A stretch of DNA of 43,346 nt from a virus. Position 1 is the first letter of the stretch; every line of letters begins with the position of its first letter. The stretch lies in IMG/VR virus record IMGVR_UViG_3300044941_000427, positions 1 through 43,346 of that record; one strand, given 5' to 3'. Of the stretch, positions 1-43,346 are shown one piece after another. Under the pieces are notes generated by a model. The model was given only the letters and a program-made list of their open reading frames with translations, was not told the DNA's origin and made no database searches. Both the position numbers and the translations under genes were made by a program.

Positions 1-1053
1 GACGGCATCGTCCGTGAGCTCGGCTGGACCAATCCGCCCCCGCACCAGGGCGGCCGCGGCGACATGCTGGGCGGAAACCGTTGCCTCGCGCCCGGTTGAC
101 ACCTCGGGCCGATCCGCCCTGAGCCGCAGGAGCGGATGCCCACGCAGTTCGACCGCCGCGAGCCGGCCCGCGTCGAAGCCGGCGCTCTCGCGGAGCGCGA
201 GGCAGGCATCCACGACTGGATGCAGCACGACACCGACCGGATAGGCCTTGGGCGCGTTTCGCACCGCCTCCCACTCTCGCCCGAGACCCTGCGCGATGCG
301 GGCTGGCGCCGCGCCATCGGCCATGACGCGCAGGAAGCCGAAGCGCCCTTCGAGGGGATCCTCAGGCCCGGACAGGCCGGCTCGCGCGAAGAGCGCGGCT
401 TGCAGCCCGGCCCTCGCCGCGGCGCCGACGCCGGTGCTCTTGCTCGCCGCACCAAGTCCCTCGACCAGCCCGCCCGCCTGAGCCGCGGCGTGCCCCAGCG
501 CCCGATGGATGCCACGCGGATCCAGCCCGAGCAGACACGCCGCCGCCGCTGCTGCACCGAAGACGCCACAGGTCGCGGTGATATGGAAGCCGCGAGCGTA
601 GTGACCGGGGCTGACGGCGTTCGCGATCCGGCAACCGGTCTCGAGGCCTGCTGCGATCGCCGTCAGCAGCGCCGCCCCGGAGGCGTCAGAGAGTTCGGCC
701 GCCGCCAGCGCCGCCGAGACGACCGGCGGGCCCGGATGCATGACGGTCGGCAGGTGCTGGTCATCGAAATCCTGGACATTGGCGGACGCTGCATTGAGGA
801 AGGCGGCCGTGGCGGCATCGGAGCGGCCCTGGCCGATTTCCGTCGCGATCGGCGCGCCTGCCAGAGCCTTGAGCGTCGCGGAATAGGCGCCGATCGCGCC
901 ATCGCGCCGTCCGCCGAGAGCACAGCCGATGACGTTCAGGAGATTCCGCCGGCTCGCGTGCTCCGGTGCCTCCGGCAGGCGGGCCGCCCGCAAGGAATGG
1001 ATGAAGGCGCAGAGTTCGGTCGTCGCCCAACGAGCCGGCAAGTCCGCACTCAA
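1..1053 (-). CDS. MmgE/PrpD family protein (3' end outside window)
   Basis: The minus strand is open from about 1077 to the left edge and encodes at least 351 residues typical of the MmgE/PrpD family (2-methylcitrate dehydratase/cis-aconitate decarboxylase-like enzymes). Visible family features are an N-terminal helical segment, the stretch NVQDFDDQHLPTVMHPGPP, the segment GFHITATCGVFGAAAAA, and later the stretch SKSTGVGAAARAG. Family members act on small carboxylic acids in the cytoplasm; the substrate cannot be told from sequence. I place the start at a TTG at 1053 because GGGGAGG lies six bases upstream; an in-frame ATG at 1077 has no good ribosome binding site. The stop lies beyond base 1, so the gene is partial. 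It shows no link to the phage genes and is taken as host flank. Confidence 0.8.
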   Translation of the reverse strand, partial: MSADLPARWATTELCAFIHSLRAARLPEAPEHASRRNLLNVIGCALGGRRDGAIGAYSATLKALAGAPIATEIGQGRSDAATAAFLNAASANVQDFDDQHLPTVMHPGPPVVSAALAAAELSDASGAALLTAIAAGLETGCRIANAVSPGHYARGFHITATCGVFGAAAAAACLLGLDPRGIHRALGHAAAQAGGLVEGLGAASKSTGVGAAARAGLQAALFARAGLSGPEDPLEGRFGFLRVMADGAAPARIAQGLGREWEAVRNAPKAYPVGVVLHPVVDACLALRESAGFDAGRLAAVELRGHPLLRLRADRPEVSTGREATVSAQHVAAAALVRGRIGPAELTDDAV

Positions 1054-1077
1054 AACCGACCTCCCCAGGCAATGCAT

Positions 1078-1684
1078 GCGATCGTCGCCAAGGAGAGTCC
1101 GTGCGCGTGACGAAGGCAACCCCGTGGTGCGATGCAAATCGGCGCTCTGCGCCAGAGAATTTCGTTTCCCGGTTCCCACCGCCGCTCCAGTCGGCCTTTC
1201 CCGAACCATTCTCTTACCGGGCTGGCGCCTCATTGAGGCGCAGGTTTGGCCAGGGTTCGCGGGCGAACCTTGGGACTGCCAGGGGCGCAACGCCCCCCGA
1301 AATCTCTCTCCGAACCCCGGTTTCTCTCCGGACCTTGGGACTGCCCCGATCCAGTCTACAAGGTCGGACCCAAGGAAATGAGCCGCGCTCCGCCCGACGT
1401 GGGTGGTGCAGGGTTGGGGTTCCCATCGCCCGGCAAAAGAGCCTGGGAGCGAATCTCCGCCCCCGCCCTATGCACTCCTGCGCATGAACAAGCTCACACA
1501 ACCTGGAGCGGACGAGTGTGCTCGTCGGACGCGAGGTAAGGGCAGAGGGTGCGACACAGCCCGGCGCTGAGCTGGGAACGGCTCGCTCGCCGCCTGGCGG
1601 CTTGCCATGGGGCGACGAGTCGTTTACCAACCGCGTGTTTAGTTGTGTGTATAGTGGATGGCGGAACGGAAGGGAGACGTGCCC
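1078..1684. other. Non-coding stretch with short direct and inverted repeats
   Basis: No convincing gene lies between the MmgE/PrpD gene and the TIGR04255 gene. The sequence holds a 14-base direct repeat ACCTTGGGACTGCC (1267-1280 and 1332-1345), a small perfect hairpin GGGGCG-CAA-CGCCCC (1282-1296), an inverted pair CCTTGGG/CCCAAGG (1333-1339 and 1369-1375) and a hairpin GACGAG-TGTG-CTCGTC (1511-1526). It looks like divergent promoter sequence with decayed repeat material, and is one candidate place for the left edge of the mobile element. No tRNA was seen. Confidence 0.5.
1650..1655 (+). promoter_or_regulatory. Possible -10 element TATAGT
   Basis: TATAGT lies about 30 bases before the preferred ATG of the TIGR04255 gene, in one of the few AT-richer spots of the region. 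No -35 element with 16-18 base spacing is clear (TTTACC at 1623 is about 21 bases away), so this is a weak call. Confidence 0.3.
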
Positions 1685-2491
1685 ATGGCCATGATGCCGA
1701 ACGCTCCACTCTGTTACGTCATCGGCGTGGTGCGGTTTCCGAAGGTCCCCCGCATGGAGCGGTTTGTCGAGCCATTCCTCGACGCCGTGCGCGGCGAGTA
1801 TCCGCTCCCAGACCAGATCGAGACGCAGTCGTTCGACGCGACCGTCGGTCCGGAGGGCATGCAGGTGAGGCAGTCGAAGGGGCACCTCTGGCAGTTCGCA
1901 TCACCGGACAAGCGCTTCGCCTTTCTGCTCGGCGAAGAACTGTTTGGCCTGCACACAAATTCTTACTTGGATCATATGGATTTCGTGAAGCGATTTGGCT
2001 TTGGTCTCAAGAATCTCATCCAAATTCCCGAGATCAAGATTGGCTGGGTGCAGGCCATTGGCGTGCGCTACGTAGATCTCGTCGTGCCTAGAGAGGGCGA
2101 ATTCCTTTCACAGTATCTGCGCCCCGAGATTTTGCCTTTCGAGGCGCCCCTCTCCACAGGGACGGAGCTCAGGCTCCGTGAGAGCATCGGTGTGTCTGCT
2201 TACGAGACCACGATGGGGGAGATGCGCGTCCAAACCCTCTGGAATCCCCCCACGACCCTCCCCCCTGAACTTGAGACTCCCCTCATCGAGCGCAACGGCT
2301 GGCGTCCGCGCCACCCTGGCAGGAACTTCCTGTTGCTGGACCTGGACCACGGGTCCCGGTTCGCCCAGCTCCAGCCGTTGGATGTCGCCTCCGTCTGCGA
2401 GCAGCTGACGGCGCTCCGGGCCGTCACCAAGGAACTCTTCCTCGCCATGGCGACTGACTTCGCCCGCCGGGTATGGGAGAATAAAGCATGA
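1685..2491 (+). CDS. TIGR04255 family protein
   Basis: A 268-residue protein opening with NAPLCYVIGVVRFPKV, which fits the N-terminus of TIGR04255, a sporadically distributed family of unknown function. No signal peptide, membrane segment or known catalytic motif is visible. The ATG at 1685 is preferred because GGGAG sits eight bases upstream (1672-1676); an in-frame ATG at 1658 would place that ribosome binding site inside the gene. The stop overlaps the next start by four bases (ATGA), so it is co-transcribed and probably translationally coupled with the HTH gene that follows. Its patchy family distribution and its place next to a restriction-modification operon suggest accessory or defence cargo; this is inference. 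Confidence 0.75.
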   Translation: MAMMPNAPLCYVIGVVRFPKVPRMERFVEPFLDAVRGEYPLPDQIETQSFDATVGPEGMQVRQSKGHLWQFASPDKRFAFLLGEELFGLHTNSYLDHMDFVKRFGFGLKNLIQIPEIKIGWVQAIGVRYVDLVVPREGEFLSQYLRPEILPFEAPLSTGTELRLRESIGVSAYETTMGEMRVQTLWNPPTTLPPELETPLIERNGWRPRHPGRNFLLLDLDHGSRFAQLQPLDVASVCEQLTALRAVTKELFLAMATDFARRVWENKA

Positions 2492-3087
2492 GTCACCAGC
2501 GAGTCCTGGGGCAGCCCTCCTTGTCCGCGCAGGCCCTCCCGGCGGTCCTGTTCCTCGGGATCGCCTGTGCCAGCATGCCGACGAAGGACCACGACGCGAC
2601 CTGGTCCCTCCTGGCGCGTCGGATTCCGCCGGTGGCGGACTTGGCGTCCATCCGGTCGCAGGACGCTCCGGGGGACGTCCTGACGGGCCAGCAGATGGCC
2701 GTGGCGCTGCGCGACGCGGGGCTGCCCGTCTCGGCGCTGGCCGAGGCAATGGGGGTCGAGCGGAAGACGGTCTACGCTTGGTTGGACGGCGTCGAGCCGC
2801 GGGGCGCGAACGCCAGCCGCCTTGCCGCCATCCACGAGGCCCTGCTTGGCGGCGGTATCGCGAGCTTGCGCGAGGCCTATCGATACTGGTCGACGCCGCT
2901 CGCCGGCGGAGCGTCCATGCGCGACCTCCTTGCCGCCCCCACGATTGATACCGCGTCGGTCCGAGACGCCGTGTCGGTCCTCCTGAGCCGAGCCGAGGAG
3001 TCGAGCGCGCGCCGCGCCCGGCTCGCGATCTCCGGCGGTGTCAACGGACTCACCGAGGGCTCCCTCGAGATCGGGGAGTCGGCCTGA
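2488..3087 (+). CDS. Helix-turn-helix protein, antitoxin-like
   Basis: A 199-residue protein whose middle (about residues 70-110) reads as a helix-turn-helix: VALRDAGLPVSALAEAMGV followed by ERKTVYAWLDGVEPRGANA. The hydrophobic spacing and the KTVYAWL recognition helix resemble Xre-type DNA-binding proteins. The C-terminal third (from about residue 130) is helical and carries RDLLAAPTIDTASVRDAVSV, reminiscent of domains after HTHs in antitoxin-like proteins. It overlaps the preceding gene by four bases and is followed after 17 bases by the next gene, so it is the middle member of a three-gene unit. It may autoregulate the cassette. An exact family could not be assigned. Confidence 0.6.
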   Translation: MSHQRVLGQPSLSAQALPAVLFLGIACASMPTKDHDATWSLLARRIPPVADLASIRSQDAPGDVLTGQQMAVALRDAGLPVSALAEAMGVERKTVYAWLDGVEPRGANASRLAAIHEALLGGGIASLREAYRYWSTPLAGGASMRDLLAAPTIDTASVRDAVSVLLSRAEESSARRARLAISGGVNGLTEGSLEIGESA

Positions 3088-3104
3088 GCGGCCTGACACG
3101 CTGA

Positions 3105-3980
3105 GTGGCGAAACCTTCGAACGAGGACATCGCGGCCGCGACGTCGCTTCTCGATGCCGGATGGCGGCAGGGCGTGGCGCTCCGGCCGCCAGCCTCACTG
3201 TCCCTGCCCGTCAGCTCGCGCTTCGACCGAGACAGCGATTTCCTGGTGGTCTGCACACAATCGTGCTGCCTCCTCTCGGCCAGCTTCGACGCCGACCCTT
3301 TCGTCGAGGTCGTCGAGGCACGCCCCCTGGTCAGCCTGAATCCACGGTCGCCTGAGGCGACGGGCAAGAACGTCCGCCGGTTCCACCTGCCCGTAGTCGG
3401 TCTGCCGGGCGTCGCGGCACTTGAGTGCGACATCAACCGCCGCCTCGTGTTCGGCCGGAGACAGCTCCTGACGTGCGCCCTTGGGAGCGCGCCAAAGGTT
3501 GCCCCGGATGACGCTCGCCGGTTCGCAGGCTGGCTGGCACGGTACTACGGCCGGGCCGCGCTGCCGAACGAACTCGTCCGCCGGGCCCGCGCGGACGGCG
3601 CTCCGTTCGCGGTGATCGAAGCGGCCCTACGCAGCATGCTCGGGGGTCGGAGAGTGTCCGACGGCGTTCACTCGATCTTCCTCAGCGCGACCCCCGACAC
3701 CGAGCTCCAGCCGGATGGAGGCGCTCACTACACCGTCCGCCTTCGCATACTCTGCCACGACCAGGAAACGCAGGAGCACTTGGACCGACTCCTGCTGGCG
3801 GCGTTCGCAGGTCACGCGGGAGGCAAAGTGGTAGGCGGCATCGCCTTGGATTTCGGAGTTGATCTCACCTCGGAGGTGACCGTGGCCGACCTCCAGGGCT
3901 ACGAGCGCTTCTCCGACCTGGATTATCTGAGCGGGCTGGATGAGGTCCGCGGGGCCATCGCAGATCAGCCCGAGGCCTGA
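3105..3980 (+). CDS. Uncharacterised 291-aa protein, third gene of the TIGR04255 cassette
   Basis: I do not recognise the family. The protein starts with GTG at 3105, 17 bases after the HTH gene; no strong ribosome binding site is seen. Near residues 45-70 it has DFLVVCTQSCCLLSASF followed by PFVEVVEARPL, a hydrophobic strand ending in paired cysteines. The second half contains ARRFAGWLARYYGRAALP and a C-terminal acidic segment. No membrane segment or nucleotide-binding loop is visible. Same strand, close spacing and similar base composition link it to the two genes before it. It ends 105 bases before the stop of the convergent methyltransferase gene. The gene is probably real because of consistent G/C third-position bias, but its function is unknown. 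Confidence 0.6.
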   Translation: MAKPSNEDIAAATSLLDAGWRQGVALRPPASLSLPVSSRFDRDSDFLVVCTQSCCLLSASFDADPFVEVVEARPLVSLNPRSPEATGKNVRRFHLPVVGLPGVAALECDINRRLVFGRRQLLTCALGSAPKVAPDDARRFAGWLARYYGRAALPNELVRRARADGAPFAVIEAALRSMLGGRRVSDGVHSIFLSATPDTELQPDGGAHYTVRLRILCHDQETQEHLDRLLLAAFAGHAGGKVVGGIALDFGVDLTSEVTVADLQGYERFSDLDYLSGLDEVRGAIADQPEA

Positions 3981-4085
3981 TGTTGCTGCCCGCGTCTTCG
4001 GGAAGCGATCGCCATGCCACCTCAGCGGTTCACATTGGGGCCGGGCGTTGGGCGCCGGAAGACATGCGAATCCGCGGTCTTGGTA

Positions 4086-6956
4086 CTATATTTTGAACAC
4101 CCGCATCGCCTCGTCGCCGTAGTGGTTGATCACTTTCACCGCGATGCGGCCGGACTTCGGCGCCGGGAAGGGGCGGCTCTCCTTGGCATAGAGGGTGGAC
4201 CAGGCGGCCTCGTCCACCTCGGCCTTGAGCGCGGTCTTCAGCTTCTCGAAGGGATCCTTGCCGCCGAGGAAGTAGGCATGGCGGACGAAGAAGCTGTCGC
4301 CGTCGTAGTCGGTGTCCACGAACCAGCAGGCGACATCCTCCTCCACCTTGCCGGAGGAGCGGACCTCGCCCGTGGTCGGGTCGAAGATGTCCACGCCGCG
4401 CAGGCGCACGACGCAACTTCCGTCCTTGGTGCGGTCGAGGGCGATGTCCGGCTCGCCGAACACCACGAACAGGTTGCCGCCGCCGGCCTTGTAGGCATCC
4501 GCCGCGTGCAGTTCCTGGCTCATGCGCGCCTTCAGCACCGTCAGGCGGCCGAGATTCATGGTGGTCTCGCCCACCTGCGGGTCGAAAGCGAAGCCGCAGA
4601 CCACCAGGGCGTCGGCCCAGTCGCGGCACTCCCGCGCCGCCTCCCGCACCAGCTCCTGGCCGACCGTCCCGTATTCAGGGCCGATGACGATGGCGGCGCG
4701 GCGCTGCTGGCCGGCCTCCTCGTAGGTAGCCTCGGCCGCGACATGGCCCTTCCCGGGCCAGGGGCGGATGGTGGCGAAGGTCAGGCGCTCGTTCTTCTTG
4801 GTGTTCTGCACCCCGGCCTTGGCCAGGTTATCCAGCACGGCGGTGACGAAGTCGTCGCCGGTGCCGGCGTCGGCTTCGGATTTCGGCCGCAGCCGGCGGC
4901 GGGGTGGTGGGGCCTCGCCGGCCTCGGCGGCCAGGGCCTCCACCACCGCCTCGTCCTCCTCATCGGCGGGGAGGAGGCGGTGGGGGGAGAGGCTCTCCAC
5001 CGTGAAGGGGCCGGTGACGCGGACCGCGCCCTTCTTCGGATAGGGGCGGTCGCGCAGGAACTCGACCTCGGCGTTGCGGGCGATGGAGGCGTCCATCTCC
5101 GCCTGCCGCTCACGCCGTGCCTGCCAGAAGGCGGCGTGCGCCTCCCGCGCCGGGGCCGGAGCATCCTTTGGCAGGCTGCGGGGCACCTGCCATTCCTCAT
5201 GCGCCGTGCCGAGGGCGGCGTTCAGCGCGGCGCGGGCGGCGTCGAGCTTCGGCTGCCACTTCTCGTGGATGACGTCGATTTCGGCGTTGCTGGCGATGGA
5301 CTTCAGCGTGACGTGCGGCACGCGCTCCAGCACGAAGCCCTGGCGGATGTCGCCGTGGAACGGCCCTTCCTCGGGCGGACGGCCGGTGATCTCGGCCTCC
5401 TTCGCCGCGCCCTCCCTGCTGTCGCGCAGCAGATAGGCCGGGTGGCGCGCGGCCATAAGGCGCGTGCGCGCGAGGGCCAGGGCGACTCGCGAGGTGTCAA
5501 TGGTGATCCACCGGCGCCCCCATTGCTCTGCGACCGCTGCTGTCGTGCCCGAGCCGCAAGTCGGATCGAGGACGAGATCGCCCGGATCAGTGGTCATGAG
5601 CATGCATCGCTGCACGACCTTTGTCCCCGTTTGAACGACGTATATCTTCGGATCGGTGAAGCTGCCGGTCCCCGTGTCGGTCCAAAGGTTCCCGATCGCC
5701 AGGGCCGGGAAGTCATCAAGGTAGCGAACATAGGCGAGCGACTTGCCAGAAGGTCGGACGCGGTCCGCAGCGATCAGCCGCTGCATCCCCATCTCATTTG
5801 TCTTCCAGCGGGACTGGTCTGACGGCATGATCTTCTTGCCGTACAGATCAACCGTAAACCAACTGGCCGCACCCTCACCTTTCTCTCGGCCGAGGCTCTG
5901 GCTTGTCATGTTGTCGAGGCGGAAGATGCGGCCATCCTCAGGGCGGATCGTACTTGCCTCAGCCCCGGACAGTCTCCGTTCGCTCAGATCAGGCGCCCTG
6001 AGCCAGCGATAGACGCCAGCGTTGTCTTGCTCGATGCCCTTGGGCGCGAGTGGCTCGCGGAACTTCACTGCGTCGCGACGGCGCGCATACCAGAGGATGT
6101 AATCCGTGACCTCAGCGAGCAGGTCTGTGGTCTGCCCGGCAGTCTTGCTGACGGTGATCTGGGAGCAGAGGTTCTCCCTGCCGAACACCTCGTCCATCAA
6201 GGACCGCATGAGGTGCACATTCTCGTCGCCGATCTGCACGAAGATGCTGCCGCTCTCCGCCAGCAGCTCGCGTGCCACCACCAAGCGGTCACGTAGGTAG
6301 GCGAGATAGCTGTGGATGCCATCCTTCCAGGTGTCGCGGAACGCCTTGACCTGCTCCGGCTCGCGGCTCACCCCTTCGGCCTTGCCCTCCTTCACCTCAC
6401 GGGAGCGCGTGCTCGGCTGCCAGTTGCTGGCGAAGCGGATGCCGTAGGGCGGGTCCAGATAGATCATCTGGACCTGACCGCGCAGCCCTTCCTTCTCCGC
6501 CAGGCTGTTCATCACCAGCAGGCTGTCGCCCAGGATCATCCGGTTCGACCAGTTCTCCGCATGCGCGTAGAATTCCAGCCGCGTCTCCGGGTCCTCGATC
6601 CGGTCGAAGCCGCCGAACAGGTCCGCCTGCGGCGCCGTGCCCTGCCGGCTCTGCCGCTGCAGGTCGCGGATCAGCGCCTCCGGCAGCACCTTCTCCTGGA
6701 TGTAGATGGGCACCGTGGGCACCGCGAGCGCCTCGGCGTCCTGCGCGTCCTTGCCTCGCCAGACGAGCTGCGGGTCGAGGTCGGGGTTGCGTGGGTAGAG
6801 CATCGGCCGCGCCCGCGCCTCCTCCTCTGCCATGAGGGAGGAGGTCTCGGCAGTGGGGATGTTGCGGCGGGTGACGTCGGCGGGGTGGCGCAGCGTCTCC
6901 AGCTCGGTCGTGGCGGCGGTGGCACCGTTCCCGGTGGTCTTCCTGGCAGGCGGCAT
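4086..6956 (-). CDS. Type III-like DNA methyltransferase (Mod-type subunit)
   Basis: A 956-residue adenine/cytosine-N methyltransferase with motifs in beta-class order: catalytic DPPYG at 168-172 and the AdoMet-binding DPTCGSGT at 464-471. The roughly 290 residues between them form the likely target-recognition region, and a 450-residue C-terminal part follows. The DPPY motif indicates N6-adenine methylation. The start lies 17 bases after the nuclease gene stop, so the two form one restriction-modification operon, here with the nuclease gene first. At 956 residues it is longer than many type III Mod proteins. Bases about 5580-6165 (the recognition region) are visibly less GC-rich than the flanks, which suggests that this domain was exchanged. 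The recognition sequence cannot be read from the protein. Confidence 0.85.
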   Translation of the reverse strand: MPPARKTTGNGATAATTELETLRHPADVTRRNIPTAETSSLMAEEEARARPMLYPRNPDLDPQLVWRGKDAQDAEALAVPTVPIYIQEKVLPEALIRDLQRQSRQGTAPQADLFGGFDRIEDPETRLEFYAHAENWSNRMILGDSLLVMNSLAEKEGLRGQVQMIYLDPPYGIRFASNWQPSTRSREVKEGKAEGVSREPEQVKAFRDTWKDGIHSYLAYLRDRLVVARELLAESGSIFVQIGDENVHLMRSLMDEVFGRENLCSQITVSKTAGQTTDLLAEVTDYILWYARRRDAVKFREPLAPKGIEQDNAGVYRWLRAPDLSERRLSGAEASTIRPEDGRIFRLDNMTSQSLGREKGEGAASWFTVDLYGKKIMPSDQSRWKTNEMGMQRLIAADRVRPSGKSLAYVRYLDDFPALAIGNLWTDTGTGSFTDPKIYVVQTGTKVVQRCMLMTTDPGDLVLDPTCGSGTTAAVAEQWGRRWITIDTSRVALALARTRLMAARHPAYLLRDSREGAAKEAEITGRPPEEGPFHGDIRQGFVLERVPHVTLKSIASNAEIDVIHEKWQPKLDAARAALNAALGTAHEEWQVPRSLPKDAPAPAREAHAAFWQARRERQAEMDASIARNAEVEFLRDRPYPKKGAVRVTGPFTVESLSPHRLLPADEEDEAVVEALAAEAGEAPPPRRRLRPKSEADAGTGDDFVTAVLDNLAKAGVQNTKKNERLTFATIRPWPGKGHVAAEATYEEAGQQRRAAIVIGPEYGTVGQELVREAARECRDWADALVVCGFAFDPQVGETTMNLGRLTVLKARMSQELHAADAYKAGGGNLFVVFGEPDIALDRTKDGSCVVRLRGVDIFDPTTGEVRSSGKVEEDVACWFVDTDYDGDSFFVRHAYFLGGKDPFEKLKTALKAEVDEAAWSTLYAKESRPFPAPKSGRIAVKVINHYGDEAMRVFKI

Positions 6957-6973
6957 GGTGTGGTGGTCCCGGG

Positions 6974-9900
6974 TCAGGCGGCGGTCAGAGCAAGGGGCGC
7001 CACTTGGCGCGGCTTGCCGGCAAGGTGGCGACGGATGGCCTCGGCGGTGTCATAGGGGCCGTCGAGCCGCAGGAAGTCCCAGCGCCCGTAGCGGCCGGTG
7101 CCGTTCACCGCCGGCACCCAGAGCCGGGCCATGGTGTCGTGCTTGGCGTCGTCCTGCGCGTCCCGCTCGCCCTTCACCTCCAGCACCAGGTGCAGCGGGT
7201 CGTCGGGGCCGGCGCCGTCGTCCAGCACGGCGATGAAATCTGGGCGGTACTGGTGCTCCGCCCCGCCATGCTCATAGGGCACCTCGAAGCCCAGCCGGTT
7301 ATTCTTCACGTAGCGCAGCACCTCCGGCATGGATTCCAGCGCCTGGGCGCAGGCCGCCTCCCAGTCGCCGTCGCAGACCACCAGGTTCACCTGGCACTTG
7401 GCCGGGTCGGTCTGCCAGAAATTGGTCTTGGTCGTGGTGAAGGCGACGTGCCGGCTGCTGCCCGTCTCGTTGTAGGGGTCCATGATGGGGCGCAGGGTGC
7501 CGGCGCCTTCCTCGTGCTCCGCACAGGCGCGGTAGATGCGCTCGGCCGCCTTGTCGCCCACGTCGCGCCACAGCAGATAGGCGGGGAAGGTGCCGCCCAC
7601 GCAGGTCAGGCACTCCTCCATCCAGCGCCGGGTGATGGCCAGCAGCGAGGGGAACAGCCAGGGCTTGCGGTTGCCCTCCTGGTCCTTGAACCAGCGTTCC
7701 AGCGTGTAGCCGGCCAGGTGGAAGGCCACGGTGGCGGGGCGCGTCTCCGCCAGCTCCTCCAGGCTCAGCTTGATGTTCTCGCCCACGAAAGGGGCGTTGA
7801 TCGCGTCCGGCGGCGCCATGTCCGGTGTGATCTGCAGGCGGCTCTCCGGCGTGAAGCGCGCCTGCAGCCGGCCGGGCGGCAGCACGATGCGGTAGCCGAG
7901 CACGCGGGGGAAGCGGATCTCCAGCGCCTCGCGCTCCGGCAGCACGGCGTGCACGCGCGTGGTGGGCTTGGGCGGCCGGTAGTCGGCCGCCGAATTGGCG
8001 GGGACGAAGGAGAAGGGGATGCCGAGGACGTCGGCGTATTCCGGCTCGAACATCCCGTTGCCCCGCTCGTCCTGGCCGACCGGGTCGTAGGAGACCCGGC
8101 GCAGGGCGCGGCCGATCACCTGCTCGCAGAGGAGCTGCGTGCCGAAGGCGCGCACGCCGAGCACATGGGTGACGGTCCGCGCGTCCCAGCCCTCGGTCAG
8201 CATGGAGACGGAGACGACGCAGCGGATCTGCTCGCCGAGGCGGCCCTGCTGGCCGACGGTGTTCATCACCTCGCGCAGCAGGTCGCTGTCGCTGAGCGAC
8301 TCGGCCTCCGCGTGGCGGCCGCGAGCGCGCAGCTCGCGCTTGAAGGCCTCGATCTCCGGCGCGGCGAGCTTGCGGAAGCTCTCCGAGAGGGCCTCGCCGC
8401 TCTCCAGCTCCTCGCTGTCGATCAGGATGGTCCGGGCGCGCGCGGCCGTGCGCCGCTGGCCCGGGCCGCCGTCCTCGACATTGGACAGGAGCGGCAGCTT
8501 GCCGGGGACCAGCACGGTGCGCTCGGTGCCGTCCGGCGCCTTCTCGGTCTTCTCGTAGCCGGCGATCCAGTCGAAGACGAGCTTCGAGGTCGCGGTGTTG
8601 TTGCAGACCACGATGAAGACCGGGGGCGTCGGCCCGCCCTTCGCCTGCCAGTTGGCGAAGACCTTCGCGTAGTGGCCGTAGAGGGCCTGGAGGGCGCCGA
8701 CGAGCTGGCTCGGCAGGTCCTCGGGGTCCAGCGCCTTGGCCTGCTTGCCGCGGCCGGCCTTGGGCAGCCGGTCCCGGACATGCTTGTAGACGTGGCGGTA
8801 GATCGGCTCGTCGGCGCCGGCCAGGTCCTGCACCGGCACGCGCGGCACCTTCACGATGCCGCACTCGATCGCGTCGATCAGGGAGAAGTCGGAGACCACC
8901 CAGGGGAAGAGCATCCCCTCCGGGTAGCCGGAGCCGCGCAGGAAGAAGGGCGTGGCCGAGAGATCGTACACCGTGACCGGGTGCTTCACCACGCGCTGCA
9001 GCGCCTCGATGCCGCTGATCCAGAGGCGCGCGGCGGCGTTGTTCTTCTTGGCCTCGGCCTTGCCCTCGGCGTCCATCTTCTCGTCGCCGCCGGGTTTCTC
9101 GCGGTAGCAGTGGTGGGCCTCGTCGTTCAGCACGATGATGCGCCGGCGCCCGAGCAGCGGGCCGCAGACGCGCTGGACCATCTGGCCCTCGGTCTCCAGC
9201 GTCTCGACCGGCCCGTCGCGGCCGCCGAGGATGGCCTTGGCCAGCTTGGGTGCTTCCATCGTCTCCCGGCGCTGGAAGGCGTGGTAGTTGGTGATGACGA
9301 TCCGCGCCCGCTGCAGGTCGTCCCGCATCTCGCGCGGCACGATGTCGTGCAGCAGGTAGGTGTTGTTCGGGTCGGAGGGCAGCAGCACGCGCAGCCGGTC
9401 GCGCACGGTGATGCCCGGGGCGACGATGAGGAAGGCGTCGGTGAAGCGGGTGGAGTTGCGGGCGCGGGCGGCGTTCAGGGTCTGCCAGGCGATCAGCATC
9501 GCCATGACGGTGGTCTTGCCGGCGCCGGTCGCGAGCTTGAAGGCGATGCGCAGCAGGTCCGGGTTGGCCTCGGCGCTGAGGGCGCGCAGGCGGTCGAGCT
9601 CCTGCCTCGGGGCGACCTCCGTCAGCCAGATGGCGGTCTCGACCGCCTCGACTTGGCAGAAGAAGAGGCGGCGCTGCCGGGTGGGGTCGCGCCAGTGCTG
9701 CAGCAGCCGGGCGGTGACCGGGGTGACGGTGGCGCGGAGGCCGGCCTCGCCGAGGGAGCGCCAGGCGGCCACCTTCGAGCGGATCTCGTTGATGTAATCG
9801 TTCGGCTTGCGCTGGCCGTAGTTGTCCTCCAGGTCGAGGCTGCCCTGCGCCTTCAGCTTGTGCTTAGGCGGGGGGACCGGGACGACGAACTCGCTCCGGC

Positions 9901-10072
9901 GCCGGCCTTCGGCCGGGAAGCCGGTGGGGATGCCGTTCTCGTCGAGCACCCAATGGCGGGTCGGCTCGGCGAAGGGGCTGTTGAGGATGGGGTTGTCGAT
10001 GACAGTGGTAGGCACGTTACGATCATGCCAGGATCGTCGCCGACGTGCACTACCGAACCAGAAGGCTTTCAT
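6974..10072 (-). CDS. Type III-like restriction endonuclease subunit, DEAD/DEAH helicase-nuclease (BPTD_3080-like)
   Basis: A protein of about 1032 residues combining a superfamily 2 helicase with a nuclease. With the start used here, Walker A ATGAGKT is near residue 182, the DEAH box (LNDEAHHCY) near 318, and later helicase motifs include SMLTEGWDARTVTHVLG and EQVIGRALRR. Near the C-terminus RPDFIAVL and LVLEVKG supply a PD-(D/E)xK nuclease signature. It should cut unmodified DNA in an ATP-dependent manner with the methyltransferase encoded just downstream. ATG at 10072 overlaps the preceding stop (TGATG) and has GGAAAGGG upstream; GTG at 10015, just before the conserved-looking PTTVIDNPILNSPF, is an alternative start. 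Both active sites look intact. Confidence 0.85.
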   Translation of the reverse strand: MKAFWFGSARRRRSWHDRNVPTTVIDNPILNSPFAEPTRHWVLDENGIPTGFPAEGRRRSEFVVPVPPPKHKLKAQGSLDLEDNYGQRKPNDYINEIRSKVAAWRSLGEAGLRATVTPVTARLLQHWRDPTRQRRLFFCQVEAVETAIWLTEVAPRQELDRLRALSAEANPDLLRIAFKLATGAGKTTVMAMLIAWQTLNAARARNSTRFTDAFLIVAPGITVRDRLRVLLPSDPNNTYLLHDIVPREMRDDLQRARIVITNYHAFQRRETMEAPKLAKAILGGRDGPVETLETEGQMVQRVCGPLLGRRRIIVLNDEAHHCYREKPGGDEKMDAEGKAEAKKNNAAARLWISGIEALQRVVKHPVTVYDLSATPFFLRGSGYPEGMLFPWVVSDFSLIDAIECGIVKVPRVPVQDLAGADEPIYRHVYKHVRDRLPKAGRGKQAKALDPEDLPSQLVGALQALYGHYAKVFANWQAKGGPTPPVFIVVCNNTATSKLVFDWIAGYEKTEKAPDGTERTVLVPGKLPLLSNVEDGGPGQRRTAARARTILIDSEELESGEALSESFRKLAAPEIEAFKRELRARGRHAEAESLSDSDLLREVMNTVGQQGRLGEQIRCVVSVSMLTEGWDARTVTHVLGVRAFGTQLLCEQVIGRALRRVSYDPVGQDERGNGMFEPEYADVLGIPFSFVPANSAADYRPPKPTTRVHAVLPEREALEIRFPRVLGYRIVLPPGRLQARFTPESRLQITPDMAPPDAINAPFVGENIKLSLEELAETRPATVAFHLAGYTLERWFKDQEGNRKPWLFPSLLAITRRWMEECLTCVGGTFPAYLLWRDVGDKAAERIYRACAEHEEGAGTLRPIMDPYNETGSSRHVAFTTTKTNFWQTDPAKCQVNLVVCDGDWEAACAQALESMPEVLRYVKNNRLGFEVPYEHGGAEHQYRPDFIAVLDDGAGPDDPLHLVLEVKGERDAQDDAKHDTMARLWVPAVNGTGRYGRWDFLRLDGPYDTAEAIRRHLAGKPRQVAPLALTAA

Positions 10073-10461
10073 CAGCCCTTTCCGAGGGCTGCGCGCTGCT
10101 CCTCCCATGCCACCGGAAGGGGGGTCATGACCGCCGGCAGCCCCAATCCCTCCGGCTGCCGCCCGTCAAGCATGGCCTCGACGACGTCGGGCGCTAGCAG
10201 CGTCAGCTGCAGGATGCGGCCGAGATAGCCCCGGTCGATCCGCTCGGCGGCGGCCATCTCGCTGATCGAGGCGTAGCGGCCCTCGTCCAGCAGGCGCTGC
10301 CAGCGGTGCGCCCGGGCCAGCGCCTTCACCAGGGCCGGGTCGGCGCGGGTGCGACTCGGTGCCGTGGCTGCCCCACCCTCCGGCATCACCACCGTCTTCC
10401 GCCCCGGCCGCCGCCGGATCGCCAGCGGTACCCGGACCGTGATGCTGGTCGCCACGCTCAT
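10072..10461 (-). CDS. Small HTH-like protein of the recombinase operon
   Basis: A 129-residue basic protein. The C-terminal half contains YASISEMAAAERIDRGYLGR and ILQLTLLAPDVVEAMLDGRQ, which read as a ParB/KorB-like helix-turn-helix. The start ATG overlaps the recombinase stop by four bases (ATGA), and its own stop overlaps the start of the restriction nuclease by one base, so it joins the two halves of the operon. From memory, similar small proteins follow serine recombinases in other alphaproteobacteria. It may bind DNA as a regulator or recombination accessory protein; that role is inferred. Confidence 0.7.
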   Translation of the reverse strand: MSVATSITVRVPLAIRRRPGRKTVVMPEGGAATAPSRTRADPALVKALARAHRWQRLLDEGRYASISEMAAAERIDRGYLGRILQLTLLAPDVVEAMLDGRQPEGLGLPAVMTPLPVAWEEQRAALGKG

Positions 10462-11813
10462 GCGGCGGCCCGCAGCGCCTCGGGGCTGATCGCGCCGAGG
10501 TCGCGGACCAAGCCGGCCAGCCCCTCGACGCGGAGCCGGATGTCCGCGCCGGCGGGCCCGACCTCCACCCGCTCCACCAGCGCCCGCACGATGCGCGCCT
10601 GCTCGGCCGGGAACAGCTCGTCCCACAGCGGGTCGAGCCGCCCGAGCGCCTCCCGGACTTCCGCCTCGGTCAGGTCCGGCGCCTCGGCCCGCGCCGCGAG
10701 CCAGGTGCCGACCACCACCTCGGGCTGGCGCAGCAGCGCGCGCACCTGCTCCACCACCGCCGCCTCGATCGCCGCCGCCGACACGCGGCGGACGATGCCG
10801 TCGTCCTCGACGGCCCCGTCGCCCTTCAGCACCCGCTGGGCGACGTAGTAGCGGTAGAGGCGCCCGTTCTTCCGGCAGTGGGTCGGCGACAGCGCCCGCC
10901 CGTCGGGCCCGAAGATCAGCCCCTTCAGCAGCGCCGGGGTCTGCTGCCGGTTCCGGTTGGCGCGGACGCGCGGGCTCTCCCGCAGGATCGCGTGCGCCCG
11001 GTCCCACAGCTCGCGCGGCACGATCGCCTGGTGCTCGCCGCGGTAGATGTTGCCCTTGTGCGTGACCTCCCCGATGTAGGTCCGCAGGTTCAGCGCCTTG
11101 TAGACGTCGCCCTTGTCCAGCAGCTTGCCGGACTTGCTCGTCACCCCCTCGGCCTGCAGGCGGCGCACCGTCTCGACACCCGAGGCGGTCTCGACGAACA
11201 GCTCGAACACACGCCGCACCCGCGCGGCCTCGGCTTCGTTGACGACCAGCTTGCGGCTGGCGACGTCGTAGCCGAGCGGCACCTTGCCGCCCATCCACAT
11301 GCCGCGCGCCTTCGACGCCGCGACCTTGTCCCGGATCCGCTCGCCGATCACCTCGCGCTCGAACTGCGCGAAGCTCAGCAGGATGTTCAGCGTCAACCGC
11401 CCCATGCTGGTCGTGGTGTTGAAGGACTGCGTGACCGAGACGAAGGTCACCCGGTGCGCCTCGAAGGTCTCCACCAGCTTGGCGAAGTCCATCAGGGATC
11501 GGCTGAGCCGGTCGATCTTGTAGACCACGATGACGTCGATCAGGCCCTGCTCGATGTCGGCCAGCAGGCGCTTCAGCGCCGGCCGCTCCAACGTGCCACC
11601 CGAGAAGCCGCCGTCGTCGTAGCGGTCGCGGACGAGCACCCAACCCTCGGCGCGCTGGCTGGCGATGTACGCCTCGCAGGCGTCGCGCTGGGCGTCGAGG
11701 GTGTTGAACTCCTTGTCGAGTCCCTCGTCGGTGCTCTTGCGCGTGTAGACCGCGCAGCGGAGCTTCTTCACGTTCGCTGGCATGGTGGCATCGGCCCGCG
11801 TGCGGCGGCTCAC
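10458..11813 (-). CDS. Serine recombinase (resolvase/integrase family)
   Basis: A 451-residue serine recombinase. The N-terminal resolvase domain begins with RCAVYTRKSTDEGLDKEFN, where Ser27 (with this start) is the likely nucleophile; DRYDDGGFSGGTLERPAL and VYKIDRLSRSLMDFAKL supply the conserved arginines. A recombinase domain follows (MWMGGKVPLGYDV, then KALNLRTYIGEVTHKG). The ribbon region (GLIFGPDGRALSPTH, GRLYRYYV) has few cysteines, so a classical four-Cys zinc ribbon is not obvious. It is a plausible integrase for the prophage. Its ATG overlaps the DUF2924 stop by four bases; an alternative start is the ATG at 11783. Because it uses serine chemistry, attachment-site identity may be only a few bases. 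Confidence 0.9.
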   Translation of the reverse strand: MSRRTRADATMPANVKKLRCAVYTRKSTDEGLDKEFNTLDAQRDACEAYIASQRAEGWVLVRDRYDDGGFSGGTLERPALKRLLADIEQGLIDVIVVYKIDRLSRSLMDFAKLVETFEAHRVTFVSVTQSFNTTTSMGRLTLNILLSFAQFEREVIGERIRDKVAASKARGMWMGGKVPLGYDVASRKLVVNEAEAARVRRVFELFVETASGVETVRRLQAEGVTSKSGKLLDKGDVYKALNLRTYIGEVTHKGNIYRGEHQAIVPRELWDRAHAILRESPRVRANRNRQQTPALLKGLIFGPDGRALSPTHCRKNGRLYRYYVAQRVLKGDGAVEDDGIVRRVSAAAIEAAVVEQVRALLRQPEVVVGTWLAARAEAPDLTEAEVREALGRLDPLWDELFPAEQARIVRALVERVEVGPAGADIRLRVEGLAGLVRDLGAISPEALRAAA

Positions 11814-12328
11814 GCGTCACCTCCGGCGCGGCGGATGCCAAAGAACACCCAGCCGTTCCAGCGGGTGCCGGTGATGTGGCGCGCGATGGCCGAGAGCGAC
11901 CGATACGGCCGCTCCTCGTACTCGAAGTCGTCGGCGCGCACGGTGACCACGTGCTGCACGCCCTGCCACTCCCGGACGAGCCGCGTGCCGGGCAGCGGAC
12001 GGCTGTCGGCGCGGATGCGGCGCAGCACCACGTTGCCGCCGTCGAGCTGCTCGCCGAGCGCCTCGAGGCGTGCCCGCGTCTCGGCCTTCAGCCCGCCGTA
12101 GGCCAGTTCCTGGATGCGGTAGGCGAGCCGGCTCTGCAGGTACGGCCGGTTGAAGGGCGGCGGCTCCTTGCCGAACAGCGCCCGCCACTGCTCCTTCAGC
12201 TCCGCCGCCGTCGCGGTCCGCAGCGCGGCGAGGCGCGGCAGGACCTGCGCGGGCGGGATCTTCGGGACGGCGGGCGCCGGTGGCGGCACGTCCTGCCGCC
12301 TGGCCTTGGTGCTCGATCGTCGGGTCAT
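11810..12328 (-). CDS. DUF2924 domain-containing protein
   Basis: A 172-residue protein. The core has ELKEQWRALFGKEPPPFNR and YLQSRLAYRIQELAYGGL, then LPGTRLVREWQGVQHVVTV and YRSLSAIARHITGTRWNG, a pattern I recognise as DUF2924, commonly encoded directly upstream of serine recombinases in alphaproteobacteria. Its function is unknown; the constant pairing suggests an accessory role in recombination or its control. ATG at 12328 is chosen because GGAGAGAGGGAG lies just upstream and because it overlaps the stop of the small upstream gene by four bases. Confidence 0.85.
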   Translation of the reverse strand: MTRRSSTKARRQDVPPPAPAVPKIPPAQVLPRLAALRTATAAELKEQWRALFGKEPPPFNRPYLQSRLAYRIQELAYGGLKAETRARLEALGEQLDGGNVVLRRIRADSRPLPGTRLVREWQGVQHVVTVRADDFEYEERPYRSLSAIARHITGTRWNGWVFFGIRRAGGDA

Positions 12329-12543
12329 GCGACTCCCTCTCTCCTGGGGTTCGCATGACGGCGCTGCCGGGCGGTGGAGTGTAGGCGAACCTCTCCGCAC
12401 CCCCGGGCCTGCTCGGCGTCGCGCGCGAGTTCCTCGGCAGCGCGGCTCCTCAGCCGCAGCAGCCCGCGGGCGAGGAGGTCGCAGACCTCGCGGAGGTGGG
12501 GCGGGAGGTGGAGGTTGGATGCGGGGGGAATCGGGCGCGGCAC
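12325..12543 (-). CDS. Small protein leading the DUF2924-recombinase operon
   Basis: A 72-residue protein starting with GTG. Its centre, LPPHLREVCDLLARGLLRLR followed by SRAAEELARDAEQA, is a regular amphipathic helical region, and the C-terminus is rich in Arg/His. It overlaps the DUF2924 start by four bases (ATGA), the same spacing as the other junctions in this operon, which favours a real gene despite the small size. Function is unknown. Confidence 0.55.
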   Translation of the reverse strand: MPRPIPPASNLHLPPHLREVCDLLARGLLRLRSRAAEELARDAEQARGCGEVRLHSTARQRRHANPRREGVA

Positions 12544-12661
12544 CCCCCAGCATTACGCAGACAATCGCGATTCCGTATCACCGGCCATGCGGATTCCGCC
12601 CGGCCCAGGGATCCACAACTTCGGGTAGAGCGCCCGGGGAACAGCTCACCGGGATTCCCAG
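12544..12661. promoter_or_regulatory. Divergent promoter region between recombinase operon and phage early operon
   Basis: These 118 bases separate the minus-strand integration/restriction operon from the plus-strand early operon and must carry both promoters. A relatively AT-rich core (about 12551-12580, containing GCATTACGCAGACAATCGCG) is the likely control site. No clear consensus -35/-10 pair or perfect operator palindrome was seen. Confidence 0.4.
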
Positions 12662-13900
12662 ATGGCGCGTGACCTCCGGCGGTTCGTCAATCCCCGCTTC
12701 CTCGCCACCGTCGACCTCGGCCTGTTGCGGCGCCTGTTCGAGCGCCAGCCGGAAGGGGGCCGCGGCTGCGATCTGGCGGTGTTCGACCGGCCGGCGGCCG
12801 AGGCCCGCGCCGCCCTCGCCGCGCTCTTCGAGGGCCCGGAGGACGCGCTGCCGACCGGCCTCGTCGCCGACCTCCACCACATCGCCGAGCTCGGCACCGA
12901 GGCCGGCATGGCCCTCCTCCAGGAGCGCGCGGCGCGCCGCGGCGTCGAGATCGTCGGCCCGCGCGACCTGGTCGGGGAGCCGATCCCGCTCGACCCGAAG
13001 CACTTCGCCCTGCTCGCCTTCCTCGAGTACCGCGAGGTCTTCGACGCCGCCGCCGACGTCGCCGCGCTCTCGGCGCGGTCCTCCTTCGCCGAGTACGTCG
13101 GCCGGGACGAGAACGTCGAGCCGCGGCTCGACGAGACCGCCCGCGCCGCGTTCCAGGCGGCGGCACGGGCGATGTTCCAGCGCGACCACCGCGGCGCCTA
13201 CTGCCGCGTCGGCTGGTACGAGGACGACGACAAGCTGAACCTGGTCGTCACCCACGGCGCGCCGGTTTCCGTCGTCCCGGTGGTCGCCGGCGAGGGCGAG
13301 GAGGTGATCAGCTTCCGCAGCCTGGAGTACGCGGTGCTGTCCTACCAGGTCGGCACCGGCCGCCTCGGCGTCGCCGGCCTGCGCCAGGCGCTGCGGGCGG
13401 AGCTGGCCGAGCTGTTCGCCGTCCACATGCTGCGCCGGCCCGGCTTCTTCGCGGGGGAGGACTGCCAGGACCTCTACACGCTGGAGCGGATCGAGCGCGT
13501 CGGCCTCGGCTTCCAGGTCGAGCACGCCTTCGACCCCGGCATCCAGCGGGTCGACATCGTCGAGGTGCAGCTCGACCGGCTCGGCGCCGACGCGGGGCAC
13601 GGCGAGGCCGTGGTCGAGGCGAGCCACGTCACCCGCGCCTTCCAGGGCTCGGCCCTGCTCCGCGTCCGGGAGCACACCGACCGGGTGGTGTTCGGGCCCG
13701 GCCGCTACCGCCTCGGCCACGTGGTCCTGCGCGTCCACTTCGCCGGGCCGCGCCGCCCCAGCACGGTCACCGTCAAGATCAAGCCGCCGTCGCTGGCGGT
13801 GTTCAAGCGGCACCGCTTCGAGGCGCGGGTGATGGAGCTGCTGCGCCGCAACGGGTTCTGCCGTGACCGACAGCCTGGCCAGCTTGCTGCTGCGGCGTAG
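12662..13900 (+). CDS. Uncharacterised 412-aa protein, first gene of the phage early operon
   Basis: I do not recognise a family. The protein begins MARDLRRFVNPRFLATVDLG and has no visible signal peptide, membrane segment or nucleotide-binding loop. The middle contains YCRVGWYEDDDKLNLVVTHG, then a mixed strand/helix region with VEVQLDRLGADAGHGEAVVE. The C-terminal part carries STVTVKIKPPSLAVFKRHR and a final basic helix. It overlaps the next gene by 38 bases (next start GTG at 13863), so the two are coupled. Position just across from the recombinase promoter suggests an early regulatory or DNA-metabolism role, but nothing in the sequence proves it. Confidence 0.7.
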   Translation: MARDLRRFVNPRFLATVDLGLLRRLFERQPEGGRGCDLAVFDRPAAEARAALAALFEGPEDALPTGLVADLHHIAELGTEAGMALLQERAARRGVEIVGPRDLVGEPIPLDPKHFALLAFLEYREVFDAAADVAALSARSSFAEYVGRDENVEPRLDETARAAFQAAARAMFQRDHRGAYCRVGWYEDDDKLNLVVTHGAPVSVVPVVAGEGEEVISFRSLEYAVLSYQVGTGRLGVAGLRQALRAELAELFAVHMLRRPGFFAGEDCQDLYTLERIERVGLGFQVEHAFDPGIQRVDIVEVQLDRLGADAGHGEAVVEASHVTRAFQGSALLRVREHTDRVVFGPGRYRLGHVVLRVHFAGPRRPSTVTVKIKPPSLAVFKRHRFEARVMELLRRNGFCRDRQPGQLAAAA

Positions 13901-14837
13901 CGCGGCTGGCCCCGGTGCGGTGCTGTGGGGCCGCGACGCGGCGCCGCACTTCGGGCCGGCCTTCGACCGCCTGCTGGCCGACGGCGTCCTGACCGAGCGG
14001 GCGCCGGCCACCGTCTGGGCGCCGTGCCGCGCCTGCGACTGCGCCGCCCGCGCCCGACCGGTCGTGGAGATCGGCGGACAGCTGGTCGCCGAGTGCCCGG
14101 ACGACGCCACTGCCAGCATAGTGCTGGCCCCCCACGAGATCCGCAGCTTCGCGATCGACGTCGGCGCACTGGTCGCCACGCTGGCGGCCGCCTCGGGCCT
14201 GTCCGGCGCGCCGGAGCCGCTGGCGGAGGGCGCCTGGCACCTCGGCCACCTCGCGGACGGGCGCGCCGTCGTCCTGGTGGCGGACGAGGCGGCGGCCCGC
14301 GACCCGGGGCTCCTGGCGGTCCTGCGCGGCGCGGTCGCGCCGGCGGCCACGACGCTGCTGCTGCCCGAGGGCGTTCCGCCCGCCATGGGCCGTCGTCTCC
14401 GTGACGCCGGATGCCACCTGGTCGCCGCCGCCGAGGCGCTCGACGGGAGCGGCCTTCGGCTCCGTCGCGCCGCGCTGGCTCCGCCGTCCATCGGCAGCGC
14501 CCGGCTGGTGATACACCGGGCCGGCCGCACCGTCGCGCTGGACGGGCGTCCCGTCCCGATGACCGACCAGCCCTTCCGGCTGCTGCTCGCCCTGGCGGAG
14601 ACCGCCCGCCGGCACGCGGGCTACCTCGAGCCGAAGGACATCCAGGCCGCCGTCTACGGCCGGCTCAGCCCGCCCGAGGCGCGCGAGCTCCGCGATCTGC
14701 CGCGGGTCCTGAAGGACGCGCTGGCGGCCGGCCTGCCCGGGCCCGAGGCGAAGGCGGTGCGCGCCCTGATCCAGAACAGGCGCCCGGGCGGCTACCGGCT
14801 CGCCCTGCCGCCGGCCGCGATCGCCATCGAGGACTGA
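13863..14837 (+). CDS. Uncharacterised 324-aa protein with C-terminal winged-helix-like region
   Basis: Starts with GTG inside the end of the preceding gene. The N-terminal 90 residues include a cysteine cluster (PCRACDCAA, then a later Cys at ECPDD) that could bind metal. Residues from about 218 read LVIHRAGRTVALDGRPVPMT, then QPFRLLLALAETARR and LEPKDIQAAVYG, a layout similar to the OmpR-type winged-helix domain (beta platform, helix, recognition region). It is therefore a candidate DNA-binding regulator acting with the preceding protein. The family was not recognised and the domain call rests on pattern only. Confidence 0.65.
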   Translation: MTDSLASLLLRRSAAGPGAVLWGRDAAPHFGPAFDRLLADGVLTERAPATVWAPCRACDCAARARPVVEIGGQLVAECPDDATASIVLAPHEIRSFAIDVGALVATLAAASGLSGAPEPLAEGAWHLGHLADGRAVVLVADEAAARDPGLLAVLRGAVAPAATTLLLPEGVPPAMGRRLRDAGCHLVAAAEALDGSGLRLRRAALAPPSIGSARLVIHRAGRTVALDGRPVPMTDQPFRLLLALAETARRHAGYLEPKDIQAAVYGRLSPPEARELRDLPRVLKDALAAGLPGPEAKAVRALIQNRRPGGYRLALPPAAIAIED

Positions 14838-14961
14838 CCGCGGTCGGGCCAGCCGGCCGGGCCGCCCACACTCGGGCCACGCTTCGCCCACGCTCCACCC
14901 ACCCTGCGGCCGCCGCCCATCGGCAGTCTGCCCGTCGCCAACCGATGGAGCAGTCCTGCCG

Positions 14962-15537
14962 ATGCCCGCCCCGCCCAGCCTCGTCGCCCTCGACGCCGTC
15001 CACCGCCTCGCCGCACAGGAAGCGCGCCGGCTGTGCCGCCGCCTCGGCCTGCCGGCGCAGGAGCGCGAGGACGTCCAGCAGGAGCTGCTGGCCGACTTCC
15101 TGGCTCGCCTGCCGGCGTTCGACGCCGCCCGCGGCGCGCTCGCCGCCTTCGCGCGGGTCTGCTTCCGGCACCGGGCGGCGCGGATCGCGCGGGATGTGCA
15201 GCGCGAGCGCGCCGGCCGCCACCCGCTCTCCCTCGACGACGCGCTCCCCGGCGGCGACGGCCTGACGCTCGGCGACACCCTCGGCGAGGCGGACGGCTAC
15301 GCCGCCTGGTGCGGGCAGCCGACCGACGCCATCGCCGCGCTGGAGCGCCGCCTCGACCTGGAGCGCGCGGCGGCGGCCGCCATCGACCCCGAGGACCACC
15401 CGCTCTGCGCCGCCCTCGCCGAGCACACGCCGCACGCGCTCGGCGAGCGGCGGACCATGCCGCGCGCGCGGATCTACCGCCGCCTCCGCGAGCTGCGGCT
15501 GCGCCTGCTCGCCGCCGGCATCCCCTCGGCCGCCTGA
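14962..15537 (+). CDS. RNA polymerase sigma-70-like protein
   Basis: A 191-residue protein. The N-terminal half has the look of sigma region 2: EREDVQQELLADFLARLPAF followed by DAARGALAAFARVCFRHRAA, the pattern by which sigma factors contact core polymerase and the -10 element. The C-terminal part (ALAEHTPHALGERRTMPRAR and IYRRLRELRLRLLAAG) could serve as a region-4-like helix pair, although the classical region 4 motif is weak. A phage-encoded sigma-like protein could direct transcription of later phage genes. The 124 bases upstream hold no gene and may contain a promoter. Confidence 0.7.
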   Translation: MPAPPSLVALDAVHRLAAQEARRLCRRLGLPAQEREDVQQELLADFLARLPAFDAARGALAAFARVCFRHRAARIARDVQRERAGRHPLSLDDALPGGDGLTLGDTLGEADGYAAWCGQPTDAIAALERRLDLERAAAAAIDPEDHPLCAALAEHTPHALGERRTMPRARIYRRLRELRLRLLAAGIPSAA

Positions 15538-15561
15538 GACGGATCGCGAGGTCGCCGAGTA

Positions 15562-15912
15562 ATGCCGGTCATGGACACCCGCATCCCCGACACCCCGAAC
15601 GCGCGGGCGCCGCTCAGCGAGGCGGCGCTCTGCGCCTGGCTCGGCGCCGCCGCGCCCGGCGAGCGCCTCGCCTACCACCGCGGCTTCCTCGCCCGCGAGA
15701 CCTCGCCGCTGACGCAGCTGCTGCCCGACGCGGAGCGGCTCGCCCTGCTGCGGCTCGCCAACCGCGCCTGGGCGCTGGCCGAGGCCGGCCTCGCGCACCT
15801 CGTGCAGCGCCGCCACGGCGAGGAGGACTACTCCTACCTCATCGTCGCCCGCCGCCGCCCGCGCCGCGTCGCCCCGTCGGCCCTGCCGCTCCTGCTTGCG
15901 GAGGCCGCCTGA
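15562..15912 (+). CDS. Small uncharacterised phage protein
   Basis: A 116-residue protein (or 113 from the in-frame ATG at 15571). It contains APLSEAALCAWLGAAAPGER then LAYHRGFLARETSPLTQLLP and a C-terminal basic region after HLVQRRHGEEDYSYLIVARR. GAGG at 15548-15551 precedes the first ATG by ten bases. The stop overlaps the start of the next gene by one base (TGATG), so it belongs to the early operon. Family and function unknown. Confidence 0.65.
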   Translation: MPVMDTRIPDTPNARAPLSEAALCAWLGAAAPGERLAYHRGFLARETSPLTQLLPDAERLALLRLANRAWALAEAGLAHLVQRRHGEEDYSYLIVARRRPRRVAPSALPLLLAEAA

Positions 15913-16448
15913 TGGACGCGCGCAGCAATCGGCCGACGCTCGACAGCGTCCGTCACCTGCCGGTGGGCGAGGTCATCGCGCTGCCGGCCGAGCACCTCGC
16001 CCTGCTGCAGGCCGACGCGCGTGAGGCGGTCGAAGCCGCGAAGCGCCTGCAGGACTGGATCGAGGCCGCGGTGGCGCTGCGCTACGAGCAGCGCGCCATC
16101 GGCGCACGCGCTGCCGCCGGCAAGGACACCGGCACGGTGCGGTTCCAGGACGGCGCGGTGGAGGTCGCGGTCGAGCTCCCGAAGCGGGTTGAGTGGGATG
16201 GCCGGCGCCTCGCCGCGCTCGCCGAGCAGATCCGCGCCGGCGGCGAGGACCCGGCCGAGTACATCGAGACGGCGCTGCGCGTCTCGGAGCGCGCCTACGC
16301 CGCCTGGCCCGAGCGTATCCGGCAGGCCTTCGAGCCGGCCCGCACGGTGCGAACCGGCCGGGCGGTCTACCGCCTGACGATCTGCTCCGACCGCGAGCTG
16401 CGCGACGGCGGCTTCACCCTCGCTGGCGCGACCAGGGAGTCGCGCTGA
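15912..16448 (+). CDS. Uncharacterised early phage protein
   Basis: A 178-residue protein. Residues about 20-60 form a helical segment (VIALPAEHLALLQADAREAV, then a run with EAAKRLQDWIEAAVALRY), and the middle reads TVRFQDGAVEVAVELPKRVE followed by WDGRRLAALAEQIRAGGEDP. Such proteins sit just upstream of phage AAA ATPase/ssDNA-binding pairs, which suggests a role in phage recombination or replication, but no catalytic motif is visible. Start and stop overlap the neighbours by one base each. Confidence 0.7.
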   Translation: MDARSNRPTLDSVRHLPVGEVIALPAEHLALLQADAREAVEAAKRLQDWIEAAVALRYEQRAIGARAAAGKDTGTVRFQDGAVEVAVELPKRVEWDGRRLAALAEQIRAGGEDPAEYIETALRVSERAYAAWPERIRQAFEPARTVRTGRAVYRLTICSDRELRDGGFTLAGATRESR

Positions 16449-17284
16449 TGGCGCTGCGCATCGTCACCGCCGACGAGCGTCTCTCCGCCGCGGCGAACAA
16501 GACCACCATGGCGCTATTCGGCCCGAGCGGCGTCGGCAAGACCACGCTGGTCAAGACGCTGCCGCACGAGACCACGCTCTGCGTGGACCTCGAGGCCGGC
16601 ATGAAGTCCGTCCAGGACTGGCGCGGCGACAGCATCCCGATCCGCTGCTTCGAGGACGCGATCGACCTCGCCTGCTTGATCGGCGGCGTGAACCCGGCCG
16701 CCGACCCGAACGGCTACTTCTCGGTCGCGCACCACCAGCATCTGGTCGCCGCGCATCCAGACCTGGTCCGGCTGCTCGCCGGCAAGAGCATCGTCTTCCT
16801 CGACAGCATCACCGACCTGACCCGGCAGGCCATGGCGTGGGCGAAGACCCGGCCAGAGGCCTTCTCCGACCGTACCGGCAAGCTCGACACGCGCGGCGCC
16901 TACGGCCTGATGGCGCGCGAGGTGATCGGGCTGCTGAAGCACCTGCAGCACGCCCCGGGCAAGAGCCTGATCATGGTTGGCATCCTGGAGCGCGTGACCG
17001 ACGACCTCGGCCGCGTCTCCTGGCAGCCGCAGATGGAAGGCGGCAAGGCCGGCCGCGAGCTCCCCGGCATCGTCGACCAGGTGGTCTCCATGGCGCTGTT
17101 CTCGCGCGATGCGCAGGGCACGCTCGTGCACGATCCGGAGCGCGGCACCGAGCGCCGCCTCGTCTGCCGCACGGCAAACAGCTTCGGCCTGCCGGCCAAG
17201 GACCGGTCGGGCCGGCTCGATGAGACCGAGCCGCCCGACCTCGCCGCCCTTCTCCGCAAGATCAACCTCGCGCCCAGGAGCTGA
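16448..17284 (+). CDS. AAA-family ATP-binding phage protein (AAA_24-like)
   Basis: A 278-residue RecA-fold ATPase. Walker A is GPSGVGKT at 25-32, followed by TTLCVDLEAGMKSVQDWRGD, and Walker B is SIVFLDSITDLT. A segment about GKSLIMVGILERVTDDLGRV resembles the AAA_24/Sak4-type phage nucleotide-binding proteins. These usually work with an ssDNA-binding protein in single-strand annealing or replication; the next gene would fit that partner. It is the third of a run of genes with 1-4 base overlaps, so it is expressed with them. Confidence 0.8.
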   Translation: MALRIVTADERLSAAANKTTMALFGPSGVGKTTLVKTLPHETTLCVDLEAGMKSVQDWRGDSIPIRCFEDAIDLACLIGGVNPAADPNGYFSVAHHQHLVAAHPDLVRLLAGKSIVFLDSITDLTRQAMAWAKTRPEAFSDRTGKLDTRGAYGLMAREVIGLLKHLQHAPGKSLIMVGILERVTDDLGRVSWQPQMEGGKAGRELPGIVDQVVSMALFSRDAQGTLVHDPERGTERRLVCRTANSFGLPAKDRSGRLDETEPPDLAALLRKINLAPRS

Positions 17285-17287
17285 CGC

Positions 17288-18019
17288 ATGACCTTCGACA
17301 TGAACGACGCCGAGCTGCCGCGCGGCACCGACCTCATCCCGGACGGCAGCTTCGTGAAGCTGCGCATGGAGATCCGCAAGGGCGGCATCGACGGCGCCAG
17401 CCCCTTCGACCGGGAGCTGCTGAAGGCGGCGAAGACCCCCGGCAGCGACGTGCGCATGCTCGACTGCGAGTTCACCGTGGTGGCGGGGCCGCACAGCAAG
17501 CGGAAGCTCTGGCAGAGCTTCACCGTCGCCGGCGGCAAGGTGGACGAGCAGGGCGTCTCCATCGGCTGGAAGATCTCGAAGGGGATGTTCCGCGCGATGA
17601 TCGACAGCGCGCTCGGGCTCGACCCGCACGACATGAGCGAGGCGGCGAAGGCCAAGCGGATCCTGCGCGGGCTCGCCGACCTCAACGGCATCACCTTCGC
17701 CGCGAAGCTCCGCGTCGAGCCGGCCAACGACTCCCGCTATGGCGACAACAACCGGATCGACCGCGTGGTGCTGCCGGGCGAGGCGGAATACGCGCGCATT
17801 ATGGCGGGCGAGGCGCTGCCGCCGCAGCCGAGCCAGCGCACGGCGCGTGCGCCGGCGACCGGAAACACGCCGTCGGCCTGGGGTGGCACCGCGGCGCCGG
17901 TGTCCCCCGGGCCTGCGGCCCGGGTCTGGGAGCGCCCCGCCCCGACGCCGCCCGCCCAGCCCCCCGCTCCGCCCGCCCAGGCCCCGCTGGCCGGCGGCCC
18001 GACCTGGCTGAACGGTTGA
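17288..18019 (+). CDS. Probable phage ssDNA-binding protein
   Basis: A 243-residue protein. The N-terminal about 170 residues look like a beta-rich fold (MLDCEFTVVAGPHSKRKLWQ, IGWKISKGMFRAMIDSALGL, GITFAAKLRVEP) of the type seen in phage proteins paired with AAA_24 ATPases. The last 70 residues are a disordered Pro/Ala-rich tail ending in PTWLNG. That layout, folded DNA-binding domain plus flexible tail, is typical of single-stranded DNA-binding proteins, but the assignment is inferred from architecture and from its place three bases after the AAA ATPase gene. Confidence 0.65.
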   Translation: MTFDMNDAELPRGTDLIPDGSFVKLRMEIRKGGIDGASPFDRELLKAAKTPGSDVRMLDCEFTVVAGPHSKRKLWQSFTVAGGKVDEQGVSIGWKISKGMFRAMIDSALGLDPHDMSEAAKAKRILRGLADLNGITFAAKLRVEPANDSRYGDNNRIDRVVLPGEAEYARIMAGEALPPQPSQRTARAPATGNTPSAWGGTAAPVSPGPAARVWERPAPTPPAQPPAPPAQAPLAGGPTWLNG

Positions 18020-18026
18020 TGGCGGG

Positions 18027-18482
18027 ATGGCGCGACGCCGCTGGAGCCAGTCCCGGCCGCGGGCGGCGCCCGCCGCAGCGCCGGCGTCCCTGCCGCGCTG
18101 CACGCCCGAGGATCAGGTCCGGCGCCTGGTCTGTGGGCTCTGCGGCCGCGAGGCGAAGGGCTTCGGCTATGTGCACGGGCTGCGCTTCGGCGAGTTCCCG
18201 CACCACCGCTTCTGCAGCATGGCCTGCTGCGAAGCGGGCGGCGCGCTCGCGCGGAGGTCCAACGGCGTGATCGACAAGACGCCGATGGAGGCGCGCGCGA
18301 TCAAGGACGCGCGCCGGCCCCTCGCCGAGGTGCTGCAGGAGCTCGGGCTGCTCGGCCCCTTCCACGACCGCAGCGCGGCGGAGATCGACCGCATCATCGA
18401 GGCCTGCGTGGACGGCTTCCAGGCCTCGATGCAGCGCCAGGCCGCCGAGCGCGATCCGCTCGACGACCCTATCCCTTTTTGA
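18027..18482 (+). CDS. DUF6511-like zinc-ribbon phage protein
   Basis: A 151-residue protein. After a basic Arg/Ala-rich N-terminus it has a metal-binding signature, CGLCGREAKGFGYVHGLRFG followed by HRFCSMACCEAGG, with paired cysteines typical of a treble-clef or zinc ribbon. The C-terminal half is helical. It matches my recollection of DUF6511 proteins in alphaproteobacterial phages. It lies between the presumed ssDNA-binding protein and the Cas4-like nuclease and may bind nucleic acid, but no function is established. Confidence 0.6.
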   Translation: MARRRWSQSRPRAAPAAAPASLPRCTPEDQVRRLVCGLCGREAKGFGYVHGLRFGEFPHHRFCSMACCEAGGALARRSNGVIDKTPMEARAIKDARRPLAEVLQELGLLGPFHDRSAAEIDRIIEACVDGFQASMQRQAAERDPLDDPIPF

Positions 18483-18489
18483 GGTAACG

Positions 18490-19266
18490 GTGCTGCTCGA
18501 CCTGAACCACGGCTCCGGCGCGGTCTATGGGCGCCTCGACCATGGCCGCGAAGGCGCTGTCGCCGTGACGGCGCGCGTGAATGCCGAAATCGACGCCGCC
18601 CTGCTCGCGCGGCATCGCCGGCAGGCGCCGCGCGACTATCTCGGTGGCAGCCGCGTTGGCGAGCCTTGCGCCCGCAAGCTCGTCTACGAGATCACCCACG
18701 CGCCGAAGGACCGCGACTTCGACGCCGACATCCTTCGGGTCTTCGACGCCGGCCACCAGTTCGAGGCGCTGTCCATCAGGTGGCTCCGCCTTGCAGGCTT
18801 CGACCTGCGCGACCGCGGCCCTGATGGCGGGCAGATCGGCTTCGTCGCAGCGGGCGGCAAGCTGCGGGGCCACGCGGATGGCGTGATCGTCGCCGGTCCC
18901 CATGTCGACATCCGCTGGCCTGCGCTGTGGGAGCACAAGGCGCTCGGCCAGAAGTCCTGGACCGACCTGGTGAAGCGCGGGCTGCGCCTGTCGAAGCCGA
19001 TCTACTTCGCGCAGGTGCAGCTCTACATGGCCTACCTCGAGCTCGATGTGGCGCTGCTGACGGCGCTGAACCGCGACACGCTGGCGCTGCACCACGAGGC
19101 CGTGCCCTTCGACGCGGCGGAGGCACAGCGGCTCTCCGACCACGCCGTCGACATCCTGCGCGCCGCCGATGCTGGCGAGCTGCCGCCGCGCATCGCCCAG
19201 GCCGCCGACTTCTACCTCTGCCGCCTCTGTCCCTACGCCACGCGCTGCTGGGAGACCACCGCATGA
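18490..19266 (+). CDS. PD-(D/E)xK exonuclease, Cas4/RecB-like with Fe-S cysteines
   Basis: A 258-residue nuclease. Active-site elements are H89 (FDAGHQFEAL), D130 (RGHADGVI), and E148-x-K150 (WEHKALG). Cysteines 60, 244, 247 and 253 (GEPCARK, then CRLCPYATRC) match the Cas4/AddB arrangement that holds a [4Fe-4S] cluster. Phage relatives are exonucleases that resect DNA ends for recombination. It starts with GTG at 18490, with GAGG five bases upstream, and overlaps the next gene by four bases (ATGA). The surrounding ATPase, ssDNA-binding and helicase genes support a recombination/replication role. There is no CRISPR array or other cas gene nearby. Confidence 0.85.
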   Translation: MLLDLNHGSGAVYGRLDHGREGAVAVTARVNAEIDAALLARHRRQAPRDYLGGSRVGEPCARKLVYEITHAPKDRDFDADILRVFDAGHQFEALSIRWLRLAGFDLRDRGPDGGQIGFVAAGGKLRGHADGVIVAGPHVDIRWPALWEHKALGQKSWTDLVKRGLRLSKPIYFAQVQLYMAYLELDVALLTALNRDTLALHHEAVPFDAAEAQRLSDHAVDILRAADAGELPPRIAQAADFYLCRLCPYATRCWETTA

Positions 19267-20039
19267 CTGTTCAGCAGGCACAACGGAAGGTCCCGCTTTC
19301 CTATGGCCTCAAGGAGCACATCGTGCGCCACGCGGGCCGCCTGTGGTGCACGCCGACCATGCCGCGAATGCTGGCTGCGCCGGTCTACCTCTTCCCCCAC
19401 AGCGAGAGCTTCGACAGCGACGATCTCGGCCGTCTCTCGCAGGAGCTGTTGAGCTGTCCCTTCAGTCTTCCGCACGCCGCCGTCTTCTTCGAGGTCGTGC
19501 AGAGCACCGCGCCCGGCGACCGTGTGGTCGCCTATGCTGAGGAAGACGATGGCCAGGTCGAGGTGTGCCTCTTCCAGTACCTGGCGGAGCGCCGCATCTG
19601 GACGGACGCCATGGCGTTCGCACGCTTTCGGCATGGTGGCGAGGACGACTTCCTTGCCCATCCGGCGCTTGAGACCGACGCCGCGGCAACCCTCTACGCC
19701 GAAGTCCTTGCTGGGGTTCTCGGACGAGCGCTTGCTCTGCTCTCCGTGCGATGTGCCTTCCAGCCGCATGCGGTGCCGGCGATCCGCCGTCGCGGGTGCA
19801 GCAGGCATGTGGCGAGCGGTTGGACCTACCGTGTCGCTGAGATCGATCCATTCCAGATCAAGGCGGCGGCGGCCAGGCTCGGAGGCTCGCACGCCTCACC
19901 GCGCTGGCATCTCCGCCGCGGCCACTGGCGCCAGCTCGCCGACGGCCGACGCGTGTTCGTCCGGGAATGCGAGGTCGGCAATCCATCCCGCGGCGGCGTG
20001 ATCAAGGACTACCAGGTGCAGGTCGGACAAGCGGCATGA
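19263..20039 (+). CDS. Uncharacterised phage protein
   Basis: A 258-residue protein of unknown function. The N-terminal region carries LSYGLKEHIVRHAGRLWCTP; the C-terminal 50 residues include SPRWHLRRGHWRQLADGRRV and FVRECEVGNPSRGGVIKDY, a signature seen, from memory, at the end of other uncharacterised phage proteins (a small RNase H- or toxin-like fold cannot be argued from it). It overlaps both neighbours by four bases (ATGA), hence is translated with the nuclease and helicase. Confidence 0.7.
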   Translation: MTVQQAQRKVPLSYGLKEHIVRHAGRLWCTPTMPRMLAAPVYLFPHSESFDSDDLGRLSQELLSCPFSLPHAAVFFEVVQSTAPGDRVVAYAEEDDGQVEVCLFQYLAERRIWTDAMAFARFRHGGEDDFLAHPALETDAAATLYAEVLAGVLGRALALLSVRCAFQPHAVPAIRRRGCSRHVASGWTYRVAEIDPFQIKAAAARLGGSHASPRWHLRRGHWRQLADGRRVFVRECEVGNPSRGGVIKDYQVQVGQAA

Positions 20040-21361
20040 GCGACATCACGCCCTCCGACACCCAGCACCGGGCGATCGCCGCGATCAGGCACTGGTTCCA
20101 GAACGAGGCCGACCGCAAGCAGGTGTTCCGGCTGTTCGGCTATGCCGGGACCGGGAAGTCCACCGTGCTGCGCTTCGCGCTCGACGAGCTCGGCCTCGAG
20201 CACCACAGGAGCGGCGGCGACGGCGAGGCCTGCGTGCCCGGGGTGGTGACGGCCACCTTCACCGGCAAGGCCGCGCTGGTGCTGCGCCGCAAGGGCACGC
20301 CCGCGCGCACCATCCACAGCCTGATCTACTCCGTCATCGAGGCGACCGAGGAGGAGGTCGAGGCCGCCGAGAAGAAGATCGAGGAGGCGGTGCTTCGGGC
20401 GCGCGGCCTGACCGGCTTCGAGCGCACCACAGCGGAGGCGACGATCGAGGCGATGCGCCAGGGTGTGGCCGACATGAAGCGCCCACGCTTCGCCCTCAAC
20501 CCGAAGAGCGACGCCGCGCACGCGAAGCTGATCGTGCTCGACGAGGTGTCCATGGTCGGCGAGGAGATGGCGCGCGATCTGCTGAGCTTCGGCAAGCCGA
20601 TCCTCGTGCTCGGAGACCCCGGCCAGCTGCCGCCAATCCAGGGCGAAGGCGCGTTCACCAAGGACGCGCCCGACATCATGCTGACGGAGATCCACCGCCA
20701 GGCGTCGGAGAGCGCCATTATCCGCCTCGCCACTATGGCCCGGCAGGGCGAGCCGATCGGCCTCGGGCGCTACGACGATCACGTCTGGAAGATGCGGAAG
20801 CTCGACGTCACGCCGGAGCAGGCGCTGCGCGGCGGCCAGGTGATCTGCGGCATGAACGCGACCCGGCTGCAGCTGAACAACGCCATGCGCCGCGCTGCCG
20901 GCTTCGGGGCCGGCGGATGGCTGCCCACGGGCCCGGGCGAGAAGATCATCTGCCTGAAGAACCAGAACGACCTCGGCCTGATCAACGGCATGTTCCTGAC
21001 CCTCTCCGACATCGTCGACGAGGGCAGCCACCATTTCACGGCGGTCGTCACCGACGAGGACGGCAACCGCATCGGCGCGCCGCAGCAGGACGGCAGCCGC
21101 GGCCGGCTGCGGATCTACAAGGGCCACTTCGAGGACCACCTAGCCTTCGACAAGCAGCGGCACGACCGCGACTGGAAGATCAAGAAGGGGCTGACCGAGG
21201 CGACCTTCGGCTGGGCCATCACCGGCCACAAGGCGCAGGGAAGCCAGTTCCCGACTGTCCTGGTCTGGGACGACGGGCTCGGCCGCACGGCAATGGATCG
21301 CAACCGATGGCTCTACACCGCCATCACCCGCGCCGAGTGGGGGCTGGTGATCGTCGCATGA
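20036..21361 (+). CDS. RecD-like superfamily 1 helicase/ATPase
   Basis: A 441-residue helicase. Walker A is GYAGTGKS at 35-42, Walker B is LIVLDEVSMVG, followed by LVLGDPGQLPPIQGEG (motif III) and LTEIHRQ. The C-terminal part has FGWAITGHKAQGSQFPTVLV and RWLYTAITRAEWG, the UvrD/RecD-type motifs V and VI. It resembles the Dda/RecD2 group used by phages for unwinding at forks or during recombination. Start and stop overlap neighbours by four bases. All motifs look intact. Confidence 0.85.
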   Translation: MSDITPSDTQHRAIAAIRHWFQNEADRKQVFRLFGYAGTGKSTVLRFALDELGLEHHRSGGDGEACVPGVVTATFTGKAALVLRRKGTPARTIHSLIYSVIEATEEEVEAAEKKIEEAVLRARGLTGFERTTAEATIEAMRQGVADMKRPRFALNPKSDAAHAKLIVLDEVSMVGEEMARDLLSFGKPILVLGDPGQLPPIQGEGAFTKDAPDIMLTEIHRQASESAIIRLATMARQGEPIGLGRYDDHVWKMRKLDVTPEQALRGGQVICGMNATRLQLNNAMRRAAGFGAGGWLPTGPGEKIICLKNQNDLGLINGMFLTLSDIVDEGSHHFTAVVTDEDGNRIGAPQQDGSRGRLRIYKGHFEDHLAFDKQRHDRDWKIKKGLTEATFGWAITGHKAQGSQFPTVLVWDDGLGRTAMDRNRWLYTAITRAEWGLVIVA

Positions 21362-22098
21362 CGAAGCGCGCTTCTGTCCTCGCGGGATTGCGGCCAGGCG
21401 ATCGGATCGGTCGTTGGACCATCATCGCGCCCGCGTCGGCGCTGAGGAGTCCCCCGGGACGTGTCCGGCCGCGATGGCTCTGCCGTTGCGAATGCGGCAG
21501 CGAGAAGGTGGTGCTCGCCCAAAGCCTCGTCCTGGCGTTGCGGTCGTCACGCGGCGGCAGCCGAAGCTGTGGCTGCCTCGCGGTCATGCGCGCGACGCGG
21601 CATTCTCACACGGCCGGCGGGCGTCCGACGCCCGAGTACACGGCTTGGCTGGCCGCGAAAAAGCGATGCGAGAACCCCCGCAACGCCTCCTACCCGAACT
21701 ATGGTGCGCGCGGCATCTCGATGTGCCCTGCCTGGGCGCGGGATTTTGAGGCCTTCCTGCGCGACATGGGGCCGCGCCCCAGCCCGGCACACAGCCTGGA
21801 TCGCATCGATCCCGACGGCGACTATGCGCCGGGGAACTGCCGCTGGGCGCCACCCGAGATTCAGGCACGAAACAGGCGCGTGACCCGCTGGTATCTGTTC
21901 GAGGGTGAGCAGCTCGTCCTGGCGCAGGTGGCTGCGCGGCTCGGCATCACGCGAGATCAGGCGCGGGCGCTGGAACGGAAACGGCAGCTGCCGGCTTGGC
22001 GCGTTCCCGGAACCGGCGCGAACCGCGCGGCCCCAGCGTTCACGTTCACTCTCGATTTGAATGACGTGCCGGCGGCCGCCGGGGACGCGCTGGCATGA
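21358..22098 (+). CDS. HNH/AP2-type phage protein, possible homing nuclease
   Basis: A 246-residue protein. It begins with a short domain ending in a Cys cluster (WLCRCECGSEKVV, then GSRSCGCLAVM). Next comes the pattern TPEYTAWLAAKKRCENPRNA, YPNYGARGISMCPAW, FLRDMGPRPSPAHSLDRIDP and GNCRWAPPE, typical of phage HNH-like/AP2-containing proteins. The C-terminal 60 residues contain a likely helix-turn-helix (VLAQVAARLGITRDQARALE). Such genes often behave as mobile passengers. Here it is fitted exactly between helicase and primase with four-base overlaps, which argues for stable incorporation. Confidence 0.75.
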   Translation: MTKRASVLAGLRPGDRIGRWTIIAPASALRSPPGRVRPRWLCRCECGSEKVVLAQSLVLALRSSRGGSRSCGCLAVMRATRHSHTAGGRPTPEYTAWLAAKKRCENPRNASYPNYGARGISMCPAWARDFEAFLRDMGPRPSPAHSLDRIDPDGDYAPGNCRWAPPEIQARNRRVTRWYLFEGEQLVLAQVAARLGITRDQARALERKRQLPAWRVPGTGANRAAPAFTFTLDLNDVPAAAGDALA

Positions 22099-24659
22099 TC
22101 GACCTGAACGACGCCGGCCTGGGGCCGGTGCGCCACGACCTGGCGGAGGTCCGCCGCCGCCTCGCCGATACGGCGCGGGACTGGCTGCCGCCGCTGTTCC
22201 CGAACGCGCGGCGCGCCCCGGACGGCAGGACGCTGCGCTGCGCCGACCTCTCCGGCCGGCCGCCCCGCGGCGAGGGCTCCTGCGTGATTCACCTCGAGGG
22301 GCGCTTCGCCGGCTGGGGCTTCGACCACGCCACCGGCGAGAGCGCCGGGCCGATCGACATGCTCGCCCACGGCACCGGCGCGGCGGATGCCCGCCTCTTC
22401 GACGAGGCCGCGCGGCTCGCCCGCATGGATCGGCCGGCGCCGCCGCCGCGCCCTCCCGAGCCGAGGCCCGACCACAGCCGGGAGGTCGCGCGCATCCTGG
22501 ACGGATGCGTTCCGCCCGCGGGGACGGCGGCGGAGGCCTACCTCCGGGGCCGCGGCCTCGCGCTGCCGGACAGCCCCGACCTGCTGTTCCATCCCGACCT
22601 CGCCGACTTCGAGAGCCGGCGCGGCTGGCCGGGCATGGTCGCGGTGGTGCGGGACGCGGCCGGCGAGGCCACCGGCGGCCTCCACCGCACCTACCTGCTC
22701 GACGACGGCTCCGGGAAGGCGCCGCCGGGCAAGAAGATGCTCGGGCCCGTCGCCGGCGGGACGGTGCGGCTCGCGCCGATGCCCGGGGACGGGCGGATCG
22801 GCGTGGCGGAGGGGATCGAGACCGCGCTCGCCGCCATGGCCCTGTTCGGCGTCCCCACCATGGCGGCGCTCTCGGCCGACGGGCTGCGGCGCTGGCAGTG
22901 GCCGGAGGGAACCCGCCACGTCACCATCTTCGCCGATGCCGGGCATGCCGGGATGCAGGCCGCGGCGACGCTGGCGGATCGGCTGAACCTGGCGGACATC
23001 CCCTCGCGCATCATCGCCCCGCTGCACGGCGACGACTTCAACGACGACCTACGGCGCGGGGTAACCGCTGCCGACTACGAGCAGGCGGCAGGCGCGGAGC
23101 CGAAAGCACCCGCAACCGCGGCGGCGCCCGCGACGGTGGAAGAGCTGCTCGCCGCCGCCTCCAGCCTCACCCGCCCGCCTGACTCCGAGCCGCTCGCCGA
23201 CCTGCTGGGCCGGCTGGCCCTGGCGCGCCTCGATCCCCTCCCGGAGCGCCAAGTCCTCGCCGCGGTGAAGACTGCGACCGGCATCGCCGTCTCCATCCTG
23301 GAGAAGCAGCTGGTCGAGCTACGCCGACGGGTGAACGCGACCGGCGACGTCCGCCGCCCGCCCGTCCGGCCGCCGTGGGCCTCGCTGCTGCGGATCGACG
23401 CCGGCGGCGCGCCGGAGCGCAACGAGGCCAACGTCATCACGGCGCTGTCGCTCGACGCTGCCTTCACCGGCGCGCTCATGTTCGACGAATTCAGCCAGGA
23501 GATCATCGTCGCCCGGGCGCTGCCCTGGGATCCGGCAGGCACGGTGCTCCCCCGCCCCTGGGGCGAGGCCGACGACGTGCGCTGCGCCGAGTGGCTGCAG
23601 CGGCACGAGATCAATGTCCCGCCCGTGGTAGTCGGCCGCAGCGTCGTCGCCGTGTCGCGTAACATCCGCATCCACCCCGTGCGCGACTACCTCGAGGCGC
23701 TGGCCTGGGACGGCACGCCGCGCCTCGACACATGGGCCATCGCCTATCTTGGTGCCGAGGATTCGCCGCTCCACCGGAGCATAGCCGCGCTGTGGATGGT
23801 CTCCGCTGTCGCGCGGGTCATGCAGCCCGGCTGCAAGGCCGACCACATGCTGATCCTGGAAGGGCCGCAGGGCATCCGGAAGTCGACCGCCCTGAAGGTG
23901 CTCGCCTCAGAGCCATGGTTCACGGACGAGCTCGCCGAACTCGGCTCGAAGGACGCGGCGCAGCAGATGCGCGGCATCTGGATCATCGAGATGGCGGAGC
24001 TCGACGCCATCGGCCAGGCTGACGTCTCGCGCATCAAGGCCTTCCTCAGTCGCACCACCGACCGCTATCGACCGCCCTACGAGCGCTACGTCGTCACCGT
24101 CCCGCGGCAATGCGTCTTCGCCGGCACGGTGAACCCGGACACCTACCTGCGCGACGAGACGGGGAACCGCCGCTTCTGGCCGCTGCGCTGCGGCGACATC
24201 GACCTCGACGGGCTACGGCACGATCGTGACCAGCTCTGGGCCGAGGCTGTCACGCGCTACCGCGCCGGGGCGCCCTGGTGGATCGAGGACCGGGCGCTGG
24301 TGGCCGAGGCCAGCGCGGCGCAGGAGGCGCGCTACCAGGGCGACGCCTGGGACGCGCGGATCGAGCGCTGGCTCATCTCTGAGCGCAGGCCGGTGAATGT
24401 CGGCGTCGGACACTTCGAGGACTGGCAGGAGCGCTTCGTGCCGAGGGCAAAGCCGCTCACCGACGTCTCGATCGGCGAGGTGCTGGAGCAGGCACTCGGC
24501 ATCGAAGCGGCAAAGTGGACGAAGGGCGACCAGATGCGCGTGGGCGCCTATCTCAAGGCGAAGAAGTGGGAGCGCTACAAGACGACCGGCTCCGCCAAGG
24601 ACGGTGTCGCGCGCGAATGGCGCTACCGCCGGCCCTCCCCGTCAGAGGAGGGCGCGTGA
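22095..24659 (+). CDS. Toprim-VapE fusion primase/helicase
   Basis: An 854-residue fusion. Residues about 1-330 form a primase-like module: a short N-terminal domain (FAGWGFDHATGESAGPIDML), then a Toprim domain with GVAEGIETALAAMA at 236-249 and an acidic IFADAGHAG near 278-286. Residues about 430-800 form a virulence-associated E (VapE) ATPase with Walker A EGPQGIRKST (589-598), IIEMAELDAIGQADVSRIKA, and GNRRFWPLRC. The C-terminus (KWTKGDQMRVGAYLKAKKWE) looks like a winged-helix tail. It should prime and unwind phage DNA. The stop is followed directly by the TGTCCCAC box array, a suggestive neighbour for a replication initiator. Confidence 0.85.
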   Translation: MIDLNDAGLGPVRHDLAEVRRRLADTARDWLPPLFPNARRAPDGRTLRCADLSGRPPRGEGSCVIHLEGRFAGWGFDHATGESAGPIDMLAHGTGAADARLFDEAARLARMDRPAPPPRPPEPRPDHSREVARILDGCVPPAGTAAEAYLRGRGLALPDSPDLLFHPDLADFESRRGWPGMVAVVRDAAGEATGGLHRTYLLDDGSGKAPPGKKMLGPVAGGTVRLAPMPGDGRIGVAEGIETALAAMALFGVPTMAALSADGLRRWQWPEGTRHVTIFADAGHAGMQAAATLADRLNLADIPSRIIAPLHGDDFNDDLRRGVTAADYEQAAGAEPKAPATAAAPATVEELLAAASSLTRPPDSEPLADLLGRLALARLDPLPERQVLAAVKTATGIAVSILEKQLVELRRRVNATGDVRRPPVRPPWASLLRIDAGGAPERNEANVITALSLDAAFTGALMFDEFSQEIIVARALPWDPAGTVLPRPWGEADDVRCAEWLQRHEINVPPVVVGRSVVAVSRNIRIHPVRDYLEALAWDGTPRLDTWAIAYLGAEDSPLHRSIAALWMVSAVARVMQPGCKADHMLILEGPQGIRKSTALKVLASEPWFTDELAELGSKDAAQQMRGIWIIEMAELDAIGQADVSRIKAFLSRTTDRYRPPYERYVVTVPRQCVFAGTVNPDTYLRDETGNRRFWPLRCGDIDLDGLRHDRDQLWAEAVTRYRAGAPWWIEDRALVAEASAAQEARYQGDAWDARIERWLISERRPVNVGVGHFEDWQERFVPRAKPLTDVSIGEVLEQALGIEAAKWTKGDQMRVGAYLKAKKWERYKTTGSAKDGVAREWRYRRPSPSEEGA

Positions 24660-24782
24660 TGTCCCTCCGGCACCTCACTGCGACGCCGTTCTGTCCCACT
24701 GTCCCACCTCGACGATTTCCGCCGGCGAAGTGGGACACGCGCAAGCCCAGCTTTTCCGCGGGTTTGCGGACGTCTGTCCCAC

Positions 24783-24898
24783 TGTCCCACCTGTCCCACC
24801 TGCTCCTTAGAGCCATACGCGAAGGGTGTGATGGGTCGGGACATACATTCTCCTATACGGGTTTAGGCGGGCCGTCCTGGAGTGGGACAGGTGGGACA
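24783..24898. repeat. 17-base perfect inverted repeat within the box array
   Basis: TGTCCCACCTGTCCCAC at 24783-24799 is the exact reverse complement of 24882-24898, with 82 bases between. Each arm is a pair of boxes. The arms could form a cruciform or long RNA stem, or place two binding complexes facing each other. Confidence 0.9.
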
Positions 24899-24912
24899 AG
24901 GCCGCGCAAACA

Positions 24913-24924
24913 TTTGAATTCAAA
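24913..24924. repeat. AT-rich perfect palindrome TTTGAATTCAAA
   Basis: A 12-base perfect palindrome inside an AT-rich stretch (about 24908-24931) of a roughly 70 % GC region, located within the box array. It could be a dimeric regulator site or part of an unwinding element. Confidence 0.7.
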
Positions 24925-25124
24925 CGCATTTCCCCGTCCCACTTCGGTCGCAGGGGTGGGACGAGGCGGGACGGGTGGGACGTCCCGGCGCTCGCGCATG
25001 ACGTATCGCGCCACCGGCCCGCCCGGCCAGGCAACGCGCCCTGGAAGCCGGGCAGCGACGGCGAGCTCCGCCAAGAACCGCGCCGTCGCCGCCCTCACCA
25101 CAGCCATCCCCTCTCGGAGATCCC

Positions 25125-25673
25125 ATGGCTCACGCGACTCTCCCTATGCCCGCTGCCGGCGCAAGCGGCCCGCGCATCGCAGCTCCGCTGCCGGTGGCCC
25201 TCGGCCGCCCCGCCGTCCTCGCCCTCGACCTCGGCACCACGACTGGATGGGCGTTGCGCAGCCAGGACGGTGGCATCACCTCCGGCACTGTCACCTTCCG
25301 TCCCAGCCGCTTCGAGGGCGGCGGCATGCGGTATCTCCGCTTCCGCGGCTGGCTCGGCGAGCTGGCCGCGCTCACCGGCGGCCTCACGCGCATCGCCTTC
25401 GAGGAGGTGCGCTCCCACGCCGGCACCGATGCCGCGCATCTCTACGGCGGCTTCCTCGCGCACGTGTCGGCCTGGTGCGAGGAGCGCGGCGTCGCCTACG
25501 AGGGCGTGCCGGTCGGCACCATCAAGCGCTTCGCCACAGGCCGCGGCAACGCCGACAAGGCGGCGATGATCGCGGCGGTGCGCGCCCGCGGGTTCGCACC
25601 TGCGGACGACAACGAGGCGGATGCCATCGCCCTTCTGCTCTGGGCGACCGACCCGCAGGGTGGTCGGGCATGA
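25125..25673 (+). CDS. RuvC-like Holliday junction resolvase
   Basis: A 182-residue RNase H-fold nuclease. The first acidic residue is D35 in LALDLGTTTGWAL, followed by FEEVR (E93/E94) and a C-terminal acidic cluster ADDNEADAIALLLWA (about 160-174). The segment VPVGTIKRFATGRGNADKAA is typical of phage RuvC-like resolvases. It would cut branched DNA during replication/recombination or before packaging. ATG at 25125 has GGAGA four bases upstream. The stop overlaps the next start by four bases (ATGA). Confidence 0.85.
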   Translation: MAHATLPMPAAGASGPRIAAPLPVALGRPAVLALDLGTTTGWALRSQDGGITSGTVTFRPSRFEGGGMRYLRFRGWLGELAALTGGLTRIAFEEVRSHAGTDAAHLYGGFLAHVSAWCEERGVAYEGVPVGTIKRFATGRGNADKAAMIAAVRARGFAPADDNEADAIALLLWATDPQGGRA

Positions 25674-25897
25674 GGCTCCCCGATGCGCCGCAGCCGCCCC
25701 GGTCGTGTCTGGACCTGGCACGCAGCCCGTCCACCGCGATGGACCTCGACGCCATGCGCGCCGCTGCCTGGCACCGGCACTGCGTCGCCGCCCTGGCCGT
25801 GGAGGACATCGCCGATCCCTGGCTCCGCCAGGCCGTCATCACCGAAGCCAGCCGTCGCTGGGGGCGCCGTCATGGAGGGGACCAGCATGGCCGGTAA
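25670..25897 (+). CDS. Small uncharacterised phage protein
   Basis: A 75-residue protein whose ATG overlaps the resolvase stop (ATGA). The middle reads AMRAAAWHRHCVAALAVEDI then ADPWLRQAVITEASRRWG, a helical pattern. It overlaps the start of the next gene by 11 bases. Function unknown; the coupling on both sides supports a real gene. Confidence 0.6.
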   Translation: MRLPDAPQPPRSCLDLARSPSTAMDLDAMRAAAWHRHCVAALAVEDIADPWLRQAVITEASRRWGRRHGGDQHGR

Positions 25898-26441
25898 GCG
25901 CAAGGCAAAGCGGGCGACGTCGAAGCACGAGGATCTGTCGAGGCCGTCGAAGTGGCGGCTGCAGCATGGCGGCTTCTCGGAGCCGATCCGCGAAGCGGAT
26001 CCCGAAACTGGCAGCCCTGTGCAGCATCGCCGCGCCGTGGACACGTTGGGGATGATGCTGGCCAACGGCACCATCACGCCGCAGATGCACGAGGCGGGCA
26101 ACATCTTCCGCACGCTGTTCCGCAGCGCGGCGATCGACAGCATGTCCACATCGCAGCTGATCCGGCTACCAGGCTCGACGGCAGACCGGCTCTCCAATCG
26201 CCAGCTCGACGCGCGCCGGCGTGTGCTCGCGGCGCTGGACGCGTTGGGTGGGCATGATGGCCCGGCCGGCTCGTGCATCTGGTTCGTCGTGGGCCTGGAG
26301 ATGTCGGTGCGCGAATGGGCGGCCCGTCGAGGCTGGAGCGGCAGGCCAGTCCCGCAACCGATCGCCGGCGGCATGCTGGTCGCAGGCCTTGGCATCCTAG
26401 CGATGCACTTCGGGCTCACCCCGCGACAGCAGGCGGCATGA
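25887..26441 (+). CDS. DUF6456-like phage regulator candidate
   Basis: A 184-residue protein with a Lys-rich N-terminus. The middle holds RRAVDTLGMMLANGTITPQM then HEAGNIFRTLFRSAAID; the C-terminal part (WFVVGLEMSVREWAARRGWS and later AGLGILAMHFGL) resembles the DUF6456 C-terminal pattern (GLE, a GW-containing segment, then a helix ending in HYG/HFG). DUF6456 proteins occur widely in alphaproteobacteria. As the last gene before a hairpin-rich gap and the late genes, it is a candidate late-gene regulator (inference). ATG 25887 is preferred over 25872 because GGAGGGG lies just upstream. Confidence 0.6.
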   Translation: MAGKRKAKRATSKHEDLSRPSKWRLQHGGFSEPIREADPETGSPVQHRRAVDTLGMMLANGTITPQMHEAGNIFRTLFRSAAIDSMSTSQLIRLPGSTADRLSNRQLDARRRVLAALDALGGHDGPAGSCIWFVVGLEMSVREWAARRGWSGRPVPQPIAGGMLVAGLGILAMHFGLTPRQQAA

Positions 26442-26747
26442 CGATGCGCGAACGGGGCGGTCTCCACCGTCCCGTTCGCGCTGTTACAATTCGCCCGCTG
26501 GCGGCTTGCAAATCGAGTTGGCTAAAGTGGTGACACGTCGAGAAGGTGCGTCGGGCACCGCGGCTCCCGAGCCACTCGCCCGCTGATCAGCCACTGCGGC
26601 TCTTGAGCCGCAGGGTCCTTCCTGGCCCCGCCGTATGCGGGGGGCGGAAGCGCGCAAGGTTCCTAGCGCCAGGCCAGTTTTCCAGGTTGCCAGCGCCGCG
26701 CAGTTGCCAGCAGCGCCGGCCACCGTTCCACGATCAGGCAGGTGCAG
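26442..26747. other. Gap before the ParB-methyltransferases with two hairpins
   Basis: No gene is visible in these 306 bases. Besides the hairpin at 26446-26481 there is a second one, CTGCGGCT-CTTG-AGCCGCAG (26594-26613), and between them a less GC-rich stretch (26482-26530) that could hold a promoter, for example TTACAA at 26484 with a poor -10. The sequence ttgccagc also recurs near 26689 and 26703. Confidence 0.4.
26446..26481 (+). terminator. Strong hairpin after the early operon
   Basis: GCGCGAACGGG (26446-26456) pairs perfectly with CCCGTTCGCGC (26471-26481), and after one G-T pair the inner CGGT/ACCG adds four more pairs around a CTCC loop. It begins five bases after the DUF6456-like gene stop. 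There is no T-run, so it may terminate weakly, protect the mRNA, or act as an antitermination site. Confidence 0.5.
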
Positions 26748-28244
26748 ATGCCTCAGGCCCCCTGGGCTGCGAGCGCCGTCGAGGCGCGCGCGGTCGCCGC
26801 GCTGCTGCCCTACGCCGGCAATGCGCGCACGCATTCGCCCGAGCAGGTGGCGCAGATCGCGGCCAGCATCCTCGAATTCGGCTTCGTCGCGCCGGTGCTG
26901 GTCGACGAGCGCGGCGAGCTCATCGCCGGCCACGGCCGGCTGCTGGCCGCGAAGTCCCTCGGCCTCGCGACCGTCCCGACCATCGTCCGCGCGGGGCTGA
27001 CCGAGGCCCAGAAGGCAGCGTATCGGCTCGCCGACAATCGCATCGCGCTGAACGCCGGCTGGGACGAGGCGCTGCTCTCGGCCGAGGTCGCGAAGCTGCA
27101 GGAGATGGGCGGCGTCGACCTGGCGCTGACCGGCTTCGACGGCGCCGAGATCGAGCGGCTCCTGGCCGGGCTGGAAACCGATGCCGGCAACCTGCCGGCG
27201 CCGGCGGTTGCCAGCGGGGCCGCGCTGACAACTGGCAACCAGCCGGACGCGGATGGCGCGGAGCCGGCGGAAGACCCCGCGGATGCGGAGCCTGAGCCGC
27301 CCCGCAAAGCCGTCGCACGCGTCGGCGACATCTGGATGCTCGGCGAGCACCGCCTGGCCTGCGGCGACAGCACGAACCGCAGCACCGTCGCGCGCGTGAT
27401 GGGACCGGAGCGCGCGGTGCTGCTGTTCACCTCGCCGCCCTACGGGAACCAGCGGGACTACACCACCGGCGGCGTCTCGGATTGGGATGCGCTGATGCAA
27501 GGCGTGTTCGCGCATCTCGACGGCGCGCTGCGGCGCGACGCGCAGGTGCTGGTGAATCTCGGCCTGATCCACCGCGACGGGGAGTGGCAGCCCTATTGGC
27601 AGGGCTGGCTGGACTGGATGCGCGGCCAGGGCTGGCGGCGCTTCGGGCTGTACGCCTGGGACCAGGGGCCGGGCCTACCGGGCGACTGGAACGGCCGCCT
27701 CGCGCCGGCCTTCGAGCTGTTGTTCCACTTCAACCGCGAGGCGCGCCAGGCCAACAAGATCGTGCCGTGCAAATGGGCCGGCACGCCGAACAAGGGGAGC
27801 GGGCTTCGCGCCGCCGACGGCGAGGTGAAGGCCTACACCCATATCGGCCTGCCGGTGCAGGAGATGCGCATCCCCGACAGCGTGCTGCGCATCACCCGGC
27901 ACAAGGGCCGCGGCATCGAAACGGAGCACCCAGCGGTGTTCCCCGTCGCGCTGCCCGAGTTCCTGATGCGCGCCTACACCGACGAGGGCGACGTCGTGTT
28001 CGAGCCGTTCGGCGGCTCCGGCACGACCATCCTGGCTGGCCAGCGGACCGGGCGGCGCGTCCGCGCCATCGAGCTCGCGCCGGCCTATGTCGACCTGGCG
28101 ATCGCCCGCTGGCGGATGCTGCATCCCGACCTGCCCGTCACGCTGGCCGAGGACGGTCGCGGCTACGACGCCGTCGCCGCGGCGCGCGCGAGCCTTCAGG
28201 CAACGCCCGAGGAGGGCGGTAAGGCGATGGCCGATGCAGCCTGA
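26748..28244 (+). CDS. ParB-domain DNA methyltransferase (TSPPY type)
   Basis: A 498-residue fusion. The N-terminal ParB/Srx-like nuclease domain has YAGNARTHSPEQVAQIAASI, LIAGHGRLLAAKSLGL and RLADNRIALNAGWDE (residues 22-106). The methyltransferase follows with TSPPYG at 228-233 and EPFGGSGTT near the C-terminus, motif IV before motif I. TSPPY is typical of N4-cytosine methyltransferases. An in-frame GTG at 26742 is an alternative start. No restriction partner is adjacent, so this is a solitary phage methylase, possibly protecting phage DNA from host restriction. It overlaps the next methylase by 11 bases. Confidence 0.85.
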   Translation: MPQAPWAASAVEARAVAALLPYAGNARTHSPEQVAQIAASILEFGFVAPVLVDERGELIAGHGRLLAAKSLGLATVPTIVRAGLTEAQKAAYRLADNRIALNAGWDEALLSAEVAKLQEMGGVDLALTGFDGAEIERLLAGLETDAGNLPAPAVASGAALTTGNQPDADGAEPAEDPADAEPEPPRKAVARVGDIWMLGEHRLACGDSTNRSTVARVMGPERAVLLFTSPPYGNQRDYTTGGVSDWDALMQGVFAHLDGALRRDAQVLVNLGLIHRDGEWQPYWQGWLDWMRGQGWRRFGLYAWDQGPGLPGDWNGRLAPAFELLFHFNREARQANKIVPCKWAGTPNKGSGLRAADGEVKAYTHIGLPVQEMRIPDSVLRITRHKGRGIETEHPAVFPVALPEFLMRAYTDEGDVVFEPFGGSGTTILAGQRTGRRVRAIELAPAYVDLAIARWRMLHPDLPVTLAEDGRGYDAVAAARASLQATPEEGGKAMADAA

Positions 28245-29499
28245 CCTTCGCGTCGAGATGATGCCGGTGGCGTCGCTCGCGCCCTACGCGGCGAACGCTC
28301 GCCTCCACCCGACCGAGCAGGTGGCGCAGCTCGCCGCCTCGATCGGCGAGTTCGGCTTCAACGTGCCGGTGCTGGTGGACGACGCGGGCGTGCTGATCGC
28401 CGGCCACGGGCGCGTGCTTGCCGCGAAGGCGCTCGGCCTCGAGGAAGTGCCGGCGATCCGGCTCGGGCATCTGACGGAGGCGCAGGCGCGGGCCTTCCGG
28501 CTGGCGGACAACCAGCTGGCGCTGAACTCGACCTGGGACGAGAGCCTGCTCGCCTCCGAACTGCGCGCGCTGCGCACCGACGAGTTCGACCTCGGGCTGA
28601 TCGGCTTCGACGGCGCGACGCTTGATCGCCTGCTGGGCGACGCGGCTCCGGATGTGCCCGCGCCGGGCGGCGACCCGGACGCCCCCGCGCCCACACCGCC
28701 GGAGACTCCCGTCACCCGCCCGGGCGACCTGTGGCTGCTCGGCCCCCACAGGCTGCTGTGCGGCGACGCCACCAGCCCGGCGGACGTCGCGCGGCTGCTC
28801 GACGGCGCGCGTCCACACCTGATGATCACGGACCCGCCCTACGGTGTGAACTACGATCCCGAGTGGCGGAACGAGGCCGGCGTCTCGGCCACGATGCGCA
28901 CCGGCAAGGTGGCGAACGACGACCGAGCCGACTGGCGCGAGGCGTGGGCGCTGTTCCTCGGCGACGTGGCCTATGTCTGGCACGCTGGCGTGCATGCGCG
29001 GACCGTCATCGAGAGCCTGGAGGCCGCGGGCTTCGCGATCCGCAGCCAGATCGTCTGGGCGAAGTCGCGCTTCGTGCTGGGGCGGGGCGATTATCATTGG
29101 CAGCATGAGCCGTGCCTCTATGCCGTGCGCAAGGGCGCGAAGGGGCACTGGCAGGGCGCGCGCGACCAGGCGACGCTCTGGCCAATCGGCACGGGCGGTG
29201 ACGAGGACGCCGCCACCGTGCACGGCACGCAGAAGCCGGTGGAGTGCATGCGCCGGCCGATGCTGAACAACAGCGCGCCGGGCGACTCGGTCTACGAGCC
29301 CTTCTGCGGCAGCGGCAGCACGATTGTCGCGGCGGAGACGACGGGGCGCGTCTGCTACGCGATGGAGCTTGATGCCTGCTATGTCGATGTGGCGGTGCGG
29401 CGCTGGCAGACCTTCACGGGCCGGGCTGCCGTGCTGGCCGGCGAGGAGCGGGTGTTCGAAGATGTCGCGGCTGCGCGCGGGCGGGCTATCGCAGCGTGA
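28234..29499 (+). CDS. ParB-domain DNA methyltransferase (DPPY type)
   Basis: A 421-residue second ParB-methyltransferase fusion, collinear with the preceding one (YAANARLHPTEQVAQLAASI, LIAGHGRVLAAKALGL, RLADNQLALNSTWDE) but with DPPYG at 200-204 and EPFCGSGST later. The motif predicts N6-adenine methylation, so the pair would modify different bases. The two clearly share ancestry in the N-terminal part. It starts 11 bases before the first methylase ends. Its 3' end overlaps the stop of a convergent small gene by 14 bases. Confidence 0.85.
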   Translation: MQPDLRVEMMPVASLAPYAANARLHPTEQVAQLAASIGEFGFNVPVLVDDAGVLIAGHGRVLAAKALGLEEVPAIRLGHLTEAQARAFRLADNQLALNSTWDESLLASELRALRTDEFDLGLIGFDGATLDRLLGDAAPDVPAPGGDPDAPAPTPPETPVTRPGDLWLLGPHRLLCGDATSPADVARLLDGARPHLMITDPPYGVNYDPEWRNEAGVSATMRTGKVANDDRADWREAWALFLGDVAYVWHAGVHARTVIESLEAAGFAIRSQIVWAKSRFVLGRGDYHWQHEPCLYAVRKGAKGHWQGARDQATLWPIGTGGDEDAATVHGTQKPVECMRRPMLNNSAPGDSVYEPFCGSGSTIVAAETTGRVCYAMELDACYVDVAVRRWQTFTGRAAVLAGEERVFEDVAAARGRAIAA

Positions 29500-29773
29500 C
29501 GGCGGTCCGGCGTGTCGCGTCGAACGCCGCAACCGCCGTGCGCCAGTCCTGCCGCGCCTCGGCACCGATGATTTGCAAGGGCGCGAGCGTCACGCGCCCG
29601 CGGCCCCAGTAGTCGCCGTCCAGCGTGGCGATCCAGCCAGCGAGGCCCTGCGTCTCCATCGCCTTGCTCGCGGCGGCGATTTCCTCCGCGGAGGGCGGCG
29701 CCGCCCGCCCCAGCGTGACGTGCCGGCCGTCCTGGCCGAGCACGATCCAGCGGCGTTCCCCGCGGGCGCTCAT
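29486..29773 (-). CDS. Small phage protein, minus-strand block
   Basis: A 95-residue protein: MSARGERRWIVLGQDGRHVT and then SAEEIAAASKAMETQGLAGW followed by a beta-rich segment. The ATG overlaps the stop of the upstream small gene by four bases (ATGA). It runs against the methylase gene, ending inside its last codons. Function unknown; coupling supports a real gene. Confidence 0.6.
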   Translation of the reverse strand: MSARGERRWIVLGQDGRHVTLGRAAPPSAEEIAAASKAMETQGLAGWIATLDGDYWGRGRVTLAPLQIIGAEARQDWRTAVAAFDATRRTAVTLR

Positions 29774-29970
29774 CGCGCCCGCTCCGCGTCGCGGATCTGT
29801 GCCAGCAACTCGCCGAGCCGGCGGCGCCAGGTGCCCGCGCCCTCGATGCAGTAGGCGGGGCCGTAGCTCCCGCTGCCGCCCTGCCGCGCGCTGCGCAGCC
29901 AATGCTCGTGGCTGAGGCGGGCATGGTCGGCGAGGCCCTTGAGGTGCGTGATGGTGTCGATCTGCTGCAT
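29770..29970 (-). CDS. Small phage protein, minus-strand block
   Basis: A 66-residue protein starting MQQIDTITHLKGLADHARLS with a basic C-terminus. Its ATG follows GGAGACG, which is part of a leader sequence shared with the gene at 31051-31287. It overlaps the next gene by four bases. Function unknown. Confidence 0.6.
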   Translation of the reverse strand: MQQIDTITHLKGLADHARLSHEHWLRSARQGGSGSYGPAYCIEGAGTWRRRLGELLAQIRDAERAR

Positions 29971-30028
29971 CGTCCGTCTCCGTGCTGCGCGGCGGGTTGC
30001 CTGCGCGTGACGGACGCTTCGCGCTGTG
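29971..30028 (-). repeat. Shared leader, copy 1
   Basis: Read on the minus strand the sequence upstream of the 66-aa gene has CAGCGCGAA, then GTCCGTCACGCGC, then CGCGCAGCA and CGGAGACG directly before the ATG. The same elements in the same order precede the gene at 31051-31287 (copy 2). It probably carries a shared promoter or regulator site and the ribosome binding site. Confidence 0.75.
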
Positions 30029-30053
30029 GTTTCCCGCAGCCAACTGACGAAAG

Positions 30054-30080
30054 CGCCGGGGATCGCGATGATCCCCGGCG
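30054..30080 (-). terminator. Hairpin terminator for the DUF3489 gene
   Basis: CGCCGGGGATC (30054-30064) and GATCCCCGGCG (30070-30080) form a perfect 11-base stem with a five-base loop, 35 bases past the DUF3489 stop. On the minus strand the stem is followed by CTTTCGT, a short T-containing tail. Confidence 0.6.
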
Positions 30081-30115
30081 TGCTCGATGATCCCTGCCGC
30101 TGTGGCTGGCGCGCG

Positions 30116-30955
30116 TCAGGCCGGCAGGTGGTAGATGGTGAAGGACCCCTTCGCGCCCTCCTTGTTCGGCCCGACCTGGCGGACCCGCTCCAGCACCTGC
30201 ACCTCGATCCCCTGGCGCTTCTTCAGGCCGGCGAAGAACCCGCGGACCGTGTGCGCCGCCCAGCCCGTGGCCTCGGCGATCTGCGCGACCGTGGCGCCCT
30301 CGGGCCGGCGCAGCATGGCCAGCACCTGCTCCTGCTTCGTGCCCTCGCGCGGCTTGCGCGCCGCGCCGGGCTCGCGGATGGCGCGCGCCGGCTTCGCCAG
30401 GATTCCGCGCAGGGCGTCCATCGCGTCCGTCAGGTCGTAGCGCTGGTTCGCCTCGTCGTCCCAGGCGTCGAGAACCCGCTGCGCCGCGTCGCGCAGGCTT
30501 GCGCGCGGGGCAGGCGTGGGCGCGCCCTGGGCGGCTTCCGGCGCCGGGGCGTCCTCACCCTGCGGCGCCTCCTCCTCCGCGTCCGTGGGCGCCGTGTCGG
30601 CCACCGTCGCGGCCTCTGCGGCGGCGCGGCGCTCGGCGTTGCGGCGGGCGATGGCGGCGGCGCTCTGCTCGTCCTCCTCCGCCGCGTCGCCGGCGTTCGG
30701 GTCGATGCCGATCGCGCGCAGCCCGTCGTCGGTGATGCGCGCCACGATCCAGGTCCCGTCCTCATCCTGGCGCCAGCCGAGCCCGACATGCTCCCGCGGG
30801 GCGTTGATCTCGATGAGCAGGTTGTTCTTGATCAGGCTGCGGAAGACCGCGTTGCGGGCGGCGGCCGGCAGGGTCTTCGGCGCGCGGGCGAGGCCCATCT
30901 CGTGCTGCGCGGCCGCCTCGAGGATCACGCGCTGGCTGTCGGAAAGCTTGGTCAT
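30116..30955 (-). CDS. DUF3489 domain-containing protein
   Basis: A 279-residue protein. The N-terminal about 85 residues (LSDSQRVILEAAAQHEMGLA to DDGLRAIGIDP) look like a winged-helix unit. An acidic Ala/Glu-rich linker follows (about 90-155), and the C-terminal DUF3489 part reads REGTKQEQVLAMLRRPEGAT, VAQIAEATGWAAHTVRGFFA and GLKKRQGIEV, a clear helix-turn-helix. It is likely a DNA-binding regulator. The gene has its own leader (GGAGACC before the ATG) and its own hairpin terminator. Located in the opposite-strand block, it may be expressed from the resident prophage. Confidence 0.8.
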   Translation of the reverse strand: MTKLSDSQRVILEAAAQHEMGLARAPKTLPAAARNAVFRSLIKNNLLIEINAPREHVGLGWRQDEDGTWIVARITDDGLRAIGIDPNAGDAAEEDEQSAAAIARRNAERRAAAEAATVADTAPTDAEEEAPQGEDAPAPEAAQGAPTPAPRASLRDAAQRVLDAWDDEANQRYDLTDAMDALRGILAKPARAIREPGAARKPREGTKQEQVLAMLRRPEGATVAQIAEATGWAAHTVRGFFAGLKKRQGIEVQVLERVRQVGPNKEGAKGSFTIYHLPA

Positions 30956-31005
30956 TGTGGTGGTCTCCGGTTCCGGGCGCCGACCATCGGCCCCTACTGC
31001 CGGGA

Positions 31006-31031
31006 GCCCCGCCGGCGCTGCCGGTCGGGGC
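31006..31031 (-). terminator. Hairpin between the minus-strand genes
   Basis: GCCCCGCCGGC and GCCGGTCGGGGC pair with one bulged base around a three-base loop, 20 bases past the stop of the 78-aa gene. No T-run follows, so it may be a weak terminator or attenuator. Confidence 0.35.
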
Positions 31032-31050
31032 GGTGCGGGTGCGACCCGTG

Positions 31051-31287
31051 TCAGGCGGCGTATTCGCCCCGCTTGAAGTGCTGGTCCGCGATCTCCTTCA
31101 GCTTCGCGGTCGCGTCCTGCAGCCAGCCCGTCTCGCCCCAGAGGACCGCCTCGGGATCCGCCCCGAAGTGGTCGTCGCTGGCCTGCTGCAGTTCGGCGAG
31201 CAGGGCGTCGAACTCCGCCTTCTTCGCGAGGAAGGCCGCGAGGCTCTTCTCCTGGTTGCGGGCGGCGCGGGCTTCGCGGTCGGTCAT
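31051..31287 (-). CDS. Small phage protein, first gene of the minus-strand block
   Basis: A 78-residue, mostly helical protein: MTDREARAARNQEKSLAAFL, a Lys/Glu-rich segment, then ETGWLQDATAKLKEIADQHF. No catalytic motif is visible. The ATG follows GGAGACG within the shared leader (copy 2). Function unknown. Confidence 0.6.
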   Translation of the reverse strand: MTDREARAARNQEKSLAAFLAKKAEFDALLAELQQASDDHFGADPEAVLWGETGWLQDATAKLKEIADQHFKRGEYAA

Positions 31288-31344
31288 CGTCGTCTCCGTC
31301 TGCTGCGCGGTGCTCCGCGCGTGACGGACCATTCGCGCTGCGGC
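31288..31344 (-). repeat. Shared leader, copy 2
   Basis: Minus-strand sequence CAGCGCGAA, GTCCGTCACGCGC, GCGCAGCA, GACGGAGACG before the ATG matches copy 1 at 29971-30028 almost base for base apart from three short gaps or mismatched spots. The downstream proteins are unrelated, so the conserved part is the leader and not coding sequence. Confidence 0.75.
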
Positions 31345-31409
31345 GGGGGCTGAGCCAAGCGCCATCGGCGCTTCGATGATTGCCTTGTTCGAGGACGCTT
31401 GATCACACC

Positions 31410-31988
31410 ATGATCGCCACCGCGCAGCCGGGCCGCGTGGCCTCGCAGCGCGAGGTGGCACGCCGCCTCGGCGTCTCCCACACGGCCCTGCAGAAGGCGC
31501 AGCGCGCCGGCCGCATCGCGCCCGAGGCCGACGGCGCCTGGGATGTCGAGAAGGTTCGCGCGCGGCTGGCGGACAGCAGCGATCCTGTCCGGAAGACCGC
31601 GACTCTGGTGCAGCCAGCAGTGGCAGCACCCCGGCCCGCATCGCCGCCGCCTGTCGCCGCGATTCCGCCGGCCGCCGATCCCCTGCCGCGCGCCGCCCAG
31701 AACACCTTCCACGATGCGCGCACGGCGAACGAGGTCCTGAAGGCGCAGGAGCGCCGGCTCAGGCTCGACGAGCGCAAGGGCAGGCTGGTCGACAAGGCCC
31801 GCGCGCTCCTGCTCGTGCACCGGCTCGCCAAGGAGGAGCGCGACGCGATCCTCGCCTGGCCCGCTCGCGTCGCCGCTGAGATGGCGGCCGAACTCGGTGT
31901 CGATTCGCACCGGCTGCAGACCATGATGGACACGCGCCTGCGCGAGCATCTCGCGGCGCGGCACGATGTCCGAGTGAGCGTCGGCTGA
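31410..31988 (+). CDS. Terminase small subunit (Nu1-like)
   Basis: A 192-residue protein. Residues 10-50 have a MerR/Nu1-type helix-turn-helix: VASQREVARRLGVSHTALQK followed by AQRAGRIAPE and VEKVRARL. A Pro/Ala-rich linker and a long helical part (EVLKAQERRLRLDERKGRLV) come next, as in lambda Nu1-like small terminases. It should recognise the phage packaging site. A TTG at 31380 gives a longer alternative. Its stop overlaps the large subunit start by one base. Confidence 0.8.
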   Translation: MIATAQPGRVASQREVARRLGVSHTALQKAQRAGRIAPEADGAWDVEKVRARLADSSDPVRKTATLVQPAVAAPRPASPPPVAAIPPAADPLPRAAQNTFHDARTANEVLKAQERRLRLDERKGRLVDKARALLLVHRLAKEERDAILAWPARVAAEMAAELGVDSHRLQTMMDTRLREHLAARHDVRVSVG

Positions 31989-33958
31989 TGGTCGGCGAGC
32001 ACCTCCTCGACGAGCTCGGCCGCTTCGAGGGCGACGCCGAGATCCTGCAGGCCTGGCGCGACGGCATGGCGCCCGAGCCCGCGCTGCTGGTCTCGGAATG
32101 GGCCGACCGGCATCGCGTGCTCGGCAGCCGCGGCTCCGCCGAGCCGGGGCCGTGGCGCACCGCGCGCACGCCCTACCTGCGCGAGATCATGGACGCGCTG
32201 TCGCCGGCGCATCCGGCGCGGCGTGTCGTGTTCATGAAGGGGGCGCAGGTCGGCGGCACGGAGTGCGGCAACAACTGGATCGGCTACGTCATCCACCACG
32301 CGCCAGGGCCGATGCTGGCGGTGCAGCCCACCACGGAGCTGGCGAAACGCTTCTCGGACCAGCGCATCGATCCCCTGGTCGAGGAGACGCCGGCGATCCG
32401 GGAGCGGGTCGCGCCGGCCCGCTCGCGGGACAGCGGCAACCGGCAGCTCTCGAAGGAATTCCCCGGCGGGCAGCTGGTGATGACCGGCGCCAACAGTGCC
32501 GTCGGCCTGCGCTCCATGTCGGCGCGCTTCCTGTTCCTCGACGAGATCGACGCCTATCCCGGCGACGTCGAGGGCGAGGGCGACCCGATCGCGCTCGCCG
32601 AGGCGCGGGCGCGCACCTTCGGCTGGCGGCGCAAGATGCTGCTGGTCTCGACGCCGACCATCGCCGGCCTGTCGCGGATCGAGCGCGAGTACCTCGCCAC
32701 CGATCAGCGCCGTTACGTCGTGCCCTGCCCGCACTGCGGGGCGATGCAGTGGCTGCGCTTCGAGCGGCTGGTCTGGGACGCGGGCGAGCCGGAGACGGCG
32801 CGCTACCTCTGCGAGGCCTGCGACGCGGCGATCGGTGAGCAGCACAAGGCGGCGATGCTGGCCGCGGGGGAGTGGCGGGCCACGGCCACGGCGACGGACC
32901 CGCACGCGATCGGCTTCCACATCTCGGCGCTCTACTCGCCGCCGGGCTGGATGCCCTGGTCGGAGATCGCGCGGCTCTGGCTCGCCGCGCAGGGCGACGA
33001 CCGGGCCATCAAGACCTTCCGCAACACCGTGCTGGGCGAGACCTGGCAGGAGGCGGGCGAGGCACCGGACTGGCAGCGGCTTTACGATCGCCGCGAGCAC
33101 TGGCCTGCGGGTACCGTGCCGATGGGCGGGCTGCTCCTGACGGCGGGCGTCGACGTGCAGCGGGATCGCCTCGAGGCCAGCCTCTGGGCGTGGGGCCAGG
33201 ATCGGCAGTCCTGGCTGGTCGAGCACCGCGTGCTGGCGGGGAACCCGTTCGAGGCGGCGGTCTGGGAGGAGTTGCGGCTGCTGCTCGGCGAGACCTGGCG
33301 GCATACCAGCGGGCACCGCCTGCCGGTGGCCATGGCGGCGATCGACAGCGGCGACGGCATGACCACGGCGGAGGTCTACGCCTTCGTCCGGCGGGCTGGT
33401 GCGGGCCGCGCGATCGCCGTGAAGGGCCAGGACGGGCTGCGCGCGGCGATCGGTCAGCCGGCCGCGACAGAGGTGCGGCGGAACGGCCGCAAGCTCGGCG
33501 GCCTGAAGGTCTGGCCCGTGGGATCCTCCTTCCTGAAGGCCGAGACCTACGGCTGGTTGAAGCTCGACCGGCCGACGGAGGAGAGCGGCGATCCCTTCCC
33601 GCCGGGCTACGTGCACCTGCCGGTGTATGCGGCGGGCGAGGAGTTCTGCCGCCAGATCACGGCGGAGCAGCTGGTGGCCCGTGCTGGGCGGAACGGCTTC
33701 CGCCGGCTGGAGTGGGTGAAGACCAGGGAACGCAACGAGGCGCTCGACTGCCGCGTCTATGCGCGCGCAGCCGCTGCGGTGCTCGGCATGGATGGCTGGG
33801 GCGACGGACGCTGGGCGCGCATGGCGGATGCGCTGTCGCTACCCGCCGCCGAACTTCCCACCGGCGGGAATGTCGCTCCTGCGTCGCCCGCGCAGGCGGC
33901 ACCAGACACCCATCGCCCGCCCGGATGGCTTGCGCCGCGCAGCGGCTGGCTGCGCTGA
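31988..33958 (+). CDS. Terminase large subunit (GpA-like)
   Basis: A 656-residue packaging motor/nuclease of the lambda GpA type. It has the ATPase motif region VFMKGAQVGGTECGNNWIGY (Walker A-like), a Walker B FLFLDEIDAYPGDVEGEGDP, a four-cysteine zinc-binding insertion (CPHCGAMQW, CEACD), and nuclease acidic residues around GVDVQRDRLEASLWAW and AAIDSGDGMTTAEVYAFVR. Length matches GpA (about 640 residues). It cuts and translocates phage DNA with the small subunit encoded just before it. Confidence 0.9.
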   Translation: MVGEHLLDELGRFEGDAEILQAWRDGMAPEPALLVSEWADRHRVLGSRGSAEPGPWRTARTPYLREIMDALSPAHPARRVVFMKGAQVGGTECGNNWIGYVIHHAPGPMLAVQPTTELAKRFSDQRIDPLVEETPAIRERVAPARSRDSGNRQLSKEFPGGQLVMTGANSAVGLRSMSARFLFLDEIDAYPGDVEGEGDPIALAEARARTFGWRRKMLLVSTPTIAGLSRIEREYLATDQRRYVVPCPHCGAMQWLRFERLVWDAGEPETARYLCEACDAAIGEQHKAAMLAAGEWRATATATDPHAIGFHISALYSPPGWMPWSEIARLWLAAQGDDRAIKTFRNTVLGETWQEAGEAPDWQRLYDRREHWPAGTVPMGGLLLTAGVDVQRDRLEASLWAWGQDRQSWLVEHRVLAGNPFEAAVWEELRLLLGETWRHTSGHRLPVAMAAIDSGDGMTTAEVYAFVRRAGAGRAIAVKGQDGLRAAIGQPAATEVRRNGRKLGGLKVWPVGSSFLKAETYGWLKLDRPTEESGDPFPPGYVHLPVYAAGEEFCRQITAEQLVARAGRNGFRRLEWVKTRERNEALDCRVYARAAAAVLGMDGWGDGRWARMADALSLPAAELPTGGNVAPASPAQAAPDTHRPPGWLAPRSGWLR

Positions 33959-33973
33959 ACAGGGAGGACGCGC

Positions 33974-34210
33974 ATGGACCCGACCGTCCTCGCCTGGGCG
34001 CTGGCACAGCCCGCCGGCAGCCGCGCCGCTGCACTGGCGGCAGCCTACACGGGCGGCACCACGCGCGTGACCTTCGACGGGCGGACCGTGGAGTACCGCA
34101 GCCTGGATGAGCTCGGCCGTGCGCTGGCGGTGCTGCGCGGCGCGGAGATGACGGCGGCGCGCCGCCCTTCCGTGACGCTGGCCAGCTTCTCGCGCGAGGG
34201 AACCAGGTGA
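33974..34210 (+). CDS. gpW-like head-tail joining protein
   Basis: A 78-residue protein. The N-terminal helix (VLAWALAQPAGSRAAALAAA) is followed by TRVTFDGRTVEYRSLDELGR, the beta hairpin and second helix typical of gpW-like connectors. It lies between terminase and portal genes, the usual place. It would sit in the neck below the portal. The stop overlaps the portal start by one base. Confidence 0.75.
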   Translation: MDPTVLAWALAQPAGSRAAALAAAYTGGTTRVTFDGRTVEYRSLDELGRALAVLRGAEMTAARRPSVTLASFSREGTR

Positions 34211-35676
34211 TGGGCCGGCTACGAGACGCGTGGAACGTACTGCGCGGGTACGCCGCGGCGCAGGACCAGCGTGCCTCCGCCTGGGCGCCGTCCGGCGGCA
34301 GCGCCACGAGCGAGGTCGGCATGGCGGCGGCGACGGTCGCGCGCCGTGCGCGCGACGCCGTGCGCAACGATCCCTACGCCAGCCGCATCGTCGATCTCTG
34401 GACGGGCAATGCGGTGGGCGCCGGCATCACCACCCGCTGGCCGGATCAGAGTCATGCCGATGCCTGGCGCCGCTGGGCAGAGAGCACGGCCTGCGATGCC
34501 GAGGGCCGGCTCGACCTTTACGGCCTGCAGGCGCTGGTGATGCGGGCCGTGGTCGAGAGCGGCGAATGCTTCGTCCGCTTCCTCATGGCCGCGCCCTCGT
34601 TTGCCAACCCGATCGGCCTGCGCCTGCAGGTGCTGGAAAGCGATCACCTCGACACCGCGCGGAACGGCGTGGTGGACGGTGCGCCGACGCTCCAGGGGAT
34701 TGCGCTGGGCGAAGCTGGCGAGCCGATCGGCTACTGGCTGCACCGCGTGCATCCCGGCGCGGCCTGGATCCTGCCGGGCGCCACCTGGCTTGGCAGCGAG
34801 CGCATCCCGGCCAGCGACGTTCTGCACGTCTATCGCAAGCGCCGGCCAGGCCAGCTGCGTGACGTCTCCTGGCTGGCCCCTGTGCTGCTCCGCCTGCGTG
34901 ATCTCGGCGACTACGAGGCCGCGCTGCTCATGAAGGCGAAGATCGAGGCGTGCCTGGCCGCAGTCGTCACCGAGGAGGGCGACGAGGCGCTGACCGGCCC
35001 GGCCTCCGGGCTTCTCAGGGATGCGCAGGGCCGCACGGTGGAGAGCTTCGAGCCAGGCATGATCCTGTATCGGCGCGGCATGGGCAGCGTGGAGGTGGTG
35101 AACCCGAGCGGGGGCGGATCGCATGCGGCCTTCGCCCGGCGCGCCCTCGAGGCCGCCGCGGTCGGTGCCGGGCTGACCTACGACCAGGTCTCCGGCGATT
35201 TGACGCAGGCGAACTACTCGTCGCTCCGCGCCGGCAAGATCGAGTTCCGCCGCCTCTGCGAGCAGGTGCAGTACGGGATGCTCATCCCGATGTTGGTGCG
35301 GCCGATCGCGGACCGCTTCCATGCGCAGGGTTCACTGCTTGGGCTCTGGGGCTCGGAGATGCCGGATGGCGTGTCGCACGTCCCGCCGGCGCACGAGATG
35401 ATCGACCCGCTGAAGGACACCACCGCGCTGATCGCGCAGGTGCGCGCCGGCTTTGTCCCGCAGCCCGAGGCCGCAGGCGCCTTCGGCTACGATTTTCGGG
35501 CCGCGGTGGAGATGATCCGCGAGGCCAATGCGCTGCTCGATGAAGCGGGCATCTCGCTCGACACCGATCCGCGCCGTGTCGCGAAGTCCGGCGCCGCCCA
35601 GGACGCCGCGCAGATGGCCGCCGTCGAAATCGCCGCCACCGGCGCCGCCGCGCCTCCCGCAGGAGAACCCCGATGA
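34210..35676 (+). CDS. Phage portal protein, lambda family
   Basis: A 488-residue portal of the lambda gpB type. Recognisable parts are AARRARDAVRNDPYASRIVD-like N-terminus (ARRARDAVRNDPYASRIVD), ESGECFVRFLMAA, LQVLESDHLDT, IPASDVLHVYRKRRPGQLRD and GAGLTYDQVSGDLTQANYSS. The ring of portal subunits forms the DNA channel at the capsid vertex. An in-frame GTG at 34207 directly precedes the ATG. The Ala-rich C-terminus overlaps the next gene by four bases. Confidence 0.9.
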   Translation: MGRLRDAWNVLRGYAAAQDQRASAWAPSGGSATSEVGMAAATVARRARDAVRNDPYASRIVDLWTGNAVGAGITTRWPDQSHADAWRRWAESTACDAEGRLDLYGLQALVMRAVVESGECFVRFLMAAPSFANPIGLRLQVLESDHLDTARNGVVDGAPTLQGIALGEAGEPIGYWLHRVHPGAAWILPGATWLGSERIPASDVLHVYRKRRPGQLRDVSWLAPVLLRLRDLGDYEAALLMKAKIEACLAAVVTEEGDEALTGPASGLLRDAQGRTVESFEPGMILYRRGMGSVEVVNPSGGGSHAAFARRALEAAAVGAGLTYDQVSGDLTQANYSSLRAGKIEFRRLCEQVQYGMLIPMLVRPIADRFHAQGSLLGLWGSEMPDGVSHVPPAHEMIDPLKDTTALIAQVRAGFVPQPEAAGAFGYDFRAAVEMIREANALLDEAGISLDTDPRRVAKSGAAQDAAQMAAVEIAATGAAAPPAGEPR

Positions 35677-37166
35677 TCGCCGGCGCCTACGACTGGACGG
35701 ACGACATGCTCAAGATCAAGAGCATGCAGAAGAAGTTCCGCGACAGCTTCAACGGGACCGAGATCAACCCGGCCCGCTGGGACGTCGCGGCCAGCGGCAG
35801 CGGCATGGTGCTCGCCGTCGCCGACGGTACCGTCACCATCTCCACCGGCACGGTGCTCGACGACGAGCTGGTGCTGACCAGCCGCACCGCCTTCACCATC
35901 CCACTCCGGGTCATGGTGGCGGTGAACCTGAGCCAGCGCATCGCCGGCCAGTCGGTCTGGCTCGAGCTGGTCTCCGTCGATCCGACCTCCGCCCAGCCAG
36001 ACGGCCGCAGCGCCGCCGCCTGGCGGCTCGACGGCACCAGCCCGACGCTCGCGAATTACGAGGTGCAGAGCGAGGGCGCGCCGCGGTTGGCGAGTTCCTC
36101 GGGTTCGCCAATCCCGACCACCGTCCCCACCGGCTGGTCGGTGCTGGAGATCGAGCCGACCAATGACGAATGCTGGTTTCACGGCCGGCAGCTCGACACC
36201 ACCGCGGCGCGCTCGAACTCCTATGTCCGCCACCAGCAGATCCCGGAGCCGAATGCGCTCTACCGCTTCCGGATCCGGGTGCGGAACCGGCAGTTCATCA
36301 ACGGCATCTCGGCGGTCGCCAACAATGGCTCCGGCCTGGTGCGGATCACCCGGGCGGCACATGGCTTCGCGACGAACGACGTGGTGACGATGGCGGATGT
36401 CGCCGGGGTGCCGGGGGCGAACGGCACCTTCACGATCACGGTGATCGACGCGAACAGCTTCGACCTGGTCGGCTCGACCTTCTCCGGCACCTACCTCAAC
36501 ACCGGCTGGGCCTCGGTCTCGCGGAACCTGGCGCCGGCGTCGAGCACCGATGTGAAGGTGCAGTTCGTCACCATCGCCGACTATGCCGAGCTGACGACGG
36601 AGATCACCGCCGGCCGCGGCCAGTCGGTTGCCGGCCAGGGGCTCGGAGTGAACGTGCTGAGCACCATCGCCCCGACGCTGACGGCCGTCGGCGGCCAGGC
36701 GCGCAACACGAACGGCGCCCTGCCGGTGCTGGTGGCCACGGGTCTGTCGGCAAACCCCACGGCGGTGACCACAGGCCGCGGCATCGACCTGCTGGCGACG
36801 CTGATCGGCGCGCTGGTGAACAAGCCCTTCTCGATCCCGGAGGCGGACTGGCAGTACGCCGGCGCCGCGGGCGGGATTACCGGCACGGCGGACGTCGTGC
36901 TGAAGGCCGCGGCGGCCGCCGGCGTCCGGAACTACGTGACCTCCATCGACCTGCGGAACGCGCACGCGACAGTCGCGACCGAGGTGGTGATCAAGGACGG
37001 CGCGACGGTGATCTGGCGACAGCTGCTGCCGGCGGCGATGGCGACGCCGGTGGACATCACCTTCCCGACACCGCTGCGCGGCACGGCAGCGACGGCGGTG
37101 AACTTCGCCTGCCTGACCACGGGCGCGCAGGTCTACGTCAACGCCCAGGGCTACGCCGCGCCGTAG
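35673..37166 (+). CDS. Uncharacterised phage structural protein
   Basis: A 497-residue protein. The N-terminus (DDMLKIKSMQKKFRDSFNGT) leads into a beta-rich first domain, in the style of carbohydrate-binding or capsid-decorating domains. A central segment reads RAAHGFATNDVVTMADVAGV then GANGTFTITVIDANSFDLVG, a repeat motif common in phage fibre/structural proteins. The C-terminal part (VRNYVTSIDLRNAHATVATE) ends in a beta-sandwich-like domain. Placed between portal and protease-capsid genes, where it is not usual, it may be a head or fibre decoration protein. Confidence 0.65.
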   Translation: MIAGAYDWTDDMLKIKSMQKKFRDSFNGTEINPARWDVAASGSGMVLAVADGTVTISTGTVLDDELVLTSRTAFTIPLRVMVAVNLSQRIAGQSVWLELVSVDPTSAQPDGRSAAAWRLDGTSPTLANYEVQSEGAPRLASSSGSPIPTTVPTGWSVLEIEPTNDECWFHGRQLDTTAARSNSYVRHQQIPEPNALYRFRIRVRNRQFINGISAVANNGSGLVRITRAAHGFATNDVVTMADVAGVPGANGTFTITVIDANSFDLVGSTFSGTYLNTGWASVSRNLAPASSTDVKVQFVTIADYAELTTEITAGRGQSVAGQGLGVNVLSTIAPTLTAVGGQARNTNGALPVLVATGLSANPTAVTTGRGIDLLATLIGALVNKPFSIPEADWQYAGAAGGITGTADVVLKAAAAAGVRNYVTSIDLRNAHATVATEVVIKDGATVIWRQLLPAAMATPVDITFPTPLRGTAATAVNFACLTTGAQVYVNAQGYAAP

Positions 37167-37191
37167 CGGCGGCGGCCACCAGGAACCCAGC

Positions 37192-39264
37192 ATGACCGAG
37201 ACGACCGAGCCGGGCGGCAGCGATGCCGCGCCCGAAGCCCCTGCCATGCCCATCGTGGCGCAGCGCGCTCTGGCGGCCCCGGCCACCGTCGATCGTGCCG
37301 CGCGCACCGTCGAGGTGGTGTGGAGCACCGGCGCCCGCGCCCGCAACTTCGTCCCCGCCCTCGGCCTGATCACCGAGGAGCTGGAGATGTCCCCGAACGC
37401 GGTGCGCATGGAGGCGCTGCGATCGGGCCAGGCCCCGGTGCTGAATACCCACCGCCGCGGCGATGCCCGCGATGTGCTCGGCCGCGTCACGGCCGCCCGT
37501 CTCGAGCGCGGCCGCGGCTACGCCACCCTGCAGTTCAGCACCGCGGCCGACGTCGAGCCCGTCTGGCAGCGCATCGCCGACGGCACGCTGCGCGCGGTTA
37601 GCGTCGGCTACCGCGTGCACCGCTACGAGCCGCGGCCGGATGCCGCCACCGGCGAGACCGTCCACCGTGCGGTGGATTGGGAACCCTTCGAGATCTCCGT
37701 CGTGCCGGTCCCGGTGGATCGGGATGCGGCGGTGCGTGGTGAGGCGCTGCGGGGCGCGCCCGCCGTCGCGATCGAACCCGCCCTGCCTGACGAGGATCCT
37801 CCCATGCCCGAGACGACGCCGGAGACCCCGGCTGCCCCGCCTGCGGCGCCGCCCTCCGGCGCGCCGTCCACCCCGCCCCAGGAGAACACCGTGACCACCA
37901 CGACCAGCGCCGCGGCGCCGGAACCCACGCGCGCCGCGACCTCGGACCTCGACACGGTCCGCGCCGAGGCCCAGCGGGCGGAGCGCGAGCGCATCGCCGG
38001 CATCGACGCCGCCATCGAGGCCGCCCGTGCCCTGGTGCCGGCCGACCGCATTCCGCCGATCCGCACCGAGGCGGTGGAGCGCGGCTGGTCGGCCGACCAG
38101 GTCCGCCGCGCCCTGTTCGACCTTCTGGTGACGACCGCGCCCAAGCCCTCCGTGCCGGCGCGGCCGGAGACCGGCCCCGGCCACGACGACCCCGCGGTGC
38201 TGATCGACGCGATGGCCGAGGCGCTCGCCGCCCGCTCCATGCCCGGCTACCAGCCGCAGGGGAACGGCCGACACGCCGAGTTCATGGGCTGGCGCCCCTC
38301 CGACATGATCGGGGAGCTGCTGCGCGCCCGCGGCCAGCGGAGCGTGCCGCGCAACCCGACCCTGCTCGCCGAGCGCGCCTTCCACACCAGCTCCGACTTC
38401 CCGGCGCTGCTCTCGGCCGCGGCCAACAAGATGCTGCTCGCCGCCTACCAGCCCGCGCAGCCGACCTACCGCCAGATCTTCCTCCGGCGCGACTTCCGCG
38501 ACTTCAAGCCGCACCGGCACCTGCGCGTCGGTGACTTCCCGACGCTGCTGCCGCTGCTGGAGAACGGCGAGATCCAGGCCGGGACGATGTCCGAGAGCCA
38601 GGAGATCGTGCTCCTGCAGACCTTCGCGCGGCGCATCCGCGTCACGCGGCCGATGCTGGTCAACGACGACCTCGGCGCCTTCACCGACTTCGCCGCCGCC
38701 ATCGGCCGCCGCGTCGCCGACTTCGAGAACGCCACCGCCTACGGCCTGCTGAACTCGGCCAATGGCGACGGCCCGACGCTCACCACCGGCAACGCCGCGG
38801 TGTTCGGCACCGGTGCCGCGCGGGCCAACAAGGCGGGCGCGGGCTCGGCGCTGGATCTCGGCGGGCTCGCCACCGGCCGCGCCGCCATCATGCGCCAGAA
38901 GACCCTCGACGGCCTGCCCATCGCGATCGGCTCCTCGATGCGGCTGCTGGTCGGCCCGAACCAGGAGCTCGCAGCGCGGCAGCTGACCGTCAGCGTCGCC
39001 GCGACGCAGACTTCGAATGCGAACGTCTTCGCGGGCTTCGTGCAGCCGCTCGTCGAGCCGCTGATCCAGAACAACCGCTGGTACCTCTTCTCCGATCCAC
39101 TCTCGGCGCCGGTCTACGTCTACGGCTACCTGAACGGGGCGGAGGGACCGCAGGTCACCACCGGGCCGGTCTCCGGCGTCGACGGCGTCGAGGTCAGCGT
39201 GATCTTCGACTTCGGCGTCGGCGCGATCGACTGGCGCGGCGCCTGGTTCAACCCGGGCACCTGA
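37192..39264 (+). CDS. Prohead protease/major capsid protein fusion
   Basis: A 690-residue fusion. Residues about 25-200 are a prohead serine protease with likely catalytic His87 (VLNTHRRGD) and Ser137 (LRAVSVGYRV). A disordered Pro/Ala/Thr-rich linker spans about 200-250, and a helical scaffold-like segment (RAEAQRAERERIAGIDAAIE) precedes the HK97-type capsid part (about 330-690: AFHTSSDFPALLSAAANKML, RDFRDFKPHRHLRVGDFPTL, FFSDPL-like WYLFSDPLSAPVYVYGYL). The protease should cut itself from the capsid during maturation. An in-frame ATG at 37804 preceded by GAGG could start a shorter product. Confidence 0.9.
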   Translation: MTETTEPGGSDAAPEAPAMPIVAQRALAAPATVDRAARTVEVVWSTGARARNFVPALGLITEELEMSPNAVRMEALRSGQAPVLNTHRRGDARDVLGRVTAARLERGRGYATLQFSTAADVEPVWQRIADGTLRAVSVGYRVHRYEPRPDAATGETVHRAVDWEPFEISVVPVPVDRDAAVRGEALRGAPAVAIEPALPDEDPPMPETTPETPAAPPAAPPSGAPSTPPQENTVTTTTSAAAPEPTRAATSDLDTVRAEAQRAERERIAGIDAAIEAARALVPADRIPPIRTEAVERGWSADQVRRALFDLLVTTAPKPSVPARPETGPGHDDPAVLIDAMAEALAARSMPGYQPQGNGRHAEFMGWRPSDMIGELLRARGQRSVPRNPTLLAERAFHTSSDFPALLSAAANKMLLAAYQPAQPTYRQIFLRRDFRDFKPHRHLRVGDFPTLLPLLENGEIQAGTMSESQEIVLLQTFARRIRVTRPMLVNDDLGAFTDFAAAIGRRVADFENATAYGLLNSANGDGPTLTTGNAAVFGTGAARANKAGAGSALDLGGLATGRAAIMRQKTLDGLPIAIGSSMRLLVGPNQELAARQLTVSVAATQTSNANVFAGFVQPLVEPLIQNNRWYLFSDPLSAPVYVYGYLNGAEGPQVTTGPVSGVDGVEVSVIFDFGVGAIDWRGAWFNPGT

Positions 39265-39291
39265 TCGCCCGACCACCCCTCGTGAACCGAT

Positions 39292-39321
39292 GCAGAGGCC
39301 GCCCTCCGGGGCGGCTTCTGC
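39292..39321 (+). terminator. Hairpin after the capsid gene
   Basis: GCAGAGGCCGCCC (39292-39304) pairs with GGGCGGCTTCTGC (39309-39321) with one G-T pair and a TCCG loop, followed by GTTTCTGG. It lies between the capsid and DUF2190 genes. It may be a partial terminator that sets the ratio of the flanking genes. Confidence 0.6.
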
Positions 39322-39342
39322 GTTTCTGGAGACCTCATCCCC

Positions 39343-39693
39343 ATGCGCAACTGCATCCGTCCCGACGCGCGCTCCGTCCCCATGGTCGTGCCCTATGTCG
39401 GCGGCGTGCTCTCCGGCCAGGGCATGCTGGTCGGCGCCTTCTTCGGGGTGGCGGCCAGCGATGCCGCGCAGAACGCCACCGTCGAATGCGAGACCCGCGG
39501 TGAGTTCGAGCTCGCCAAGGATCCGACCCAGCCCATGACCGCCGGGGCCCGCGTCTTCTGGGACAACACCAACCGCCGCCTCACCACCACGGCGACCGGC
39601 AACTTCCAGGTCGGCGTGGTGACCGTCGCCGCGCTGGCGGCCGACACCACGGTGCGGGTGATGCTCGCCCGCGTCCCGGCCTCCGGCGCATGA
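39343..39693 (+). CDS. DUF2190-like capsid decoration protein
   Basis: A 116-residue protein. VVPYVGGVLSGQGMLVGAFF then FELAKDPTQPMTAGARVFWD and NNRRLTTTATGNFQVGVVTV-like sequence (RRLTTTATGNFQVGVVTVAA) match the DUF2190 family of small trimeric capsid-stabilising (cement) proteins. It follows the capsid gene after the hairpin. Its stop overlaps the next start by four bases. Confidence 0.8.
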   Translation: MRNCIRPDARSVPMVVPYVGGVLSGQGMLVGAFFGVAASDAAQNATVECETRGEFELAKDPTQPMTAGARVFWDNTNRRLTTTATGNFQVGVVTVAALAADTTVRVMLARVPASGA

Positions 39694-40346
39694 GCGGCGA
39701 TCCCAAGGCCGCGCGGGGCTATCGCAACCGCAACCCCGGCAACATCGAGCACGTCGCCACCAACAAGTGGCTCGGCCTCGAGGAGCCTCCCTCGGACGGG
39801 CGGTTCTGCCGCTTCCGGTCGCACCAGCATGGCATCCGCGCGCTGGCCCTGCTGCTGCAGAGCTACCAGGACCGGCACGGGCTGCGCACGGTGCGCGGCA
39901 TCGTGGCGCGATGGGCCCCGAGCACGGAGAACAACACCCGCGCCTACCAGGACGCGGTGGCGCGGCGGCTGGCGGTGGGGCTCGACGACTTGATCGACCT
40001 GCACGATGCGGCGACGATGCGCACCCTGGTCGAGGCGATCATCTGCCACGAGCTCGGAGGCCAGCCCTACGCGCCGGAGGTGATCACCGAAGGGCTGCGC
40101 ATGGCGGGCCTGGTCCAGCCCGGCCTCGCGCAGAGCGGCACCGTCCGCGCCGCGGCAGGATCGGTGGTCGCTGGCGTCACGGCGGCGGCGGTGGTCGATG
40201 CGGTCACCACCCTGGCGCCGCATGCCGAGGGGCTGGCCGCGGTCCTGCGCGCGCTCGGCCCCTGGGGCGTGGCCGCCGCGGTGATCGGCATCGCGGCCTG
40301 GACCATCCACCAGCGGCTGCAGCGGCAGCGGGAGATCACCGGATGA
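39690..40346 (+). CDS. Virion-associated lysin/structural protein with C-terminal membrane segment
   Basis: A 218-residue protein. The N-terminal about 120 residues have GYRNRNPGNIEHVATNKWLG, CRFRSHQHGIRALALLLQSY and TVRGIVARWAPSTENNTRAY, the pattern of P5-like peptidoglycan-active phage structural proteins. The C-terminal part has two hydrophobic helices (about 150-170 and 190-210, AAVIGIAAWTI). It may help DNA injection or cell lysis. It overlaps the next small membrane-protein gene by four bases. Confidence 0.75.
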   Translation: MSGDPKAARGYRNRNPGNIEHVATNKWLGLEEPPSDGRFCRFRSHQHGIRALALLLQSYQDRHGLRTVRGIVARWAPSTENNTRAYQDAVARRLAVGLDDLIDLHDAATMRTLVEAIICHELGGQPYAPEVITEGLRMAGLVQPGLAQSGTVRAAAGSVVAGVTAAAVVDAVTTLAPHAEGLAAVLRALGPWGVAAAVIGIAAWTIHQRLQRQREITG

Positions 40347-40615
40347 CCGACCATGACCGCGAGCTCGGCACCATCGTCACCCGCCTCACCGAGATCGAGC
40401 GGCGCCTGGCCGAGGGCGACAAAGACATGCGGGAACTCACCCGCACCGTGACCGAGCTGGTCAAGGCGATGGCGGGCCTCACGGCGCGGCTCACGCTGTC
40501 GGCCGGCGTGCCGGGCGCCTCGCCCGCGATCCCCGCCACCGGCGCGGCGGCGGCGGGCGGCATTATCGGCGCGGCGGTGGGCGCCAAGCTCGCCTCGTGG
40601 TTCGGGCTGGGCTGA
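40343..40615 (+). CDS. Small membrane protein, holin-like
   Basis: A 90-residue protein. Residues 1-50 form an amphipathic, likely coiled-coil helix (LGTIVTRLTEIERRLAEGDK), and residues 62-87 are a glycine/alanine-rich membrane segment (GAAAAGGIIGAAVGAKLASW). This is the layout of small phage holins or spanin-like partners, and it follows a lysin-type gene. The holin role is inferred. Confidence 0.6.
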   Translation: MTDHDRELGTIVTRLTEIERRLAEGDKDMRELTRTVTELVKAMAGLTARLTLSAGVPGASPAIPATGAAAAGGIIGAAVGAKLASWFGLG

Positions 40616-40621
40616 CCGGCC

Positions 40622-40936
40622 ATGGGCGTGTTCGACGAGGCGCTGGCGGTGCTCGCCGCCGACCCGAACCTCGGCGTCGCGGCGACCTATCGCGCGGGTG
40701 GCACGGGGGCGCCCGTGTTGCTCCGCGTCCTGCGCTCCAGCCCTGATCGCGTGGCCGGGGCCTTCGACACGGCGTTGCTCCAGGCGACCGACGTGCTGGC
40801 GGTCGGCATCGGCGTGCTGCCGGCGATCGCGGCGGGCGACACCTTCACCATCGGCGCGGACCTGCTGACGGTGGAGAGCGCCGAGCGGGACGCCGCCGGC
40901 GTCGCGTGGCGCATCCTCTGCCGGCGGTCGCCGTGA
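40622..40936 (+). CDS. Head-tail joining protein candidate (FII-like)
   Basis: A 104-residue protein, MGVFDEALAVLAADPNLGVA, with a C-terminal beta segment (AGDTFTIGADLLTVESAERD). Length, fold pattern and place in the gene order fit small head-completion proteins of the lambda FII type. The stop overlaps the next GTG start by four bases. Confidence 0.6.
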   Translation: MGVFDEALAVLAADPNLGVAATYRAGGTGAPVLLRVLRSSPDRVAGAFDTALLQATDVLAVGIGVLPAIAAGDTFTIGADLLTVESAERDAAGVAWRILCRRSP

Positions 40937-41649
40937 AGCTCGTCGCGGCGATCACGGGCGATCTGCGCCGCCTGCTCGCGGAGGAGGTCCGCGCGGGCGA
41001 GCGCGCTGCCATGGCCGCGATCCGCGCTGAGACCGAGCAGGTGAAGGCCGAGCTCCGCCAGCAGGTGATGTCGGCCTTTGGCGGCAACGCCCGCGGCGTG
41101 GCCAACGCCTGGCGCTCGCAGATCTTCCCGAAATCGGGGGAGTCCCTGCGGCCGGCGGGGCTCGTGTTTACCAAGCTGCCGAACGTGATCGATGCCTTTG
41201 AGCGCGGGGCCACCATTCGCCCCAAGGGCGGCCGGAAGTTCCTGGCCATCCCGACCGGCTTCAACCGGCAGGGCGGGCGGCGCGGCGCCAAGGCGCGGGT
41301 CAGCCCGGCGCAGATGGTCGCCTCCGGGCAGGGATTTCTCCGCCCGTTCAAGTCCGGCCGCGGCTTCGTCTGGTGCCTGCCCGTGCGGCAGGGCCAGCGC
41401 ACGGGGCGCGGGCGCGCGCCGCTGGTCGCGGGTGGCCTCGCCCCGGTGGCCACCGCCCGGCGCAAGGGGGCGGCGGCCTGGCAGCAATCGCTTCTCGCCC
41501 AGGGCTTCGTGCCGATGTTCCTGCTGCTGCCGCAGGTGACGCTCGCCAAGCGGCTCGACGTGAAGGGTGCCGCCGAGCGCGGGCTGCGCCGGCTGCCGCG
41601 GCGCTTTGTGGCGGCCTGGGAGCGCGAGAGCGGGAGGACAGCCGCATGA
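40933..41649 (+). CDS. DUF6441-like phage neck protein
   Basis: A 238-residue basic protein starting with GTG (GTGA overlap). It begins KLVAAITGDLRRLLAEEVRA and contains LRQQVMSAFGGNARGVANAW and RGATIRPKGGRKFLAIPTG, as in the DUF6441 family. The position between head-joining and tail-terminator genes suggests a minor tail or neck protein (gpZ/HK97 gp10-like role). Confidence 0.7.
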   Translation: MKLVAAITGDLRRLLAEEVRAGERAAMAAIRAETEQVKAELRQQVMSAFGGNARGVANAWRSQIFPKSGESLRPAGLVFTKLPNVIDAFERGATIRPKGGRKFLAIPTGFNRQGGRRGAKARVSPAQMVASGQGFLRPFKSGRGFVWCLPVRQGQRTGRGRAPLVAGGLAPVATARRKGAAAWQQSLLAQGFVPMFLLLPQVTLAKRLDVKGAAERGLRRLPRRFVAAWERESGRTAA

Positions 41650-42092
41650 GCGCGCGCGAGACCGCCATCGGGGCGCTGCATGGCCGGCTCGTGGCCGCAC
41701 TGGCCTCCCGGAACCCCGCGCCCGTCGTGCTGCGCGGCGAGAACGTGCCGCAGCGCCTGCCGGCCGGCGGGCTGGTGGTGCTGCGCGACGGCGAGGCTGT
41801 GGAGGAGACCCCGATCCTCTCCCCGCTCGCCTGGGCCATCGAGCACCGGGCGGAGGTCGAGCTCACCGTCCCCGGCGCGACACCAGCCGCGCGCGCCACC
41901 CTGCTGGACGCGCTGCTGGTGGATATCGCTTCCGCCATCACCACCGATCGCACGCTCGGTGGCGCGGTGGAATGGGCGCAACCCGGCGCGGCCGAGTTCG
42001 AGGATGTCGAGTTCGAGGGCGCTGCCGCCGCCCGCGCCGCCCGCGTGCCCGTGGCGCTGTTCTTCACCGTGGCCGGCTCGCCGCTGGCCTGA
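41646..42092 (+). CDS. Tail terminator-like protein
   Basis: A 148-residue protein: ARETAIGALHGRLVAALASR then LPAGGLVVLRDGEAVEETPI and FEGAAAARAARVPVALFFTV, a small alpha/beta fold similar in layout to phage tail terminators (gpU-like). The place just before the tail tube gene fits. The start overlaps the preceding stop (ATGA). Confidence 0.65.
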   Translation: MSARETAIGALHGRLVAALASRNPAPVVLRGENVPQRLPAGGLVVLRDGEAVEETPILSPLAWAIEHRAEVELTVPGATPAARATLLDALLVDIASAITTDRTLGGAVEWAQPGAAEFEDVEFEGAAAARAARVPVALFFTVAGSPLA

Positions 42093-42123
42093 CCCCCGCC
42101 GATCCTGATCCCGGAGACCTCCG

Positions 42124-43080
42124 ATGCCCCGTGCCATCGGCGCGAATTGCCGCGTCCACACCTTCCCAGAAACGGTCTACGGGACCGCGCCCGGGGGCAA
42201 TTGGCGCCGCATGCCCTTTCTCGCCATCGACCTCGGCGCAGAGCAGCCGCTGCTCGACAACGACATCATCGGCGTGGGGGCGAACCGCGATCCCGCGGCA
42301 CCCTTCCTCGACACCGTGACCGTGCGCGGCCAGGCGGTGGTGCCGGTCGATCTGATCAACATCGGCCACTGGCTGAGGCTGCTGCTCGGGCCGCCGACCA
42401 CCACCGGCACCACGCCGAACTTCATCCACACCTTTGCCTCCGGCGCGGCGGGGCTGCCGTCGAACAGCATCGAGATCGCCTATCCCGACGTGCCGAGCTT
42501 CGATGTCTGCGCCGGCGTGCGGGCCGACACGCTCGAACTGGACTTCTCGCCGACCGGGCCGGCCACCGCGACCCTCGGCCTGATGGGCCAGGGCTCGACC
42601 CGCAGCGGGGCGAGCGGCGCCGGCACGCCGACCAGCCACGCGCTGACGCTGTTCAACAAGGCGCAGGGGAGCATCTCGCGCAACGCCGCGCCGCTGGCGC
42701 AGGTCACCGGCGCGCGACTTGCCTATGCCAATAACATGGAGGCTGTGCGCACCATCCGCGCTGATCGGCGCGTCGAGGGGGTGGATCCGGGCGTCACGCG
42801 AGCGACCGGCCAGATCACCGTCCGCTTCGAGAACACCACGCTGTTGGCGCAGGCACAGGGCGGCACCTCGGCGGAATTCGCGCTGGCCTTCACGATCGAC
42901 GCCAACCGCAGCCTGACCATCACGCTGCATGAGGTCTACCTGGCGCTGGCCAAGACCCCGATCGAAGGGCCGGCCGGGGTGGAGGCCAGCTTCGATTTCC
43001 GCGCCGCGTTCAACGCGACGGCGACGCGGATGATGACGGCGGTGCTGCGCAACCAGCAGGCGGGGACGGAGTATGCGTGA
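42124..43080 (+). CDS. Phage tail tube protein
   Basis: A 318-residue protein. It opens PRAIGANCRVHTFPETVYGT and has beta-rich segments such as PVDLINIGHWLRLLLGPPTT, FDVCAGVRADTLELDFSP and a C-terminal FDFRAAFNATATRMMTAVLR, typical of siphovirus tail tube proteins. GGAGAC lies seven bases upstream of the ATG. It is the last intact phage gene in the window; the next frame is lost soon after. Confidence 0.8.
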   Translation: MPRAIGANCRVHTFPETVYGTAPGGNWRRMPFLAIDLGAEQPLLDNDIIGVGANRDPAAPFLDTVTVRGQAVVPVDLINIGHWLRLLLGPPTTTGTTPNFIHTFASGAAGLPSNSIEIAYPDVPSFDVCAGVRADTLELDFSPTGPATATLGLMGQGSTRSGASGAGTPTSHALTLFNKAQGSISRNAAPLAQVTGARLAYANNMEAVRTIRADRRVEGVDPGVTRATGQITVRFENTTLLAQAQGGTSAEFALAFTIDANRSLTITLHEVYLALAKTPIEGPAGVEASFDFRAAFNATATRMMTAVLRNQQAGTEYA

Positions 43081-43158
43081 CGCTTATCCTTAGCGACGAA
43101 CTGCACTCCAGCGGCGAACCGCACTTCCCGACCACCGCACTGCCACCTATTTCGGCTC
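43077..43158 (+). pseudogene. Possible remnant of the next tail gene and junction with host DNA
   Basis: GTG at 43077 overlaps the tail tube stop (GTGA), the same coupling as elsewhere in this operon, so it looks like the original start of the next tail gene. The frame begins MTLILSDELHSS but soon turns into sequence without coding character and overlaps the arsenic resistance gene in another frame. These 80 bases are the likely break between phage and flanking DNA. Confidence 0.4.
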
Positions 43159-43346
43159 ATGACCCGTCAGCAACTCGAGAAGCATCAGATTTGGTTGTAC
43201 CTGGCAGCCGTCCTCCTCGGCCTTGCGCTCGGCTGGGTGAGGCCGGGCCTCGCTGGTGCGCTTGAGGCGGCCATCTGGCCAGCCCTGGGCCTGCTGCTCT
43301 ATTCCACCTTCACGCAGGTACCGCTGACCCATATCTCGGAGGCGTT
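43159..43346 (+). CDS. Arsenic resistance protein, ACR3/bile acid:Na+ symporter-like (partial)
   Basis: The first 62 residues of a membrane protein. After MTRQQLEKHQIW comes a transmembrane helix (LYLAAVLLGLALGWV), a short loop and a second helix (AIWPALGLLLYSTFTQVPLT). This start matches my recollection of proteins annotated as arsenic resistance/bile acid:sodium symporter family, which export arsenite or related compounds across the inner membrane. The gene continues past the right edge. No phage gene of this kind is expected in a tail operon, so it is taken as host DNA. Confidence 0.65.
   Translation, partial: MTRQQLEKHQIWLYLAAVLLGLALGWVRPGLAGALEAAIWPALGLLLYSTFTQVPLTHISEA

Follow-up and report, generated by a model that had tools for sequence, protein, structure and literature searches.

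The window (the whole 43,346-base stretch of DNA analyzed here, a virus record in IMG/VR) carries an array of short repeats at positions 24693 to 24981, which is very probably the site at which phage replication starts. We are confident in reading it as a cis-acting (pro)phage replication origin, in which the adjacent VapE protein would read the repeats, as iterons, through its C-terminal winged helix, and the core between them would be melted and primed. A sequence-only reading of this DNA had suggested a candidate origin. That suggestion is now supported by the arrays found at homologous loci, by co-variation of the repeats with the DNA-binding end of VapE, and by the anatomy of the Sfi21 and P4 origins. 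As before, we infer the direct link between the motif and initiation.

A mirror-like array of repeats 3' of the VapE gene

The window encodes a recombinase, a Dda-like helicase, VapE, a RuvC-like resolvase, a terminase large subunit, and a major head/protease protein; at 26742 to 28244, a ParB-N domain and an N6/N4 DNA methyltransferase are joined in a single protein. The window is a full-size tailed phage or prophage. The proposed initiator is an 854-amino-acid Toprim-VapE primase-helicase (22095 to 24659, plus strand), which is comprised of DUF7146, Toprim_3, VapE-like AAA+, and C-terminal winged-helix domains (Pfam VapE, 1.5e-85; Toprim_3, 1.1e-23). The only sequence match in the PDB was 7pds (1e-45), which is PriRep1 with double-stranded DNA and was also the top fold match (1e-20); a model of the isolated C-terminal domain matched PriRep1 weakly (E of 0.14). 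AlphaFold2 models and the divergence profile place the winged helix at codons 793 to 847 (24471 to 24635, plus strand), with a predicted helix at residues 810 to 822 and strands at 826 to 829 and 842 to 845. Neoroseomonas alkaliterrae harbors the nearest named relative of this VapE (L199, 94%). That genome has just two occurrences of the tandem word TGTCCCACTGTCCCAC, side by side on one contig, and they correspond to the two sites of the L199 array.

The sequence-only reading had described eleven copies of GTCCCAC/GTGGGAC in about 290 bases, 8 to 9 bases apart within clusters, together with a 17-base inverted repeat, all directly 3' of the primase gene. Each of these features was confirmed. 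Eleven exact copies start at 24693, 24701, 24730 (minus strand), 24776, 24784, 24793, 24882 (minus), 24891 (minus), 24936, 24956 (minus), and 24975 (minus), spanning 289 bases; starts inside clusters are 8 or 9 bases apart, and the inverted repeat (24783 to 24799 and 24882 to 24898) is perfect. In 20,000 dinucleotide-preserving shuffles of 24660 to 25124, the mean copy number was 0.16 and the maximum was 3. Only two other copies, at 10620 and 11001, were found in the 43-kb window. The VapE gene ends at 24659, the array starts 33 bases past its stop codon, and the next conserved gene, encoding the RuvC-like Holliday junction resolvase (25125 to 25673, plus strand; PHROG 159, 3.8e-28), lies on the far side.

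Further inspection revealed that the array is close to mirror symmetric, a property on which the earlier reading did not remark. In forward (F) and reverse (R) copies, its order is F F R / F F F / core / R R / F R R. Block 1 (24693 to 24736) contains copies at 24693 to 24699, 24701 to 24707, and, on the minus strand, 24730 to 24736. Block 2 (24776 to 24799, plus strand) contains copies at 24776 to 24782, 24784 to 24790, and 24793 to 24799 and holds the left 17-base arm, while block 3 (24882 to 24898, minus strand), with copies at 24882 to 24888 and 24891 to 24897, forms the right arm. Block 4 (24936 to 24981) is the mirror image of block 1, with copies at 24936 to 24942, 24956 to 24962 (minus), and 24975 to 24981 (minus). 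Degenerate copies are present at 24661, 24836, and 24966, the last of which reads GCGGGAC and falls within block 4.

The two inward-pointing arrays enclose an 81-base core (24801 to 24881), which is the proposed melting and priming region. The AT-rich stretches noted earlier stand in relative terms only: AT content is 43% in the core and 28% in the window as a whole. A conserved core element, ACATACATTCTCCTATACGGGTTTAGG, occupies 24841 to 24867, and a stretch resembling TTTTCCTATA(C/G)GG is found again in relatives that carry other words. GC skew showed no clean switch across the window, which is mosaic, and none at the array; this check, suggested with the sequence-only reading, neither supports nor refutes an origin. 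A plasmid search returned no relative of the array, the sole match being 60 bases of the downstream hairpin.

A GC-rich hairpin (GCGACGGCG...CGCCGTCGC) lies at 25050 to 25094, just before the RuvC start, and is kept in close relatives; elsewhere among the relatives, its place is taken by another hairpin (GAAGGCCCAC...GTGAGCCTTC). The hairpin matched no Rfam family and is possibly a leader of the resolvase gene.

Arrays at related primase loci

In order to compare related loci, 150 usable VapE loci were drawn from viral and bacterial contigs, and the word of each locus was taken as its most repeated downstream word, found without prior assumption. An array was present 3' of the VapE gene at 132 of the 150 loci; 18 had no detectable array, and for some of these the contig ends. 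At least seven copies of one 7-mer within 450 bp were observed downstream of the gene at 122/150 loci, upstream at 0/131, and inside the gene at 0/150. The proposed search beside homologous primase genes therefore came out in favor of the origin. An interim count of 62 loci without an array was rejected, as most of these carry one 1 to 4.6 kb further on.

The words fell into a GTCCCAAC type (51 loci), a GTCCCAC type (32 loci), a CACC type (GTCACCA and variants, 25 loci), GTCCAACC (12 loci), GTCCTACC (4 loci), and single others. The mirror-like layout is conserved across these words. The copies on either side of the largest gap face each other (F|R) at 111 of 122 loci, and the commonest distances between same-strand copies are 9, 8, and 10 bases. 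The cores of the relatives are mostly 75 to 92 bases long, with a mean AT content of 50% compared with 33% for the loci, and at many loci the copy numbers on the two sides of the core are unequal. Where the word has changed, it has changed completely: the window has no GTCCAAC, and its relative L127 has no GTCCCAC and 10 copies of GTCCAAC. The core around ATACATTTTCCTATACGGG is still alignable despite this change.

At about 40 loci, one or more genes occupying 1 to 4.6 kb lie between VapE and the array. These inserts (L155, L165, L176, L187, L228, and about 35 more) are variable genes, often on the opposite strand, and the interval is apparently a cargo site beside the origin. A further element, CAATGGGTT, recurs beside the arrays of otherwise unrelated phages (L279, L281, L283, L154, and, as the reverse complement, L285).

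A scan that started from the DNA word TGTCCCACTGTCCCAC instead of from the protein yielded 117 viral loci, of which 77 had a VapE/D5-type gene within 3 kb. Companion genes in this set were VapE (72 loci), RuvC (18 loci), and the ParB-methylase (11 loci). Other TGTCCCACTGTCCCAC loci adjoin AAA_25 RepA-like helicases (L005, L008, L010, L099), D5/DUF5906 genes (L024, L097), or DUF927 with a Cch-type HTH (L053). Arrays of the TGTCCCAC word likewise lie beside unrelated replicative helicases (L005, L008, L010, L053, L099). Such sharing of one word among unrelated helicases (AAA_25, DUF927/Cch), which may reflect convergence on the word or shared reading domains, means that a reader cannot be assigned from the word alone. 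Repeated words also follow the primase gene in named phages, namely, TGTCCCAC/GTCCTAC in Pseudomonas phage vB_Pae_U5, GGGGTGACC in Marinobacter phage PS3, GGTTGTTAC in APSE-1, and GGTAAACG in Bacteroides phage F2.

The repeated word changes with the C terminus of VapE

Raw mutual information between VapE columns and the word was dominated by phylogeny, so tree-based and matched-pair tests were used instead. On a tree of residues 1 to 745 of 78 array-bearing proteins, the word changed at least 20 times, where the minimum possible is 8. We then compared 521 pairs of primases that are at least 85% identical over residues 1 to 745. Residues 800 to 847 diverged by 7.6% in pairs with the same word and by 38.2% in pairs with different words, a difference reached in none of 5,000 within-cluster permutations. 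The corresponding excess was only 0.017 for VapE residues 1 to 745, 0.022 for the Dda-like helicase, 0.032 for RuvC, and 0.018 for the ParB-methylase; these controls leave out orf_20917, the frame of which aligns poorly. At the level of sequence, these comparisons show that the array and the predicted winged helix evolve as a matched pair.

In the models, the residues linked to the word fall on the putative recognition helix and at the wing base. The predicted recognition-helix codons 810 to 817 (24522 to 24545, plus strand) include K810, G811, and G817 in the window. K810 and G817 go with GTCCCAC-type words, and Ser or Ala at position 817 goes with GTCCCAAC-type words. Codon 829 (24579 to 24581, plus strand) encodes Lys in the window. 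It encodes Gln at all 25 loci with CACC words and Lys or Arg at 106 of the 107 others, the exception being L237. The rule also holds where the array is more than 1 kb from VapE (Gln at 6/6 CACC loci; Lys or Arg at 34/35 others), so adjacency alone does not produce it. A sign test for Gln829 on independent tree pairs gave 5/5 (P = 0.06), a value limited by the number of pairs.

The code relating word and winged helix is only partly readable. Within clades, the word of the nearest neighbor by residues 800 to 847 was the correct one in 93% of cases (neighbors below 85% identity), compared with 39% for residues 1 to 745. Prediction across distant clades was poor (33% versus 18%; neighbors below 75%), and the words of distal arrays were not predictable from proximal loci. 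We offer tentatively, at somewhat less than even odds, the notion of an evolvable origin code in which residues 810, 811, 817, and 829 and the wing (830 to 841) would set the word, the array being rewritten or exchanged along with them to give mutually exclusive origin specificities. If so, co-resident prophages and satellites would not fire or titrate each other's origins, and such insulation of co-resident replicons by their words would explain a form of prophage compatibility.

Alternative explanations for the array

The co-variation could also arise by hitchhiking, if recombination swapped the array and the adjacent C-terminal codons jointly, in which case it would say nothing about what reads the array. 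The comparison of the window with L127 and L129 would fit this: DNA identity is about 92% to near 24460, falls to 40 to 73% over approximately 24560 to 25060, and returns to about 90% before RuvC, so that the difference forms an unbroken tract, about 500 bases long, that takes in both the VapE end and the array. This dip is absent in comparisons with the same-word relatives L199, L120, and L124, and its contiguity favors exchange of a C-terminus-plus-array cassette there over point change with gene conversion. However, the RuvC gene starts only about 140 bases past the array and shows no co-variation, whereas the roughly 40 loci with 1 to 4.6 kb between VapE and the array keep the Gln829-CACC rule. 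In addition, L154 and L156 have different words yet are 93 to 99% identical over residues 1 to 745, and cassette exchange too would hold a matched pair together. We therefore regard hitchhiking as an unlikely account of the co-variation, although it is the least improbable of the alternatives weighed here.

Somewhat less probable still is an operator or partition-type array for another phage protein, such as a repressor or the ParB-N/methyltransferase, with a role in transcription or segregation and not in replication. Clustered repeats are common near promoters and ParB-like proteins, and this phage does encode a ParB-N/methylase fusion. Against this, the word co-varies with VapE residues 800 to 847 and not with the ParB-methylase, RuvC, or helicase, and it is VapE that is the common companion in the DNA-first set. 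The scan for promoters and terminators was empty, with no sigma-70-like promoter in 24500 to 25300, and the mirror arrangement around a core is origin-like. The "master control site" or operator alternative raised in the sequence-only reading is thus unsupported. The same holds for its other alternative, a transcribed long-stem RNA, to which we give very little credence. The 17-base arms do fold into a stem (z of -2.66), the pairing survives the word change, and concerted word changes could be taken as compensatory changes in that stem. Yet pairing is the automatic outcome of one shared word; blocks 1 and 4 lie beyond the arms, and yet their copies take the same new word, a switch that conservation of a helix does not need. 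The unequal copy numbers on the two sides at many loci also argue against a stem, which moreover leaves the co-variation with a protein DNA-binding domain unexplained. The Rfam search gave no match near the gathering score, only chance matches of microRNA models to the inverted words.

Proposed mechanism and significance

For the replication origin, which remains our preferred reading, we infer the following sequence of events. The 8- to 9-base words would be iterons bound by the VapE C-terminal winged helix, as suggested by the sequence co-variation and the structural models. The two inward-facing sets of copies would load initiators in opposite orientations on either side of the core of about 81 bp. 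The AAA+ helicase part would then melt the core and the Toprim part would prime it, allowing a bidirectional start. In relatives, every copy can switch to a new word together, and the proposed reading domain switches with them, by which reader and sites would stay matched.

To our knowledge, the origins of most temperate phages are unmapped. A sequence rule, a repeated word 3' of a VapE/D5 primase gene, locates a candidate origin in many phages. The matched series of words and winged helices, with its near-identical pairs (L154/L156 and the window/L127), makes initiator-origin specificity testable by single substitutions, and the joint switching of word and proposed reader illustrates how an enzyme that copies DNA would be kept in step with the site at which it starts.

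Comparison with known origins

The C-terminal domain of SaPI Rep reads repeats just downstream of the rep gene, and the isolated C terminus of SCCmec Cch2 specifically binds its own repeats (PMC7581432). In PICI origins, an AT-rich region is always bordered by two sets of iterons, a layout that was considered unique to PICIs, and a plasmid was maintained by a rep-ori segment (PMC6092414). The window resembles the SaPI/PICI pri-rep-ori arrangement in that the array lies directly 3' of a VapE/D5-type (pri)rep gene, the iteron sets face inward around a core (as they do in 111/122 relatives), and the initiator is homologous to Rep/PriRep by both its sequence and fold matches to 7pds. Unlike those elements, the window is a full-size tailed phage of Alphaproteobacteria, its Toprim primase is fused in one protein, and its word switches within a conserved layout. 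It also falls outside the definition of a PICI as a small satellite without structural genes, as the terminase large subunit and major head/protease are present.

P4 alpha, whose winged helix binds repeats of the origin (PMC4234260), combines a Toprim primase, a helicase, and a C-terminal winged helix, as does the VapE of the window, although visual inspection gave no alignment between its C terminus and the VapE end. The P4 crr likewise lies directly 3' of the alpha gene and contains 8-bp type 1 repeats (TGTTCACC) on both strands, with neighbors 9 bp apart. In contrast, P4 needs both ori and crr, about 4.5 kb apart, and its crr consists of two 120-bp direct repeats, whereas the window has a single mirror array with two stray copies elsewhere. 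In Streptococcus thermophilus phage Sfi21, the 302-bp region 3' of the D5-type primase gene is annotated as the origin of replication and a phage inhibitory sequence. Like the window, Sfi21 has a noncoding region of about 300 bp 3' of the primase with short repeats around an AT-rich stretch; unlike it, the helicase is of the Pox_D5/DUF5906 subfamily, the word is of the AGTTACT type, and the genome is AT-rich. Iteron plasmid origins of the RepE and TrfA type also have a winged-helix initiator that reads repeats next to an AT-rich region, but these initiators carry neither a primase nor a helicase domain, and they read direct repeats of greater length in place of mirrored 8-mers.

A literature search for VapE with iterons, or for the Sfi21 origin with its primase, found nothing in the collection of papers covered. 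The type of origin proposed here is already known; what is added is that full-size phages of this group have it, together with a natural series of words and readers. These data indicate that satellites are not the only elements with the PICI-type origin layout, which is widespread in phages.
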